DNA from: Verrucomicrobiales bacterium
GTDB lineage: Bacteria > Verrucomicrobiota > Verrucomicrobiia > Verrucomicrobiales > DEV007
DNA: 64,000 nt
NCBI GenBank assembly: GCA_002698785.1
Contig: PAAG01000051.1
Coordinates: 62,001-126,000 of the forward strand
Reading direction: 5' to 3'
Shown one piece after another: positions 1 to 64,000 of the stretch (the first letter of the stretch is position 1; every line of letters starts with the position of its first letter). The notes beneath the pieces were generated by a model that was given only the letters and a program-made list of their open reading frames with translations, had not been told where the DNA came from and made no database searches. The translations under genes and the position numbers were made by a program.

Positions 1-297
1 GAAAGCCTGAAGCTTGAGCTGCATCTCGCGAGCCGCAGCCATCTGCTCTTCGCTTACGCGAACAGTTTCGGCGAGACTTTCTGCAAGTGCTTTGCGCTGC
101 TCTTCAGACTTCTCCAATTCCTTGTTGGTCTTGGCGAGCTGCTCCTGCATTACGCCTAGCGCAGCCCTCAATTCGCGAAGCTCGACAGACTCATTCCCGA
201 ACGCTGAATGCTCCCCACCCGCAATCAGGCATGCCGCAGCGACCACACCCAGAGACTGGGCGCGCAACGAGCATGTGTTGGAGTGGAGTGTGTGCAT
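1..297 (-). CDS. Exported coiled-coil protein, N-terminal 99 residues (runs off the left edge)
   Basis: An open frame of 99 codons runs from an ATG at 297 to the window edge without a stop. Residues about 17-28 form a hydrophobic stretch (core LGVVAAACLIAGG) that looks like a signal peptide. From about residue 37 onward the chain is rich in Glu, Lys, Ala, Gln and Leu with heptad-like spacing, so a long coiled coil is likely. It starts 21 bp after the rpsS stop on the same strand, in the place where rplV normally sits. I do not recognise the family. The role is unknown, and an envelope or periplasmic scaffold is only a guess. The plus-strand frame over the same bases is a shadow. Confidence 0.75.
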   Translation of the reverse strand, partial: MHTLHSNTCSLRAQSLGVVAAACLIAGGEHSAFGNESVELRELRAALGVMQEQLAKTNKELEKSEEQRKALAESLAETVRVSEEQMAAAREMQLKLQAF

Positions 298-318
298 TCT
301 TTCGGAAAGAGTATGTGA

Positions 319-597
319 TTAGCCTTTGATTTTCGGGTTGTGGCCACTGTGACCACCAAACTTACGAGTCGGAGAAAATTCTCCCAGCTTGTGACCGACC
401 ATGTTCTCGGTAACGAAAACAGAGGTGAACTCTTTTCCGTTGTGAACGAGGAAGGTATGTCCGACGAAATCGGGAGTGACCATCGAACGGCGCGACCATG
501 TCTTGATCGGGCGCTTCTTCCCGGATTCATTCATCGCGTCGATTTTGTCGAGGAGCTTCTCATCGACAAATGGGCCTTTTTTCAGTGAACGAGCCAT
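319..597 (-). CDS. rpsS: 30S ribosomal protein S19
   Basis: S19 sits in the head of the small subunit and pairs with S13 near the A site. The 92-residue product has the usual length and start ([10 protein letters not shown]) and the conserved block around residues 35-60, with the motifs TWSRRS and [10 protein letters not shown]. It ends in a basic Gly/His-rich tail (FGGHSGH). It follows rplB by 25 bp in the S10-type order. Downstream comes an exported coiled-coil gene instead of rplV. Confidence 0.97.
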
Positions 598-622
598 ATC
601 TGATTTCTTCTAAAACTTGGTC

Positions 623-1471
623 TTAACGGCGGCGCTTTTTGTTCTTGCGGCGCTCTACGATAAATTTGTCACTGCCCTTGTACTTCTGGCGAGTGCGCTG
701 CCCCTTGGTGTGCCCCCATGGGCTCTTCAGGTGCTGGCGACCACCACCTGATTTCGACTTACCTTCACCACCACCATTCGGGTGATCGACAGGGTTCATA
801 CACATACCGCGAACAGTAGGACGAATCCCCATCCAGCGAGTGCGTCCAGCTTTGGCGCTGATAACCTGCTCATGCTGGCCGTTACCAACGATACCGATCG
901 TGGCATAGCACTTCGTGTGGATCTTGCGGATCTCCCCGGAAGGCATCTTTACGAGAGCGTAGTTGCCTTCGCGGTTGGAAAGGATACAGGACTGTCCTGC
1001 GCTACGAGCGATCTGGCCACCGCGTCCGGGAGCAAGCTCCACGTTGTGAATGGTGGTTCCCGTCGGAATGACTGAGAGAGGAAGCGCACAACCTGGCTTG
1101 ACCGGTGCTTTCTCACCCGCAGTAACTTCCGCACCCACTTCCAGTCCTTTCGGAGCAAGAATGTAAGAACGCTGCTTGTCAGGATACTCGATCAGAGCAA
1201 TGCGAGCGCTACGGTTCGGATCGTATTCGATACCGATTACCTTGGCTGCCTCGTCGCGACGATTACGCTTGAAGTCAATGAGACGATACTTGCGCTTGTG
1301 ACCACCTCCGCGGTGACGACAAGTGATGCGCCCCTGATTGTTTCTACCGCCGGACTTCTTGAGTGGACGACACAAGCTCTTTTCAGGCTCGGACTTCGTT
1401 ACTTCTTCGAAGTCAGGGAGCAGCTTGTACCGGTTCGACGGTGTGACTGGTCTGTAAGATTTTAAACCCAT
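623..1471 (-). CDS. rplB: 50S ribosomal protein L2
   Basis: L2 is a core large-subunit protein that binds 23S rRNA near the peptidyl transferase centre. The 282-residue product has the standard N-terminal RNA-binding part ([17 protein letters not shown]) and the C-terminal block with [13 protein letters not shown]. Escherichia coli has DHPHGGGEG here. The first His, the one linked to peptidyl transfer in E. coli work, is kept and the second is Asn. The tail is very basic ([10 protein letters not shown]). It lies between rplW and rpsS on the same strand with short gaps. Confidence 0.97.
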
Positions 1472-1491
1472 GCTGATTCGGCGTTAGTGGT

Positions 1492-1776
1492 TTATACAAG
1501 TTCGATGGTTTCTCCGTCTTCGAGGCGCACGAATGCTTTCTTCCAGTTCTTCGTGCGACCGAAGTCTGCGCGGCGTTCGCGCTTTTTCTTCCCGCGGTAA
1601 TTCGCCGTGCGTACATCGGCGACTTTTTTACCGAAGAGCTTCTCCACGGCTTCGCGGATCTCCAGCTTGTTCGCGCGAGGATTTACTTTGAAGACATACT
1701 CGTTGGATGTCTCAGAAAGCAGCGTCGCTTTTTCGCTGAGCTGGATTGTGTCAATTACTTGAAAAATGTCTTTCAT
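1492..1776 (-). CDS. rplW: 50S ribosomal protein L23
   Basis: L23 lies at the polypeptide exit and docks trigger factor and SRP. The 94-residue product shows the family pattern: SEKATLLSE near residue 15, the VNPRANKLEIREAVEKLF block at about 32-49, and the basic loop with YRGKKKR. The ATG at 1776 follows a good Shine-Dalgarno (GGGAGGT about 9 bases upstream), one of the clearest in the cluster. It lies 20 bp after the rplD stop. Confidence 0.96.
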   Translation of the reverse strand: MKDIFQVIDTIQLSEKATLLSETSNEYVFKVNPRANKLEIREAVEKLFGKKVADVRTANYRGKKKRERRADFGRTKNWKKAFVRLEDGETIELV

Positions 1777-1796
1777 ATTAATGGACCTCCCGTGGA

Positions 1797-2414
1797 TCAG
1801 TTTGAAGTTCTGGATGCGAGGGTTTCGAGAGCATCCTCGACCAGGATGATTTTGGTGAAGTGCAGGAGCTGCTCGACATTTACTTCGTCGGCACTGATAA
1901 GCTGAGCACTCTGGAAGTTGCGAGCCGCGAGCTTTGTCTCGTCCGTGAAATCTTTCCCAACGATAAGGACGCGCTTCGCATCCTTGGCAAGACCGGAGAT
2001 CTCTTTGGCGAAAGACTTGGTCTTTCCGTCTGCGATCGCAAACTCGGATACGGTGACAACTGCGCCTTCTTCAATGCGAGAGGTGAGAGCCTTGCTAAAT
2101 GCGAGACGTCGAGTCGCCTTGTTCACCTTCTTCGAGTAGTCGCGAGGACGAGGTCCGAAAGCCACCCCACCACCACGATGGATGGGAGATGCGTTTCCAC
2201 CCTGACGGGCACGGCCAGTTCCCTTCTGACGGAACGGCTTCTTGCCGGTCGCTGCAACTTCGCCACGAGTCTTTGTGTTAGCGCTGCCGGTGCGTCGATT
2301 TGCACGCATTGCCACGACGACTTGATGCACTGCCTGGCGGCCACGCTCTCCGTCTTCAATCAACGCGATCTTTGCGCTCTTGGCGTCTTCTGCTGTAAAA
2401 TTCTTTGCTGCCAT
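1797..2414 (-). CDS. rplD: 50S ribosomal protein L4
   Basis: L4 lines the peptide exit tunnel and in some bacteria represses its own operon. The 205-residue product has the conserved tunnel loop region (ANTKTRGEVAATGKKPFRQK, then GTGRARQG) at about residues 44-71, and ends with a typical LVEDALETL. It is a normal-length copy, with rplC 40 bp upstream and rplW 20 bp downstream. Confidence 0.96.
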   Translation of the reverse strand: MAAKNFTAEDAKSAKIALIEDGERGRQAVHQVVVAMRANRRTGSANTKTRGEVAATGKKPFRQKGTGRARQGGNASPIHRGGGVAFGPRPRDYSKKVNKATRRLAFSKALTSRIEEGAVVTVSEFAIADGKTKSFAKEISGLAKDAKRVLIVGKDFTDETKLAARNFQSAQLISADEVNVEQLLHFTKIILVEDALETLASRTSN

Positions 2415-2454
2415 TTTCGTAATCTCCCTGTGTTAGTAGGCTATTGTTTGTGGC

Positions 2455-3144
2455 TTAGCTTTCTGCTTTGTCCTCCGCAGGAGCTTCTTTGGCTTTGAGA
2501 TCCTGAACCGGACCTTCCTTCTTCTTAGCCGGACGAATCACTACGTATCCACCCTTGGAACCAGGAACAGCTCCGCTGATGAGCAGGACGTTGTCCTCGG
2601 GACGCTTCTGGACAATCTTCAGATTCTGAACCGTCTTGCGGTAGTTACCGTGACGACCAGGCATGTCCTTGTTTTTCCAAATACGACCAGGGTCCGTTCC
2701 CGCTCCAACACCACCCGGGCGGCGGTGCATCATGTGACCGTGAGACTGAGGCTGCCCCTGGAAGTTATAACGTTTCATAACCCCCTGGAAACCTTTACCC
2801 TTACTCGTTCCGATAACGTCTACCCACTGGCCTTCTTCGAAAAGGTCGACTCCGGGATGGTCAACTTCAGGAAGCTGATCGTCGCTTTCGAGACGAAACT
2901 CGAGAACCTTCTTTTTCGCAGAACCGCCGTTCGCTTTCACATGACCCTGCTCAGGGCGATTGAGGCGAGATTCCTTCTGGTCTTCGTATCCAACCTGAAC
3001 GGCTGTGTAGCCATCCTTTTCGGAATTCTTCTGCTGAAGGAAAACATTATCGCTGACGTCGATTACGGTCACCGCAACCGCTTCGCCTTCTTCTGTGAAG
3101 ACGCGAGTCATTCCCACTTTTTTGCCAATTAATCCGATGCTCAT
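2455..3144 (-). CDS. rplC: 50S ribosomal protein L3 with extended C-terminus
   Basis: L3 is an early assembly protein of the large subunit that reaches toward the peptidyl transferase centre. The 229-residue product begins MSIGLIGKKVGMTR and carries the central GVMKRYNFQGQPQSHG and GVGAGTDPGR blocks. Most bacterial L3 proteins are about 205-215 residues. Here the core ends near VVIRPAKKKE, followed by about 20 charged residues rich in Lys, Glu and Ala. That tail is probably a surface extension of the lineage. Position in the S10 order is normal. Confidence 0.96.
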   Translation of the reverse strand: MSIGLIGKKVGMTRVFTEEGEAVAVTVIDVSDNVFLQQKNSEKDGYTAVQVGYEDQKESRLNRPEQGHVKANGGSAKKKVLEFRLESDDQLPEVDHPGVDLFEEGQWVDVIGTSKGKGFQGVMKRYNFQGQPQSHGHMMHRRPGGVGAGTDPGRIWKNKDMPGRHGNYRKTVQNLKIVQKRPEDNVLLISGAVPGSKGGYVVIRPAKKKEGPVQDLKAKEAPAEDKAES

Positions 3145-3184
3145 TGCACTCGTCCTTATTGAAATTCTTCGGAATTATCTCCGA

Positions 3185-3493
3185 CTAGATTTTGATAGTG
3201 ATGTCGACACCAGCCGGCAGGTTCAGTTTCTTCAGTTCGTCAACCGTGCGAGCTGTAGGCTCAACAATATCGAGAAGGCGCTTGTGAGTACGAATCTCGA
3301 ACTGCTCGGCAGACTTCTTGTTCACGTGAGGTGAACGGTTCACGCTGAATTTCTCAATGCGTGTCGGGAGCGGAATAGGACCGGAGACCCGAGCGCCGGT
3401 GCGCTTGGCGGTTTCCACGATGTCGACGGTCGACTTATCAAGAAGTCGAGAGTCGTAGGCCCGAAGTCGAATTCGAATACTTTGTCCCTGCAT
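3185..3493 (-). CDS. rpsJ: 30S ribosomal protein S10
   Basis: S10 is a small-subunit head protein and is also NusE, the antitermination partner of NusB. The 102-residue product has the family start ([16 protein letters not shown]), the [19 protein letters not shown] loop and the end [11 protein letters not shown]. It follows fusA by 37 bp with no tuf gene between, so the str and S10 groups form one continuous series here. Confidence 0.97.
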
Positions 3494-3530
3494 TTCAGTT
3501 TATCCGTTAAATAAAAATTCTTAGTTTCCC

Positions 3531-5714
3531 TTACACATACTGCTCCGTCATCCGCTCCACGATAGCGGAAGGAACCTCCTCAAATCGGAGCGGCTCCATG
3601 GAAAAGCTTGCACGCCCTTTGGAAAGGCTGCGCATATCCGTGGCGTAGCCGAACATCTCGGCCATAGGCACCTCGGACTTCACTTGGCTGAGACCGTTGC
3701 GGGAATCGATATGAGCGATTTTTCCACGACGGCGATTCAGATCGCCAATGATGTCTCCCTGGAACTCGTCCGGAACGTCGACCGATACCTGCATCACAGG
3801 CTCAAGAAGGATGGATCCACCATTTGCGAGCGCGTCGCGCATGGCAAGGATCGCAGCAATCTTGAAGGCTTGCTCGTTCGAATCCACATCGTGGCTCGAA
3901 CCGCCTACCAGATCGACGTGAATGTCGACAACGGGATATCCAAGGATCACACCATTGTTCAGCGATTCACGAATGCCATTTTCACAGGCATTGATAAATT
4001 CTTTTGGAATCTCACCCCCAACAATTCGGTTGTTGAAGCTGAATCCAGCACCCCTCTCGGTCGGAGTGACTTTCAAAATCACGTGGCCATATTGACCTTT
4101 ACCACCGGTCTGCTTAACGAGCTTGTATTCACCGTTAGCACCTGAGGTAATAGTTTCGCGGTATGCAATCTGTGGCTTACCTGCATTGGTGCGCACACCA
4201 GACTCGGCCTCCATGCGCGACTGAATGATCTCCAGATGAAGCTCGCCCATTCCAGCAATAATCGTCTGGCCGGTTTCTTCGTCTGTGGATACCACAAAAG
4301 TGGGATCCTCTTCCGCGAGACGCTGAAGTGCGTCAGCAAGTTTTTCCGAATCAGCAGTCGTTTTCGGCTCGACCGCCATGGAAATCACAGGATCCGGAAA
4401 CGCAGGTGGCTCGAGCATAATGTCGAACTCCTTATCGTGAAGAGTGTCACCGGTGCGAACGTTCTTAGGACCAACGATCGCCGCAATATCTCCAGCGTAG
4501 CAGGTCTCGATATCCTTATGATCGTTCGACTGAATCTGAATCAGGCGACCGACCCGCTCTTTTCGACCCGTGCGAGAGTTCCAGACCTGATCACCTTTTG
4601 AAACTGTTCCAGAGTATACCCGGATAAAGACGAGCTTGCCGACATACTTGTCAGACCAAAGCTTGAACGCAAGCGCACAAAACTTTCCATTGTCGCTCGC
4701 AGGAGCTTCAACAACAACACTTTCATCCTCACAGGAAGTGCCCTCTGCAGCAGGAATCTCAACCGGGCTCGGGAGATAGTCAACCACTGCATCCAGAAGA
4801 TATTGAACACCCTTGTTTTTGAAAGCAGAACCACCAACAACCGGAATCAGCTTGTTAGCAATCGTCGCGCGACGAAGAGCCGCCTTAATGTCAGCAACGG
4901 TAATTTCCTCTTCATCGAGAAACTTGAGACCAATTTCCTCATCCGCATCAACAAGCGCCTCGAGGAGCGACTCGCGAGCAGCAATCGCCACTTCCTTCTG
5001 ATCATCAGTCAACTCGGCCACCTCGTAGGTCGAACCGAGAAGATCGCTATCCGAGTAGAGAACAGCTTTCTGATTCACCACGTCGATCTGGCCCTTCAGT
5101 GTATCCTCAGCCCCAATCGGGATAAGGATTGGTTGAGCGTTCGCACCAAGCTTTTCACGAACATCTTCAACCACCGCATTAAAGTCAGCTCCCACGCGGT
5201 CCATCTTGTTCACAAAAACAAGACGAGGAACATTGTATTTCGTCGCCTGGCGCCAGACCGTCTCGGACTGAGGCTGCACACCAGCAACACCGCAAAAAAC
5301 AACAACCGCACCATCAAGAACCCGGAGAGAACGCTCGACTTCAGCAGTGAAGTCAACGTGACCGGGAGTATCGATGATGTTTACGCGCTGCTTTTCACCG
5401 GTAAACGCCTTGTAGACACCTTCCTCTTCGAGCTGCACCCACTCAGCAGTGACCGCAGCTGAAGTGATCGTAATTCCACGAGCACGCTCTTGCTCCATCC
5501 AGTCAGTAGTCGCCTGACCATCATGGACCTCACCAATGCGGTGAATCATACCCGTGTAAAACAGTATCCTCTCCGTAAGCGTGGTCTTCCCCGCATCGAT
5601 GTGGGCCGCAATCCCAATGTTGCGAGTCCGCTCAAGCGGAAACGCGCGATTAGGAGAGTTGTGGGAACCACTCATCGAAACAGAAAAGGGAAGTGCTTGT
5701 AGGACAGCAGACAC
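3531..5714 (-). CDS. fusA: Translation elongation factor G
   Basis: EF-G is the GTPase that drives translocation and, with RRF, ribosome recycling. The G domain is at the N-terminus, with the P-loop AHIDAGKTT at residues about 37-45, the DTPGH and NKMD motifs, then domains II-V. The length of 727 is slightly over the usual 690-710. The longest frame begins at a GTG (5714), only 3 bp after the rpsG stop. An internal ATG at 5675 gives [19 protein letters not shown], which matches the usual EF-G start better. Neither has a strong Shine-Dalgarno, so the extra 13 residues are uncertain. Confidence 0.96.
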
Positions 5715-5717
5715 GAA

Positions 5718-6191
5718 TTACCAGCGGAAGTGAGCAAACGCGCGGTTTGCTTGAGCCATTTTGTGAGTTTCGTCCCGCTTACGGATCACCACACCCTGAT
5801 TGGTGCTGGCATCCTTGATTTCATTAGCGAGAGCAACATGCATCGGAGTGCCACGCTTACTGCGTGCGGCATTCACGATCCAACGCATTGCGAGAGATTC
5901 CTGACGATCAGTAGCAACCTCCAGAGGGACCTGGTAGGTAGCACCACCGACACGACGGCTTTTCACCTCAACACGTGGCTTTGCATTCTCAACTGCGCGA
6001 TTCAGAACTTCTACCGGATCAACCGATTCAGTTCCTTCATTTGCACGTTCAATCGCTGCGTAGACGATACGCTCTGCGAGAGCACGTTTGCCCTGATGCA
6101 TTACCTTAGACACCAACTTTGCCACGACATGACTGTCGTAACGGGCATCGCGCTTTTCAGGCTTGCTGTAGACTCGTTTTCTTCGGGACAT
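5718..6191 (-). CDS. rpsG: 30S ribosomal protein S7
   Basis: S7 starts assembly of the 30S head and contacts E-site tRNA. The 157-residue product has the normal start (MSRRKRVYSKPEKRDARYDS), the conserved VKSRRVGGATYQVP loop at about residues 75-88, and the C-terminal HKMAQANRAFAHFRW. It sits between rpsL and fusA in str order, the gap to rpsL being 68 bp. The length is typical and nothing is missing. Confidence 0.97.
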   Translation of the reverse strand: MSRRKRVYSKPEKRDARYDSHVVAKLVSKVMHQGKRALAERIVYAAIERANEGTESVDPVEVLNRAVENAKPRVEVKSRRVGGATYQVPLEVATDRQESLAMRWIVNAARSKRGTPMHVALANEIKDASTNQGVVIRKRDETHKMAQANRAFAHFRW

Positions 6192-6259
6192 AGGATTATT
6201 TCAGTCGTTACTAAAACATTCGTATCGCCGGAGAAAGGATCTGAACGGACGTCAGATTC

Positions 6260-6634
6260 TTACCCCTTCGGTCGTTTGGCTCCGTATTTAGAACGGGCCT
6301 GCTTACGACCGTCGACACCCAGAGTGTCAAGAGCGCCACGCACAATGTGGTAGCGGACACCTGGCAAATCTTTTACTCGACCACCGCGAACCAGGACAAT
6401 TGAGTGCTCCTGGAGGTTGTGGCCTTCACCGCCGATGTAGGCGATCACTTCCTGACCGTTGGTAAGCCTTACTTTGGCAACCTTACGAAGAGCTGAGTTC
6501 GGCTTCTTCGGCGTCCGCGTGTAAACCTGCAAACAAACACCCCTGCGTTGCGGGCATTCGTCGAGGGCGGGAGATTTGGACTTTACAAGCTTGTCCTTTC
6601 TTCCGTGGCGAACGAGTTGGTTGATAGTAGGCAT
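6260..6634 (-). CDS. rpsL: 30S ribosomal protein S12
   Basis: S12 controls decoding accuracy at the A site. The 124-residue product has the two loops that carry streptomycin-resistance mutations in other bacteria. [11 protein letters not shown] and [10 protein letters not shown] both keep the sensitive-type Lys. It is the first gene of the minus-strand ribosomal cluster and is preceded by about 300 bp with a promoter-like sequence and hairpins. Confidence 0.97.
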
Positions 6635-6695
6635 AACGCTTCCGTCAGTGTTTTAAAAGTGGTCGGTGCCTCCAAAAAAAGATACGGATCGTCGA

Positions 6696-6711
6696 CACTG
6701 AATTCTCAGTG
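6696..6711 (-). other. Small perfect hairpin in the rpsL leader
   Basis: CACTGA and TCAGTG arms enclose a 4-base loop. The hairpin lies about 60 bases upstream of the rpsL ATG in the untranslated leader. It may take part in leader folding or regulation by a ribosomal protein, but that is inference only. Confidence 0.45.
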
Positions 6712-6722
6712 AGGGTTGGACC

Positions 6723-6752
6723 AGCAACCCCTGTCAGCAGGACACCGTTGCT
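6723..6752 (-). other. Bulged hairpin in the rpsL leader
   Basis: The outer arms AGCAAC and GTTGCT pair, and inside them CCTG pairs with CAGG around a short loop. The element lies just downstream of the predicted transcription start. Leader hairpins that bind ribosomal proteins are known for such operons. Whether this is one cannot be told from one sequence. Confidence 0.4.
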
Positions 6753-6766
6753 GAGCGGGGGGCGGG

Positions 6767-6794
6767 AATATAGGCGGTCTATTTCAACTCGCAA
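6767..6794 (-). promoter_or_regulatory. Predicted sigma70 promoter of the str-S10 operon
   Basis: On the minus strand a TTGCGA -35 and a TATATT -10 are separated by 16 bases. The -10 lies about 133 bases upstream of the rpsL ATG. No other equally good match was seen in the gap. It is a visual match, not a scored one. Confidence 0.5.
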
Positions 6795-6934
6795 CAGGAT
6801 TTCACGCATTTTTTTAAGAAATTTCAAATCACCCCCAGAAGATTGAAAACCTTCCTTCAATTACTTTTAATTCCTCTGGGAATTACGAGGATTTTCGAAA
6901 TCAAGTGAGATCTAAGGTGATTTCGCGAGGGAAG

Positions 6935-7009
<75 letters not shown>

Positions 7010-7048
7010 AAAAGATCGCCAACCAAGCTAGGCTCGGAAGCGGGCCGG

Positions 7049-7077
7049 TAAGAAACTTTTTTCCTTCGAAAAGTCAA
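7049..7077 (-). promoter_or_regulatory. Possible promoter of the CAU tRNA
   Basis: On the minus strand a TTGACT -35 and a weak TTCTTA -10 are 17 bases apart. They lie about 40 bases upstream of the tRNA 5' end, a spacing close to that seen for the tRNA-Val promoter at 40896. Confidence 0.4.
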
Positions 7078-7094
7078 GGACGCGCTTTTGAAAA

Positions 7095-8039
7095 TCACAG
7101 GTTTACCCAGCCGAGTCCCCATGCGATCACCAAAGGTGCGGTGATCATTCCCACAACAGAGGTGGCCACAACCACCTGAATCGCGACTTGAGGCTGCCCT
7201 CCATACAGACGAGCCAGCACAATAGGGAAAATTGCGGCAGGCATGGCAGCCTGAACAACGAGGAGGCGCTTCAAGTCATCTGGAAGCGGGAGAAATTTCA
7301 CCATGCATAGGATCAGGATGGTCGAAAGGCAGAGACGCACAAGGACGCTGAGAAGAGATACTCGAAAGGCATCTATCAGGATATCCCTTTCAAAATAACG
7401 CCCGATCGTCGCCCCAATCATGAAAATCGCCATGGGGATGGCGCAAGCACCCAGCATCTCAAGAACGGTAGTCACGATTTCCGGAATGAACTTGTACAGT
7501 CCCGTGTAATTCAGAAAAAGCCCAGTCACGACTGCAATGAACGGTCCGTTGATGATGGAGCGGAAATCCGCTCTACCACGGAGAATTGCCAAGCCGATCG
7601 TCCACATTGCAATCTCAACCCCAACTCCGTGGACGAACACAAGCCCTTTCGGCCCAGGGTTGTCAGGAAAAATCTCTATGATGATAGGAAGCGCGACGAA
7701 TCCGTAATTCTGAATTCCCGATGCAATCGTGAATGTGCGCAGCCCCTCCCCTTTCTTAATTCTCCCGAGAGTGGCCACCATCCAAGCCAAGCCGAAGCCG
7801 CAGAGAATAATGACAAATCCCATACCGATGGCCCAGGCTGCCGAAGAAACTGTCGCTAAAGCCGGATTCCCGGGAATAATCGAAACGATGTAGCACGGAA
7901 ATAGAAGTGTGAGGCCCAGCTTCATCATCCCGACTTCCACCTCTTCACTCACCCAATGTCGGCGATGAAAAAGAAACCCTATCCCCATTACAATGAAGAC
8001 CGGCAAAGTGGCAGAGAGAATGGTGAGATAGGATGGCAT
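7095..8039 (-). CDS. AEC-family (auxin efflux carrier-like) transporter
   Basis: A 314-residue integral membrane protein with about 8-10 hydrophobic segments and the AEC fold pattern. It opens with a helix (ILSATLPVFIVMGIGFLF), and Asn/Gly-Phe-rich segments such as ASGIQNYGFVALPI occur near residue 106, as in MleP/YfdV-like permeases. Known members move malate, malonate or other small organic anions. The substrate here is unknown. It starts at an ATG within 100 bp of the divergent TIM-barrel gene. No operon partner on its strand. Confidence 0.85.
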   Translation of the reverse strand: MPSYLTILSATLPVFIVMGIGFLFHRRHWVSEEVEVGMMKLGLTLLFPCYIVSIIPGNPALATVSSAAWAIGMGFVIILCGFGLAWMVATLGRIKKGEGLRTFTIASGIQNYGFVALPIIIEIFPDNPGPKGLVFVHGVGVEIAMWTIGLAILRGRADFRSIINGPFIAVVTGLFLNYTGLYKFIPEIVTTVLEMLGACAIPMAIFMIGATIGRYFERDILIDAFRVSLLSVLVRLCLSTILILCMVKFLPLPDDLKRLLVVQAAMPAAIFPIVLARLYGGQPQVAIQVVVATSVVGMITAPLVIAWGLGWVNL

Positions 8040-8096
8040 TCCACAAAGGCGCGCCCCTGCAGCTGGGCGGATTAGCCCTAAGCGGATCGACGGACC

Positions 8097-8125
8097 TTGG
8101 CAACATCACTTTCCCGGTGGATGAT
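8097..8125 (+). promoter_or_regulatory. Possible promoter of the TIM-barrel gene, giving a leaderless mRNA
   Basis: TTGGCA and GATGAT are spaced by 17 bases. The -10 ends 6 bases before the ATG at 8132, so transcription would begin at or next to the start codon. Confidence 0.35.
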
Positions 8126-8131
8126 CGCAAG

Positions 8132-8983
8132 ATGCACAGGCGAACTTTTCTGACGTCATCCCTCACCCTTCCTTTCATTCCTGCAATATCCGCATTCGGT
8201 GCACCTGCGAACCGAATCGGAGTTACGGACTGGTCTATCGGCAAACGGGCCGATCTCGGTGCATTTGATGAGGCAAAAGAAATTGGCCTCGGGAGCGTGC
8301 AGGTCAGCTTCACCCCTGTGCCAAAGAGAAGCGAATACGCTCTCGGAGACGAATCGATCCAGGAGCAAGTCCTCGGCAAAAGCGAGGAAACGGGCGTAGC
8401 CATAGCCTCTACTGCGATGGGGATTTTTAACAGCCAGCCTTTCAAAGAGATCCCTGAAGCGGTCGATTGGGCAAGGCAAGGAGTCGAGGTCACCCATCAG
8501 CTCGGTAAAGACGTCATGCTGATGGCTTTTTTCGGAAAGAACGACCTGAAGAATGATGAAGAGGGCACCGAGGAAACGATCAAGCGCCTGAAGCAAGTGG
8601 CTCCTTTAGCTGAAGAAAAAGGGGTGATCCTCGGGCTGGAAACAACGCTTAGCGCAGACGAGCACCTCCACATTATCGAATCTGTCGGGAGCGACGCGGT
8701 GCAGGTCTACTACGACTTGGGGAACTCACACAACAATGGCTACGACATTGCAGGAGAGATTCGCCAATTGGGGAAAGATCTGATCTGCGAGGTCCACTGC
8801 AAAGACAAGGGCGGCTGGTCCTTCGGCCCAGGTGAGGTTGACTTTATCGAAGCATCCAAGGCACTGATCGAAATCGGATACGATAGCTGGTATGTTCTCG
8901 AAGGCCCTGCTGCTGAGGGCAAGACAACTTTGGAAACACTGGAAGAGAACGCCAATTACCTTCGGAAAAACGGCTATTCGTAG
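8132..8983 (+). CDS. Secreted sugar-isomerase-like TIM-barrel protein with Tat-type signal
   Basis: 283 residues of the sugar phosphate isomerase/epimerase (xylose isomerase-like, AP endonuclease family 2) fold. I start at the ATG at 8132, because it gives a signal with RRTFL and a hydrophobic stretch ending near APA, a twin-arginine-type leader. The longer frame from 8033 adds no family sequence. The expected metal ligands are visible: Glu170 (LGLET), Asp195 (YYDLGN), His222 (EVHCKD) and Glu257 (YVLEG). Exported relatives are common in Planctomycetes and Verrucomicrobia beside sugar degradation genes. The substrate is unknown. Confidence 0.82.
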   Translation: MHRRTFLTSSLTLPFIPAISAFGAPANRIGVTDWSIGKRADLGAFDEAKEIGLGSVQVSFTPVPKRSEYALGDESIQEQVLGKSEETGVAIASTAMGIFNSQPFKEIPEAVDWARQGVEVTHQLGKDVMLMAFFGKNDLKNDEEGTEETIKRLKQVAPLAEEKGVILGLETTLSADEHLHIIESVGSDAVQVYYDLGNSHNNGYDIAGEIRQLGKDLICEVHCKDKGGWSFGPGEVDFIEASKALIEIGYDSWYVLEGPAAEGKTTLETLEENANYLRKNGYS

Positions 8984-8984
8984 C

Positions 8985-9773
8985 CTACACAACCTCCAGC
9001 CTCAGTCCATCCCAGGCGAGCCGAACTTTCTCCGGGAGACCGGGCTCGGTTGCGGCGTAGTCAACACGGCAGGAAAAGTGGGTGAGCCAGGTCTGCTTTA
9101 CCTCCAATTCCGAGGCGACATCGATTGCCTCGGAAACAGAAAGGTGAGTCCAGTGCGGTTCGTGCTGGAGCCCGTCCAGAATCAGGAGATCGATCCCGCG
9201 GATGAGTTCTTTTGTCTCTACCGTCAGTTCTTTTGCGTCGGGAATGTAGGCGAACAAGCGATCTCCCGAAATGGAAAACAAAAAACCGATCGTCTCTACT
9301 TTTCCATGCAGGACCGGTAATGGAGTGATTTCGAGGTCGCCCACGGAAAAGGGGCCAGTGATGAGATGGGGTGCAATCTTGAGGTAACCCCGATATTTGT
9401 TCTCCCCATCGAAAATGTAGGGAAAAGCCGATTCGAGCCGGTCCATACATGAGTGGTTTGCGTAGACGGCGATTTCTTCGTCTTCCAGGACAGTGAATCG
9501 GCGAAGGTCGTCGAACCCCATCACGTGGTCACTGTGCGCATGGGTGAAAATAGCCGCATCCAGATTTCGAATCCCTGCACGAAGACATTGCTGCCGGAAA
9601 TCTGGCCCCGTATCAACTACGAGCTCTGTTTTTTCCGTCTTCACATAGATCGAGGAACGTAGCCTTTTGTTCTTCGGATCGTCGGAGGTGCAGACCTCGC
9701 AATCACAGCCAATCACAGGAACGCCGATGGAAGTTCCTGTCCCGAGAAATGTGATTTCGGCCTTTGTGTTCAT
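8985..9773 (-). CDS. Metallo-beta-lactamase-fold phosphodiesterase (PhnP-like)
   Basis: About 262 residues of the MBL fold. The N-terminus TFLGTGTSIGVPV and the Cys-rich patch (GCDCEVC, then DPKNKRLRSS) match the PhnP/COG1235 group, which cleaves cyclic phosphodiesters such as phosphoribosyl 1,2-cyclic phosphate. The metal motif HAHSDH is at residues 78-83, with later His and Asp in LHG and PDA. Near the C-terminus THFSC stands where many relatives have TH-S-H. The start at 9773 is chosen over the longer frame to 9821, which would crowd recN. It converges with the TIM-barrel gene with a 1-bp gap. Confidence 0.8.
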   Translation of the reverse strand: MNTKAEITFLGTGTSIGVPVIGCDCEVCTSDDPKNKRLRSSIYVKTEKTELVVDTGPDFRQQCLRAGIRNLDAAIFTHAHSDHVMGFDDLRRFTVLEDEEIAVYANHSCMDRLESAFPYIFDGENKYRGYLKIAPHLITGPFSVGDLEITPLPVLHGKVETIGFLFSISGDRLFAYIPDAKELTVETKELIRGIDLLILDGLQHEPHWTHLSVSEAIDVASELEVKQTWLTHFSCRVDYAATEPGLPEKVRLAWDGLRLEVV

Positions 9774-9824
9774 TGCACGCATGATCGCCCTGATCCATAG
9801 TCCAGACGACCGTTCCCCCACCTA

Positions 9825-11462
9825 ATGCTCGCGGTATTAAAAATCAAGAATCTCGCCCTCGTTGATGACCTGACCTGGGACCTTGGCTCCGGCCTGATAG
9901 GAGTCACCGGCCAGACGGGTGCAGGTAAATCAATGATCGTGGGTGCGTTGAAACTCATTCTTGGCGAGCGAGCGAATCATGATCTCATCCGCACCGGAGA
10001 ATCCAGCTGCACGGTGGAGGCCATATTCGAGCTATCGGACAATCTCGATCATGTGAATGCGCTGCTGGAGGAAAACGGATTGGAACGTTGCGAAGACAAC
10101 TCTCTCGTCGTGAAGCGAATTTTCGGCTCGGGCAACAAGCAGTTCGTAAACTGTTCTCCATGCACACTTGCCGCGCTAAAGTCCATCGGGGCCCTCCTGG
10201 TCGACCTTCACGGTCCCCACGAGCACCAGTCCCTGCTATCGAGAGACCGGCAACTGGCCATGCTTGATGCCTATGCTGGAGCCGGGAAGGAGCGCGAGGC
10301 ATATCGATCTGCTTACAAGATCTGGCAAGATGCAGTCACGGAGTGGGAAGAGTTTCAAAACACACGCCAGATCAGCGATCGCGAGATCGACCTGTTGCGT
10401 TTCCAAGTTGATGAAATTGGAGCAGCAGGCCTTGTCGTAGATGAAGTGGCGGAACTGGAACAGCGCTACCGGCAGTCCCAGAACAGCAGCCGTCTTCTCG
10501 ACAACACCAGCCAAGCAGTAGATCTTCTGAGCGCGGCTGTAGCAAGCCTCGGAAATGCCCACCGATGTATCCGGGAACTGGAGCGCATCGATCCGGCGAT
10601 TTCGGAGAAAATCGCAGGGTTTGAATCCGCCCGAGTCGAGATTGAGGAGGTCGAAGGTAATCTACGCGAATATTCAGAAGATCTCGAAATTGATCCTTCC
10701 GAACTCGCATCCATCGAACGCCGGATCGACGAGATCGAAACATTGAAGAGAAAGTACGGGCAGACCATCGAGGAAGTCCTCGCTTACGAGGAGAAAGCCC
10801 GCGCCCGCCTCGACTCTATCGATGGACGCGAGTCCGAGCTCCAGCGCCTGAATGAGAGTGTTGGCGAGGCTCGAATGAAGGTGGACAAAGCCGCTGTTGC
10901 GTTAAGCAGAATACGGGATAAGGCAGCCCCGAAGCTGGCCAAAGAAATCGCCGGACACCTCGATGATCTCGGATTTCACCAATCTGTCTTCGAGATCGAA
11001 TTTGAGACTCTCGATGAACCGGGGTCCAGGGGCGCCGAGGCGGTCGACTTTCTCTTTGGCCCCAACCCCGGAGAGCCGTTGAAGCCGCTCCGGGTGATTG
11101 CGTCCAGCGGTGAGATGTCACGTGTGATGCTGGCAGTGAAAAGCGCTCTGGCAGACCAGGACCGAATCCCATTGATGGTCTTCGACGAAATTGATGCCAA
11201 TGTCGGCGGAGAGATTGCTGGTGCAGTCGGGAAGAAAATGGCATTCCTGGGAGATCGTCATCAAGTCATTGCGATCACTCACATGCCGCAGGTTGCTGCT
11301 TTGGCACACCGTCATTTTCTGGTGACGAAGGAAGTAGAAAAAGACTCTACCAATTCACGTCTTGAAAGGGTAGAGGACGATGCGCGAGCCAACGAACTCG
11401 CCCGAATGCTGGGAGGCGTTGGCCCAGAGACCCTTGCCTTGGCTAAGAAGATGCTAGGATGA
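9825..11462 (+). CDS. recN: DNA repair ATPase RecN
   Basis: RecN is an SMC-like ATPase that acts early in double-strand break repair. The 545-residue product has Walker A (GQTGAGKS) at residues 29-36, a long coiled-coil middle part (about 150-360), and a C-terminal head with the signature around ASSGEMSRVMLAVK, Walker B (PLMVFDEIDANVGG) and ITHMPQVAA. The length matches the family. The start ATG is 51 bp from the divergent MBL gene. Its last 9 bases overlap the 3' end of the convergent C39-like gene. Confidence 0.95.
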   Translation: MLAVLKIKNLALVDDLTWDLGSGLIGVTGQTGAGKSMIVGALKLILGERANHDLIRTGESSCTVEAIFELSDNLDHVNALLEENGLERCEDNSLVVKRIFGSGNKQFVNCSPCTLAALKSIGALLVDLHGPHEHQSLLSRDRQLAMLDAYAGAGKEREAYRSAYKIWQDAVTEWEEFQNTRQISDREIDLLRFQVDEIGAAGLVVDEVAELEQRYRQSQNSSRLLDNTSQAVDLLSAAVASLGNAHRCIRELERIDPAISEKIAGFESARVEIEEVEGNLREYSEDLEIDPSELASIERRIDEIETLKRKYGQTIEEVLAYEEKARARLDSIDGRESELQRLNESVGEARMKVDKAAVALSRIRDKAAPKLAKEIAGHLDDLGFHQSVFEIEFETLDEPGSRGAEAVDFLFGPNPGEPLKPLRVIASSGEMSRVMLAVKSALADQDRIPLMVFDEIDANVGGEIAGAVGKKMAFLGDRHQVIAITHMPQVAALAHRHFLVTKEVEKDSTNSRLERVEDDARANELARMLGGVGPETLALAKKMLG

Positions 11463-12251
11463 AGGCGCGAGCTGTTTTACCTGAAGATTGAACCCGGTAA
11501 ATAGATAGCGCTCTTTCAGTTGTTTCGGTGAAATCACCTCGCGTCCTTTCAGCGGATCGGCGATCACGAAGTCATCTCCCTCTGGACCGAAAATAACGAT
11601 GAAATGGCCAATGCCACCAACGGTAACCCCGGTAATGGCAGGGTAGGAAAACTCAGGCTCAAATCCTTCCCCGAATCGAAACTCCGCTTTCAACCCCTCG
11701 TCCCGGATCACACGGGCAAGGTACCACGCCTCTGTACCTCCACGGTAAGAGTATGCCCGGCGCGCGACCTCTTTCTCTGTAATATTTTTTCCGAAGAGAG
11801 ATAACACGGTTGCTGTAGACGCCGGGCCGCACGTCGAGGGTGTGCTTTGCTGCCATATCCCATCTTCTTCGACATTCGCGAATGCATCTTTTGGAAGCGG
11901 AGCGACGATCGGCTTACAAAAAGGAGCGTAGGCAGCAAAAAATACCATGGCGAAGACGATGTATTTCACCACGGGATTTACCAATGCGCCGACCGCACCA
12001 CCCGCGGCACCTATGAATACCACCAAGAATTCAGTCCCTCTCCACGATCGAAATTCATAGTACCATTCCGATTCGGGAAACAGGTGTAGGTAATAGGCCG
12101 AAAAGCTCGCCCCAGGTACTGCCAGCAAAATCAGCACCGCTGTGATTCCAACCTGTCGCAGACCACCGAGCCTTCGCACCATATTGTCAGTGAGAAAAAA
12201 TACCAAAACGGTGAGCAGGACTGCGCTTAGTCCGATGTAATTAGGAAACAT
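11454..12251 (-). CDS. Membrane protein with C39-type cysteine peptidase domain
   Basis: 265 residues. The N-terminal half has about four hydrophobic helices (residues 5-22, 33-55, 75-92 and 96-112). The C-terminal half is a papain-like C39 domain with Gln135, the nucleophile Cys141 in STCGPAST, His216 in GGIGHF and Asp232 in IADPLKG. C39 domains usually cut double-glycine leaders of bacteriocins and are fused to ABC exporters. Here there is no ABC part and no nearby peptide gene, so it may process or bind another protein at the membrane. It overlaps the recN tail by 9 bp. Confidence 0.82.
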   Translation of the reverse strand: MFPNYIGLSAVLLTVLVFFLTDNMVRRLGGLRQVGITAVLILLAVPGASFSAYYLHLFPESEWYYEFRSWRGTEFLVVFIGAAGGAVGALVNPVVKYIVFAMVFFAAYAPFCKPIVAPLPKDAFANVEEDGIWQQSTPSTCGPASTATVLSLFGKNITEKEVARRAYSYRGGTEAWYLARVIRDEGLKAEFRFGEGFEPEFSYPAITGVTVGGIGHFIVIFGPEGDDFVIADPLKGREVISPKQLKERYLFTGFNLQVKQLAPSS

Positions 12252-12314
12252 CAGTTCAACACTATCATAGTATATAGATTTCGAAGAAACGCGATTGCCA
12301 TTCCCACCTTCCCA

Positions 12315-13700
12315 ATGAATATCTGGGTAGTTATGGACGACTTTCTCAAGAGCCTGACAAAATTTGGATGTATACTATTTTTTCTACTGATCTTTGTCGG
12401 TGGAGCGGGATTCCTGTTTTTCTATTTTCAAAAGCCCGAAGAAAGACCCGAAGTCGAGATTATTGAGACCAAGCCCGAGGTAGATAAGGGAGATCAGTTT
12501 TCGAGCCAGATTGCCCGAACCTGGACCGCCCAGGACGGAAGACAGATCGAAGGCCATCTCGTCGCGGCAACGTCGGAAGAAGCGCTCGTAAGAGTCATCC
12601 CGGCAGAACGGGTCTATCGCATTCCCCGGGAAAGACTGTCTTCGGATGACCAGACGTTTATTGACGGCTGGTTGAAATACAATAACGAGAACCTCCCTTA
12701 CCCCCGCCTACCCGAATCCTGGCCGAGATCCATCGATGGTAGAAACAGCAAGGTGCCGATGCATGAAACCCGCGACGGTACCGACTACGTCTGGAAGACG
12801 GAACATTACGAGATTCGTTCTCCCGAGGAAGTGAAAACCGAAATCCTCGATAGCCTTGCAATGATCTGCGAGTCGATCGAGGGAGCTATCAGCGGTGTCC
12901 CCCTTCCCCTCACCTGGGCCCGACCGTCTACGGAGAAGCGACACATCTTTCTTTACCCGAGCCGAATGGCCTATCTTGAAACCGGCGCACAGCCGAACTG
13001 GGGCGGGCACTACGATCCAGAGACCAATGAAGTGCACCTCGTCACCGAGTTTCTGGAAGATGTCGATGTTCGCTCTTTTTTCGGCCAGTACACACTGAAG
13101 AAACGAAACCAGTACGATTTGTTTGTGCACGAAATCATTCACCAAGCGACGCTCTCTGTTATCGCTTCGGAGGCACCCGCGTGGACCACTGAGGGAGTAG
13201 CCGAATACTTCACCGCATTGCAGAACCCGCCGGGAAGATTCAATTTTGCCGACCCACAACTCGCTGCCCGCCGACATATCACCGATTCGCTGCAGTTCGA
13301 TGGGTTGATCGAAGTGAAAACACTCCCGATGCCGCACTTGAGCACCTTTCTCTACGAGGACACAGGAGAGTTTAACGAGAATACACTAAACGCTCGTGAC
13401 GGAGGTTTTTGCTACTACGCTGCCGCGCTGGTCCTCTTTGAATATTTCACTCATGGAGACGGCAACTCCATGCGCCCTTTCCTTGAGGCTCTGGTTTCGG
13501 GAGCGGATTTGGAGTCCGCCGTCGACGCCCACCTATTGAGAGGACGCTCGATAGAGGAAGTCGAAGAGGCCCTCGCCACTTACTGGAAAAGAAATGGTCT
13601 TGAGTTCGAGTTTACGATTGCCCCTACCCTCCGAATCTCGGATCTGCAGGGAGAAGTCGGGCTCGATTCAGCCCTGTCCGATTTCCGGCGAGGACTGTAG
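12315..13700 (+). CDS. Membrane-anchored SHD1-domain protein with a gluzincin-like metallopeptidase region
   Basis: 461 residues. One transmembrane helix lies near residues 17-37 and a linker follows. Residues about 67-120 look like an SHD1 (SLA1 homology) domain, a small beta fold frequent in Planctomycetes and Verrucomicrobia (RTWTAQDGRQIEGHL, RIPRERLS). The C-terminal part carries HEIIH at 272-276 and a following TTEGVAEYF, the layout of a zinc gluzincin (peptidase MA/DUF1570-like). The active domain would face the periplasm. The target is unknown. An ATG 18 bp downstream is an alternative start. Confidence 0.72.
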   Translation: MNIWVVMDDFLKSLTKFGCILFFLLIFVGGAGFLFFYFQKPEERPEVEIIETKPEVDKGDQFSSQIARTWTAQDGRQIEGHLVAATSEEALVRVIPAERVYRIPRERLSSDDQTFIDGWLKYNNENLPYPRLPESWPRSIDGRNSKVPMHETRDGTDYVWKTEHYEIRSPEEVKTEILDSLAMICESIEGAISGVPLPLTWARPSTEKRHIFLYPSRMAYLETGAQPNWGGHYDPETNEVHLVTEFLEDVDVRSFFGQYTLKKRNQYDLFVHEIIHQATLSVIASEAPAWTTEGVAEYFTALQNPPGRFNFADPQLAARRHITDSLQFDGLIEVKTLPMPHLSTFLYEDTGEFNENTLNARDGGFCYYAAALVLFEYFTHGDGNSMRPFLEALVSGADLESAVDAHLLRGRSIEEVEEALATYWKRNGLEFEFTIAPTLRISDLQGEVGLDSALSDFRRGL

Positions 13701-13713
13701 GGAAAAACGTCGG

Positions 13714-14883
13714 TCACTCTCCTTTGAAAAAGCGCTTAGCCTTCTCGAAGAAACTTTCTCCTACAGGGTGATTTTTCTCGGTGACGGTCTCGGCGAACTC
13801 TCCCAGTATTCTCTCCTGATCTTTTGTCAGCTTAACGGGAACTTCGATCTGCACATTGACCATGAGATCGCCTTTCCTGCCAGTCTGTAGATCCGGAACG
13901 CCCTTGTCCCGCAATCGAAAGGACGTGTTTGTCTGAGTTCCTGCTGGAATCTTGATCGATGCCTTTCCCCCAAGAGTCGGGACGACCAGCTCTCCACCGA
14001 GCGCTGCCATTGTGAACGGGAGCGGGACTTCGCAAAAGAGGTCAGAATCGTCCCGCTCGAAAACTTCGTGGTCTTTCACATGAATGACCACATACAAATC
14101 TCCAGCGGACCCACCCTGGCGCCCGGCATCGCCATGCCCGACAGAGCGTAAGCGCCCTCCTTCCATGATTCCCGGGGGAATCTTCAATTTGATGCGACTG
14201 CTGCCGTCGACCCGGCCTTCTCCGGAACAATCGCGACATGGATTGGAAATCGTCTCTCCGCTTCCGTTACAATCCGGGCAAGTCTGCTGAACCTGAAAAA
14301 ATCCGCGACTGGTGATCACCTGTCCGACACCACCGCAAGTGGGGCAGCCCCTGACGTCGCTACTGCCACCAGATGCTCCGCTACCTTTACACCCGTCACA
14401 AACGACAAGTCGCTCGATCTTCAATTCCTTCTCCACTCCTTGATCGACTTCTTCCAAAGTAATCTGGAGATCGTATCGGAGGTCGGAACCACGCTTGCGT
14501 CGCTCGGCGCGGGCGGCACGACCGGCTCCACCGCCGCCGAAAATTTCTTCGAAAATGCTGCCGCCGCCTCCACCGCCGCCGCTGAAAACTTCGCGGAAGA
14601 TATCGAACGGATCGGCTCCACCGAAACCTCCGCCTCCAGCTGAAGGTCCCGTGCCCTGGCTGAATGCCCGATGGCCGAAACGGTCGTAGGCAGCCCGCTT
14701 GTCATCATCCATCAGAACTTCGTAGGCTTCGCCAAGTTCCTTGAATTTCTCTTCAGCTTCGTGGTCGTCTGGATTTTTATCTGGATGATACTGGATCGCC
14801 AGCTTCCGATACGATTTCTTAATCGTCGTTGAATCCGCATCGCGGGAAACTTCCAGGACTTCGTAGTAATCTCTTTTCTCCAT
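13714..14883 (-). CDS. dnaJ: Chaperone DnaJ (Hsp40)
   Basis: DnaJ delivers unfolded proteins to DnaK and stimulates its ATPase. The 389-residue product has the J domain with HPD at 33-35, a Gly/Phe-rich linker with very Gly-rich runs (about 75-115), four CxxCxGxG zinc repeats (CDGCKGSG, CPTCGGVG, CPDCNGSG, CRDCSGEG), and the C-terminal substrate-binding part. It lies 40 bp after grpE on the same strand. dnaK is not in the window. No CIRCE element was seen upstream. Confidence 0.96.
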   Translation of the reverse strand: MEKRDYYEVLEVSRDADSTTIKKSYRKLAIQYHPDKNPDDHEAEEKFKELGEAYEVLMDDDKRAAYDRFGHRAFSQGTGPSAGGGGFGGADPFDIFREVFSGGGGGGGSIFEEIFGGGGAGRAARAERRKRGSDLRYDLQITLEEVDQGVEKELKIERLVVCDGCKGSGASGGSSDVRGCPTCGGVGQVITSRGFFQVQQTCPDCNGSGETISNPCRDCSGEGRVDGSSRIKLKIPPGIMEGGRLRSVGHGDAGRQGGSAGDLYVVIHVKDHEVFERDDSDLFCEVPLPFTMAALGGELVVPTLGGKASIKIPAGTQTNTSFRLRDKGVPDLQTGRKGDLMVNVQIEVPVKLTKDQERILGEFAETVTEKNHPVGESFFEKAKRFFKGE

Positions 14884-14923
14884 GTTGGCTCTGGGCGGGA
14901 TCGAATTTCGGTCTTTTTAGGGA

Positions 14924-15511
14924 TCAATTCTCGCCATCGGCACCGGACGAAACGACTACATTGGCTGCACGCAATACTCGATCTTTTAGACGGTATCCCC
15001 GTCTCATTGTAAAAATGATGTGATTCTCGGGAACGGTATCACTGGGTTCCTGCTTGAGAGCTTCGTGAACGTTCGGGTCGAACTTCACACCGTCCGATTC
15101 GATGACTTCCACCCCTTGCCCGGAGAGGAAATCCTCAAGCTGTTTCCTGACCATCGCCATTCCCTGATAAATCATTGAGCTTTCGCCGTCTGACTCTTTG
15201 GCGGCACGAAGCCCCATCTCAAAGTTGTCGATAATTGGGAACAGCTCTTCGAGAAGGTTTCGGTTCGCGTAAGCAATGGCATCGGCCCGCTCACGAGCCA
15301 TGCGCTTACGGAAATTCTCCAGATCCGCCTGGGCACGAGCTGCCGCATCTTTCCACTTTTCGACTTCTTCGACGGGAAGTTCGACGGTCTCTACTTCCGC
15401 TGTTTCCTGAGAATCGGTTTCTTCTGGCATCACCTCATCCACGATAGCCTCGACGGACTCATCTGAATCGATGGGTTCTGATTGCTTCTGTTCGCTCTCT
15501 GCACTGCTCAT
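14924..15511 (-). CDS. grpE: Nucleotide exchange factor GrpE
   Basis: GrpE releases ADP from DnaK. The product has an acidic, disordered N-terminus of about 60 residues, the long helix (KDAAARAQADLENFRKRMAR), and the beta domain with GVKFDPNVHEAL and HIIFTMRRGYRLKDRVLRAA, so it is complete. I start at the ATG at 15511 (195 residues). A GTG at 15544 would add 11 residues, and neither start has a clear ribosome binding site. It is the first gene of a grpE-dnaJ pair. Confidence 0.93.
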   Translation of the reverse strand: MSSAESEQKQSEPIDSDESVEAIVDEVMPEETDSQETAEVETVELPVEEVEKWKDAAARAQADLENFRKRMARERADAIAYANRNLLEELFPIIDNFEMGLRAAKESDGESSMIYQGMAMVRKQLEDFLSGQGVEVIESDGVKFDPNVHEALKQEPSDTVPENHIIFTMRRGYRLKDRVLRAANVVVSSGADGEN

Positions 15512-15584
15512 GGAGGATTGAATGGAATAGGTTTTTCCGGACACTCTAGATTAGAACTATGCCCGGACTGAGGGGGCGGACTAT

Positions 15585-17024
15585 TCACCGTTTCTGGATT
15601 GCAATCAAGGTGATGTCGTCAGTTTGAGCCATTCCTTCGGAAAATTTCTCTACTCTGGAGACAATCTGAGAGACCATTTCTGCGGGAGATTCGTCGCGGA
15701 GATCTTCGATCGCCGCGCATAGCCCTTCGATACCGAACTCGTCAGCCTGCCTGTTTTCGCTCTCGATCAGCCCGTCTGTGTAGAGGATGAGCTTGTCGCC
15801 GGATTCCATCTTAAATCTGAAATCTTTCACGGATCTCTTGAAAACGGGACCTTTGTCAATTCCCGCAGCGAGACCCGGAGTCTCAATCACTTCGATCTCT
15901 CCCGTTGACCCATGGTAAAGAATCGGGGGCTCGTGCCCTGCTCGCGCCACGGTTACTTCATTCGACCCGCGTTCGAAAATCATGTACATCAGGCTGACGA
16001 ACATATCCTCCCGAATATCAGGGAAAATCGATCGGTTCACGGCATGGAGGACGGAAGCGGGAGAAAGGTTCTCTGGAGCGCGGCTACGCAAATTGGATCG
16101 GCACATGGCCATAATGAGTGAGGCGGCAATCCCCTTTCCGCACACATCTCCGATGGCAATGCCGTAGCGATCTTCATCAACGCGAACGTAGTCGTAATAA
16201 TCCCCGCTCACGAGACGCGCTGCTTTGTATTCTGCAGCGACTTCGTAGTCGGTAAGGTCTGGAGCCGACCTGGGCAACAGAACGCGCTGAATATCACTGG
16301 CCTGTGTTAATTCACGCTCGAGTCTCCTCTTTTCGGCAGCCTCCACGTGAATGATCGCGCTACCGAGAGCAAACGAGCTCTGTTCCGCGACAGAATCGAA
16401 TACTTCTCGATCGTTCTGCCCGAAAGCTGGTCCCTCGCTCTTTGTCACTACGAGGATTCCTACCTTCTTCTGGCCATAGACGAGGGGAGCTGCGATCAGG
16501 CTGACATCTTCGTGGAATTTCTGACCGTATGTCTCGAAATCAGGATGTTGTGATAAATCCTCTACAAATACCGTGCCGCCTGATGAGATTGCTTTGCTCA
16601 CCAATGTCTCTCCAATATTGAGAGCGGACAGTCGGATGTAACTGCGGTACTGACTTTCCGCCTCGCTCAGACTCTCAATTTGAAAGATCTCCTTCGGCAG
16701 CGGGAGAATCGGAGCAATGGTCTGCGACTGGTAAACTGGGACCAGGTGCTCGGATTCCCCATCAACGAGGTAAAGAATGCCTGCATTCCCGTCGATTACC
16801 TCCGCCACACCATCTACAATGTAGCGGTGCATGTTCGCTGGCGAATTGTCTTCCTGCAGCTTCTCCCCAAGACCGTGGAGAAAACCGAACATTCGGCGCT
16901 CTTCCACTTCGATGGCGTCTTTCTCCTCCTTGACCTGCGTGACTCGGCGATGTTCACGCCACCAGAGTATCGCTGCCAGAAAAGCCAGGAACAGGAAGAT
17001 GATTGCGTAGACTACGTGCTCCAT
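15585..17024 (-). CDS. Membrane-anchored GAF-SpoIIE (PP2C-type) serine phosphatase
   Basis: 479 residues. An N-terminal helix (about 4-22) anchors it, a GAF sensor domain covers about 45-215, and a SpoIIE/RsbU-type phosphatase fills the C-terminal 240 residues. Metal-binding Asp motifs are visible: SGDYYDY, GDVCGKG, YTDGLIE and TDDITLIAI. Such enzymes dephosphorylate STAS anti-sigma antagonists in partner switching. The STAS gene directly upstream (9-21 bp gap) supports that role. I start at the ATG at 17024. The frame extends to a TTG at 17036. Confidence 0.87.
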   Translation of the reverse strand: MEHVVYAIIFLFLAFLAAILWWREHRRVTQVKEEKDAIEVEERRMFGFLHGLGEKLQEDNSPANMHRYIVDGVAEVIDGNAGILYLVDGESEHLVPVYQSQTIAPILPLPKEIFQIESLSEAESQYRSYIRLSALNIGETLVSKAISSGGTVFVEDLSQHPDFETYGQKFHEDVSLIAAPLVYGQKKVGILVVTKSEGPAFGQNDREVFDSVAEQSSFALGSAIIHVEAAEKRRLERELTQASDIQRVLLPRSAPDLTDYEVAAEYKAARLVSGDYYDYVRVDEDRYGIAIGDVCGKGIAASLIMAMCRSNLRSRAPENLSPASVLHAVNRSIFPDIREDMFVSLMYMIFERGSNEVTVARAGHEPPILYHGSTGEIEVIETPGLAAGIDKGPVFKRSVKDFRFKMESGDKLILYTDGLIESENRQADEFGIEGLCAAIEDLRDESPAEMVSQIVSRVEKFSEGMAQTDDITLIAIQKR

Positions 17025-17045
17025 GGTGAGCCCCAAGAGGCCGCC

Positions 17046-17645
17046 TCATCCCTCCTTTGATTGAGCTTCCAAGTCCTGTCGTAAAAACTCCACGACATCA
17101 CAAAATCTGCTGCGATTTTCTTCGTTCGCGGCCAGCAGCGCCTCGTGTGCTTCCAGGACCAATTGAGTTTTTTCCTTCTTTTCGAGAGGCGCACAGTGGT
17201 ATGGCTTGGTCAGGTTCTTTGCCACCAATTCCCGCTCTTCTTTCCATCGACTTCCCTCGCGATCAATCTTGATGAGGCTATCGAGTCCAAGCTTGGAGAT
17301 CGACTTGGCATTCCTCTCCCCGGGGTTGATCACCTCTACGCTTCCACCACTGTCAGTCTCTGACACTTTGGCAGCGAGCCGGTAGAGAATACCAATGAAT
17401 GTTGAATCGATGCCTCGGCAGTCTTCCAGATCTACGACAAATTGACGCCAGCCTTTTTCAAAACGTCCCGTCAAGAAATCTCGAATGCAGCCAGCGTTTT
17501 CGTAATTCGCCGCGCCTTCGACCCGGACCCAAGCGACCGAGCCAAAACAGCCCACAAGAATGGTACTTTCGGCACTCACAATTCTGCTCGTTTTCGCCAC
17601 GGGAACTTTTTCGACTGAAAAAAGGAATGCACCTGAGGAGAGCAT
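17046..17645 (-). CDS. STAS-domain protein (anti-sigma factor antagonist-like)
   Basis: 199 residues. I choose the ATG at 17645, because it has the best ribosome binding site nearby (GAGGAG, 6 bases upstream). A GTG at 17708 would add 21 residues. Residues about 45-135 resemble a STAS domain (WVRVEGAANYENA, FVVDLEDCRGIDSTFIG), with Ser in DST at the place that is phosphorylated in SpoIIAA/RsbV proteins. After it comes a charged helical C-terminal extension of about 70 residues not seen in minimal antagonists. It sits between a lipoprotein gene and the SpoIIE phosphatase. No RsbW-like kinase is next to it. Confidence 0.78.
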   Translation of the reverse strand: MLSSGAFLFSVEKVPVAKTSRIVSAESTILVGCFGSVAWVRVEGAANYENAGCIRDFLTGRFEKGWRQFVVDLEDCRGIDSTFIGILYRLAAKVSETDSGGSVEVINPGERNAKSISKLGLDSLIKIDREGSRWKEERELVAKNLTKPYHCAPLEKKEKTQLVLEAHEALLAANEENRSRFCDVVEFLRQDLEAQSKEG

Positions 17646-17714
17646 GCTCTGCTCCTCACCCGAGAGCCAATGCCGATATTCAGTTGTCGCATAATTGCTC
17701 TGAAGCACCCGTGC

Positions 17715-18200
17715 TTATTTCCAAAGGAAAGACTTATACTCGGCCATCACTGTGCCGTTTTCGATAATCGATGCTTTCCACTGGGTCACCTTGCCGGAAT
17801 CCCAGTAGTCGTCACCAATCACTTGAAATTTTGTTACGTTCGACCGCTTCGGAGAGGCTACGTATTCCTCTTGCGTCTTGATGTCGAAACCTGTGCTTCC
17901 CTGACGATATTCGAATCGAACCGTCACGGGATTCTTTGTCGAGGTCTTCCAGAAGATCGTGAAGTAGTTCCCCATGAGGTCGCGCCTCTCGGAGTTTTCC
18001 ACGGCACCCCATAGATGGCGACGATGCTCGAATTCGAGCATTCGATCTTCTGTTTTTACGATACGGCCCTCCTGCAGGTGATACGGGTTCACCTTATCGA
18101 TGGTTACAGGACCTGTCCCCGTCGAAACACACCCGGTGGAGAACATCACCATTGGGAGAGTCAGAAGGAGTAGAAAGTATCTCGAGATTCCAAGAATCAT
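17715..18200 (-). CDS. Putative lipoprotein, first gene of the STAS-SpoIIE unit
   Basis: 161 residues from the ATG at 18200. A signal with a hydrophobic core (YFLLLLTLPMVMF) ends in STGC, a lipobox-like site with Cys about residue 24. The mature part is polar with many aromatic and basic residues (FEHRRHLWG, FEYRQGSTGF). I do not recognise the family. It is transcribed with the STAS and phosphatase genes, so it may be an envelope sensor or an unrelated passenger. A promoter-like sequence lies about 75 bp upstream. Confidence 0.7.
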   Translation of the reverse strand: MILGISRYFLLLLTLPMVMFSTGCVSTGTGPVTIDKVNPYHLQEGRIVKTEDRMLEFEHRRHLWGAVENSERRDLMGNYFTIFWKTSTKNPVTVRFEYRQGSTGFDIKTQEEYVASPKRSNVTKFQVIGDDYWDSGKVTQWKASIIENGTVMAEYKSFLWK

Positions 18201-18273
18201 CCAGTCGATTTGGGGGTAGCTTTCGCCCACTTGATTCGCTTGTCACGTAGAAAAGCGATCAAAGTTATCGGAA

Positions 18274-18302
18274 AATATACGACCCTTTTTCCATTCGGTA
18301 AA
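18274..18302 (-). promoter_or_regulatory. Predicted promoter of the lipoprotein-STAS-phosphatase unit
   Basis: TTTACC and TATATT are spaced by 17 bases on the minus strand, about 75 bases before the lipoprotein ATG. It lies in the gap after mazG, so the unit can be transcribed separately from mazG. Confidence 0.5.
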
Positions 18303-18370
18303 CGAAAAGTAAGGAACCAGTCAGGACGAGGGGAAATCCGCATTTTCTGACCCCATGGAACCAACCACCT

Positions 18371-19177
18371 TCAGGAATCTATTGCCTTGATGTTGTTCCA
18401 GACAGCGTCCATTTCCTCTAATGTCGAATTGGACATTTCCTGTCCCTGCTTTCGCAACACATCCTCTACCTTCTGGAAACGGTTCACGAACTTTCGGTTT
18501 GCCTGATGAAGTAGAAGCTCGGCCTCAAAACCAGATTTTCGTGCCAGATTCACAACCGCGAAAAGTAAGTCGCCAATCTCCTCCGCCACATCAGAGTCAT
18601 CCCCTGACAACTGCGCGGACCTGACTTCTTCCAGTTCTTCCTCGATCTTTTCCAAAACAGGTGCCGTGTCTGGCCAGTCGAAACCTACTTTCGCTGCCTT
18701 CTTCTGGATTTTTTGCGCAGCAAGCAATGCAGGGAGTCCCTCGTTCGCCTTTTTGATCGTGTAGGGAATCTGCTCCTTTTCGCTTTTCTCATTCGATTTG
18801 ATCTCTTCCCACTGCTGGAGAACAGCATCAGGATCGTCAGCCTCTGCATCTCCAAAAACATGCGGATGCCGCCGAATGAGCTTCTCGTTGATGGCATTGG
18901 CGATGTCATCAAGATCGAAACGCCCAGTTTCGGAAGCGATTTCAGCGTGAAACACAGGCTGAAGGAGAAGGTCTCCCAATTCGTCGATAATATGGTCTCG
19001 ATTACCGCTTTCAATGGCCTCAGCTACTTCGTAAGCTTCTTCAATGAGGTGCTTTACTAGTGATTCGTGAGTCTGTTCGGCATCCCAGGGACAGCCTCCC
19101 GGGGCTCGCAGGATGTGCATAATCTGCCTCAAACGTTCGACGGGAGGGAGTTCTGGAGAAGGAATCGGTCGGGCCAT
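18371..19177 (-). CDS. mazG: Nucleoside triphosphate pyrophosphohydrolase MazG
   Basis: MazG hydrolyses NTPs to NMP and pyrophosphate and limits damaged or excess nucleotides. The 268-residue product has two MazG repeats, as in E. coli. The first has EEAYEVAEAI and DELGDLLLQPVFHAEI, the second EEELEEVRSA and EEIGDLLFAVVNLAR. The PGGCPWDAEQTH motif is near the N-terminus. The ATG at 19177 is chosen because the 53 residues added by the longer frame are not family-like. It is divergent from rsmE. Confidence 0.94.
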   Translation of the reverse strand: MARPIPSPELPPVERLRQIMHILRAPGGCPWDAEQTHESLVKHLIEEAYEVAEAIESGNRDHIIDELGDLLLQPVFHAEIASETGRFDLDDIANAINEKLIRRHPHVFGDAEADDPDAVLQQWEEIKSNEKSEKEQIPYTIKKANEGLPALLAAQKIQKKAAKVGFDWPDTAPVLEKIEEELEEVRSAQLSGDDSDVAEEIGDLLFAVVNLARKSGFEAELLLHQANRKFVNRFQKVEDVLRKQGQEMSNSTLEEMDAVWNNIKAIDS

Positions 19178-19255
19178 GAGAATCACATCTAGACAAAGGG
19201 GCGTGGAAACGTTTACTGCATCCCCGTATTCGAGACACTGATCTTTTTTTCCACC

Positions 19256-20008
19256 ATGGCAACGCATCGTTTTTATATCCCCGCTTCTGACTGGAACTTG
19301 GAAAACCTCGTTCTTTCCTCCGAAGAAGCTCATCACTGTGTGGATGTCATGCGATGCAAAGAGGGCGACAGGATCGTCGTGTTCAACGGAGAAGGAACCG
19401 AATCCGAGGCGGAAATCCTAGAAGCATCGAAGAAAGAAGTGCGCCTGAAGCCACTCCTCACCCAACAGACCGATCGCCCGCCCGCTATCATAACTCTCGG
19501 CCAGGCTATTCCGAAGGGGAAGAACATGGACTTGATCATTCAGAAAGCGACAGAACTCGGAGCTTCCAAAATCGTGCCTCTGCTCTCCGAAAGAACGGTT
19601 GTTCAAATCGATGCAAGCGACTTGGAGAAGAAGCGCCAGAAATGGCAGCGCGTCGCTATCGAAGCCTGCAAGCAGTGCGGGCAGAACTGGCTACCCTCCG
19701 TTGAAACGCCCGTGACAGTCGATCAGTGGGTAAAACAGTCGAAGGATCCTCTTCGGATCGTGGCCGCGATCAGCCCTGCGGCGCAGCCCTTAAAATCCAT
19801 CCTCGCCGATTGGGACGAGGAGAATGACTCACGTCCAGCGGAAGCGTCTCTTATGATCGGACCGGAAGGCGACTTTACTCCGGCTGAAATCTCCCAGGCC
19901 CTGGGTGCGGGATTTGCCCCTCTCTCGCTTGGACCGATTATTCTTCGAAGTGAAACCGCAGCGATCTACGCTTTAAGCGTAACCAGTTACGAACTTATGA
20001 ACCGATGA
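19256..20008 (+). CDS. rsmE: 16S rRNA (uracil-1498-N3)-methyltransferase
   Basis: RsmE methylates U1498 of 16S rRNA with S-adenosylmethionine and has a SPOUT knot fold. The 250-residue product shows an N-terminal PUA-like part and the knot motifs GPEGDFTPAEI and LGPIILRSETAAIYAL near the C-terminus. QKATELGASKIVPL lies in the middle. The length is normal. It is followed after 36 bp by an alpha/beta hydrolase gene, probably co-transcribed. Confidence 0.94.
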   Translation: MATHRFYIPASDWNLENLVLSSEEAHHCVDVMRCKEGDRIVVFNGEGTESEAEILEASKKEVRLKPLLTQQTDRPPAIITLGQAIPKGKNMDLIIQKATELGASKIVPLLSERTVVQIDASDLEKKRQKWQRVAIEACKQCGQNWLPSVETPVTVDQWVKQSKDPLRIVAAISPAAQPLKSILADWDEENDSRPAEASLMIGPEGDFTPAEISQALGAGFAPLSLGPIILRSETAAIYALSVTSYELMNR

Positions 20009-20044
20009 TTGAAAGAATAAGTCATTGGCTCCCGTAAAGGGCCA

Positions 20045-21124
20045 ATGAAAAGCAGGTTCTTTCGATCTCTTGGCAAGGCCATGGCATTGTTTCTCGCACT
20101 AGGAAGCATTTTCACGGCCGCAGTGTTGCTGGCTTTCCTTTGGGTTGGTTCAGGCTGGTTCATCGTTCCCAAACGGCGGCCGCTGGAGCCCAGACACAAC
20201 GAAGTTCTGAAACGACCATCCGATTTTGGAATGGAACTGGAAGAGGTAGACATCGTGCTCGCCGACGGGGTTTCTCTTCATTCCTACATCGCGACCCGCT
20301 CGCAGGCCCCGGGGGTAGCAGAAAAAACCAGAGAGATGAGTCGGCGCCTCCATGCTCGAGGTATTGAGATAGGAGAAGAAAGCCGGGGAACTGTTTACCT
20401 TCTCCACGGAAGAGGTGGCCGAAAAGAAGACCTGCTCTGGGTTGCAAAACGGCTGGTGGCAGCCAATCTCCGTTGCGTAGTCTACGATGCGCGCGCCCAC
20501 GGAAAAAGCGGAGGTCAGTTCTGCACCTTCGGAAAAAAAGAGATCGAGGATTTTGTTTCGGTAATCGATTTTCACGAAGACCTCTTTGCACAGCGAGGGG
20601 AAACCTCCGGACCTGTGTTTGCCTTCGGCAATTCGCTTGGAGCCTCCGTCGTTCTACAGTCCCTTCCCGTGGAAAAGCGAATTTCTGCGGCAGTCGCCGT
20701 AGCTCCTTTTGCCAATCTGACCGAAATCGTTATCCGCTCTGCCAAGTACAAGATCCACGAAAAGGTTCCGCTTCCCCTCGTCTACGGAGCGATTCAACTG
20801 GGAGGAATGAGAGCCGGATTCGAACCATTCGCCGTATCGCCTATTAATCAGGTAAAAGATTCGCAGGTCCCTCTTCTCCTCGTTCATGGAACGGAAGACA
20901 AACTCATTCCAATTGAGCACTCCAGACGTTTGCTGGATCGCTCCCCACAGGGCTTCGCCACTCTCAGGGAAATCCCGGATGCCTTTCACTACAATGTTCT
21001 CGCAGAAGGTGGCGACAACCTGTATGAGGAAATCATCCTCTTTTACCTGAACTTCCAAAAAGGAACAGGGCACGACCCGGCCACTACTTCTTTGTCGGAA
21101 CTACGTGCAGGAGCGAAAGGCTAG
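20045..21124 (+). CDS. Membrane-anchored alpha/beta hydrolase
   Basis: 359 residues. An N-terminal helix (about 10-36) anchors or exports the protein. The hydrolase fold follows, with the oxyanion motif YLLHGRGG, the nucleophile Ser in FGNSLGAS, the acid in HGTEDKLIP, and His in FHYNVL. It resembles the Bem46-like hydrolases whose substrates are mostly unknown. Its last 41 bases overlap the end of the convergent exported-protein gene. Confidence 0.8.
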   Translation: MKSRFFRSLGKAMALFLALGSIFTAAVLLAFLWVGSGWFIVPKRRPLEPRHNEVLKRPSDFGMELEEVDIVLADGVSLHSYIATRSQAPGVAEKTREMSRRLHARGIEIGEESRGTVYLLHGRGGRKEDLLWVAKRLVAANLRCVVYDARAHGKSGGQFCTFGKKEIEDFVSVIDFHEDLFAQRGETSGPVFAFGNSLGASVVLQSLPVEKRISAAVAVAPFANLTEIVIRSAKYKIHEKVPLPLVYGAIQLGGMRAGFEPFAVSPINQVKDSQVPLLLVHGTEDKLIPIEHSRRLLDRSPQGFATLREIPDAFHYNVLAEGGDNLYEEIILFYLNFQKGTGHDPATTSLSELRAGAKG

Positions 21125-22094
21125 CACGCTGTTCCATGGGCACGCGAACCGGCGCGTCCCCGGAAGCACCCGGCACCTCAAGGAGCATTCCAATGGTTTG
21201 CTCATTCAATCGGATCATGTTGATCAACGGGTCAAAAAGAATTCGCCCTCGAATACTCGTACCCTGAAAATCCATTCGTCCTCGAGAGAATGCACTGTTT
21301 TCTCCAGCCGAGAGAGCAACATCACCGCTGAGGTTTCCCGTGAATTCGATATTCGAGCAGTTGTGACTATCGTAGTTCATTTCACCCAGATAGCGGTAAT
21401 CGAGGTCAAAGTTCAGCTCGCCCACTTCCCCTACCGGTCGGCTTCCCTTGAGAACCCATTCATCCCCCACCCTGACAGGATCCTCAGGAAATCCCTGCTG
21501 CACAGTGTTGATGAGTTGCTTGAGTTCGTCCGGACCGAACTGGGGCAGCCCCGGCAGAGGAGTCGCTGCCCCTGCACGCCCACTCTCCTCAGAAGAAATA
21601 ATACGCAATTCTTCGTTAAGGGTGAGTTCGACCATTCGGTTGAGCGAGGAACGGAAATGTTGCCCAAGAGCTGACTTCTGGTCTTCGGGCTTCAAAGAAT
21701 CATAACTGATTTCCTTTTCCCCTGACTTCAGCAAAATCTTGAGGCGCTCGGTACGACCCTTTAGCTTTACCCCATTTTTCCCGTCAGTTCGGACTCCGAC
21801 GTCAAATCGAGCTTGCTGTTCGATCGTCACTTCCCGCATCCCTTTCCCCGGAAGCTCCATTCGGACTTCGGTTCGGTTCACAAATCGATAGGTATTCCCC
21901 GGATCGAAACGCGGTTGAATCACCGCTTCCGGACCAGCAGGTTGGGCTGGAACCGCCCGGAGTTCACGAGAAGGAACTTCAGGAATAGGTGCCTGGGCCG
22001 ACAGAGGAACGGCAAAGACCGGCCATCCCAACACGAGAATACATTCGATCAGGGGGCGCTTAGCCGTTGTCAGAATGGAAGTGAAACCAGACAC
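21084..22094 (-). CDS. Exported protein of unknown function (DUF6263-like)
   Basis: 336 residues. A hydrophobic stretch (about 17-30) ending near SAQA looks like a signal peptide. The mature part begins with a Pro-rich linker and then a beta-rich domain (FDPGNTYRFVNRTEV, VGDEWVL, IEFTGNLSG). This recalls DUF6263-type proteins of PVC bacteria, but I am not certain. The start is a GTG at 22094, since no better ATG exists. It overlaps the convergent hydrolase gene by 41 bp. Confidence 0.7.
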   Translation of the reverse strand: MSGFTSILTTAKRPLIECILVLGWPVFAVPLSAQAPIPEVPSRELRAVPAQPAGPEAVIQPRFDPGNTYRFVNRTEVRMELPGKGMREVTIEQQARFDVGVRTDGKNGVKLKGRTERLKILLKSGEKEISYDSLKPEDQKSALGQHFRSSLNRMVELTLNEELRIISSEESGRAGAATPLPGLPQFGPDELKQLINTVQQGFPEDPVRVGDEWVLKGSRPVGEVGELNFDLDYRYLGEMNYDSHNCSNIEFTGNLSGDVALSAGENSAFSRGRMDFQGTSIRGRILFDPLINMIRLNEQTIGMLLEVPGASGDAPVRVPMEQRASLSLLHVVPTKK

Positions 22095-22155
22095 AGGTTC
22101 AGGAAATCACACATTCGACAACGGATCAATCCTCTTGCTCAATCCGCACGAGTAT

Positions 22156-22182
22156 TCCGCCCCGAATAGAGTTCGGGACGGA
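22156..22182 (-). terminator. Hairpin downstream of gltB, probable terminator
   Basis: The arms CCGCCCCGAA and TTCGGGACGG pair (one A-C mismatch) around a TAGAG loop, 18 bp after the gltB stop. On the minus strand the tail is not T-rich, so it may act as a weak terminator or protect the mRNA 3' end. Confidence 0.5.
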
Positions 22183-22199
22183 TTCTTCTCTTTGAAAGG

Positions 22200-25100
22200 T
22201 TACTTGGCAGCTGCTTTCGCCGGCTTCTTCTTTTGAGCATCAGCCACATTGCTCTTGGGCTGCACTCGCCAGAACTTCGCCAGTGAACCGCTCCAGTCAT
22301 CCAGAAGTGCTTTTGCCTTCTCACTTTCCGTAGCGGCAAGGTGGTCTTCAACCAATCCCTTAAGTTCCTTGGCCTGGGTGCTTTCTTCCTCGATGCGGAC
22401 GATCTCAACCATTTCCGGGTTGTAGAGCTTCTCGAATCGCTCGGCTTCGTCGTAAATGTAAGCGGCTCCACCGCTCATACCTGCTCCGAAGTTTTTCCCG
22501 GTAGCGCCCAGAACAACGACACAACCGTTTGTCATGTATTCACAACCGTGGTCGCCGATTCCTTCGACAACCGCAGTGCCTCCAGAGTTTCGAACGCAGA
22601 AACGCTCCCCGCCTCGACCATTTGCAAACAGTCGGCCGCCTGAAGCACCATACATTACAGTGTTACCCAGGATGGAGTTCTCAGAAGGATTGAAGCTGCG
22701 TTCCTTCGGTGGCTTGATGATGATTTCTCCGCCAGCCATGCCTTTTCCGACGTAGTCATTTGCCTCACCCGTAAGAGTGATGCGGATACCGCCGCAGATA
22801 AAGGTCGCAAAAGATTGCCCTGCGCTGCCTTCAAACGAGAGATCAAGAGTGCCTTCTTTCAGACCACGGTCTCCATGTAACTTAGCCACTACACCGGCCA
22901 GCTTGGTGCCGACATTTCGGTTGGTGTTTTTGATCTTGTAACTGAGAGAGGCCGCTTCCTTCTTTGCAACCTTATCGCCCAAGTCTTTGATGATCTGATC
23001 GTCGATTGGAGGCTCGTGAAGACCGTCGTTGCGATCGCGAAGGCAGATGCGTGAAAGATCTTTGCCAGTTTCCGCAGCGACATCCGTCAGGATCTTTCCG
23101 AGGTCGATGAGATTCGCCTTTGGATGATCAGGCACACGTCGCTGACGCAGATATTTGGTGTGACCAATGAGGTCATCAAGCTTGCGCACACCGAGTGCAG
23201 CCATGTGCTGGCGGACTTCTTCAGAAACAGCGTTGAAGAAATTCACAACGTGCTCGACACGCCCCTTGAACTTGGCCCGGTATTTCGGATCCTGCGTTGC
23301 TACCCCGACCGGGCAGTTGTTCAGGTGGCATCTTCGCACATAAACACAGCCCATCGCTATGAGGGCTATCGTCCCGAAGTTGTATTCCTCAGCACCGAGA
23401 ATTGCGGCATGGATAATATCGAGTCCCGTGCGCATTCCACCGTCCGTTCGCAGAACGACACGATCACGCAGACCATTCAGCATGAGAACCTGTTGAGTCT
23501 CTGCGACACCGATCTCCCAAGGCAAGCCAGCATACTTGATCGAACTGAGAGGCGAAGCTCCCGTTCCGCCGTCATGTCCCGAAACGAGAATGACGTCTGC
23601 ATTCGCCTTGGCAACACCAGCCGCAACAGTCCCAACGCCTGTCTCTGCCACAAGCTTGACAGTGACTTTCGCGGCAGGATTGAGTTCTTTGAGGTCGTGA
23701 ATGAGTTGGGCCAAATCCTCAATCGAGTAAATGTCGTGGTGAGGAGGAGGCGAAATCAGAGTAACACCGGGCTGCGTATTTCGGAGTCGAGCAATAAGGC
23801 CGTTAACTTTGTGGCCGGGCAACTGCCCACCTTCTCCGGGCTTTGCTCCCTGGGCCATCTTGATTTCGATCTCCTCAGCGGACATCAGGTAGGCTGCGCT
23901 AACGCCGAAGCGGCCGGATGCAACCTGCTTGATCTTGGAATTCCCCCAATCTCCGTTGGCATAGGGTTCGAATCGGCGTGGATCTTCGCCACCTTCTCCG
24001 CTATCGGATTTTCCTCCGATCCGGTTCATGGCAATCGCGAGAGTCTCGTGAGCTTCCGGGCTGATCGCGCCCAATGACATGGCCGCAGTAGTGAAGCGTC
24101 GACGAACGTTTTCGATAGGCTCTACCTCGTCGATTGAAATCGGCCCCTGATCGTTCGGGACAAGTTCGAAAAGATCGTGAAGAGCATGAGGCTGGTTGAG
24201 CTTCACCTCTTCGAGGTATTTCTCGTAGTCATCGGGGTCGCCCGACTTCACAAAGGTGTGGAAGTTTTTGATGACTCCACCGCTCACTGCATGAGTCTCG
24301 CCATCGCGACGGAAGCGGAAAAAGCCGGGGTCACCCAGATCGAGTTCGCCTTGCTCGTTCGGCACCGCGTTTTTAAAGGCAGCCGTGTGACGGGCGATAC
24401 TTTCCGCGCCGATCTCATAAAAGCCGACACCTGCGATTTGAGATGGAGTTCCGCCAAAGCACTTTTCGATCACAGACTCGGCGATGCCGACTGCCTCGAA
24501 GATCTGGGCACCCTGGTAACTGTTCAAGACGGAGATTCCCATCTTGGACATAATCTTGAGCACGCCCTTTTCGAGAGCCTTGTGATACTTGGTAAGAGCG
24601 GTGGCTACATCGACTCCTTCGAATTTTTTCTTCTCGTTTTTCTCAACGAGCTCACGAATGGTTTCATGAGTGAGCCACGGACAGATTGCCGTTGCACCGA
24701 ATCCAATCAGGCATGCCATGTGATGAGTGTCTCGGGCCTCTCCTGTCTCGGCGATAAGGCTCGTTTTCATTCGCTTCTTCGCATTGCTCAGATGCTGATG
24801 CACAGCACCCACGGCGAGAAGAGATGGAATAGCTACTCTCTCATGATCGACTCCGCGGTCGCTGAGAATGATGTTCTCAGCTCCCTTGTCGATCGCTGCC
24901 TCGGCGGCTTCACAAAGCTTTTCGACCGCCCCTTTCAGCCCTTCGGCACCTTCCGCAATAGGCCAGGTGGTATCCAGAACCACGGCTGGAAGACTGTCGA
25001 GTTTCTTGAGAGCTTCGAGTTGGTGAGTAAAGAGGAAAGGAGAGTCCAGATGAACGACATCCGCATGTGTCGGCTCTTCCTTGAGCAAATTACGCTCGGG

Positions 25101-26756
25101 ACCAAGATCGGCTTCCAGTGACATCACCAGATACTCGCGAATTGGGTCGATCGGCGGGTTGGTGACCTGCGCGAAAAGCTGCTTAAAGTAGGAAAACAGC
25201 ACCTTGGGTTGGCGAGAGAGAACAGAAAGGGCGGCATCGTCACCCATGGAATAAACCGCCTCCTGACCAGAAAGGGCCATCGGCCCGATAACCATGTCGA
25301 GCTCTTCCCGGCTGAGGCCATTCGCCACCTGAAGCTGGGAACGAGTCAATGGGTCATAGCTGGGATCCGAAGGAACCTCTGGACTCGGGTCAACGACATC
25401 GCTGAAACGGACTTGATGCTCCTTCAGCCATTTTCCGTAGGGCTGCTGTTCAGCAAGGCGCTGCTTAATCTGCTCATTGAAGACCACCTCCCCTTTCACG
25501 GTGTCGACCACAATCATTTCACCCGGGGCGAGACGACCCTTTTTCTCAATCTCGGTGTCCGGAAGGAAACAGGTTCCCACCTCAGAACCGAGCGAGAAGA
25601 TGCCGTCCGTCGTGATCTTGTAGCGTGCGGGACGAAGTCCATTCCTGTCGAGCGACGCAGCGACCGTTTTTCCGTCGGAAAACGCAAGCGCGGCCGGTCC
25701 ATCCCATGGCTCGGAAAAGCAGCTGTGGTAGCGGTAGAAATCCTCCACTTCCGGAGTGGTAAACGGGTCAATCCTCCAAGCGGGAGGAACGAGCATCGCC
25801 ATCGCATGCGGCACGGATCGGCCAGACAGAACCAAAAGTTCCAAAGCCGCGTCCAAGCTGGCTGAGTCGGAGCCATCAGGATCGATGACGTGATTCAGAT
25901 ACTTAAGCTGGTCGCCCCAAACTTCGCTCTCGAACTGTCCGATTCGCGAATTCAGCCAGTTCCGGTTACCACGAACCGTGTTGATTTCTCCGTTATGACA
26001 GAGCATACGGAATGGCTGTGATAGCGCCCAGGTAGGAAACGTGTTGGTTGAGAAACGCTGGTGATAGAGGCACACCGCGGTCTCATAATCCTCGTTCTGA
26101 AGATCGAGGTAGAACTCCTCCACTGCAGTCGCGACCATGAAGCCCTTGTAGTTCACGAGTCGGTGACTCAGGGAGCAGATGTAGAAATCTTCGATTCCTT
26201 CGTCATTCACCCGGTCTTCGATTTCGCGACGACTGAGATACAGCTCGACTTCAAATTCATTTTCATCCAGTCCTTCGGGCCTCTCGAGTAGCAACTGCTG
26301 GATCTCGGGCATCGTGTCGAGCGCCTGCTGACCGAGTGCAGAAGGATCGACAGGAACTTTCCTCCAGCCGATGATTCCGATCTTCCGGTCTCGAAGAACG
26401 CCTTCCGCAATTACCCGGCACTTTGTCTGGTGGTCATTTTCGCCAGCGGGAAGAAAGAAAACACCGACAGCAAGGTCTTCTGGAGACTTGATCTCTTTTC
26501 CAAGCTTCTTTGCTTCGGGAAGTAGGATTTTATACGGGAGATGGGTCGCAACACCTGCGCCGTCTCCAGTTTTCCCGTCCGCATTCACAGCTCCCCGGTG
26601 TGTCACATTGCTCACTGAATCGAGGCCCAGTCGCAATACCCTGTGGCTTTTCTCTCCTTTAACGTGAGCGACTACTCCGACGCCGCAGGCATCGCGCTCA
26701 AGCTCCGGTCGATGGAGGGTATTCTCAACAGCTGGCCTCTTCAGATATTTACTCAT
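22200..26756 (-). CDS. gltB: Glutamate synthase large (alpha) subunit
   Basis: GltB makes two glutamates from glutamine and 2-oxoglutarate. The 1518-residue product has all domains. The N-terminal Ntn glutaminase has catalytic Cys24 in RDACGVGVV, which implies removal of a 23-residue propeptide. The central domain and the FMN-barrel synthase domain (LPGHKVNGLIARLR, SGHDGGTGASPLSSIKYAG) follow. The 3Fe-4S motif is CVYVRRCHLNNCPVG, and a C-terminal GXGXG helix domain completes the protein. A Lys/Ala tail ends the chain. gltD, the NADPH subunit, is not adjacent. The electron donor is therefore open: distant GltD or ferredoxin. Confidence 0.96.
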   Translation of the reverse strand: MSKYLKRPAVENTLHRPELERDACGVGVVAHVKGEKSHRVLRLGLDSVSNVTHRGAVNADGKTGDGAGVATHLPYKILLPEAKKLGKEIKSPEDLAVGVFFLPAGENDHQTKCRVIAEGVLRDRKIGIIGWRKVPVDPSALGQQALDTMPEIQQLLLERPEGLDENEFEVELYLSRREIEDRVNDEGIEDFYICSLSHRLVNYKGFMVATAVEEFYLDLQNEDYETAVCLYHQRFSTNTFPTWALSQPFRMLCHNGEINTVRGNRNWLNSRIGQFESEVWGDQLKYLNHVIDPDGSDSASLDAALELLVLSGRSVPHAMAMLVPPAWRIDPFTTPEVEDFYRYHSCFSEPWDGPAALAFSDGKTVAASLDRNGLRPARYKITTDGIFSLGSEVGTCFLPDTEIEKKGRLAPGEMIVVDTVKGEVVFNEQIKQRLAEQQPYGKWLKEHQVRFSDVVDPSPEVPSDPSYDPLTRSQLQVANGLSREELDMVIGPMALSGQEAVYSMGDDAALSVLSRQPKVLFSYFKQLFAQVTNPPIDPIREYLVMSLEADLGPERNLLKEEPTHADVVHLDSPFLFTHQLEALKKLDSLPAVVLDTTWPIAEGAEGLKGAVEKLCEAAEAAIDKGAENIILSDRGVDHERVAIPSLLAVGAVHQHLSNAKKRMKTSLIAETGEARDTHHMACLIGFGATAICPWLTHETIRELVEKNEKKKFEGVDVATALTKYHKALEKGVLKIMSKMGISVLNSYQGAQIFEAVGIAESVIEKCFGGTPSQIAGVGFYEIGAESIARHTAAFKNAVPNEQGELDLGDPGFFRFRRDGETHAVSGGVIKNFHTFVKSGDPDDYEKYLEEVKLNQPHALHDLFELVPNDQGPISIDEVEPIENVRRRFTTAAMSLGAISPEAHETLAIAMNRIGGKSDSGEGGEDPRRFEPYANGDWGNSKIKQVASGRFGVSAAYLMSAEEIEIKMAQGAKPGEGGQLPGHKVNGLIARLRNTQPGVTLISPPPHHDIYSIEDLAQLIHDLKELNPAAKVTVKLVAETGVGTVAAGVAKANADVILVSGHDGGTGASPLSSIKYAGLPWEIGVAETQQVLMLNGLRDRVVLRTDGGMRTGLDIIHAAILGAEEYNFGTIALIAMGCVYVRRCHLNNCPVGVATQDPKYRAKFKGRVEHVVNFFNAVSEEVRQHMAALGVRKLDDLIGHTKYLRQRRVPDHPKANLIDLGKILTDVAAETGKDLSRICLRDRNDGLHEPPIDDQIIKDLGDKVAKKEAASLSYKIKNTNRNVGTKLAGVVAKLHGDRGLKEGTLDLSFEGSAGQSFATFICGGIRITLTGEANDYVGKGMAGGEIIIKPPKERSFNPSENSILGNTVMYGASGGRLFANGRGGERFCVRNSGGTAVVEGIGDHGCEYMTNGCVVVLGATGKNFGAGMSGGAAYIYDEAERFEKLYNPEMVEIVRIEEESTQAKELKGLVEDHLAATESEKAKALLDDWSGSLAKFWRVQPKSNVADAQKKKPAKAAAK

Positions 26757-27085
26757 ATTTAAAAATTTTCACAATCCTTCCGCATTTTCGCGAACCAATG
26801 TGAGTCGCTTCTTCCCCAGAAAACTACGCTCAGCTTTTGTGCCAATACGCCCCGGAAAATCAGATAGTACGAAGATTTCAGATTATTTTTTAAAAAATTC
26901 TGCACTACCGCCGAGAATCCTCAGGGAAGGCGAGTTTATACAGGATCGTTTTCAGGTCAATTCGCATCTTTTTTGCAATCAACGACTCGCATTTGGAGGG
27001 GGAGATGCAGTAAGAGACGGTTTCCTTGAATTTCCAGCAGGGAAGCCTTGTCACACGGGGCGAGTTCGCCCATCATCCGCGGCAT
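26757..27085. other. Intergenic region between gltB and the DASS symporter gene
   Basis: 329 bases between two divergent genes. The bases next to gltB are AT-rich. A candidate gltB promoter is at 26933-26960. Small frames here (for example 26800-27261 plus) have no family features and run into the symporter gene out of frame. I see no riboswitch or clear operator. Confidence 0.5.
26933..26960 (-). promoter_or_regulatory. Possible gltB promoter
   Basis: On the minus strand TTGACC and TAAACT are 16 bases apart, leaving a leader of about 170 nt before the gltB ATG. The -10 match is only 4 of 6. Confidence 0.33.
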
Positions 27086-28672
27086 ATGGGAGAGAGCCAC
27101 AGCAATACGAGACGATCATCAAAAGGGAGAAAAATCGGTTTCTGGCTTGGAATCGCAGCGTTCCTTGTTGTCCTGCTGTTTGGCAATCTGGATCCGGAGA
27201 ACCCTGTCGTAAGCCGCATGGCTGCCGTTGCCGTCCTGATGGCCATCTGGTGGATCACTGATGCGATCCCTCTGGCAGCCACCTCCCTGGTGCCCTTGCT
27301 ACTTTTTCCCCTGCTGGGAATATTGAAGGGCAAGGAGGTCGCCCCGGTTTACGTGAACTACATCATTTTCCTGTTCCTCGGCGGCTTTCTCATCGCTCTC
27401 GCCATGGAGAGGTGGAATCTCCACAAGCGCATCGCACTCAACATCATTGGGTTGATCGGATCGAAGCCATCGCGACTGGTCCTGGGCTTCATGATTGCGA
27501 CGGCATTCCTCTCCATGTGGATCTCCAATACAGCCACGGCCATCATGATGCTGGCCATCGGGCTGGCCGTGATCAAGCAGGCTGAGGAGTCATTTGGGAA
27601 AGAACAAACTGGCCCATTAGCGACCGCCCTGCTTTTGGGAATCGCCTACAGCGCGAGTATCGGTGGGATTGCAACTCTCGTAGGGACGCCCCCCAATTTA
27701 GCGCTCGTGCGACTGTTTGAGCTGAGTTTTCCTGCCGCAGGGGAGGCCGGTTATCACCTCTCCTTTGGCCAGTGGATGCTGTTCGGATTGCCTCTCAGCC
27801 TCGTGATGATGGCTATCGTCTGGCTGGTAATCACGAAGATTGCGATCCGGGTGCCGGACCATCTCGACCTTCCCCCTGAAGTGATTCACGACGAGAAAGC
27901 GAAACTCGGGAAGATCTCCCGCGAGGAGATTATCGTGTCGATTGTTTTCGCTTCCACAGCACTTCTCTGGGTCTTCCGAGGAGACATTTCTGTCGGAAAT
28001 GTGGTGATTCCCGGGTGGTCAGGTCTCCTGCCGTTTGGCTCCTTGATTGACGATGGGACAATCGCAATCGGTATGGCATTGGTTTTATTTCTGATCCCGA
28101 CGAAAAAGAAGGGCGAAGGCGCGAACGACCATCACACGGTGCTCGACGTCGATGTTTTCAAGAAGGTTCCATGGGATATCATCCTGTTGTTCGGTGGTGG
28201 CTTTGCCCTTGCAAAAGGTTTCCAGGTTTCAGGCCTTTCTGAATGGGTGGGCGCTCATTTCGCAGGTTTAGAGAACGCGCCATCCTGGCTACTGATTGGA
28301 GCCATTGCAGGAGGGATCACCTTTTTGACGGAACTAACGTCAAATACCGCCACGACAGAAATGATTCTTCCCCTGCTCGCTTCTATCGCGGCTGCAGCGA
28401 AGATTCACCCATTGCTGCTAATGATCCCTGCTGCTGTCGCTGCCTCTTGCGCCTTCATGATGCCTGTGGCAACGCCACCAAATGCGATCGTTTTCGGCAG
28501 CGGCCACATTTCGATCGGACAGATGGTGAAAGCAGGCATCATCATCAACCTTATCGGTATCGTGGTGGTGACAGTCGTCTTTCTTCTGATCGGGCCGTCT
28601 GTTTTCCAAATCGACCCGGACAACCTGCCGGGGTGGGTTACTCCACCCCAAGCTCCTTCTTCCACCAATTGA
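27086..28672 (+). CDS. DASS-family (SLC13-type) sodium-coupled anion symporter
   Basis: 528 residues with about 11-12 hydrophobic helices. Two copies of the DASS signature are visible, SNTATAIMM in the first half and SNTATTEMI in the second. These are the Ser-Asn-Thr motifs that bind substrate and sodium in this family. Known substrates are di- and tricarboxylates or sulfate. The substrate here is unknown. The ATG at 27086 is preferred over a TTG at 27026. Its last 35 bp overlap the 3' end of a convergent sulfatase gene, which hints at but does not prove a sulfate link. Confidence 0.88.
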   Translation: MGESHSNTRRSSKGRKIGFWLGIAAFLVVLLFGNLDPENPVVSRMAAVAVLMAIWWITDAIPLAATSLVPLLLFPLLGILKGKEVAPVYVNYIIFLFLGGFLIALAMERWNLHKRIALNIIGLIGSKPSRLVLGFMIATAFLSMWISNTATAIMMLAIGLAVIKQAEESFGKEQTGPLATALLLGIAYSASIGGIATLVGTPPNLALVRLFELSFPAAGEAGYHLSFGQWMLFGLPLSLVMMAIVWLVITKIAIRVPDHLDLPPEVIHDEKAKLGKISREEIIVSIVFASTALLWVFRGDISVGNVVIPGWSGLLPFGSLIDDGTIAIGMALVLFLIPTKKKGEGANDHHTVLDVDVFKKVPWDIILLFGGGFALAKGFQVSGLSEWVGAHFAGLENAPSWLLIGAIAGGITFLTELTSNTATTEMILPLLASIAAAAKIHPLLLMIPAAVAASCAFMMPVATPPNAIVFGSGHISIGQMVKAGIIINLIGIVVVTVVFLLIGPSVFQIDPDNLPGWVTPPQAPSSTN

Positions 28673-30074
28673 GGTAAGCGCGCTCCGATAGATTTTCTGC
28701 GTCGAGCCCACGGCGCTTCATGCCTCGAGCAAATGCCTCCCATTTCTCGTCCATGAGGGCTTTCATGTAATCTTCGTCGCCTTCCGGCTCGGCACCCTGA
28801 TCGCCGGTTTCCTTAATCCACTCATCGAGGCGAGCGCTCAGATCTGCTTTTGTCTCGGCGTATTTGGGATCGTCGGCAAGGTTGTTTAATTCGTTGGGAT
28901 CAGCCTTGAGATCGTAGAGCTCTTCTGCAGGTCGAGAGTCTGCGAACCACTCTGCCTGGCGACCTTTGAGGCGTCCCTGCTCGTTCATCACCGCCATGAG
29001 CGTGAGAGCTGGGTACTGGAGCTTTTTGTAACCGCTATGCTGAGAGTAGGACAGCTCGGGATGGAAATTGCGGATGTATTTGAAGTCCTCGGTGCGCACG
29101 CAGCGAATGCGATCGGGCGCATCTCCACATCGGTCACGAGCCGCAAAAATGCCATCGGGATGTACGGGGCCGTCGATGGTGTAGATAGCTTTGCCCTGCA
29201 TGTAGCCGGGAACAGAAAGCCCAGCCAGCGAGAGGCTCGTCGGAGCGACATCGATGAGGTTCACGAGACGATCGTCTTTTTGACCCGCTGTCTCCGAGAG
29301 TGGATTTGCCACGATGAGCGGAACTTGAATACCCGCATCGTAGAGCCACTGCTTGCCGCGAAGGTGAGGACGACCGTGATCGCCGAAGAAGACAATGATG
29401 GTGTTGTCGGCGAGCCCTTCTTCCTCAAGGCGATCGAGGACGACTCCGACCTTCTCGTCGAGAATCTCGATGGTGTGCAGGTAGTTCGCCCAATCGGCGC
29501 GAATCACAGGATGATCAGGGTAGAAAGGCGGAATGGTGAGATTCTCTCCCTTTTCCTCTGATTTCTTGAAAGTGCGGTGTGGCTCAAAGATCTGGACCTG
29601 GTGAAAGAACGGTTGCCCTTCTGCCCGGTCGCCGTAGTCCGGTCCGTCGAACATCTCCTCTGTTTCGTATTCGAAGTTGTAGTCGGTCTTTCCGTATTTC
29701 CCGGCTTTGCCGTCGTCCTTGCTGATGGAAACCCAGTAGCCCGCGTCGCGGAAAAACTCGGTGACAGGCTTCACCGGATCAGGGAGCGGTTTGATGAGAC
29801 GGGTGCGGTGGTGAAATCCACCAACCGAGGTCTGATACATCCCCGTGATGAAAGCCGTCCGGGATGCGGAACAAACCGGGGCCGATGCGAAGGCTTTGGT
29901 ATACATCGTTCCACGCTCGGCGAGACGGTCGATGTTAGGGGTGTCGACTTCCTTGTCTCCGTAGCAGCCTAATTCTATTCCGAGATCATCTGCCACGATC
30001 CACAGGACATTGGGTTTTTCAGCCGCCCAGACGGAGGTCGTGAGACCCAATAAAAGGAGAAACCATTTCTTCAT
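28638..30074 (-). CDS. Secreted S1-family sulfatase (heparan N-sulfatase-like)
   Basis: 478 residues from the ATG at 30074, which opens a clean signal peptide ending in VWAAE. Ca-binding Asp residues appear in VADDLG. The residue converted to formylglycine is Cys68 in PVCSASR, a C-x-A-x-R form of the C/S-x-P/A-x-R signature. The pattern ETPN/DTPNIDRLA, FFGDHGRPH and the tail ELYDLKADPNELNNL match S1 sulfatases. The region around SASRTAFITGMYQTS resembles N-sulfoglucosamine sulfohydrolases. It would desulfate polysaccharide outside the cytoplasm. Its 3' end overlaps the DASS gene. Confidence 0.88.
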   Translation of the reverse strand: MKKWFLLLLGLTTSVWAAEKPNVLWIVADDLGIELGCYGDKEVDTPNIDRLAERGTMYTKAFASAPVCSASRTAFITGMYQTSVGGFHHRTRLIKPLPDPVKPVTEFFRDAGYWVSISKDDGKAGKYGKTDYNFEYETEEMFDGPDYGDRAEGQPFFHQVQIFEPHRTFKKSEEKGENLTIPPFYPDHPVIRADWANYLHTIEILDEKVGVVLDRLEEEGLADNTIIVFFGDHGRPHLRGKQWLYDAGIQVPLIVANPLSETAGQKDDRLVNLIDVAPTSLSLAGLSVPGYMQGKAIYTIDGPVHPDGIFAARDRCGDAPDRIRCVRTEDFKYIRNFHPELSYSQHSGYKKLQYPALTLMAVMNEQGRLKGRQAEWFADSRPAEELYDLKADPNELNNLADDPKYAETKADLSARLDEWIKETGDQGAEPEGDEDYMKALMDEKWEAFARGMKRRGLDAENLSERAYLNWWKKELGVE

Positions 30075-30188
30075 GCAATACCTTGGCACTGAGAGCCCCA
30101 CTCAGCCAGTCGCACGTTCTCGCAAACCTGCCTGTCCAAATCAAAATGTTGAGAAATCACAATGAGTTTTCTCTCGTGGCCTCGCTGG

Positions 30189-30216
30189 TTGCCAGACGGG
30201 AAAAGGGAACTACACT
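30189..30216 (+). promoter_or_regulatory. Predicted leuS promoter
   Basis: TTGCCA and TACACT are spaced by 16 bases. The expected start of transcription is about 20 bases before the leuS ATG. Confidence 0.5.
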
Positions 30217-30243
30217 CCTCGCCACCAACCCTGTTTTTGATTC

Positions 30244-32802
<2,559 letters not shown>

Positions 32803-32837
32803 ATTTGGAGACATCGGAAACGGTGTTCGCTAGAGTT

Positions 32838-32910
32838 GCTGGAGTGAGGCCTTCAGGCCTTTCTGCGTGCTGAAAGGCATTCGGTGAACGGCTAAAGCCG
32901 TCACTCCAAC
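32838..32910. repeat. REP-like palindromic repeat element after leuS
   Basis: A 73-base element is bounded by inverted ends (CTGGAGTGA on the left, TCACTCCAA on the right). Inside are three smaller palindromes: AGGCCT-TC-AGGCCT at 32847-32860, GCCTTTC/GAAAGGC with an 8-base loop at 32857-32878, and ACGGCT-AA-AGCCGT at 32888-32901. Elements with a GGAGTGACGGCTTTAGCCGT core occur in many copies in PVC genomes, which I recall but cannot check here. It may also stop transcription after leuS. No second copy was seen in the window. Confidence 0.75.
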
Positions 32911-32943
32911 ATCCCTTTCCACCAAAAAAATTCATTTCGAACC

Positions 32944-33999
32944 ATGTCCCTCTCACTACATTTCAGAAAAGCCCGGCTCTCCGCCATGTCACTGGCGAAG
33001 GTGGGGAATCCAGTGCGGAATGAACCGTTTCAGACTTCGAAGTCGCTTTGCCGATTCGAGGATGAAGAGGCGGAGCTGTTGACGCACTGCTTTCTGAAAT
33101 CATTCCGGTCGCTGGAACTGCATCAGCTTTTTCATCATACCTCGCTGGAGAGCAACGAACTCTACTCCTACGCGACGGCGATTTTCGAGGACAACGAACA
33201 ATTGTTGCAGCAGGGCGAAATGATTGCCAAGCATCTGCACGCACGTTCGAATCACCCGAATATTAAGTCGGGGGACCTGTGCGTCGCTTTGATCAATGAG
33301 GTCGTCGTGGGTGGCGAACCCGTTCAGGCCCTGAGTATCGTAAAATCGGAGAGCAAGGTTCCGTTTCTTCAGATCTCAGAAAAGAATGGTGACCTCGTGC
33401 TAACGACGGAACAGGGCATCTACCCGGAGAAGATCGACAAGGGCTGTCTGATTGTGAATGGGGGAAAAGCGGACGGATACTACGTCTACCTCTTCGACAA
33501 GAGCGGTGGAAACACGAATTTCTGGGTGAGGGACTTCGTCGGCGCAAAGCCTGTGACAAATGATGATTTCCTGACTCGTCGTTATTCGGAGCTATGCGTT
33601 GCTTTTGCTGAGAAGGGACTTCCAGAAGATACTCTTCAGGAAGAGCGGATGGAAGTCGCCAGCAAGGCGATTAGCTACTTGAACGATACCGAGGAATTCG
33701 ATCTCGACGACTTCCAGGAAAAGGCCTTAGCCGATGCTGACCGAATCGAGCGATTCAATATCTTCAAAGAAGACTACGAACAGGAAAAGAGCGGCCCTCT
33801 CAAAGAGTCATTCACCGTCTCCAAGAAAGAGGCGGAAAAGGCAGGCAATCGCCTGAAGAGCCGAATGAAGCTCGACGTCGGAGTGACGATGCAGTTTTCT
33901 TCAGGCTTTATCCATCAAGCCGACAGCTTCATGGAGCGAGGGCACGACGACGAGAAGATGATGGATTACGTGAAGATCTATTTTCACAAGGAGGTGTGA
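32944..33999 (+). CDS. 37-kDa nucleoid-associated protein (NdpA/YejK family)
   Basis: 351 residues with the pattern of the NA37/NdpA family. The N-terminal part has ELLTHCFLKSFRSLELHQL, the middle has SGDLCVALINEVVVGGEPVQALSIVKSE, and near residue 190 lies GGNTNFWVRDFVGAKPV. YejK of E. coli binds the nucleoid, but its exact role is unclear. Relatives also occur near mobile elements, but no such genes lie here. The ATG at 32944 has a second ATG 42 bp inside as an alternative. The gene abuts the end of sufD with no gap. Confidence 0.8.
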   Translation: MSLSLHFRKARLSAMSLAKVGNPVRNEPFQTSKSLCRFEDEEAELLTHCFLKSFRSLELHQLFHHTSLESNELYSYATAIFEDNEQLLQQGEMIAKHLHARSNHPNIKSGDLCVALINEVVVGGEPVQALSIVKSESKVPFLQISEKNGDLVLTTEQGIYPEKIDKGCLIVNGGKADGYYVYLFDKSGGNTNFWVRDFVGAKPVTNDDFLTRRYSELCVAFAEKGLPEDTLQEERMEVASKAISYLNDTEEFDLDDFQEKALADADRIERFNIFKEDYEQEKSGPLKESFTVSKKEAEKAGNRLKSRMKLDVGVTMQFSSGFIHQADSFMERGHDDEKMMDYVKIYFHKEV

Positions 34000-35343
34000 T
34001 CAGAGCAGATTCGCAAACTTCTTCTCCACCCTGCGGAAAAGGAACTCTTTCAGTTCTTCGCCGCCTAGACGAGAGATGGACTCGTTCAGGAAGCCAAGAC
34101 TGATCATCTGCCGAGCCTGCTCGGCAGGAATGCCGCGGGCCTGGAGATAGAAGATTTCCTCGTCGCTGATCTGTCCAGAGGTCGAACCGTGCGAGCACTT
34201 CACCTGATCGGCATCGATTTCCAATCCAGGCATGGCGTTGGCTTCTGCCTTATCGCTGCCGAGCATATTTCGACAGGTCTGGAATGAATCGGTATGATGC
34301 GCTCCGGGCTGCACCTGAATGAGGCCGGAGAAAATGGTGCGCGCTTCGTCGTAGAGAGCGTTTTTGAAAAGGAGGTCGCTTGTGGTGTGCTGCGCCTCGT
34401 GGGTCTGCAATGTGCGCTGGTCGTATTCCTGAACACCATTTGCAAGGTTGGCGCTGAAGATCTGACAGTCGGCACCTTCTTCGAGCATGCGATTGATGGA
34501 CTCGTTGCGAATCCAGGAAGCTCCCAAGTTTATGAAGGCGGACTTGGTGCGTGCGTCGCGTCCGGCGCGCGTGCTGTTGATCTGCACGTGGCGCGCACCA
34601 TGATCACTTTCGTCCTGAAGAGCGACATACTGGAGATTGGCACCATTCTTTGCCACAAGGTCGACGACACCGATCACAAGTGTCTGCTCTTCCTCAGCAA
34701 TCGTCTCGAACATATCGATGACAGACACCTGGGCGTTGTCTTCGGCCACGACCAGCGTGTGTGGAAAGATTACCTGCTGGTTACCACCAACATAGTGATG
34801 AACCTGAATCGGTTTCTCGCAGACAACTCCCTTCGGGAAATAAACGAACAAGCCACTCAAAGCTGCTGAGCCATGAAGAGCGGCAAATTTATCACCGCCC
34901 AGAGAGCGGTCTTCTTTCATGAAGTGTTCGCGGACGAGATCGCCATGCTTTTCTATCGCCTCGCCGAAAGGGAGGCAGATAGCGCCCTCAGGGAGGCCGT
35001 TGGCATCGGAATCGATCAGTCGGTTGTTGGCGAAAACGTAATGCGCTGCACAATCCGTAAGACGTGACTTTTCCGAGCGGTCGATGAGGGCAGCCTCATC
35101 TTCCACCTGCGCTGCGGGAAGCAACTCAGAGAATTTCGACTTCTTGAGATCGGCAAAACGCCAGTTCTCGTCAGTTCGTTTCGGATCGGCGGTATTGACG
35201 AAGCGCTTCCAGGATTCCTCCCGAAACTTTTGATACCAATCTGGAAGATTGGATTCGTTGTCATACACCGGGGGAGCAGCCATCCACGGGGCTACTGTCT
35301 CTTGAGCCATCAGTTCTTCGGTGGGCATTAGAGTCGAGGACAT
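34000..35343 (-). CDS. sufD: Fe-S cluster assembly scaffold subunit SufD
   Basis: SufD pairs with SufB and SufC in the SufBC2D scaffold that builds Fe-S clusters. The 447-residue product has the SufBD beta-helix core (INSTRAGRDARTKSAFINLG region) and the C-terminal block with MPGLEIDADQVKCSHGSTSG and DEEIFYLQARGIP, the conserved Cys-Ser-His region of the family. It is the last gene of the regulator-sufC-sufB-sufD run, 42 bp after sufB. Confidence 0.94.
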   Translation of the reverse strand: MSSTLMPTEELMAQETVAPWMAAPPVYDNESNLPDWYQKFREESWKRFVNTADPKRTDENWRFADLKKSKFSELLPAAQVEDEAALIDRSEKSRLTDCAAHYVFANNRLIDSDANGLPEGAICLPFGEAIEKHGDLVREHFMKEDRSLGGDKFAALHGSAALSGLFVYFPKGVVCEKPIQVHHYVGGNQQVIFPHTLVVAEDNAQVSVIDMFETIAEEEQTLVIGVVDLVAKNGANLQYVALQDESDHGARHVQINSTRAGRDARTKSAFINLGASWIRNESINRMLEEGADCQIFSANLANGVQEYDQRTLQTHEAQHTTSDLLFKNALYDEARTIFSGLIQVQPGAHHTDSFQTCRNMLGSDKAEANAMPGLEIDADQVKCSHGSTSGQISDEEIFYLQARGIPAEQARQMISLGFLNESISRLGGEELKEFLFRRVEKKFANLL

Positions 35344-35385
35344 CGTTCGGTAAATTCTTGTACGGTCAGTTCGTTCTCTTCGGGT

Positions 35386-36801
35386 TCAGCCTACGCTGCC
35401 TTCCATTTCCATGTCGATGAGGCGCTTGAGTTCGACGCTGTATTCCATCGGGAACTCGCGGACAAGATCGTTAACGAACCCGTTAACACTGAGGCTCATC
35501 GCCTCGCCTTCGCTGAGACCACGCTGCTGCATGTAGAAAATCTGGTCTTCGCTGACCTGACTCACGCTAGCCTCGTGTTGGGTGGCATGTTGGTTTCCGC
35601 GAACGGTAATCGCAGGGTAGGTATCTGTACGGCTGTTGGAATTGATCAGGAGCGCATCGCACTCTGTGTTGTTCTTACACCCCTTGAGGTTCTTGGGAAT
35701 GTGAACCTGACCACGGTAGGTCGAGCGACCTTCTCCGACGGAAATTGATTTCGCGACAATGTTAGAAGTCGTCTCATCAGCAGCGTGAATCATCTTCGCG
35801 CCAGTGTCCTGATGCTGACCATCGTTGGCCAACGCAATAGAAATGACCTCTCCCCTCGCTTTGCGCCCCTTCATGATTACACCAGGGTATTTCATGGTGA
35901 GGCGAGAACCGATGTTGCAATCGATCCAGCGGATCTCGGCATTTTCGTGAGCCATGCCTCGTTTGGTCACGAGGTTGAAAACGTTGTTCGACCAGTTCTG
36001 TACAGTGATGTACTGGATTTTGGCGTCCTTCATCGCAACGAGCTCGACCACGGCGCTGTGAAGCGTAGCGGTCTCGAACTTCGGAGCGGTGCAGCCTTCC
36101 ATGTAGGTAACCTCGGCACCTTCGTCGACGACGATAAGCGTTCTCTCGAACTGGCCGAAGTTCTCGGCATTGATTCGGAAATACGCCTGCAGCGGGTGGG
36201 CTACTTTTACGCCCGGGGGCACATAAATGAAGCTACCACCTGAGAAAACGGCGCTGTTGAGCGCGGAGAATTTGTTGTCGCCAGTAGGAATGACTTTTCC
36301 GAACCACTTACGGAACACATCGGGATATTCGCGAAGGCCTTCGGTGGAGTTCACGAAAATAACTCCCTGCTTTTCCAGCTCTTCCTTCACATTGGAATAG
36401 GCAGCTTCGGAATCGAACTGGGCTTCGACGCCAGCGAGATACTTGCGCTCTTTCTCCGGAATACCGAGACGCTCAAAGGTCTGCTTCACATCATCAGGAA
36501 CTTCGTCCCAGCTCCGAGTCGGGCGCTGACCTTTCGCAAGGTAGTAACGAATGTCGTCGAACTTGATGTTCTCCAAGTCCTCGCTCGCCCAATGTGTCGG
36601 CATGGGTTTGCTTTCGAAAATCTTCAATGCCTTTTTGCGAAACTCACGAATCCAGTCCGCCTCTCCTTTCACATTGGAGATGAAATCGATGGTGTCTTCG
36701 TTCAGCCCGTAGCCCGCATCGTGTGCGTACTCTTCGGGATAGGAGAAGTTTCCTTCGTCCTGATCTATATTGACTGCTTCCAGTGTTGCGCTGTCTGGCA
36801 T
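35386..36801 (-). CDS. sufB: Fe-S cluster assembly scaffold protein SufB
   Basis: SufB is the main scaffold on which the cluster forms. The 471-residue product has the conserved stretches [30 protein letters not shown] with the conserved Cys, and [16 protein letters not shown]. It ends with the family motif around [14 protein letters not shown]. The length is normal. It lies between sufC and sufD. No sufS or sufE/sufU follows, so the sulfur donor must be encoded elsewhere. Confidence 0.96.
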
Positions 36802-36828
36802 GATATTTTTCTTTCCTCTTTGATCCGA

Positions 36829-37587
36829 TTACGCGACGGCGAGTTCTTCCGTCACCCAGTCGTATCCTTTTTCTTCCAATTCGTGTGCGAGTTCTTTCCC
36901 GCCTGATTTCACAATCTGTCCGTCGACCATCACGTGCACTACGTCGGGGACGATGTAGTCCAGCAGACGCTGATAGTGGGTGATGACAAGAAATCCGCGC
37001 TCGGGTCCGCGCATGCGGTTTACACCCTCGGCGACGATCTTGAGAGCGTCGATGTCGAGACCGCTATCCGTCTCATCGAGCACAGCGTATTTGGGCTCAA
37101 GCATCATCATCTGAAGAATCTCGTTCCTCTTTTTCTCTCCACCGGAGAAGCCGTCGTTCACAGACCGGCCGGTAAACTTCCGGTCCATCTGGAGCGCGTC
37201 CATCTTCTCGTACATGGTTTTGTAGAACGCGACGGCATCGATTTCTTCTCCTTTGGGAAGACGAGCCTGCAGAGCTGCGCGGAGAAAGTTGGCATTACTG
37301 ACGCCAGGAATTTCGTGAGGATACTGGAATGCGAGAAAGAAACCCTCGCGCGAACGCTCGTCGACCTCAAGGTCGAGCAGGTCAACTCCGTCCATCTTGA
37401 CCGTGCCTTCTGACACGTCGTATTCCTCGTTTCCTGCGAGAACCTTGGAAAGGGTCGACTTTCCAGATCCATTCGGGCCCATGATGGCGTGGACTTCCCC
37501 TTTGGGAATTTCCAATGTGAGCCCTTTCAGGATTTCATTTCCCTCTACTGAGGCGTGCAGGTTTTCAATTTTCAATGAATCGCTCAT
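36829..37587 (-). CDS. sufC: SUF system ATPase SufC
   Basis: SufC is the ABC-type ATPase of the SufBCD complex. The 252-residue product has Walker A (GPNGSGKS) at residues 37-44, the signature [14 protein letters not shown] and Walker B ([16 protein letters not shown]). ETDSGLD is the SufC-type variant. It lies 24 bp after the Fur-family gene and 27 bp before sufB, so a single mRNA is likely. Confidence 0.96.
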
Positions 37588-37611
37588 TCGTCTTAAAATT
37601 TTCAGATTTGC

Positions 37612-38052
37612 CTAGTTTTTCTTCTCGCATTGGGGGCAGGTGCCGCAGACGCCCTTCATGGCGACATTGATTTCGCGGACTTCGCAACCATCCGGCAGGG
37701 CCCAACCGGTGCAGGCTTCAGCACCATTCTGGAGACCGATGTCAAAGACGGTCTCGCACTGTTCGCAATAGAAATGGGCGTGCGGCTGGAGGTTCGGACA
37801 ATATCTCGACGCTTCGCGGTCAATATTGACCTGTTTGATGGCCCCGGCCTGCGTGAGACTTTCCAAGCAGTTGTATACCGTTGCCAGCGAGATCGAAGGC
37901 ATCTTCTCCTTCGCCGAAACGAAAACTTCGGAGGCTGTGGGGTGATTGATGCCCAGTTCGGACAGCACATCGTAAACAACCTGGCGCTGCTTCGTCATAC
38001 GAATGCCGCCAAATTCTTCGCAAGTTGCCGTTTCTGTCTGGTTTGCTCCCAT
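37612..38052 (-). CDS. Fur/PerR-family metal-dependent repressor heading the suf operon
   Basis: 146 residues. A winged-helix domain (about 18-85) is followed by a dimerisation and metal domain. The structural zinc Cys pairs are C96-x2-C99 and C136-x2-C139. A gap-free comparison from memory with Bacillus subtilis PerR places His37, His91, His93 and Asp104 at the regulatory metal site. Position 85, Asp in PerR, is Cys here. It directly precedes sufC, so it probably regulates Fe-S assembly in response to iron or peroxide. A palindrome in its promoter suggests autoregulation. Confidence 0.87.
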   Translation of the reverse strand: MGANQTETATCEEFGGIRMTKQRQVVYDVLSELGINHPTASEVFVSAKEKMPSISLATVYNCLESLTQAGAIKQVNIDREASRYCPNLQPHAHFYCEQCETVFDIGLQNGAEACTGWALPDGCEVREINVAMKGVCGTCPQCEKKN

Positions 38053-38097
38053 GTACCCGGAATTACGCCACAGGTAGCCGAAAGGTTGTTTAGATCA

Positions 38098-38108
38098 AGA
38101 ATTATTCT
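38098..38108. promoter_or_regulatory. Candidate Fur/PerR-type operator
   Basis: AGAAT-T-ATTCT is a perfect AT-rich palindrome with a 1-base centre, placed about 50 bp upstream of the regulator gene. It overlaps a TAGAAT -10 on the minus strand (38104-38109), with AGCCAA, the complement of a TTGGCT -35, at 38125-38130 (spacing 15). Such placement fits autorepression. It also lies between the regulator and the divergent DUF4159 gene. Confidence 0.5.
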
Positions 38109-38174
38109 AAAAAAGGATTCTTTCAGCCAATTTTTCCCCTGTTCAGCCAGTCAACACGACGCTATCGTCACGTT

Positions 38175-39059
38175 ATGTCGAGGCTCCCTCTCTCCGCATT
38201 CGCTCTCATTGCCGTTTCCGGCCTTTGCCTTGTTGCGGTGAGCCAAGATTCGCGAGGAAAAGTCTCTCCTACTTATTTCGGCATCAAAGACGGTGAAGTT
38301 CCCGAAGATCCCAGGGACTGGCGAGGGGGGCGCTACTATGACTTTGAAGATTGGGACGTCAATCAGGAACTGCCAAACGATGTCTTTACCTTCGCCCGGC
38401 TGCGCTACAATTCAGGGACCTGGATGGGACAGCGCGCGAAATGGATGATCGATTATCCGGACAGCGAGCTGAATTTTTCCTACCGTCTACAGCAACTGAC
38501 TTCGCTTGAGGTTAATCCTAAGGGGGCGATCGTGGACATCGATCCCGAACAGCTGCGTCACTACCCGTTCATTTACATGATCGAACCGGGTGATATCTGG
38601 ATCACTGAAGATGAAGCCCGAATACTGAGGGAGTATCTCCTGAATGGCGGGTTCATCATGGTGGATGACTTCTGGGGCATCTATGAATGGCGGAATTTCG
38701 AACGCGCCCTGCGCCAGATTTTCCCTGACCGGGAGTATGTAGAGCTGGAGTTGGACCACCCCATCTTCCACATGGTGTTCGACCTGGAAATGAAGCCACA
38801 AATCCCCGCCGTCGGCATGGCCCAAATGGGACGGGAGCAAGGAATCACCTACGAATGGAACAAACCGGGATCTGAGACACCTCACTATCGGGCAATCCTC
38901 GACGATGAGGGCCGCGTCTGCATGATGATCTGTTTCAACACCGACCTCGGCGACGGCTGGGAGGAGGAAGGAACCGACCCCTGGTATTTTCGCGAATTCT
39001 CCGAGAAATACGCCTACCCGCTCGGGATCAACATCGTTTTCTACGCACTTACCCATTAA
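38175..39059 (+). CDS. Secreted DUF4159-type protein
   Basis: 294 residues. A signal peptide covers about 1-24 (LSAFALIAVSGLCLVAVS). The mature part fits the DUF4159 pattern of PVC and Bacteroidota proteins: FTFARLRYNSG near residue 71, YPFIYMIEPGDIWITEDEARILREYLLNGGF in pieces, FIMVDDFWG, and a C-terminal YPLGINIVFYALTH. The fold resembles a glutamine amidotransferase-like or ThuA-like domain, but its activity is unknown. In other genomes it often lies in operons with MoxR and von Willebrand proteins. None are adjacent here. Confidence 0.78.
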   Translation: MSRLPLSAFALIAVSGLCLVAVSQDSRGKVSPTYFGIKDGEVPEDPRDWRGGRYYDFEDWDVNQELPNDVFTFARLRYNSGTWMGQRAKWMIDYPDSELNFSYRLQQLTSLEVNPKGAIVDIDPEQLRHYPFIYMIEPGDIWITEDEARILREYLLNGGFIMVDDFWGIYEWRNFERALRQIFPDREYVELELDHPIFHMVFDLEMKPQIPAVGMAQMGREQGITYEWNKPGSETPHYRAILDDEGRVCMMICFNTDLGDGWEEEGTDPWYFREFSEKYAYPLGINIVFYALTH

Positions 39060-39092
39060 AAAACCACTGAGCGGATCTCGCCCAGTGGTTTT
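39060..39092. terminator. Bidirectional intrinsic terminator
   Basis: AAAACCACTG pairs with CAGTGGTTTT, with GCG/CGC-type pairs inside, and each strand ends in a T-run. It lies exactly between the convergent DUF4159 gene (stop at 39059) and the FHA gene, and can serve both. Confidence 0.85.
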
Positions 39093-39118
39093 CGAAAAGG
39101 TTTCAGATGGTCTGCTTT

Positions 39119-39952
39119 TTACTCTTCAGCTCCGGGCTTTTTGCCGGGTAACGGAATCGATGGAGCAGCGGGAGCCGCGCCAGGTGCTTTCAGAGGAACA
39201 GGCTTCGGAGCTTGTGGTGCGCCCGGAGCCGAGGGTGCCGCAGTTGGTGGTTTGACACCGCCGGGAGGCTTGGGAGCCACAGGGCCGGGAGCGGAAGGCT
39301 TGACCTGATCGAGCTTCACAGTGGTTGCACCTGCATCAGCAGCAGGGGTAGCCACCTTTGCCGGAGCCGGTGGGGAACCAGGCTTAACGGGCGCTGGTTG
39401 CGCTACAGCTGCAGGCTTAGCGGGAGCCGCCGGTGCACCCGGCTTTGCTGGCGCAGGAGGACCACCTGGCTTTGGAGGACCCGCTGGCGCACCTGGTTTC
39501 GCAGGTGCAGGAGAGGCTACCTTCGCAGCAGGCGCTCCTGGCTGTGCAGGAGCAGCAACGGCGACTGGTGCCGTCTTCGGTGTCGTTGCCTTCGGAGAGG
39601 CCTCGATCGATTGAATCAACTCCTCAGCAGGAGTCGAGTCCAACACTGCCGTTGGCACGAAGTAGCATGAAATGGTTTCGCCCATGAGAACCTTATCCAT
39701 CGGGCTGAGAGCCTTGCCATCTGGCCCGACTTTCTCGCCGTTCACCTTGGTTCCATTGGTCGATCCGTTGTCTTTGATTGTGCAGGTGTCACCATCGATC
39801 TCGATGCTACCATGTTTAACAGAGACTTCGGAAATTAGGATCTGGATGTCATTGTCAGGTCCACGGCCGACGCTCTTGGATTCGCCATCCAAGGCAAACG
39901 TCTTGGGGTCCTGGTCGGGAAGACTAACAATCAAAGAAAATTTGGAGGACAT
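39119..39952 (-). CDS. FHA-domain protein with long Pro/Ala-rich tail
   Basis: 277 residues from the ATG at 39952. Residues about 1-105 form a forkhead-associated domain with the expected phosphothreonine-binding motifs: VGRGPDNDI, SVKHGSIEI and DNGSTNGTKVNG. From about 125 to the end the chain is almost only Pro, Ala, Gly and Lys in loose repeats of the APAKPGAP type, so it is disordered. FHA domains bind phosphorylated partners of Ser/Thr kinases. No kinase gene is adjacent. The tail may be a linker or spacer at the cell surface or nucleoid, which is a guess. Confidence 0.85.
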   Translation of the reverse strand: MSSKFSLIVSLPDQDPKTFALDGESKSVGRGPDNDIQILISEVSVKHGSIEIDGDTCTIKDNGSTNGTKVNGEKVGPDGKALSPMDKVLMGETISCYFVPTAVLDSTPAEELIQSIEASPKATTPKTAPVAVAAPAQPGAPAAKVASPAPAKPGAPAGPPKPGGPPAPAKPGAPAAPAKPAAVAQPAPVKPGSPPAPAKVATPAADAGATTVKLDQVKPSAPGPVAPKPPGGVKPPTAAPSAPGAPQAPKPVPLKAPGAAPAAPSIPLPGKKPGAEE

Positions 39953-40010
39953 AGGTCGGAGTCTGGAAAAAAATTTTAAATCTGTCAACCCGTTCTAAAA
40001 AAATGGGCAT

Positions 40011-40877
40011 TCATAGATTACGACTCCGCAACCATGCCCGGATCGCATTAGTAAGCGGTTCGCATTCTTTTTCATGGAACGGCTCATGGAGGCCATCGTG
40101 GACGAGTAGATAGGTTTTGTCATTGGCACTCAATCGGTTGAGCATGTCTCTGGAGAATTCAGGAGGACACACCGGATCATTCCATCCCTGAACGATTAGG
40201 TAGACAAGTTCGGCTGGAAGATTCTCAAATGACGACCGAATGACATCGGCCTCTTCAAGAAGACTGGCACCAGCCCTCACCGAAACTTTGTTGTGAAAGA
40301 GCGGGTCTTTCCATTTCGCCTCTTCGTTTCCACCGTGATAGCAGGCAGAAGGAGTGACACCGGTTTTCAGCGTTAGTCTCGGGAACAGATGGCCCGCAAG
40401 CCGAGCGGCGAGGATTTTCAATTCCCCCTGTCCGTAGCGCGGAGAGATCAATGGCGAGCTGAACCACACCCATTTTGGAAGCCTATCACTCGCCCCTTTA
40501 TCCAGTAGCCAGCTCATAAGGAAGAATCCACCTGTCGAATGAGCAAAGACTCCGCGCGGAGGACCTCCCTTTTTTTCGATCACGGAATTGATGATCTGTT
40601 TTGCCTCGGGCACTGTTGGCAAGTGAGACGGGGAAAGGCCTGATTTCCCGCACCCTGGCCAGTCGATAGCTACGACTTCACTACCCGTTGCGGCAAGCAG
40701 TGATGCCGCCCATGTGTGGGCACCGGAATGGTCCCCCAGACCGTGGAGGACCAGATGCCATCCCCCGTCGGGATTGCGCGGCTGAATGGTTCGAGTGTAG
40801 ACACCGGATTCGAATGCCCCGGAATCGAAAATTGACGCTGCGTTTTCTGATTCACTCACAGGAAAATGCTCGCCCAT
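40011..40877 (-). CDS. Alpha/beta hydrolase, lysophospholipase/monoacylglycerol lipase-like
   Basis: 288 residues without a signal. The fold motifs are LVLHGLGDHSG (oxyanion region), VAIDWPGCGKS, the nucleophile Ser in FAHSTGGF, the Asp in QGWNDPVCP, and the His in GLHEPFHE. This is the serine aminopeptidase S33/MGL-like pattern. The substrate is unknown. It lies 58 bp upstream of the FHA gene on the same strand. Confidence 0.82.
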   Translation of the reverse strand: MGEHFPVSESENAASIFDSGAFESGVYTRTIQPRNPDGGWHLVLHGLGDHSGAHTWAASLLAATGSEVVAIDWPGCGKSGLSPSHLPTVPEAKQIINSVIEKKGGPPRGVFAHSTGGFFLMSWLLDKGASDRLPKWVWFSSPLISPRYGQGELKILAARLAGHLFPRLTLKTGVTPSACYHGGNEEAKWKDPLFHNKVSVRAGASLLEEADVIRSSFENLPAELVYLIVQGWNDPVCPPEFSRDMLNRLSANDKTYLLVHDGLHEPFHEKECEPLTNAIRAWLRSRNL

Positions 40878-40895
40878 CCGGCGGAAATATTCCAG

Positions 40896-40924
40896 TTGCG
40901 GTTTTTCCTGCTTGAGATTACATT
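40896..40924 (+). promoter_or_regulatory. Predicted promoter of tRNA-Val
   Basis: TTGCGG and TACATT are spaced by 17 bases, the -10 ending 27 bases before the tRNA 5' end. Confidence 0.5.
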
Positions 40925-40951
40925 CGCCGCCCTCGGCTGGAGGCCACTAAT

Positions 40952-41026
40952 GCGCGGTTAGCTCAGGGGTAGAGCATCACCTTGACACGGTGGGGGTCAC
41001 TGGTTCAAATCCAGTATCGCGCACCA
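40952..41026 (+). tRNA. tRNA-Val (anticodon GAC), CCA encoded
   Basis: The acceptor stem GCGCGGT/ATCGCGC, a D-arm with AGCTCAGGGGTAGAGC, the anticodon stem TCACC/GGTGG enclosing TTGACAC (anticodon GAC), and a T-arm ACTGG/CCAGT around TTCAAAT complete the cloverleaf. CCA follows the discriminator A. It reads GUC and GUU codons. The next protein gene begins 10 bp later. Confidence 0.95.
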
Positions 41027-41035
41027 TTCATCCCT

Positions 41036-42100
41036 ATGGCCATACTTTACGAGTCCCCTCTCTGCCTGGCCGTATTGAATCCGAAGGGAAGAGACCCCTT
41101 TCTGGATTATAAGGACGGGCCCCATCGTTACACTCCGGGAATTCATGCTCCGGTGAATTTTCATGCTTATGCAGCATCGACTTATGGGGCATTCTTCGAC
41201 TCCACCGAGGAGGTGATCGATAGCAGAAATCGGTTCGATGCAGTCCTCGTCCTGATCCGTCGCCGCACCTGGATCACGCTGGAGGCCGTTGAGATTCTCA
41301 AAGAGGCAGGAATTAAGGTGCTCGTTGCATGGAAGGAGTGCAGCCACAATCAGATCACCGGGCAGTTAAGATCTCGGAGAGCAGTAGCTGCATACGGTCG
41401 AATCCTCGAGATGGCAGATGGCATTGTCTCGCCAACACTGGCCTGGCCTCCGAGGTGTGGGGCTATCGGCCAAAATGAGTTCTGGACCAAGTTAAAATTT
41501 CTTCCCACCCCTTATCCGCTCGAATTCGACAGTTGGGATTTTTCGATTCCAATCCAAGACCGGCTGGGATTGATGATCGGAACTCGGGAGTTCAAAACGG
41601 AGTCGAGAAACCATATCCACGCACTGGCTCGCGCTGCGTCGCTGGCACATGAGTTCAACATCCCTCGCGTGACGGTGATTAACTCGGAGAGAAAGAAGGG
41701 AATGAGCATGCTCCGCGAGGTTGAAAAATCATTTCCCCGCGGCTGTCTGCAAATCATCGAAGAACGACTTCCCTACCTTGAATACATGGGGCTGATCTCG
41801 AACCACCGACTGATCTACCAGATGGATCGAAGTACGGTTCCGGGTCAGGTGGCGGGGGATTGCCTACTCGCCCGAACAATCTGCGCTGGAGGGAGTTCGA
41901 CTATAGAGAAGATGGCATACCCGACATTCAGTGACGATGGGACGATCCGCATGAAAAATGTTTTCGAGAGAATCTCGCAGATTCTTTTTGATGACGACGC
42001 CTACCGGGCGGCAATCCTGAAATCCCAGAAGGTAGCACGACAGTCGCTGAGCTTTGAATCAGCCGCTCGTGAACTTGGGGACTGGTCAATTCTCCAATAG
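41036..42100 (+). CDS. Unrecognised protein, possibly a GT-B glycosyltransferase
   Basis: 354 residues from the ATG at 41036. The longer frame would begin inside the tRNA. It has no signal and no transmembrane helix. Alternating hydrophobic strands (FDAVLVLIRR, IKVLVAWKEC, RVTVINSER) and a late CAGGSSTIEKMAYP with an acidic residue recall the two Rossmann domains and donor-binding Glu of GT-B glycosyltransferases, but I cannot place it in a family. It directly follows tRNA-Val, and its last 15 bp overlap the ROK gene end. Confidence 0.6.
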   Translation: MAILYESPLCLAVLNPKGRDPFLDYKDGPHRYTPGIHAPVNFHAYAASTYGAFFDSTEEVIDSRNRFDAVLVLIRRRTWITLEAVEILKEAGIKVLVAWKECSHNQITGQLRSRRAVAAYGRILEMADGIVSPTLAWPPRCGAIGQNEFWTKLKFLPTPYPLEFDSWDFSIPIQDRLGLMIGTREFKTESRNHIHALARAASLAHEFNIPRVTVINSERKKGMSMLREVEKSFPRGCLQIIEERLPYLEYMGLISNHRLIYQMDRSTVPGQVAGDCLLARTICAGGSSTIEKMAYPTFSDDGTIRMKNVFERISQILFDDDAYRAAILKSQKVARQSLSFESAARELGDWSILQ

Positions 42101-43021
42101 GTCGAGAGCCATGGCAGAGCTGCCAAGAATGCCTGCGGTGTTGCCGTAGCGAGCCGGAACAACGGTAAGATTCTCAAAACACTCGAGGGTCAGGGTATCC
42201 TGCAGCTTTTTCTTCAGCGGATCGAAGAGAAGGTTCCCAGAGTGCGAAACCCCGCCACCGACGACAATGACCTCGGGATTCAGGAGATAGACAACGCTCA
42301 TGAGACAAGCGCCGAGGTAGTTGGCGACATTCTGCCAGACAGATACGGCAATCACATCGCCTTTCGCAGCGAGGGTCGCCAGGTTTTCAGGTGAGCAATC
42401 TTCGGGAGCCAAGGCACCGTTGGTGCGATACAGTTCCTTCGCCATCTCTTCGATCTGACGGTTGCCGATGTACCGCTCCAACGCTCCAGAATTCCCGTAG
42501 GGACCCTCGACTCCGTTGAGATCGACACTCATCTGGCCGATCTCACCTGCGGCATAGGCTCCCCCGCGAAACAGTTCTCCATTGAGGATGAGTCCCCCAC
42601 CGACACCTGTGCCCAGAGTTACACAGACAGCATGGCGATAACCGGAAGCGGCTCCGTATTTCCACTCGGCGAAGGCCATGCAGTTGGCATCGTTGTCTAG
42701 AACAGTGGGAAGGCCTGTCTGTTCCTGCATGATATCGCGAAGAGGGACTTCGGACCAGCCCTTCACGTTTGTGAGTTTATAGGTGACGCCCGCTCCGTAA
42801 TCGACAGCTCCCGGAACGCCGATGCCTACAGCGGAGGCACCCGGATTCTCTTCGCACATCAGATTGATTTCCTGATTGATCCGGGCAATGAGGTCATCCG
42901 GATTGTCAAAATCCTGTGTGGGAATGCGGTGAATATCAGATACCAGCTCGGCACCCGATACGATGGCAAGTTTTACGGAGGTACCTCCGAAGTCGATACC
43001 GATGGCCTTGGATTCGCTCAT
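42086..43021 (-). CDS. ROK-family sugar kinase (glucokinase-like), without the zinc cysteines
   Basis: 311 residues. The ATP site motif GIDFGGTSVKLA opens the chain, then VLDNDANCMAFAEW with the catalytic Asp, and TLGTGVGGGLI. In typical ROK proteins a Cys-rich zinc loop (CGxxGCxE) follows. Here the region reads GPYGNSGALERYIG, so all Cys are missing while the Glu is kept. It probably phosphorylates glucose or another hexose. It overlaps coaX by 4 bp (ATGA) and ends the seven-gene unit starting at 47631. Confidence 0.85.
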   Translation of the reverse strand: MSESKAIGIDFGGTSVKLAIVSGAELVSDIHRIPTQDFDNPDDLIARINQEINLMCEENPGASAVGIGVPGAVDYGAGVTYKLTNVKGWSEVPLRDIMQEQTGLPTVLDNDANCMAFAEWKYGAASGYRHAVCVTLGTGVGGGLILNGELFRGGAYAAGEIGQMSVDLNGVEGPYGNSGALERYIGNRQIEEMAKELYRTNGALAPEDCSPENLATLAAKGDVIAVSVWQNVANYLGACLMSVVYLLNPEVIVVGGGVSHSGNLLFDPLKKKLQDTLTLECFENLTVVPARYGNTAGILGSSAMALDLLEN

Positions 43022-43770
43022 GAGAAAAAATTGATTCGGGCAATTTGCAGAAGTCCGTCCATCGTCAAATACGGTTCCACGAGATGGATCTCCGGCATAT
43101 CGCCCGCTATCAAAGCCGCATATCCCCCTGTCGCAATCACTTTTGCGGATTCTCCTGTTTCGATTTCGATCCGCGACAAAATCTCTTTCACCAATCCGCG
43201 ATAGCCATGGTACGCGCCCGCCTGCATGGCACTCTCGGTGGTTTTGCCAATCACTGAGTCGGGTTTCTTGATATCGATCTCCGGCAATAATGCGGTCCGC
43301 TGGTGAAGATAATGGCGCATAGCATCCAACCCGGGGGCAATTACACCACCAATGTAGGCAGGCCGCCTGTCGATGATGTCAAAAGTGACCGCCGTTCCGA
43401 AATCTACGACTATGACAGCCTCGCCGGGGAAGCGACCTACAACTGCGGCAGCATTGGCGAGTCGATCAGCCCCGACTTTCGATGGGTCAGAAAAATCGAC
43501 TTCTAGACCGAGCTTGATCTGATTTGAGACCGAGATCATCGGCTTGCCCTCGTAAGCCAATTCAAACTTTGGCACGCAAGAGGGAACTACCGAGGCGAGC
43601 ACGACTTTTTCATAAACCCAACCTTCGAGCAGGTGACTGATTGATTCCGGCGTCACCTCTGCCGTTTCTATGGACCGGTGCTCCAGCAGTCCATCACCCG
43701 AAGCCAGTGCGAACTTCGTTCGGGTGTTATTGTTGTTGATCAGGAGTAGATCGGCCTGGATAGACGGCAT
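43018..43770 (-). CDS. coaX: Type III pantothenate kinase
   Basis: CoaX starts coenzyme A synthesis by phosphorylating pantothenate. The 250-residue product keeps the ASKHA motifs VGADRLANA with the catalytic Asp, VVDFGTAVTFD and IGGVIAPGL. The N-terminal phosphate loop, normally D-x-G-N-T-x-x-K, reads NNNNTRTK here, so the first Asp is Asn and the Gly is Asn. It may use the metal differently or be less active. It overlaps the ROK start by 4 bp. Confidence 0.86.
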   Translation of the reverse strand: MPSIQADLLLINNNNTRTKFALASGDGLLEHRSIETAEVTPESISHLLEGWVYEKVVLASVVPSCVPKFELAYEGKPMISVSNQIKLGLEVDFSDPSKVGADRLANAAAVVGRFPGEAVIVVDFGTAVTFDIIDRRPAYIGGVIAPGLDAMRHYLHQRTALLPEIDIKKPDSVIGKTTESAMQAGAYHGYRGLVKEILSRIEIETGESAKVIATGGYAALIAGDMPEIHLVEPYLTMDGLLQIARINFFS

Positions 43771-43775
43771 GACAG

Positions 43776-44258
43776 TCAGGGAAGCTCTGCTTGCAACCGT
43801 TTGCCTTCAAAGTCCAGCCAAATTGTGTCGGCCTGGCTTTCCAGCCAGTATTTCACGGTCACCAGAGCATCCTCTTCTCCCGGTGGAAGGACTGCTTTTT
43901 CCTGAAATGGTTCGAAGAAATGAGGGATTCGGTCGCCTGCCGTGGTCGAGGCTACGAGGCGCGTCTCGTCCAAGACGATCTCTTCCTCCGTTTCCGAACG
44001 CCCCAGGAGAGTGAGCTCGACAATCCGTCCGCCATTTGAGTCGGTTACATTCACAGAATCGACTCGGAGGCCTTTTTCCGCTTCCTCCGGTATTCCCTCT
44101 TCTGATTTACCCATCTCATCGATCAGGACCGCAACGGGTTCCGGTGCTTCTTCCAACGCCGTGCCTGACTCCGGACTGAACGCGAACCAGATCAATCCAG
44201 CCACAATGACCAGCAAGAGCCAAATTTCGAAGCGCTTCAGTATGACCAGGTATTGCAT
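43776..44258 (-). CDS. Small membrane-anchored protein of unknown function
   Basis: 160 residues. One helix at about 11-28 (IWLLLVIVAGLIWFAF) is followed by an acidic linker and a beta-rich domain of about 90 residues (GRIVELTLLG, EEIVLDETRLV, TVKYWLE). No family recognised. It lies 13 bp after the MlaD gene and 5 bp before coaX, so it is co-transcribed. It may be a periplasmic partner of the Mla-type transporter. Confidence 0.72.
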   Translation of the reverse strand: MQYLVILKRFEIWLLLVIVAGLIWFAFSPESGTALEEAPEPVAVLIDEMGKSEEGIPEEAEKGLRVDSVNVTDSNGGRIVELTLLGRSETEEEIVLDETRLVASTTAGDRIPHFFEPFQEKAVLPPGEEDALVTVKYWLESQADTIWLDFEGKRLQAELP

Positions 44259-44271
44259 TCCCTTTCGGATT

Positions 44272-45333
44272 TCAGGGTTTCTTTTTCTTCAGCCAGGAAA
44301 ACGGGTTTTTTTTCTCCTCTGGTGCAGGCTCTGCCTGAGGCGAGGTCTCGCGTTTTTCCGATTTGTTTTGAAACAATCCGTTCTCCCGAGGATAAAACAA
44401 GACGCCGTTTCGATCCAATTTGTCGACAAAGCTTTCCAAGTCGTTGCGGAGTTCCGCGTTTTCTATAAGTGCGTTAGCCAAACCGTCTCCATTCTCGATC
44501 TGGTAGACCAGTCGTTCTGCGGTGTTCAGGGTTGCTCGCAGGTCGTCCAACGAAGTATCCAATTCACGTGCGACCGGATCGACCGTGTCTACTGTATCCG
44601 CGAGACTCACGAGGGTTTCATTCGCGAGATCGAATGTCTTCTCTGCGCGATCAGCAGCATTGTTGATGCTTTCGACAGCTCCTTCTGCCGACTCGAAGAA
44701 CGGTTCGATTTTTCCGGAAGCCTGATTGATTTGTTCGGATGATTTGCGCAATTCCGAGAGAGTAACTTTCAAGTTCTCGAGATTCTCATCAGTGAGGACC
44801 CCTTCTTCCACTCGAGTGAAAAATGTCTCCAACTGCGACACGAGAGCACGAATTTCTGCAACCGCCTCACGTGCCTCTTCAAGGGCTTCACCTGCGCTTC
44901 CGGTCAGATCACTTATGCTGTCTGCGCTCTTCGCGACAATCGTATCGCCAGCCTCGACGAAGTCCGAAGATGACTGCGAGGGCGGCAATATCCTGACAAA
45001 ACTATCTCCCATCAGTCCACTCGTCGTTACTCGCACTTGAGAATCCTTCGGAATTTTTCGGTCTGGATCGATTCGCAATTCCAGCCGCAAGCTGGAGTAG
45101 GATTCGGTAAGTTCGGGATCACTCGCGACCTGCCCGATTTCTACTCCGCCAATTCGCACAGGAACCCCTTCCCTAACACCTGTAGCATCGTCAATTTCAA
45201 CGAACACGAGGTATCCGGCTCCACCCGCTCCTCTTGAACCGGCGAATTGAATTGTGAGCCAGCTCACTAGCCCGATTCCCAGCAAGACAAAAATGCCCGC
45301 GAGGATTTCCGGACGCTGCGTTCCGTTTTTCAT
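44272..45333 (-). CDS. MlaD-family MCE-domain lipid transport protein
   Basis: 353 residues. An N-terminal membrane helix (about 11-29) is followed by an MCE domain (VFVEIDDATGVREGVPVRIG, IGQVAS, VRVTTSGLMGDSFVRI) to about residue 125. After that comes a long helical, coiled-coil part (about 140-300) and a basic tail. In the Mla system MCE proteins form a periplasmic ring that hands phospholipids between membranes. It follows the ATPase gene by 53 bp. Confidence 0.9.
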   Translation of the reverse strand: MKNGTQRPEILAGIFVLLGIGLVSWLTIQFAGSRGAGGAGYLVFVEIDDATGVREGVPVRIGGVEIGQVASDPELTESYSSLRLELRIDPDRKIPKDSQVRVTTSGLMGDSFVRILPPSQSSSDFVEAGDTIVAKSADSISDLTGSAGEALEEAREAVAEIRALVSQLETFFTRVEEGVLTDENLENLKVTLSELRKSSEQINQASGKIEPFFESAEGAVESINNAADRAEKTFDLANETLVSLADTVDTVDPVARELDTSLDDLRATLNTAERLVYQIENGDGLANALIENAELRNDLESFVDKLDRNGVLFYPRENGLFQNKSEKRETSPQAEPAPEEKKNPFSWLKKKKP

Positions 45334-45386
45334 CCTTCTGCTTTTACTGTATCACGCTCCATCCTCTTTTGCGACATCGCCTCTTG

Positions 45387-46154
45387 TCACTCATTGTACT
45401 GCTGCCCGGCGGCAAGAAACTCTTTTACTACCGGATCTGCTGAGGATTCCAACTCAGGCAAAGTACCGGAGAACCGAACTGCGCCGGAATCCAGAAAGAC
45501 GACTTTGTCAGCGATTTCTTTCATCGCCCCCAGATTATGGGTTACCACGACAGTGGTCAGTTGCAGTTCCCGTTGAAGACGTTTTATCAACTGGATGATG
45601 TTTCGTGCCAGGATCGGATCGAGACCGGATGTGGGTTCATCGAAAAGAATACATTCCGGCTTTGTCACAATCGCCCGAGCCAGCGAAGCCCGTTTTTTCA
45701 TTCCGCCGGATAGCGAAGCAGGTAGCTTTTCTCCATCCCCCGCCAGCTCCACCCTGCCAAGCGCATCCTTTACCAACAAGGCTATCCTCTCTGGATCACG
45801 TTCGCCGTATTCCCTTAGCGGAAACGCAATATTTTCGCTGACTGTCTTGGAGTCGAACAGCCCACCATCCTGAAAAACGAATCCGATCCTGCGGCGAACA
45901 GGAACAAGGTCACGCTCACTAAGATCAACAAGATCCTGACCTTCCACAAACACATCCCCCGAATCGGGTCTCAGCAATCCTATCAAGTGCTTCAAAAGGA
46001 CACTTTTTCCTGCCCCGGAACCACCTACAATGACCGTTGCTTTTCCCCGCGGAACAGAAAGAGTCACGTCCCGGAGAATCAGTCTTCCTTCGAGACTTGT
46101 AGACACATTCGAAAGGGCGAAAAAATCGGCGCCCGTTGTACGATCCGCACTCAT
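45387..46154 (-). CDS. MlaF-like ABC transporter ATPase
   Basis: 255 residues from the ATG at 46154. The 85 extra residues in the longer frame are out-of-family sequence from the overlapping permease region. It has Walker A (GGSGAGKS), FVFQDGGLFDS at the Q-loop, the signature LSGGMKKR and Walker B ECILFDEPTSGLDP. This is the pattern of the ATPase of Mla-type phospholipid transporters. Its ATG shares one base with the stop codon of the permease gene. Confidence 0.93.
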   Translation of the reverse strand: MSADRTTGADFFALSNVSTSLEGRLILRDVTLSVPRGKATVIVGGSGAGKSVLLKHLIGLLRPDSGDVFVEGQDLVDLSERDLVPVRRRIGFVFQDGGLFDSKTVSENIAFPLREYGERDPERIALLVKDALGRVELAGDGEKLPASLSGGMKKRASLARAIVTKPECILFDEPTSGLDPILARNIIQLIKRLQRELQLTTVVVTHNLGAMKEIADKVVFLDSGAVRFSGTLPELESSADPVVKEFLAAGQQYNE

Positions 46155-46951
46155 CAAAATCCAATCGTCACAATGGGAAGCAACTGGTTCAGGACCATGG
46201 TCAGCAACAAATTGCTTACCAGGACCGCGAGCGAAGTGTGAACAACAGAATGGGTGGTCGCGATCCCTACTCCTACAGCTCCGTGCCTGGCGGCCAGCCC
46301 CTCCCGACAGCAGATAAAAACGATCAGCACACCAAAAACGGCCCCCTTTATTAACCCCACAGCAAAGTCCGTGAGACCGGTATGGGCCACCACCTGGCCC
46401 TCGTACCATGCCCCCGGCATATGAAAGATCCCGACAGTCAATACTCCCGCGGCAAGAATCCCGAGAACAATTGCTTCGGCCACCAGGACAGGCATGGAAA
46501 TCGTAATTGCCAACAGTCGCGGGACAACGAGGTATTCGATGGGATTTACCCCCATCACACGCAGAGCATCGATTTGGTCAGTTACACGCATTGTTCCCAG
46601 TTCTGCAGCCATCGATGCCCCCATTCGCCCCGTCACCATGAGCGCAGCCAAAACAGGACCAAGTTCTCGACACATCGCAACCGAAACGACAGGACCAGTC
46701 GCAGAACCGAGCCCTATCTCGTGAAATTTCATGTATGCCTGCACAGCAAACACAGCCCCGGTGAATGCCCCGGTGATCATGACAACCACCTGAGATCCGA
46801 AACCGATCGCAACAATGTGATGTAGAGCCTCGCGCCACCTGACTTTTCCCGTTGCAATCAGTTTCAACGCATCAACAACGAGGAGGGCGACACTTCCGAA
46901 CCACGCAATGAAACGAGTCGAGATTCCTCCAAGCCTGGCGATTGCGTTCAT
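46154..46951 (-). CDS. MlaE-like ABC transporter permease
   Basis: 265 residues from the ATG at 46951, which overlaps the glycosyltransferase stop as ATGA. About five to six membrane helices are present, with the MlaE signature around FGSQVVVMITGAFTGAVFAVQ and the conserved RELGPVLAALMVTGRMGASMAAELGTMRVTDQIDAL (split here by position, residues about 95-130). It works with the MlaF-like and MlaD-like genes next to it in trafficking of phospholipids or other lipids between the two membranes. Confidence 0.92.
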   Translation of the reverse strand: MNAIARLGGISTRFIAWFGSVALLVVDALKLIATGKVRWREALHHIVAIGFGSQVVVMITGAFTGAVFAVQAYMKFHEIGLGSATGPVVSVAMCRELGPVLAALMVTGRMGASMAAELGTMRVTDQIDALRVMGVNPIEYLVVPRLLAITISMPVLVAEAIVLGILAAGVLTVGIFHMPGAWYEGQVVAHTGLTDFAVGLIKGAVFGVLIVFICCREGLAARHGAVGVGIATTHSVVHTSLAVLVSNLLLTMVLNQLLPIVTIGF

Positions 46952-47631
46952 TTGCGATTTTTCCTTCGTGCCCTTTTCACGATACCCCATCCTGTTCGGA
47001 AGTCGCTGACCGTCTGCCTGAGAGGGCCCGTTCTCGAAAACCTCCTGGCAGAACTCAGAACCGGTGGACCGACAATTTGCGTTTTTCCGGAGGCGCTCAT
47101 TCGAACTGAAAAGTCGAGATCCTCACCGACCTTCATTTTCTGATCAAATCCACCAAGGCGCTCGAACTCCTCCCGCCTCACAAATATACCCTGATCTCCG
47201 AGGAACCAGCCGAACGCCTTACCTCTCCAATCAGCCAGCCGACATGTTGCACCTAACCAGTGTGATGGAGAATCGAAACGCCGCTTGAAACCTCCTCCGA
47301 TCACCCATTCGTCGTCCTCGAAAAGCTCCCTCAAATTCTCCAGCGTCTCCGAACTAATATAGGTATCGGCATGAAAAAAGAGTAAGACATTGCCCAAGCT
47401 CTTCCCGGCCCCGAGATTTAGCTGATTCGCCCGCCCTCGCTCCGGTGAGGTAAAAACCCGGCAACCAGCTTTCGCAGCCAGGCTTACAGTTTCGTCTTCA
47501 CTCCCTCCGTCGACGACAATTACCTCGTCGATAGTGGAAACCGGAAGTTCGGAAACCACGCTTTCTATGTTCTCCGCTTCATTGAGAGTAGGGATGATGA
47601 TCGATATGGTGAGCACACCAGAAGCAAACAC
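46948..47631 (-). CDS. GT2 glycosyltransferase (TIGR04283-like)
   Basis: 227 residues of a GT-A fold: ISIIIPTLNEAENI at the N-terminus, VVDGGSEDET, the nucleotide site FFHADTY with its Asp, and GEDLDFSVRM with the acceptor-side acidic residues. The sequence ERGRANQLNLGA is typical of the TIGR04283 group, whose products are mostly unknown. It has no membrane helix. The longest frame begins at a GTG (47631), and a second GTG five codons in (47616) is also possible. It opens the unit that continues into the Mla-type transporter. Confidence 0.86.
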   Translation of the reverse strand: MFASGVLTISIIIPTLNEAENIESVVSELPVSTIDEVIVVDGGSEDETVSLAAKAGCRVFTSPERGRANQLNLGAGKSLGNVLLFFHADTYISSETLENLRELFEDDEWVIGGGFKRRFDSPSHWLGATCRLADWRGKAFGWFLGDQGIFVRREEFERLGGFDQKMKVGEDLDFSVRMSASGKTQIVGPPVLSSARRFSRTGPLRQTVSDFRTGWGIVKRARRKNRK

Positions 47632-47690
47632 GAGGGCAAAGTGACGTTCAACCGCAGGATTCGGTCGCGGTATAGCGCCGCATGCTTCCC

Positions 47691-47718
47691 TTGACGCCCC
47701 ATTCCCAACAGCTAGAAT
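47691..47718 (+). promoter_or_regulatory. Predicted promoter of the Nramp-oxidoreductase-epimerase unit
   Basis: TTGACG and TAGAAT are spaced by 16 bases. The expected leader is about 28 nt. This is the best sigma70 match seen in the window. Confidence 0.6.
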
Positions 47719-47752
47719 CGCCTGACATTTTTCCCATTGGAACCGACCCTCT

Positions 47753-49447
47753 ATGAGCGAACCCGAATTGAATCAACAGGAAGCTGCTGAACTCGAAGAA
47801 CTGGCCAAGCAGCCCCTCGGCAAGCGCCTTGCTTACTACACGAAAAAGACCGGCCCAGGATGGCTCCAGGCCGCCATTACCCTGGGAGGTGGATCACTGG
47901 CAGGAGCGCTCTTCCTCGGTGTTATCCTCGAATACAACTTGATGTGGCTCCAGCCACTGGCAATGATCCTTGGCGTAGTGATGCTGAGTGCGGTCTCGTA
48001 TGTCACTCTTTCTACAGGAAAGCGGCCATTTGCCTCCATCAAGGAACACGTAAGCCCCATCCTGGCCTGGGCCTGGCTGATAGCTGCCATGATGGCTAAT
48101 ATTGTCTGGTGTCTGCCTCAGTTTTCCCTTGGCTCTGGTGCGGTTCAGCAAAACCTGATTCCCGCCCTGGAAGGCTCGAAAGCAGCGCCGTGGATTATCG
48201 GCATGGTCCTGCTAGTCGTGTGTGCGATGATTGTTCGCGCCTATGACTCAGACAATAAAGGAGTTAAGACATTCGAAATCATTCTGAAAGCACTGGTGGG
48301 TATCGTGGTGATTTCTTTCTTTGTCGTCGTCGGAAAGCTCACATTTGCGGGCACTCTGGACTGGGCCGCGATATTCAAAGGGTTTATTCCAAATCTGAAA
48401 TATCTCAAAGAGCCAGCTCCACAAATCGCTGATGCGATTGCCCAAACAGGCGCAACCGGTGACACCTGGACTTCCATGGTAGCTGGCATCCAAAAAGATA
48501 AGGTCATTGCCGCGTTTGGTACCGCAGTCGGGATCAACATGACCTTCCTGCTGCCTTACTCCATGCTTCGCAAAGGCTGGGGAAAACCACATCGTGGTCT
48601 CGCCATTTTTGATCTTGGGACAGGACTTATCATTCCTTTCATGCTCGCTACCGCCTGTATCGTTATCGCAGCAGGTAGCCAGTTCCACGGAAAGACCTCC
48701 GACATTCTCAACGAAGACGGATCGATTATTGAGGGCAAAGAGAAGGGCTTTTACTCTGTCGCGGACACGTTCCTGAAAAAGCAATACTCCGAAGATCTTG
48801 CCGGACTGGAGGGTGACGCAGCGACAGAGAAGCTCAATACGCTCCGCAGCGAAATGAGCGTAGAAGACAAGCGAGTTGCCGCAATGCTTGTCGACCGCAA
48901 GGACAGGGATCTCGCCAACGCTCTTTCCGCGCTTGGCGGACCGACTCTCAGTCGATTGATTTTTGGTATTGGGGTTCTCGGCATGGCCGTTTCCACCATC
49001 ATCATCCTGATGCTCATCAACGGTTTCTGCCTTTGCGAAGCCCTTGGAAAATCAGGAGACAGGAAAGTTCACTTCATTGGCAGTTTGATTCCTGGATTTG
49101 TAGGACTGTGCTTTCCAGTCATCTGGACTGGAGACTCGCTCGCCGCCCTCGCCGTTCCCACATCGGTGATCGGCAGCTCGTTGCTTCCCATTGCTTACTT
49201 CGTATTCCTCCTGCTGATGAACTCGAAGAAACTCCTCGGCGATGCCATGCCAACGGGAGGAAAGCGGATTGCGCTCAACATCGTCATGCTGATCGCGACA
49301 ACTCTCGCCACCATCGGATCAATCTGGGGAATTCGGGGCAAAACGCTCTTTGGCCTGCCTTTCGGACAAATCGGAATTGGTATCTTGATTCTTCTCTTTG
49401 TGATCGGACTGTTCGGCTTCATTTCCAAGAACAGAAAAGAAGCCTGA
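47753..49447 (+). CDS. Nramp-like transporter lacking canonical metal-binding motifs
   Basis: 564 residues with about 11-12 membrane helices and a soluble insert of about 80 residues (around 315-395). The start GPGWLQAAITLGGGSLAG aligns with helix 1 of Nramp proteins, where DPGN normally binds the metal. Here this is LGGGS. In helix 6, MPH is replaced by FLLPYSM. Such proteins in Planctomycetes and Verrucomicrobia are usually annotated as divalent metal transporters. With both motifs changed the substrate is open. It begins a four-gene run, with the next gene 20 bp away. Confidence 0.72.
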   Translation: MSEPELNQQEAAELEELAKQPLGKRLAYYTKKTGPGWLQAAITLGGGSLAGALFLGVILEYNLMWLQPLAMILGVVMLSAVSYVTLSTGKRPFASIKEHVSPILAWAWLIAAMMANIVWCLPQFSLGSGAVQQNLIPALEGSKAAPWIIGMVLLVVCAMIVRAYDSDNKGVKTFEIILKALVGIVVISFFVVVGKLTFAGTLDWAAIFKGFIPNLKYLKEPAPQIADAIAQTGATGDTWTSMVAGIQKDKVIAAFGTAVGINMTFLLPYSMLRKGWGKPHRGLAIFDLGTGLIIPFMLATACIVIAAGSQFHGKTSDILNEDGSIIEGKEKGFYSVADTFLKKQYSEDLAGLEGDAATEKLNTLRSEMSVEDKRVAAMLVDRKDRDLANALSALGGPTLSRLIFGIGVLGMAVSTIIILMLINGFCLCEALGKSGDRKVHFIGSLIPGFVGLCFPVIWTGDSLAALAVPTSVIGSSLLPIAYFVFLLLMNSKKLLGDAMPTGGKRIALNIVMLIATTLATIGSIWGIRGKTLFGLPFGQIGIGILILLFVIGLFGFISKNRKEA

Positions 49448-49467
49448 AACCCTACCCCATCTGACTC

Positions 49468-50517
49468 ATGAAATTCGGAATCATCGGAGCCGGCATGATT
49501 GCCAACTTCCACGCCAAAGCAATTGCGGCGATGGAGGGAGGCGAACTGCATTCATTCTACGGAAGAAGGCAGGAGGCGGTCGATGAACTGGTCGCTGAGA
49601 ATGGCGGAAAAGGCTACACTGATCTGGATGAGTTCCTCGCCGATCCAGAATTGGATATCGTAACCATCGCCACACCGAGCGGTGCACATCTCGATCCCGC
49701 AATCGCAGCAGCCAAGGCGGGAAAACATGTCGTTTGCGAGAAGCCCCTCGAAATCACGCCGGAGCGGATAGACCTGATGATCGCCCACTGCGAAGAAGCA
49801 GGGGTAACCCTCTCCGGTATATTCAACCGCCGCTTTCATCCTGCGATGGATGCTTTCAAGAAAGCCGTCGACGATGGACGTTTCGGTACGCTCACTATGT
49901 GTGATGCTTACGTTAAGTGGTTTCGCGATCAGGCCTACTATGACTCAGGAGCATGGCGCGGAACATGGAAGCTGGATGGCGGAGGTGCCTTGATGAACCA
50001 GTCAATCCACTTGATCGATCAGTTGATCTACCTCGCTGGCGATGTCGAGTCAGTCTGCGCCTCAACCGCATGCCTCGCCCACGAGGGAATCGAAGTCGAA
50101 GACACGGCCGTCGCTATCCTCGAATTCAAGAACGGGGCGCGTGGAGTGATCCAGGGGTCGACGGCCTGCTGGTCTTCCACCGGACACCCTGCAGAAGTGA
50201 ATCTGTGCGGTGACAAAGGATCGGCTTTCCTCGCTGACGAAAAATTTCGGGTATGGGACTTCGCCGAATCAGCTCCTGAAGATGAGCAAGTCCGGGCCGA
50301 GTTGATGCAGGGAAGCGATGCCAAAGGGCTCGGTGCAAACGATCCCAAAGCGATCAACTTCACTGGTCATAAACTGAATTTCGAAGATGTGGTGAAAGCG
50401 ATCAAAGAAGGTCGCTCTCCCAGTGTCGACGGCCGTGAGGCTCGTCGTGCCGTTGCTCTGATTTGCGCCATCTACGAGAGCGCCAGGAACAATGGTGCGA
50501 AGGTGACGCTTTCCTGA
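49468..50517 (+). CDS. Gfo/Idh/MocA-family NAD(P)-dependent oxidoreductase
   Basis: 349 residues. The N-terminal Rossmann fold has GIIGAGMIANFHAKAI, then IATPSGAHLDPA and the family motif VCEKPLEIT with the catalytic Lys. The C-terminal domain has GGGALMNQSIHLIDQL with the conserved His. The family oxidises or reduces sugars, sugar acids or inositols. It lies between the Nramp-like gene and the propeller-like gene and close to a UDP-sugar epimerase, so sugar or sugar-acid metabolism is likely. The exact substrate is unknown. Confidence 0.9.
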   Translation: MKFGIIGAGMIANFHAKAIAAMEGGELHSFYGRRQEAVDELVAENGGKGYTDLDEFLADPELDIVTIATPSGAHLDPAIAAAKAGKHVVCEKPLEITPERIDLMIAHCEEAGVTLSGIFNRRFHPAMDAFKKAVDDGRFGTLTMCDAYVKWFRDQAYYDSGAWRGTWKLDGGGALMNQSIHLIDQLIYLAGDVESVCASTACLAHEGIEVEDTAVAILEFKNGARGVIQGSTACWSSTGHPAEVNLCGDKGSAFLADEKFRVWDFAESAPEDEQVRAELMQGSDAKGLGANDPKAINFTGHKLNFEDVVKAIKEGRSPSVDGREARRAVALICAIYESARNNGAKVTLS

Positions 50518-50527
50518 TTCCATTCTC

Positions 50528-51385
50528 ATGTCGGACCTTCTTCTGGCCACCGAAGGCGGGCAGGTCGTCGCTTTCAATTCAGCGACGGATGAGCACCACT
50601 GTGTGTTCAAGAGTTCCGACGACGAGGCAATGATGGGCATCGAGCAGGTCGGTCGTGACCTGTATGTGGCCAGCCTGAGTCGTATCTATCGACTGAACCT
50701 GGATGATTTCTCCAAGATCACCCAGACTCAACTCTACGAGCCCACTCCTGATTTTCACCAGATGCAGTGGTATGAGGATCGGCTCTACATGACGTCGACC
50801 AAGATCAACGAGATCTGGATTTTCGATAAGGACCTGAACCTGCTTGAAACACACTTGGTAACGCCGCCGAATCCAAAACGAAGAGCGAAATACAAAAAGA
50901 ACTACAACCACCTCAACAACATCATCAAGCATGAGGGCCGGTTTTACATCGACTTGAACTGGCTGACCACGACCCAGTATGCCAACAGCGGCGTGCTCGT
51001 CACGGACAAGAACTTGAACGAAATCGAGCGATTTGAGTTTGGTTGGGAAACTCACGATTTCCAGTTTATCGACGGAAAACGGGTCGCCATATGTGCCACT
51101 TCCGGAAAAGGAAAGCGAGTCAAACACGTGCTGAGATCGGGTCTGATGGTAGAAGGAGAGCTGGTTTTTGAGCACGATTCAGAGGAATCTTTCTGCAAGG
51201 GGCTCTGTTACGACGACGAGTTTATCTATCTTTGCGGCGGGAGAAAGATGGAGAGGAAACACCGAAAAAATTCTAACTCCATCATTTACATACTGGACCG
51301 GAGGGATTACTCGCTCGTTCGAATGTTTGAAAGCAAAGAGATCAAGGCTATTAAAGGAGCCATTCTTCGCAAACCGATATCATGA
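50528..51385 (+). CDS. Unrecognised beta-propeller-like protein
   Basis: 285 residues, no signal. Repeated short blade-like segments are visible, such as GRDLYVASLSRIYRLNL, DRLYMTSTKINEIWIFD, GRFYIDLNW and FIYLCGGRK, each with strand-turn-strand patterns about 40-50 residues apart. That suggests a propeller of 5-6 blades. The family is unknown to me. It follows the oxidoreductase by 10 bp and overlaps the epimerase gene as ATGA, so it is translationally coupled to sugar-nucleotide metabolism. Confidence 0.68.
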   Translation: MSDLLLATEGGQVVAFNSATDEHHCVFKSSDDEAMMGIEQVGRDLYVASLSRIYRLNLDDFSKITQTQLYEPTPDFHQMQWYEDRLYMTSTKINEIWIFDKDLNLLETHLVTPPNPKRRAKYKKNYNHLNNIIKHEGRFYIDLNWLTTTQYANSGVLVTDKNLNEIERFEFGWETHDFQFIDGKRVAICATSGKGKRVKHVLRSGLMVEGELVFEHDSEESFCKGLCYDDEFIYLCGGRKMERKHRKNSNSIIYILDRRDYSLVRMFESKEIKAIKGAILRKPIS

Positions 51386-52353
51386 GCACCGTTCTAGTTA
51401 CTGGATCAGCCGGTTTCATCGGCAATCGCGTTGCTCGTCTTCTTCTTGATGAAGGATACGATGTTGTCGGCATCGACAACCTGAATGACGCCTATGACAA
51501 GCGGATCAAACAACACCGCCTTGAGGCTCTGGAAGGAGAAAAAGGCTACACATTCTACGAAGCTGACATCGAGAATTTGTATGACCTGAAACCGATTTTC
51601 GAGAAGCACAGCTTTGAGACAATCTTCAATCTCGCAGCACGCGCCGGTGTTCGCTACAGCATCGAGAATCCGCACATTTACATGCAATCCAATGCTCAGG
51701 GAGCCCTAAATCTCCTGGAGCTGATGAACGAGTACAAGTGCAATAAGCTCGTTCTGGCATCGACTTCTTCGCTCTACGCAGGCCATTCGATGCCCTTCAC
51801 CGAGGACAAACCCGTCGAGCATCCCCTTTCTCCCTATGCCGCGTCCAAGAAAGCTGCCGAGGTAATGGCCTACACTTACCATCACCTCTACGGACTGGAC
51901 GTGACGATCCTGCGCTACTTCACGGTGTATGGCCCTGCGGGCCGCCCTGATATGGCTCCCTTTCGGTTCATCAAGTGGATCCAGGAAGGCACCCCCATCA
52001 CAGTTTTCGGAGACGGGACACAGACCCGCGACTTCACTTATGTCGATGACATTGCTCGTGGCACACTGCTGGGCGCAAAACCGATGGGATATTCAGTGAT
52101 CAATCTCGGCGGCGGAAAAAGGCCGATCCAACTCCTGGATTTCATCCACATGATCGAGGAACGCCTTGGAAAAAAAGCCGAACTGGTCTTTCAGCCCATG
52201 AGCGCATCAGAAATGATCGACACCTCGGCAGACATCTCGAAAGCGAAGCGCGAGCTCGGCTGGGAGCCGGAAGTCGATCTCCCGGAAGGTGTCGATAAGA
52301 CGGTTGAGTGGTATCTCGAAAATCTGAAGTGGGCCTCTCAGGTCACTCTTTGA
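51382..52353 (+). CDS. NAD-dependent UDP-sugar epimerase (UDP-glucuronate 4-epimerase-like)
   Basis: 323 residues of the extended SDR family. The cofactor motif GSAGFIG is near the start, the active site has SPYAASKKAAE (Tyr-x3-Lys), and AARAGVRYSIENP is typical of UDP-glucuronate 4-epimerases, which make UDP-galacturonate for surface polysaccharides. VTILRYFTVYGPAGRPDM and DFTYVDDIARG are also standard. It ends 11 bp inside the tail of the convergent esterase gene. Confidence 0.88.
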   Translation: MSTVLVTGSAGFIGNRVARLLLDEGYDVVGIDNLNDAYDKRIKQHRLEALEGEKGYTFYEADIENLYDLKPIFEKHSFETIFNLAARAGVRYSIENPHIYMQSNAQGALNLLELMNEYKCNKLVLASTSSLYAGHSMPFTEDKPVEHPLSPYAASKKAAEVMAYTYHHLYGLDVTILRYFTVYGPAGRPDMAPFRFIKWIQEGTPITVFGDGTQTRDFTYVDDIARGTLLGAKPMGYSVINLGGGKRPIQLLDFIHMIEERLGKKAELVFQPMSASEMIDTSADISKAKRELGWEPEVDLPEGVDKTVEWYLENLKWASQVTL

Positions 52354-54406
52354 CCGCCAACTTTGCCAAGAGTTCAAGGCCTTCCGCCCCGCCGTATTTC
52401 AGTGCACCCGGGACCATAAAATCGTCCCAGAGATCGTTCACAGCTGAGAATGTAAAGTCCCCCGCTTGTCCCTCGACTTCGTCGACCGAACCTCCGGCTA
52501 TTATCTGCGACGCGTGAGCTATCGCAGCAAAACCTCCCTCGCCTCGTACGACGATATTTTTGACATCCCAGTCAGGGTGACGCTCTGCCATGAAAACTGC
52601 CGCGGCTACTTCCTGCGCACGCCGGACAAAAGTGGAGTCATTGTAGCCGTAGTAATAGACCGGTGACCGCTGCCAGCTGTTCTCCGGTATGTCAGCTTTT
52701 CCGGAATAGGTTGTGTCGCTGTTCCCAGGTTCCCTGCCATTTTGGCCTACCAAATCGAGGCAGATGACCGCCTTGTCGCTCCACTCGATCAATTCGTTCG
52801 AACCTTGTTCGCCTAATTGAATTACCACTTCCCCATTCCAGTTCGCCGGGTAATAAATTGTTGTCGGTATCGAAACGATCGTAGCGACACCTGCCCTTTC
52901 CACGCTTTTGTATCCCGGCCCAGGCTCCGCTAACGCAAATTCGATTCTCCCCTTCATCGTAATCATTTCGCCATCCTTCTCCTTCTCGACGAGCTCAAAG
53001 GTTGGCTCGCTTTCTCTCACGGCATGGGGACGGAGAATCGTTGTCCATCCATCAGCCACCCAATCGGAAATAGCAGACATGTCTCCGGAGTCAGCTTTTT
53101 TCTTGGCTTTGTTCCACGCGCGATTCGCGTCTTCCGCCCAAACTTGATTCAACGCCCGCTCGTGATCATCTCCTCCGACATACCCTTCTGGCTTGTCGGT
53201 AGGATTGGCCCAAACGCTGAGATCGTCCTTGCCGAGATATTCGAAGTCCTGTTCCAGCACGGGACTTTCCAATCCCAATTGAAAGTGACGATTCACGAAC
53301 TGGTACATCTGCTCGCGAGAAACATGGTTGTAGTTGTGTTTGAAGTGGATGTTGAAATGGGCTTCGAAATTCTTCGGCGCCTTGAGCCGCTCATAGAGTG
53401 AAACGAAGTCCGGATATCCCTTTGTCTCCAGCTCGATCGTCCAGTCATCTGCCGCCGTCATACCGAGGGGCTTGGGAGCCAGGGCTGCAGCGATGTCCAT
53501 ATTCCCCTGATCTATGCGAAGGTAATGAGTATTCTCGCAGGTGCATCCTCCCTGCATGGCCGTCGATGGCATCACGCAAGGGAAAGAGGCATCAATTCGC
53601 TCGTCGATCGCTGCGACGACCATGGTCTGTGTTCCGCCTCCGCTCGCCCCTGTTACACCGAGACGGTCTGGATCCACTCCCTCCAAGGTAAGGAGAAAGT
53701 CGAGCGCCCTGACACTGTTCCACGTCTGCAGTCCGAAATTCGTCTGGAGATAGAGCGTTGCCTGTGGACTGACAAAGCCCCATTTTCCGAACTCGGAAGA
53801 ATTCATTGATTCCCTGGGACCTCGCCGATGGTCGACTAGTTGGATGGAATCCGCATTTCCCAGCATGTCATAGCTGAAGGCAATACAGCCCATGCGAGCC
53901 AGTTGAACACAACGAGCGATGACCGGGTTTCGGGCTGCCGTTTCAAACCTCTCGGCCCCAATGGAGATTTGCTCACGGACACCGCGCTCGCCTGACAAAC
54001 CCAGCGCGTCATAAAATCTCCCGTCTTTCCAATGGCCGTGCGGACAGAGAATGGCGGGGCGCTTTCCATCTATCAGCCCGATTTTCTCTGACTCGCCAGT
54101 GGGTAGAAACAGGCTCCCAGTGACGTAGTGCCCAGGAAATGATTCGAAATAGACTCTCTCTACTCGAAAACCATCGCGCTCGACTGCTCCAAAACGCCTC
54201 GCATTCAATGGTGTTTTTTCGGGAAGTGGAAGAAGGCCAGAACCAACCAATACGCGAGTCCGAATATCCGCTTTCCGAGAATCCCAGGCAGAAATGTCAG
54301 GGACAGCCCGAAAAGGATGATAGTCGTGCAGGGTGATGGCCTCATCTCCCCTGCCGCCGACTACGGAAGCCAGCAAGATGGAAATACAAACAAGCGTAGG
54401 TCTCAT
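52343..54406 (-). CDS. Secreted alpha/beta hydrolase, acetylxylan-esterase-like
   Basis: 687 residues with a signal peptide (about 1-20). A large alpha/beta hydrolase domain has PAILCPHGHWKDG, the nucleophile Ser in GVTGASGGGTQT, and the catalytic region around FKHNYNHVSREQ. Long regions that follow have a second Rossmann-like pattern (AVICLDLVGQNG, NIVVRGEGGFAA). This is the large two-domain type common in Planctomycetes and Verrucomicrobia and often called acetylxylan esterase (CE7/CE15-like). It would de-esterify plant or algal polysaccharide. A sulfatase gene lies just upstream on the same strand (9 bp gap). Confidence 0.78.
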   Translation of the reverse strand: MRPTLVCISILLASVVGGRGDEAITLHDYHPFRAVPDISAWDSRKADIRTRVLVGSGLLPLPEKTPLNARRFGAVERDGFRVERVYFESFPGHYVTGSLFLPTGESEKIGLIDGKRPAILCPHGHWKDGRFYDALGLSGERGVREQISIGAERFETAARNPVIARCVQLARMGCIAFSYDMLGNADSIQLVDHRRGPRESMNSSEFGKWGFVSPQATLYLQTNFGLQTWNSVRALDFLLTLEGVDPDRLGVTGASGGGTQTMVVAAIDERIDASFPCVMPSTAMQGGCTCENTHYLRIDQGNMDIAAALAPKPLGMTAADDWTIELETKGYPDFVSLYERLKAPKNFEAHFNIHFKHNYNHVSREQMYQFVNRHFQLGLESPVLEQDFEYLGKDDLSVWANPTDKPEGYVGGDDHERALNQVWAEDANRAWNKAKKKADSGDMSAISDWVADGWTTILRPHAVRESEPTFELVEKEKDGEMITMKGRIEFALAEPGPGYKSVERAGVATIVSIPTTIYYPANWNGEVVIQLGEQGSNELIEWSDKAVICLDLVGQNGREPGNSDTTYSGKADIPENSWQRSPVYYYGYNDSTFVRRAQEVAAAVFMAERHPDWDVKNIVVRGEGGFAAIAHASQIIAGGSVDEVEGQAGDFTFSAVNDLWDDFMVPGALKYGGAEGLELLAKLAVKE

Positions 54407-54415
54407 AAACTTCGT

Positions 54416-55894
54416 CTACCAAAGGCTCGGCGGTTCGGCGCCTGTCTCTTCATTTGTCCGGAGAGGCTTTGCTTCCACCTCTCTGCGCCATGCATCGAGA
54501 GAAGCTCCCATTTGCTTCACCATATCTGTTTCCAACTGCTCCAGATTGTTGTGCTCCTCCGGGTCGGTAGAGAGATTGTATAACTCGTATGCACCATCCT
54601 CGAGATCCTGAATCAATTTGTAATCACCATCTCTCACAGCACTCGCGGGGAAGCCCCCCTGGTTGGCATAGTGAGGGTAGTGAAAGAAGATCGGACCACG
54701 GTCAAACTTGGCGAATGCATTGCGAAGCAGAGGAACAAGACTCTTACCGTCAACGTGCTGATCAGCTTTGGCAGGAAGGCCAGCCATTTCCAACATGGTG
54801 GGGTAAAAATCCGTGCTCACTGCCGGGACAGTGCAACGAGTCCCTCCTGCAGTAATCCCTGGCCAGCGCACGACCATTGGCTCTCGTATTCCACCCTCGT
54901 ACATCCATCCTTTTCCTCCCCGAAGGGGTAGGTTGGATGTGGGATGCCCCTCAGAAGTCGAGAGCCCACCATTGTCTGACATGAAGATAATGGCGGTGCT
55001 GTCGCGCAAGTTGAGTTCATCAAGACGCTGCAATACCCTCCCCACTGCTGTGTCGAGACTTTCTACCATGGCAGCATAGGTTGCGTGATCCTGGCGAATG
55101 CGCACTTTCCGCTCTTCTTCGGTATTCGGCCAGACCTGTCGCTCCCCGCCAACTTCGAAGCTCCCCGACTCATCATCGATTCCGAGCTTTTTCGCCTTCG
55201 CTTTGTATTTATCGATGAGACGTTTGGGTGCCTGTAACGGCGTGTGAACGCTGTAGAAAGATAGATAAAGGAGGAAGGGATCGTCTCCTTTGGAGGCTGA
55301 ATTGAGAAACTTCTCCGATTCTTCTGCCAAACGCCCTGTCAGGAATTCCCCATCTGGACCGGCGGGAAGGTTTTCAACATTTTTGTAGGGTGAGAAATAG
55401 CTACGAGGCAACCCGTTCCCGCCGCCTCCTTTGTTGATGTCAAAGCCCTGATCTTTTGGCTCATGGCCCGAATCCCCGAGGTGCCACTTTCCTGCGAAGA
55501 AAGTTTTGTATCCATTTTCTTTCAACGCCTCGGCCAGGGTTACCTCTTCCAAAGGCATTACGGTTTCGAAATCGGCGGCGTAATATTTTCCATTTCGACG
55601 ACCCGAGAAAAAATTGGTCGTGTCCATCCGGGCTGGATATTTGCCTGTCAGGATACTGGCTCTGGTGGGCGAACAAACCTGGCATGCAGCGTAAAAATCT
55701 GTGAAGACCATGCCGCTCGCAGCAAGACTGTCCAAATTTGGAGTCTCGTAGAAGGTGTCGGGGTTGTTGAATCCGACATCCATGTATCCCAAATCATCTG
55801 CGAGGAAGAAAACGAAATTCAATTTCTCCTGTGCAGCGGTGAACGTCGTGGTGACCAGAAAAGAGCAGGCAAGCAAAAGTGCGTGGAATTTCAT
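54416..55894 (-). CDS. Secreted S1-family sulfatase (arylsulfatase type)
   Basis: 492 residues from the ATG at 55894, which opens a signal peptide ending near FTAAQ. The longer frame adds 49 residues that do not look like a leader. The formylglycine site is Cys74 in CSPTRASILTGKYPARM. Metal ligands appear in FLADDLG and SDNGG, with AGKWHLGD and HTPLQAPK. It probably acts on a sulfated polysaccharide together with the esterase 9 bp downstream. Confidence 0.92.
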   Translation of the reverse strand: MKFHALLLACSFLVTTTFTAAQEKLNFVFFLADDLGYMDVGFNNPDTFYETPNLDSLAASGMVFTDFYAACQVCSPTRASILTGKYPARMDTTNFFSGRRNGKYYAADFETVMPLEEVTLAEALKENGYKTFFAGKWHLGDSGHEPKDQGFDINKGGGGNGLPRSYFSPYKNVENLPAGPDGEFLTGRLAEESEKFLNSASKGDDPFLLYLSFYSVHTPLQAPKRLIDKYKAKAKKLGIDDESGSFEVGGERQVWPNTEEERKVRIRQDHATYAAMVESLDTAVGRVLQRLDELNLRDSTAIIFMSDNGGLSTSEGHPTSNLPLRGGKGWMYEGGIREPMVVRWPGITAGGTRCTVPAVSTDFYPTMLEMAGLPAKADQHVDGKSLVPLLRNAFAKFDRGPIFFHYPHYANQGGFPASAVRDGDYKLIQDLEDGAYELYNLSTDPEEHNNLEQLETDMVKQMGASLDAWRREVEAKPLRTNEETGAEPPSLW

Positions 55895-55984
55895 AGAACA
55901 AGGACAGAATCTCACGATCATCGATCCTGACCAAGCAAAACCGTCCCAGATCCCCTCAATGCGCCTCCCCAGCGACTGTCGCGT

Positions 55985-56013
55985 TTGAAATCTGTGTGAC
56001 TCGGATCTATCAT
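55985..56013 (+). promoter_or_regulatory. Predicted promoter of the Hsp20 gene
   Basis: TTGAAA and TATCAT are spaced by 17 bases. The -10 ends 5 bases before the ATG at 56019, so either the mRNA is leaderless or translation starts at the ATG at 56046. Confidence 0.5.
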
Positions 56014-56018
56014 CTTTT

Positions 56019-56429
56019 ATGTCCCGAAAGGTTCGTCTCACCCGAATGATCGGAAAGACCGGAGATGTGGCTTACGACCTGAGCAATCTTCATTTTTCCG
56101 ACTTCCGCTCTCCTGATGGTTGGCGGCCTGAAATCAATGCCTACCGGTACGATGACCGCATCGAAATATGGGTCGATCTCGCTGGCGTTGAGAAATCAGA
56201 GATCAGTGTCGACGTCCTGCCCGATCGGGTTCGCATTTCTGGAGAGCGAAAGCCTCCGCTCCCGACACGGGATGCATCCAGTCAGTGCCGCCAGGTTTTG
56301 ACGATGGAAATCGAAAGTGGCCGATTCGGTCGCGAAATCGTATTGCCTGTCGAGATTGATCGAAACCGCGTAACTGCAAAGCAAGAAAACGGTCTGCTTT
56401 GGATCGTGCTCCCCATTCTCTCAAAGTGA
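56019..56429 (+). CDS. Small heat-shock protein, Hsp20/alpha-crystallin family
   Basis: 136 residues. The alpha-crystallin domain covers about 37-130 (INAYRYDDRIEIWVDLAGV, VDVLPDRVRISGERK, GRFGREIVLPVEID, AKQENGLLWIVLP). The tail has the I/L-x-I/L-type ending LPIL. It holds unfolding proteins under stress. The predicted promoter is so close that the true start may be Met10 at 56046. lon follows 64 bp downstream, forming a protein quality-control pair. Confidence 0.88.
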   Translation: MSRKVRLTRMIGKTGDVAYDLSNLHFSDFRSPDGWRPEINAYRYDDRIEIWVDLAGVEKSEISVDVLPDRVRISGERKPPLPTRDASSQCRQVLTMEIESGRFGREIVLPVEIDRNRVTAKQENGLLWIVLPILSK

Positions 56430-56493
56430 TCCGATTCACAAAGGCTCTCCCCCGTGCCTATCGGATTTCACTCCTCTTTTGACCCTTTTCTAC

Positions 56494-58902
56494 ATGGAAG
56501 ATTTTGAACAAATGCTGAACGAGTCGTCCGGCGAAATTATCGAGATTTCGTCAGGAAGCCCGGACTCAGAAATGCCAGAGTGGCGCTCGGACCTCCCGGA
56601 GACCCTGCCAATCATGCCGCTTCGTGGCGTCGTCCTTTTTCCTGGGACGGTCGCTCCACTGACAGTAGAGCGCCCGGCCAGCCGCCAATTGCTGGATGAA
56701 CTACTGCCGACCGGTCGGCTGCTAGGCCTTGTCACCCAGAAGGACGCCGAGCTGGACGAACCCGGTGGGAAGGACGTCTACGAGATCGGCGTTCTCGGAA
56801 ATGTCTTGCGGATGGTTCGTCAGAACGATGACCAGACTCTGGTACTGATCCAGATCGTCGAGCGGATTCGGATGAACGAATACGTCGTCGAGAAACCCTA
56901 CCTGAAAGCGAAATTTGAAATCCTTGAGAATCTATTCCCTAAGGACGGAGATATGTGGGAAGCGACTCTTCGCAATCTGCGCGAGTCAGCAGAAGAATTC
57001 ATCGAGCTGAATCCGAACATTCCTGACGAGGCGCGACAGGCGCTCGCAGCAATCGATTCCCCTTCCATTCTGACTGATTTTCTCGCGACCAATTTGAGTC
57101 TGGATCTCCCTCAAAAGCAGAAATTGCTTCAGGAAATTCACGTTGGGAAACGCGCCGAGCAGGTGCAGCAGATCCTGAATAACCAGCTGCACATCGCTGA
57201 ATTACAGCAGAAACTGCGCGCCGATGTAGAAGATGAATTTTCCGACGCCCAACGCCGGGCTTATTTGCGGGAACAGCTCCGGGCGATTCAACGGGAGTTG
57301 GGCGAAGGCGACGGCACAGACGAGCAGGCCGAAGAATTGCGGGATCGTCTCGATGCTGCCAACCTGCCCGAAGTGGCAATGGAACAGGCGGAACGGGAAT
57401 TGAAACGTCTCGAAGTGATTCCCCCGTCCAGCCCAGAACACTCCGTTGTCACCAGTTATCTCGAAACTCTCGCTGAACTTCCCTGGAACAAGCTGAGTGA
57501 GGATCACGATGATCTGAAAGAGGCCCAGGCGATTCTGGACCGTGATCATCACGGCCTGGAAAAAGTGAAGCGACGTCTTATTGAATTCCTTGCTGTGCGG
57601 AAACTCAATCCTCACGGACGCGGGCCGATTCTTTGTCTTTTGGGCCCTCCCGGAGTGGGAAAAACCAGCCTGGGCCGCTCGATTGCCGACGCACTGGGGC
57701 GCGAATTTGCCCGCATCAGCGTGGGCGGCATTCGGGATGAAGCGGAAATACGCGGTCACCGCCGTACTTACATCGGCGCGATGCCAGGGCGATTGATTCA
57801 GGAACTCCGTCGAGTCGGGACGCGCAATCCGGTCATCATGCTGGACGAAGTAGACAAGATCGGAGCAGATTTTCGTGGAGACCCCGCCAGTGCGCTGCTC
57901 GAAGTGCTTGATCCGCGCCAGAATGACAGCTTTGTCGACCGGTATCTCGATGTTCCCTTTGATCTGAGTCAGGTCATTTTTATTGCGACCGCAAACACGA
58001 TCGATCCCGTTCCCGGACCGCTTCGCGACCGGATGGAAGTGATCCATTTACCCGGATATACCGGCGAGGAAAAAATGGAGATCGCTCGGAAGTATTTAGT
58101 GAAGCGCCAGTTGCAGGAGAATGGCCTGAAAGCGAAGCAGTGTCGCTTCAACAAATCTGCGCTTCATCGAATCATCGACGAATACACGAGAGAAGCCGGG
58201 GTCAGGAACCTGGAGAGGGAGATCGGTGGAGTCTGTCGATCTGTGGCAGCAAAAGTGGCAGAGGATCCGACCGTAGAAGTAAAGGTCACTCCTGAGTATG
58301 TGGAGGAAGTTCTTGGACCGCCCCATAACGTCCGCGAGACCAAAATGCGCACGAGCCGCCCGGGTGTTGTGAATGGACTGGCCTACACCCCGGTCGGTGG
58401 GGAAGTTCTGAACATTGAGGCGATTCGCTTTCCGGGCACCGGCAATATCAAGCTGACAGGCCAGATTGGCGATGTCATGAAGGAATCCATGCAGGCAGCT
58501 TGGAGTCTTGTCAGAGAGCGGGCAGACGACATCGGCATTGATCGCGAAGAGTTCGACAAATATGACGTTCACGTGCACGTTCCGGCAGGTGCCGTGCCCA
58601 AAGACGGTCCTTCAGCAGGCTGCGCCATGTATACCGCTCTCGCCTCCCTCTGGAGCGGGAAGAGAGTGAACAAGGACATCGCTATGACGGGCGAGATCAA
58701 TTTGCGAGGATCTGTTCTTCCCATCGGTGGGCTGAAAGAGAAAGCGATCGGTGCAGTTTTGGCAGGAATTAAGACAGTTCTCATTCCGGAACTGAATGCG
58801 AAGGACATTCCTGAAATCCCCGAGTCAGCAAAGAAAAAGCTCAAGATTATCCCCGTGAAAACGGTCGACGAAGTCTTGGAAAAGGCGCTGCTGAAGCGGT
58901 GA
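56494..58902 (+). CDS. lon: ATP-dependent protease Lon
   Basis: Lon degrades damaged and regulatory proteins. The 802-residue product (ATG at 56494, the frame extends to a TTG at 56479) has an N-terminal substrate domain (LPIMPLRGVVLFPG), an AAA+ module with Walker A GPPGVGKT and Walker B VIMLDEVDKIG, and the protease domain with the Ser-Lys dyad: Ser in PKDGPSAG and Lys in GGLKEKAIGA. It is complete and of usual length. It probably shares transcription with Hsp20. Confidence 0.96.
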   Translation: MEDFEQMLNESSGEIIEISSGSPDSEMPEWRSDLPETLPIMPLRGVVLFPGTVAPLTVERPASRQLLDELLPTGRLLGLVTQKDAELDEPGGKDVYEIGVLGNVLRMVRQNDDQTLVLIQIVERIRMNEYVVEKPYLKAKFEILENLFPKDGDMWEATLRNLRESAEEFIELNPNIPDEARQALAAIDSPSILTDFLATNLSLDLPQKQKLLQEIHVGKRAEQVQQILNNQLHIAELQQKLRADVEDEFSDAQRRAYLREQLRAIQRELGEGDGTDEQAEELRDRLDAANLPEVAMEQAERELKRLEVIPPSSPEHSVVTSYLETLAELPWNKLSEDHDDLKEAQAILDRDHHGLEKVKRRLIEFLAVRKLNPHGRGPILCLLGPPGVGKTSLGRSIADALGREFARISVGGIRDEAEIRGHRRTYIGAMPGRLIQELRRVGTRNPVIMLDEVDKIGADFRGDPASALLEVLDPRQNDSFVDRYLDVPFDLSQVIFIATANTIDPVPGPLRDRMEVIHLPGYTGEEKMEIARKYLVKRQLQENGLKAKQCRFNKSALHRIIDEYTREAGVRNLEREIGGVCRSVAAKVAEDPTVEVKVTPEYVEEVLGPPHNVRETKMRTSRPGVVNGLAYTPVGGEVLNIEAIRFPGTGNIKLTGQIGDVMKESMQAAWSLVRERADDIGIDREEFDKYDVHVHVPAGAVPKDGPSAGCAMYTALASLWSGKRVNKDIAMTGEINLRGSVLPIGGLKEKAIGAVLAGIKTVLIPELNAKDIPEIPESAKKKLKIIPVKTVDEVLEKALLKR

Positions 58903-58918
58903 ACGCTTTCGCCTGTTC

Positions 58919-60616
58919 TCAGGATGCCTTGCGAACTGCCTGAATCACCATATTCACTCGGACCCTCCCGCGGAACTCATTGCGATCTATCGTAAAAGCA
59001 ATGTCCCAGGGAGGTTTGGGGAAATCGAGCTTCGACGAATTGAAATAGATTCCGTCCAACTCATAGCCATCCTGCTCGAGACGGAACTTGAGATGGCGGT
59101 CACGTATCAATCGAGGTTGGCGAGTCACACGCACGGCTCGTGACATGAAAAGCGGTTGAGGATTGGCCGCCCCAAAAGGGCGTAACAACTCGTAGCTCTC
59201 CATGAGGTCGAGAGTCAGCTCTTTGAACTGAATTTCTGCATCGATGTAGAGTTTAGGAATCAGGGTATCGCTTTCAACCTGGCCAACAACACTTCGAACG
59301 AAAGACTCTCGAAATTGTTCCAAGTTCTCTTCCTTCACGCTGACGCCTGCAGCCATCTCGTGACCACCGCCCGCCTCGATGCACTCTCGGGATGATTCCA
59401 AAGCCTGGACAAGAGACACACCTGGAATACTCCGTCCGCTTCCTTTTCCTAACCCGTTGTCATCAATGCCGACGACGAAAGTTGGGCGATGGTACTGCTT
59501 GGCGATACGTGAAGCGACGATCCCTACAACTCCGGGATGCCATCCACGCGCGCCCACTACGATTCCATAGCTACGATGCTCGGGAGGCAGGGCGTGGATC
59601 ATTTGTTCTGCCTCTTCTCGAGTTTCGAGTTCGAGGTTCTGGCGGTCGCGATTTTGATGATCGAGTGCCTCGGCCAGTTTTTTCGCACGATCCAAATCCT
59701 CACACAGCAGTAAATCGAGAGAGTCCTCTGCCGTATCGAGGCGACCAGAGGCGTTTAAACGAGGGCCTATCTTAAAACCAACATCGTGGGACCTGGCCGG
59801 GCTTTTTACACCAGCCACTGATTTCAATGCGATCAAACCAGGGTGGATAGTGCGATCCAGCTGCATCAAACCACGCCGTGCGAAAATTCGGTTCTCGGCT
59901 TCGAGCGGCACAATGTCTGCAATCGTCCCGAGGGCAACGATGTCGAGGTAGTCCTTGAGATCAAAATCAGCGAGAGGGCGGATCTTCAGGAGTGCATGAG
60001 CCACTTTGAAAACAACCCCGGCCGTGCAGAGATAATGAAATTCGTCTCCCAGTTTCGGATTCACTAGCGCCACGCATTCTGCGGTGCCTTCAACTGCTGG
60101 TTCGTGGTGATCGAGAATAATCAGATCTACCCCTTTCTCTTTGAGAAGTTTTGCCTCCTCACAAGAATTCGTTCCGCAATCGGCAGCAATCAGCAGATCA
60201 GGGAGACTTCCAGCCATGCTGTTCTCAATGCCCAACACGCTGAGTCCATATCCTTCCTCAAGCCGTGTCGGAAGGAACCGCCTCGGTTTGAGACCGTATG
60301 CGCTCAACACGCGATCCAGCAGTGCAATGGAACTGACACCGTCAACATCGTAGTCTCCGTAGAGAACAACCGATTGATTTCCATCCACCGCTTCGAAGAT
60401 TCGAAGGGCAGCTTTTTCCACTCCAGGGAGGCTGAAAGGATCCCGTAAATCCTTCAATCGAGGATACAAAAACTGCTCGAACTTTTCGTGGGATTCATAG
60501 CCTCTTTGCAGGGCAAGGGACACCACCGCCGGCGCGAGACCGAACTCGCGGGCGTACTCCTGAACCAGTCCCGGGTCCGGAGAGGGGGATAAGACCCATT
60601 TCTGCTTTGCTGGCAT
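58919..60616 (-). CDS. recJ: Single-stranded-DNA-specific exonuclease RecJ
   Basis: RecJ is a 5'-3' ssDNA exonuclease in recombination and mismatch repair. The 565-residue product shows the DHH-family motifs: YGDYDVDGVSS, ADCGTN, LDHHEP, then GTIADIVPL and GPRLNASGRLD, and the DHHA1 motif GGGHEMAAG. The OB-fold part is at the C-terminus. Gene end and lon end converge with a 16-bp gap and no clear terminator. Confidence 0.95.
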   Translation of the reverse strand: MPAKQKWVLSPSPDPGLVQEYAREFGLAPAVVSLALQRGYESHEKFEQFLYPRLKDLRDPFSLPGVEKAALRIFEAVDGNQSVVLYGDYDVDGVSSIALLDRVLSAYGLKPRRFLPTRLEEGYGLSVLGIENSMAGSLPDLLIAADCGTNSCEEAKLLKEKGVDLIILDHHEPAVEGTAECVALVNPKLGDEFHYLCTAGVVFKVAHALLKIRPLADFDLKDYLDIVALGTIADIVPLEAENRIFARRGLMQLDRTIHPGLIALKSVAGVKSPARSHDVGFKIGPRLNASGRLDTAEDSLDLLLCEDLDRAKKLAEALDHQNRDRQNLELETREEAEQMIHALPPEHRSYGIVVGARGWHPGVVGIVASRIAKQYHRPTFVVGIDDNGLGKGSGRSIPGVSLVQALESSRECIEAGGGHEMAAGVSVKEENLEQFRESFVRSVVGQVESDTLIPKLYIDAEIQFKELTLDLMESYELLRPFGAANPQPLFMSRAVRVTRQPRLIRDRHLKFRLEQDGYELDGIYFNSSKLDFPKPPWDIAFTIDRNEFRGRVRVNMVIQAVRKAS

Positions 60617-60782
60617 TTACGCACTCTAGGGGATTGCGCCCCCGTGTAAAGACACCGCTGAAAATCAGGGCGAAATACCTAACCAGCAGACCTTTCCAAA
60701 ACACTTTTTCGAAAAGATCAAATATTTTTTTGACTTTTTTCAATCAGGAAACCAGCCGGTTCGATTCCCTTGATAGAAACCG

Positions 60783-60807
60783 GGCGGTCACTGCTCAGCA
60801 AACCGCC
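60783..60807 (+). other. Leader hairpin before the small secreted protein gene
   Basis: GGCGGT and ACCGCC pair, and inside them TGC and GCA pair around TCA. The hairpin ends 28 bases before the ATG at 60836. It may stabilise the mRNA or control translation. Confidence 0.45.
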
Positions 60808-60835
60808 GCTACTTAATCAACAACCAAGCAATAAC

Positions 60836-61102
60836 ATGAAAAAAATCACACTCTCAATCATCATCGCCGTCGCAGCCCTGTTCGCAGGAGTAAACGTTGA
60901 AGCCGGTCAGTGCTACCGCCCTTCCTACAACAAGTGCCACGTTTACAAAGTGCACACCTGCGAAATCAATCGCTGCTACCACTGGAAAACAGGCTACGAC
61001 CACTGCGGACACTCTTACCGTTACCGCGTTGTAGTGGTGACCTACAAGACCACTTACTCGAACGGAACTTACAACACCTACACGAAGACGTTCCGCGCAT
61101 AA
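60836..61102 (+). CDS. Small secreted Cys/His/Tyr-rich protein
   Basis: 88 residues. I start at the ATG at 60836, because it gives a clean signal peptide (MKKITLSIIIAVAALFAG, cleavage expected near VEA-GQ). The mature 65 residues hold 5 Cys, 5 His and a very high share of Tyr and Thr: KCHVYK, HTCEINRCYHW, YDHCGHSY. They end in a Tyr/Thr-rich strand region. I do not recognise the family. A strong terminator 36 bp downstream, a leader hairpin and a standalone position suggest an abundant single-gene transcript. Metal binding or disulfide-linked envelope function is inferred from composition only. Confidence 0.75.
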   Translation: MKKITLSIIIAVAALFAGVNVEAGQCYRPSYNKCHVYKVHTCEINRCYHWKTGYDHCGHSYRYRVVVVTYKTTYSNGTYNTYTKTFRA

Positions 61103-61137
61103 TCCACCCTTTCATACAACACCAGGGGAAACAACGA

Positions 61138-61175
61138 GCGACCGGATGGGGAAACCTGTCCGGTCGCTTCATTTT
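61138..61175 (+). terminator. Strong intrinsic terminator after the small secreted protein gene
   Basis: GCGACCGGA pairs perfectly with TCCGGTCGC around a 12-base loop and is followed by TTCATTTT. It separates the small gene from the next sulfatase gene. Confidence 0.88.
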
Positions 61176-61176
61176 G

Positions 61177-61205
61177 TTGGCAAGCGCCGGGGAATCGGAT
61201 ACAAC
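61177..61205 (+). promoter_or_regulatory. Possible promoter of the third sulfatase gene
   Basis: TTGGCA and TACAAC are 17 bases apart. The -10 ends 13 bases before the ATG, so the leader would be only about 6-7 nt. Confidence 0.42.
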
Positions 61206-61218
61206 GCACTTCCCCGAA

Positions 61219-62826
61219 ATGAGAAATCTCCTATTTACACTCCTCCTCTTGGCCTTTGCCACCGTCACTGCGGCGGAAAAGCCAAACATCTTGCTCATCG
61301 TTGCAGATGACCTTGGGTTCAGCGATCTGGGATGCTACGGAGGAGAAATCGATACTCCCAACCTCGATTCCCTTGCTGAAGGCGGAGTTCGGTTGACACA
61401 GTTTTACAACACAGGCCGTTGCTGCCCTTCCCGTGCCAGCATACTAACCGGCCAGTATCCACACCGGGTAGGACTCGGGCATATGACACAGGATATCGGT
61501 CGCCCGGGGTATCGCGGCCGGGTTTCCGATGAAGCTACAACCATCGCACAGGCTCTGCAGCCAGGGGGATATCGTAGCTTTATCGCTGGCAAATGGCATC
61601 TCGGAACAGAGGATCCCACACAACATGGCTTTGAGGAATTCTATGGAACACTCGTCAGTGCCAAACGGTTCTTCGATCCAGACCACCTCCTTCGGCTACC
61701 AGAAGGCCGGACACCACGGAAATATCCAGAGGGAGAATTCTATGCAACTGATGCAGTAACCGATCATGCTCTCGACTTTCTGGACTTGGCTCGCGAGACA
61801 CCTGAAAACCCCTGGTTTCTCTATCTCGCGTATCATGCTCCCCATTTTCCTCTCCATGCCCCTAAAGAGGAGATCGCGAAATATGCCGACCGGTACGAGG
61901 GCGGGTGGGACAAATTACGGAAGGAACGCCTATCCCGAATGAAAGAAATGGGAATCGTTCCCGAGTCCACCGAACTCACTCCTCGGTCCCCCTATTGGAA
62001 CTACGGCGAAACAGAGACGGGAACTAATCCGGCTTGGAATTCACTCCCAGACGATCGAAGACTCGATCTTGCGCGCCGCATGGCGATCTATGCCGCAATG
62101 GTCGACCGGATGGATCAGCAGATCGGTCGAGTGATCGAAGACTTGAAAGAAAAGGGAGAATTCGAGAACACCCTGATTTTCTTTACATCGGACAATGGCG
62201 CTTGTGCCGAATGGGACCCTCGCGGATTCGACATCGTATCGAGTAACCAGAACATTCTCCATACAGGTGGCGAGATCGAGAAAATGGGAGAACCCGGCAC
62301 CTTTCACAGCTTTGGATCGGGATGGGCCAACGCAGCAAACACTCCCTGGCGTCTCTACAAGCACTTCAACCACGAAGGCGGTATCGCCTCACCGCTGATT
62401 GTCCACTTTGGTGATCATTTGGCTGAGCATGCTGGCGATATCGACTCTAAGCCTGCCCACATCATCGACTTTTTACCCACCATTCTTGCGACTGCGGATA
62501 CTGCATATACGGGATCGATGGAATTACCCGGAGAGAATCTCGGACTGCGACTCACGGGTGAAGACACAGAAAAACGAACACTTTTCTTCGAGCACGAAGG
62601 TCACCGTGCCGTTCGCCAGGGAAAGTGGAAACTGGTCGCGCTCGATGACTCTCCCTGGGAACTCTACAATATGAGCGAAGATCGGACCGAGCTGAATAAC
62701 CTTTCCGAGCAGCATCCTGACCTTGTTAAGAGCCTTTCCGATGAATGGGACGAGTGGGCGAAAGTAAACCTCGTCACTCCATTGCCGCAAGACCTACAAG
62801 TCGACTATCTGAAACCGAAAAGATAG
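61219..62826 (+). CDS. Secreted S1-family sulfatase (arylsulfatase type)
   Basis: 535 residues from the ATG at 61219, with a signal peptide ending in TAAE. The frame continues upstream through the terminator and the small gene, which is not coding in this frame. The formylglycine site is Cys68 in RCCPSRASILTGQYPHR. Ca ligands are in VADDLG and TSDNGAC. The motifs AGKWHLGTED and the HGFEEFYG region are standard. It would remove sulfate from a polysaccharide or small sulfate ester outside the cytoplasm. It converges with the OpcA-like gene with a 6-bp gap. Confidence 0.92.
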   Translation: MRNLLFTLLLLAFATVTAAEKPNILLIVADDLGFSDLGCYGGEIDTPNLDSLAEGGVRLTQFYNTGRCCPSRASILTGQYPHRVGLGHMTQDIGRPGYRGRVSDEATTIAQALQPGGYRSFIAGKWHLGTEDPTQHGFEEFYGTLVSAKRFFDPDHLLRLPEGRTPRKYPEGEFYATDAVTDHALDFLDLARETPENPWFLYLAYHAPHFPLHAPKEEIAKYADRYEGGWDKLRKERLSRMKEMGIVPESTELTPRSPYWNYGETETGTNPAWNSLPDDRRLDLARRMAIYAAMVDRMDQQIGRVIEDLKEKGEFENTLIFFTSDNGACAEWDPRGFDIVSSNQNILHTGGEIEKMGEPGTFHSFGSGWANAANTPWRLYKHFNHEGGIASPLIVHFGDHLAEHAGDIDSKPAHIIDFLPTILATADTAYTGSMELPGENLGLRLTGEDTEKRTLFFEHEGHRAVRQGKWKLVALDDSPWELYNMSEDRTELNNLSEQHPDLVKSLSDEWDEWAKVNLVTPLPQDLQVDYLKPKR

Positions 62827-62832
62827 CTGCTG

Positions 62833-63948
62833 CTACAGAGTCAGGATTTCCTGCACTATAGGCATAACCATGCTGTGCGTGCGATTGTGACCGGCACGAT
62901 TGAGAATGTCGCCAACAAGCGTTGCATCCGTCATTTTCTTGGCTGGGAGCCAATCTTCTTCCACAACTCCTGAGGCCAGATGCGTCAGTGTCCTGAGGAA
63001 CTCACGAGTCTGACAGCGGCTAATTTCAATGCGAACGTCACCGAGTTGGAAATCCACTTCTACGAATCCTTTTCGATCCTCAGAAAGAGGTTCAATTTCA
63101 ACCATCACTTCAGAAGGCATCCCGCGCTTGTGGGAGAAAAGCTTCATTTTCCCTGCACTCGATTGACTACGATCAAGAGATGCCTCCAGCCGGTGCGCAA
63201 GCCATGCGGCCAGATAATTCGCACTCATGTCGAAACCGTCGGCATACCGAATGGAAACTTTCTTGAGCGAAGTCAGGTAATTGGCAACAGCAGGGCGATC
63301 GAATGCATTTGCGATCGCATGACGAACAGAATTCAGTCGAGTGAACGCAAAATCATGCATCACAAAAGTCGACGAACTTTCTTCCTGCGCATCGAGTAGT
63401 CTGAGAAACTGGTTCCGGGGCATGTCCCATGCCTCGCTGTCAAAGATCAGACGATCGATCCGTGAGTAAAGCATGTGCTCGAAAGCATCAGAAAATTCCC
63501 CCCTCCACCAGAATGCGAGCGGCAGATCGGAGTCGAGGTGTGCAAACACGATATTCCGCACAAGACCGGGAGTATTTCCAGCAAGGTAAAAGCTGATCTG
63601 CTCGGTGCAGACAGTCTTTCTCCCGTTCTTATCGATCTGGCAGTGCACCTGAACCCATGCTTTGGCTCCGGTCGCGTCGGCATGAGGAGCAGCACTGATC
63701 AGTAGCGACCGGCATGCGGATTCACTCGTGATTTCCGCAAGGACCGAAGCGTCATATTCAAGGTTCTCCTGATCTTCATCGTAGAGAGCCAGATTGATGA
63801 GGGATGCTCGAGCAACCCCTACCTGGTCCGCACCCTCATCGGAACCGTCCAGGAACAAATTCTGAAGTTCTTTCTCAATCCGGGAGATCTCGACCGGCTG
63901 GCCGAGCAATTGGAAGGCGGGTAGGACGGGTAGGCTGGTCGTGCTCAT
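62833..63948 (-). CDS. OpcA-like glucose-6-phosphate dehydrogenase assembly protein
   Basis: 371 residues without signal. The pattern CRSLLISAAP, a WVQVHC strand, CTEQISFYLAG and DLPLAFWWRGE matches the OpcA family, which activates or assembles glucose-6-phosphate dehydrogenase in cyanobacteria and actinobacteria. There the gene usually follows zwf. On this strand the upstream neighbour lies beyond the right edge, so zwf may be just outside. The C-terminal part (about 230-371) is less conserved in what I can recall. It begins at an ATG 52 bp from the window end. Confidence 0.82.
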   Translation of the reverse strand: MSTTSLPVLPAFQLLGQPVEISRIEKELQNLFLDGSDEGADQVGVARASLINLALYDEDQENLEYDASVLAEITSESACRSLLISAAPHADATGAKAWVQVHCQIDKNGRKTVCTEQISFYLAGNTPGLVRNIVFAHLDSDLPLAFWWRGEFSDAFEHMLYSRIDRLIFDSEAWDMPRNQFLRLLDAQEESSSTFVMHDFAFTRLNSVRHAIANAFDRPAVANYLTSLKKVSIRYADGFDMSANYLAAWLAHRLEASLDRSQSSAGKMKLFSHKRGMPSEVMVEIEPLSEDRKGFVEVDFQLGDVRIEISRCQTREFLRTLTHLASGVVEEDWLPAKKMTDATLVGDILNRAGHNRTHSMVMPIVQEILTL

Positions 63949-64000
63949 TGGTAACCCAACATAGGTGAATTTTTCTCAGTGGAAAACAAGTAACGTTTAG

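Follow-up and report, generated by a model that had tools for sequence, protein, structure and literature searches.

The question raised by this locus is what a very small gene, for a putatively exported protein rich in Cys, His and Tyr, is for, and whether it works alone. The window, i.e., the whole stretch of 64,000 nucleotides that was analysed, comes from a Verrucomicrobiales genome (GCA_002698785.1, contig PAAG01000051.1, positions 62,001 to 126,000 of the forward strand). Genomes, contigs and loci are designated below by handles starting with G, C and L, respectively; the window's own genome is G000. On our best reading, which we consider probable, the window gene is a small exported beta-sheet output of a dedicated ECF-type sigma regulon in Verrucomicrobiales, which also makes caspase-like (C14) peptidases. 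The features of the locus are given in Table 1.

Table 1. Features at the small-protein locus, in window positions.
Feature	Position	Strand	Basis
Promoter-like element CAATCAG-N14-CGATTC	60741-60767 (boxes 60741-60747, 60762-60767)	+	12 exact own-genome copies
Weak leader hairpin, not conserved	60783-60807	+	Folding
Coding sequence, 88-aa putatively exported protein, stop included	60836..61102	+	ORF, translation, homologues
Predicted signal peptide, residues 1-23	60836..60904	+	Cleavage near VEA/GQC judged by eye
Predicted three-stranded beta meander, residues 38-87	60947..61096	+	AlphaFold2
Intrinsic terminator stem-loop, 15-pair stem	61136-61169	+	Simple stem scan, folding

The open reading frame (ORF), with its ATG and stop as in the ORF list and its translation, was confirmed as a genuine gene rather than a chance ORF, because homologues exist. 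The mature part of 65 residues contains five Cys (26, 34, 42, 47, and 57), five His (35, 40, 49, 56, and 59), 11 Tyr, and 9 Thr, and the Cys/His-rich small protein described in an earlier note on this DNA is thus real. The same note's claim of a small exported protein in a single-gene layout was supported; export itself we infer, and a hydrophobic N-terminal stretch is recurrent among the family ORFs. The gene had been placed between a leader hairpin and a strong terminator. The terminator half of that layout stood: folding of 61103-61185 gave −34.3 kcal/mol (z −4.6; 0 of 200 shuffles equally stable), the stem by itself being weak evidence because 0.8 stems of this kind are expected from the simple scan when the sequence is shuffled. 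The leader half did not, as the hairpin reached −13.1 kcal/mol (z −1.8; 9 of 200 shuffles equally stable), and in four relatives (L121, L039, L048, and L045) the leader folded weakly (z −0.4 to −1.7) and differently. An RNA element in the leader was therefore rejected. The two matches obtained from Rfam were both far below gathering scores, and no sigma-70 consensus promoter was found on the plus strand of 60600-61300. Directly 5′ of the terminator, a CAGGGGAAACAA-like stretch (61108-61135) was observed, which is also present in the paralogue on contig C31 (L121) and, in similar form, in L039; it is possibly a 3′ UTR motif.

The statement that the protein belongs to no recognizable family held, with no Pfam or NCBIfam model above its cut-off. 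The same searches gave no match over the curated cut-offs for the six own-genome paralogues. The own genome (7.0 Mb, 60 contigs) carries six family members, and a seventh paralogue (an ORF in L245), found later, stands outside the counts. Homologues were detected in 45 of 141 related Verrucomicrobiales genomes: 32 of the 33 in the genus, five in other genera of the family, and eight in other families of the order. In a sample of the phylum, 3 of 387 genomes matched, all from the same order, and a plasmid collection gave no match to the window gene. The 16 named homologue-bearing records are metagenome-assembled Verrucomicrobiales or Verrucomicrobia, and one Akkermansiaceae. For comparison within the family, 112 ORFs, with starts set by a simple rule, were drawn from 100 fetched loci. 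These do not represent every match, because about 33 matching places were left out, most of them weaker than E 1e-8 (the stronger ones include G019:C225, 8.6e-13, and G020:C86, 5.2e-9).

By eye, the family comprises short window-like members, members with a linker rich in Gly, His, and Tyr, an 'LPCGRK..WKCVVAGSE' type, a 'KCHYPRKDRSFCKVFPNFS' type, and some odd ones. Neighbours are conserved within types: shikimate dehydrogenase, FKBP isomerase, or carbamoyl-phosphate synthase together with flavin-reductase-like genes. One type was seen directly 3′ of an FKBP-cluster gene in L067, L074, L076, L078, L093, L100, L107, L115, L122, L129, L131, and L135; these 12 cluster members were grouped by similarity, and L074, the one tested against Pfam, is an FKBP-type isomerase. 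A RecJ gene adjoins the window gene and likewise its nearest homologue, L039.

For the window protein, modelled with 16 relatives as input, AlphaFold2 predicted strands at residues 38-54, 60-74, and 79-87. The block-mean pLDDT was 93-96 from residue 41 and low for residues 1-30. Searching solved structures by sequence gave two non-significant matches (E 0.92 and 0.94), and fold comparison gave none at E ≤ 0.001 and none at Z ≥ 5 among the 1000 chains compared. Because three-stranded meanders are common, no structural relative is named and no new fold is claimed.

The composition of the mature part, with five Cys and five His in 65 residues, had led the earlier note to suggest metal binding, heme binding, or disulfide cross-linking at the envelope, a suggestion against which freely varying Cys and His positions would count. 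A conserved Cys/His pattern was looked for across the 112 ORFs. The near-invariant core consists of C57 (103), G58 (110), Y63 (96), T69 (111), Y70 (106), Y74 (100), and G77 (112), and C57 is the only near-invariant one among the window Cys. The others are retained far less often (C26 in 9, C34 in 59, C42 in 47, and C47 in 24), as are the His in the order listed above (2, 14, 11, 33, and 9), so that the positions vary largely in the free manner just described. Conserved Cys/His ligand positions, which mark small metal-binding proteins, were not found in the family. Mature parts hold 0 to 13 Cys, one member having none, and since the number is odd in 58 of the 112, the odd count that had been offered as a clue means little. 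The retention of C57 and the Gly/His-rich linkers of many relatives speak for a metal- or heme-binding or disulfide-cross-linked envelope protein; against it stand the variation of the remaining four Cys and five His, the Cys-free member, and the substitution of C57 itself in L134 and in the element-bearing L108, which has Ser. We consider this reading improbable, and the window protein, judged from these alignments, is probably not metal-binding. C57 may have a structural role, and single members may form disulfides, either intra-chain or inter-chain.

The element that begins 95 nt 5′ of the window ATG had been missed in the earlier note; it was spotted by aligning the window gene with its C31 paralogue. 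The own genome contains 12 exact copies, and the reversed-pattern control gave 0. The copies precede, among others, the window gene (C54), the C31 paralogue, a C14 gene (C48), and the N-terminal half of a sigma-factor gene (C53). A crude test placed an ORF with a signal-like start no more than 330 nt from 8 of the 12; one such ORF (L146) lies within another ORF and was judged spurious. The description of the gene as stand-alone therefore needs to be divided: the single-gene layout with its terminator holds, but the promoter-like element is common to the genes of a sigma factor and a caspase-like peptidase.

Seven sigma-bearing genomes of the genus contain 40 exact sites, of which 7 precede family genes, 4 precede C14 genes, and 3 precede sigma genes, against expectations of 0.006, 0.010, and 0.001, respectively (the count excludes 10 weaker family rows and 17 C14 rows of G024). 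The other 26 have no family, C14, or sigma gene behind them. The 26 genus genomes without a sigma orthologue hold 14 exact sites, including those in G007 (4), G026 (3), and G029 (2), and many of the sites in such genomes fall inside ORFs. Two further observations were made on exact copies. One copy (G000:C31:69608; L121 5387-5413), directly 3′ of a family gene, is followed by a terminator-like stem (5482-5509) with no family ORF between element and stem, which suggests either a decayed copy or a small RNA. Exact copies also lie upstream of a repeat protein with a signal-like start, which we take to be ankyrin-like, in G000 (L141), G006 (L191), and G026 (L194), the last of these genomes being without a sigma orthologue.

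The co-occurrence of element and sigma factor was assessed with a relaxed pattern ([CAT]AATCA[AG]-N13-15-CGATT[CT], at most 200 nt from the start). Sigma-bearing genomes were defined by a match of at least 125 bits, the next match being at 70 bits; they are G000, G005, G006, G012, G024, G025, G028, G049, and G062. The relaxed element precedes 14 of the 38 family genes in these nine genomes and none of the 74 elsewhere (Fisher p 4e-8, with relatedness ignored). Shuffled upstream regions contained it in 3 of 22,400 cases, and all fetched loci together gave 20 relaxed sites in 1.84 million positions on both strands. The element is lacking in 24 of the 38, two of which, L040 and L098, have just 73 and 2 nt of upstream sequence. 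On the FastTree core tree, element-bearing genes group: 2 of 2 (the window gene and L039, support 0.60), 3 of 3 (0.97), 9 of 11 (0.81), and, in another bacterial family (f4), 6 of 7 (0.85). L072 of G010 is a stray element-bearing gene under the tree's looser pattern.

In family f4, CAATCAA-N14-CGAT precedes seven of nine family genes, L085 and L086 being without it. The f4 genomes G079, G112, and G128 have a sigma match of just 68-70 bits, in the same cluster, and G092 has the element and no such sigma match. Copies that G079, G112, and G128 carry within the f4 sigma ORF itself were judged to be coding sequence and were not counted. Family genes are present in many genomes without a sigma orthologue, so that the sigma factor is dispensable for the family at large; most of its members are outside this regulon. 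The window gene itself has the element in common with the sigma gene of its own genome, which, with the co-occurrence, marks it as a candidate regulon target.

The sigma gene is linked to the family by gene order as well. Family gene, sigma-70-like gene, and membrane-protein gene follow one another on the same strand in G005 (L134), G049 (L079), G062 (L083), and G024 (L057). The own-genome sigma gene is split across the ends of contigs C53 and C49, whose orientations fit one gene broken by assembly. An exact copy of the element lies upstream of the sigma gene in G000, G012, and G028 and a variant copy in G025; none was seen before it in G006. Pfam matched L079 to Sigma70_r4_2 (42.5 bits, cut-off 25.7) and L134 to Sigma70_r4 (24.2 bits, cut-off 24.1). 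Scores for TIGR02937 (cut-off 42.9) were over the cut-off for L134 (46.9, covering residues 21-184) and L057 (53.4), and just under it for L079 (40.3) and L083 (40.0). Neither of the two sigma proteins compared with Pfam gave a match for sigma-70 region 2. On these Pfam and NCBIfam models, the linked gene is assigned as a predicted ECF-type sigma factor.

The membrane-protein gene lies directly 3′ of the sigma gene in all nine orthologue-bearing genomes, and in G062 the sigma stop overlaps its start. The protein matched no known family. Its model shows a helix, a membrane helix, and a beta domain, at a mean pLDDT of 57.5 that is too poor for an anti-sigma fold comparison. Gene order and layout suggest an anti-sigma factor.

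C14 peptidases were sought as PF00656 in 21 of the 45 genomes, a selection guided in part by C14 neighbours already observed; 18 of the 21 gave matches, 136 in all. In the proximity test, which took all 71 family rows and the 136 C14 rows of the 21 genomes, 10 family genes lay within 2 kb of a C14 gene (0.46 expected; on 7 of 61 contigs) and 12 within 5 kb (1.05 expected; on 9 of 61 contigs). None of these close pairs, at either distance, is in the own genome. Element-preceded C14 genes number one in G000, three in G005, and one in G024, where the element has an N13 spacer and the C14 gene is divergent from a family gene. The C14 assignment is based on PF00656 matches, and all five of these genes keep the His and Cys motifs of C14 peptidases. 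Some linked C14 genes are C14-FGE fusions. To our knowledge, what exported bacterial caspase homologues do is not settled.

These observations may be joined in the following scheme. The membrane protein, crossing the membrane once and joining a helical inner part to an outer beta domain in an anti-sigma layout, would hold the sigma factor until a signal beyond the inner membrane releases it. The freed sigma factor would transcribe from CAATCAG-N14-CGATTC, which we infer to be its promoter: its own gene, window-like genes, and some genes of exported C14 peptidases. The exported small protein would adopt its three-stranded meander fold, built about the conserved C-G, Y, T-Y, Y, and G residues, and act outside the cytoplasm beside the C14 peptidases. 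Its most likely role would be that of a partner of these peptidases (regulator or substrate), or feedback to the membrane protein. In its most specific form, which we put forward tentatively and regard as rather unlikely, the small protein is a partner dedicated to secreted caspase-like peptidases outside the cytoplasm, as their inhibitor, activator, or substrate, within an envelope-stress or cell-death circuit under sigma control, and may also report to the sigma-holding membrane protein, the family gene being first in the operon in some genomes.

The element might instead belong to another regulator, be it some other sigma factor or a DNA-binding protein, with the sigma gene as just one of its targets. 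The genomes do encode several further sigma-like genes, and exact sites also occur where the sigma orthologue is missing; the absence of the relaxed element from all 74 family genes outside the nine sigma-bearing genomes, and its position at the sigma gene itself in G000, G012, G028 and, as a variant, G025, argue against such a regulator, which we think rather doubtful. The small protein could also serve structurally, at the surface or in a matrix, as an exported building block of the beta-sheet kind, the C14 link then reflecting shared regulation alone. A small, Tyr/Thr-rich, three-stranded sheet with free edges, as modelled, would suit that purpose, as would the many paralogues and low-complexity linkers. 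The tight C14 linkage in several genera and the first position in the sigma operon of four genomes nevertheless suggest a more specific role, and we regard the structural reading as a serious possibility that is on balance unlikely.

The small protein may, further, be a feedback ligand of the anti-sigma-like membrane protein that reports the envelope state and shuts off or sustains the response. Its gene is promoter-proximal in the sigma operon of G005, G024, G049, and G062, but no family gene was observed immediately ahead of the sigma gene in G000, G012, G025, G028, or G006, and genomes carry several element-bearing copies; this reading appears quite unlikely. The sulfatase gene downstream of the window gene (61219-62826, PF00884) had suggested an accessory protein of sulfatases; this was the first lead, as three own-genome paralogues precede sulfatase genes. 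In one of them (L122; G000:C54:238550, minus strand) the end of the family gene overlaps the sulfatase start, which suggests coupling in that single case, and another paralogue also precedes one. The lead was dropped on two counts. The next downstream gene is a sulfatase for at least 9 of the 112 family genes, with 5 more at contig edges, the figure being a lower bound because the gene caller missed the window's own sulfatase. With 141 PF00884 matches across the 7.0 Mb of the own genome, such a neighbour says little. Moreover, the terminator separates the window gene from the sulfatase gene, L039 retains the RecJ neighbour without a sulfatase, and consistent linkage to sulfatase genes was not found. 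An accessory role of this kind is very improbable. An output of an ECF-type sigma regulon shared with C14 peptidases is the preferred reading of the window gene.

With it, an undescribed small-protein family of Verrucomicrobiales acquires a promoter sequence as well as candidates for its regulator and its partners. If true, a sigma factor that makes some exported caspase homologues together with one small protein would provide a handle on their function. Nothing on this family, element, or regulon was found in the open-licence PMC literature. What appears to be new is the small-protein family, together with the promoter sequence and the link between them; an ECF regulon and a caspase homologue beside a sigma gene are already known.

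The arrangement resembles ECF sigma/anti-sigma regulons in its small sigma-70-like factor with a membrane-protein gene directly behind, and in the one promoter motif found before the sigma gene itself and genes of exported proteins. It differs from them in that the sigma factor is tied to no named ECF group, the membrane protein is without a family, and the main small-protein target is undescribed. Csx29 is the protease of a type III-E CRISPR system (PMC10028731) and differs in being RNA-guided. Like the peptidases of the scheme proposed here, it belongs to the caspase clan and is tied to a sigma circuit of the ECF type. PMC8195603 describes EACC2-caspase neighbourhoods that include an ECF sigma factor and for which a coupling of sensing to transcription is proposed; a caspase domain and an ECF sigma factor occur together there as in the present system, and those neighbourhoods are built on EACC2 and TRADD-N domains. 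PMC3501461, in the text of which 'Verrucomicrob' is absent, treats metacaspase operons that contain sigma-70 genes, in Myxococcus xanthus and others. Its operon section and related passages mention neither a small exported partner nor a promoter motif, in which the present system differs. Caspase-homologue genes beside sigma-70-type genes are nevertheless common to both, and FGE-sulfatase fusions of caspase homologues are described in the same passages too.
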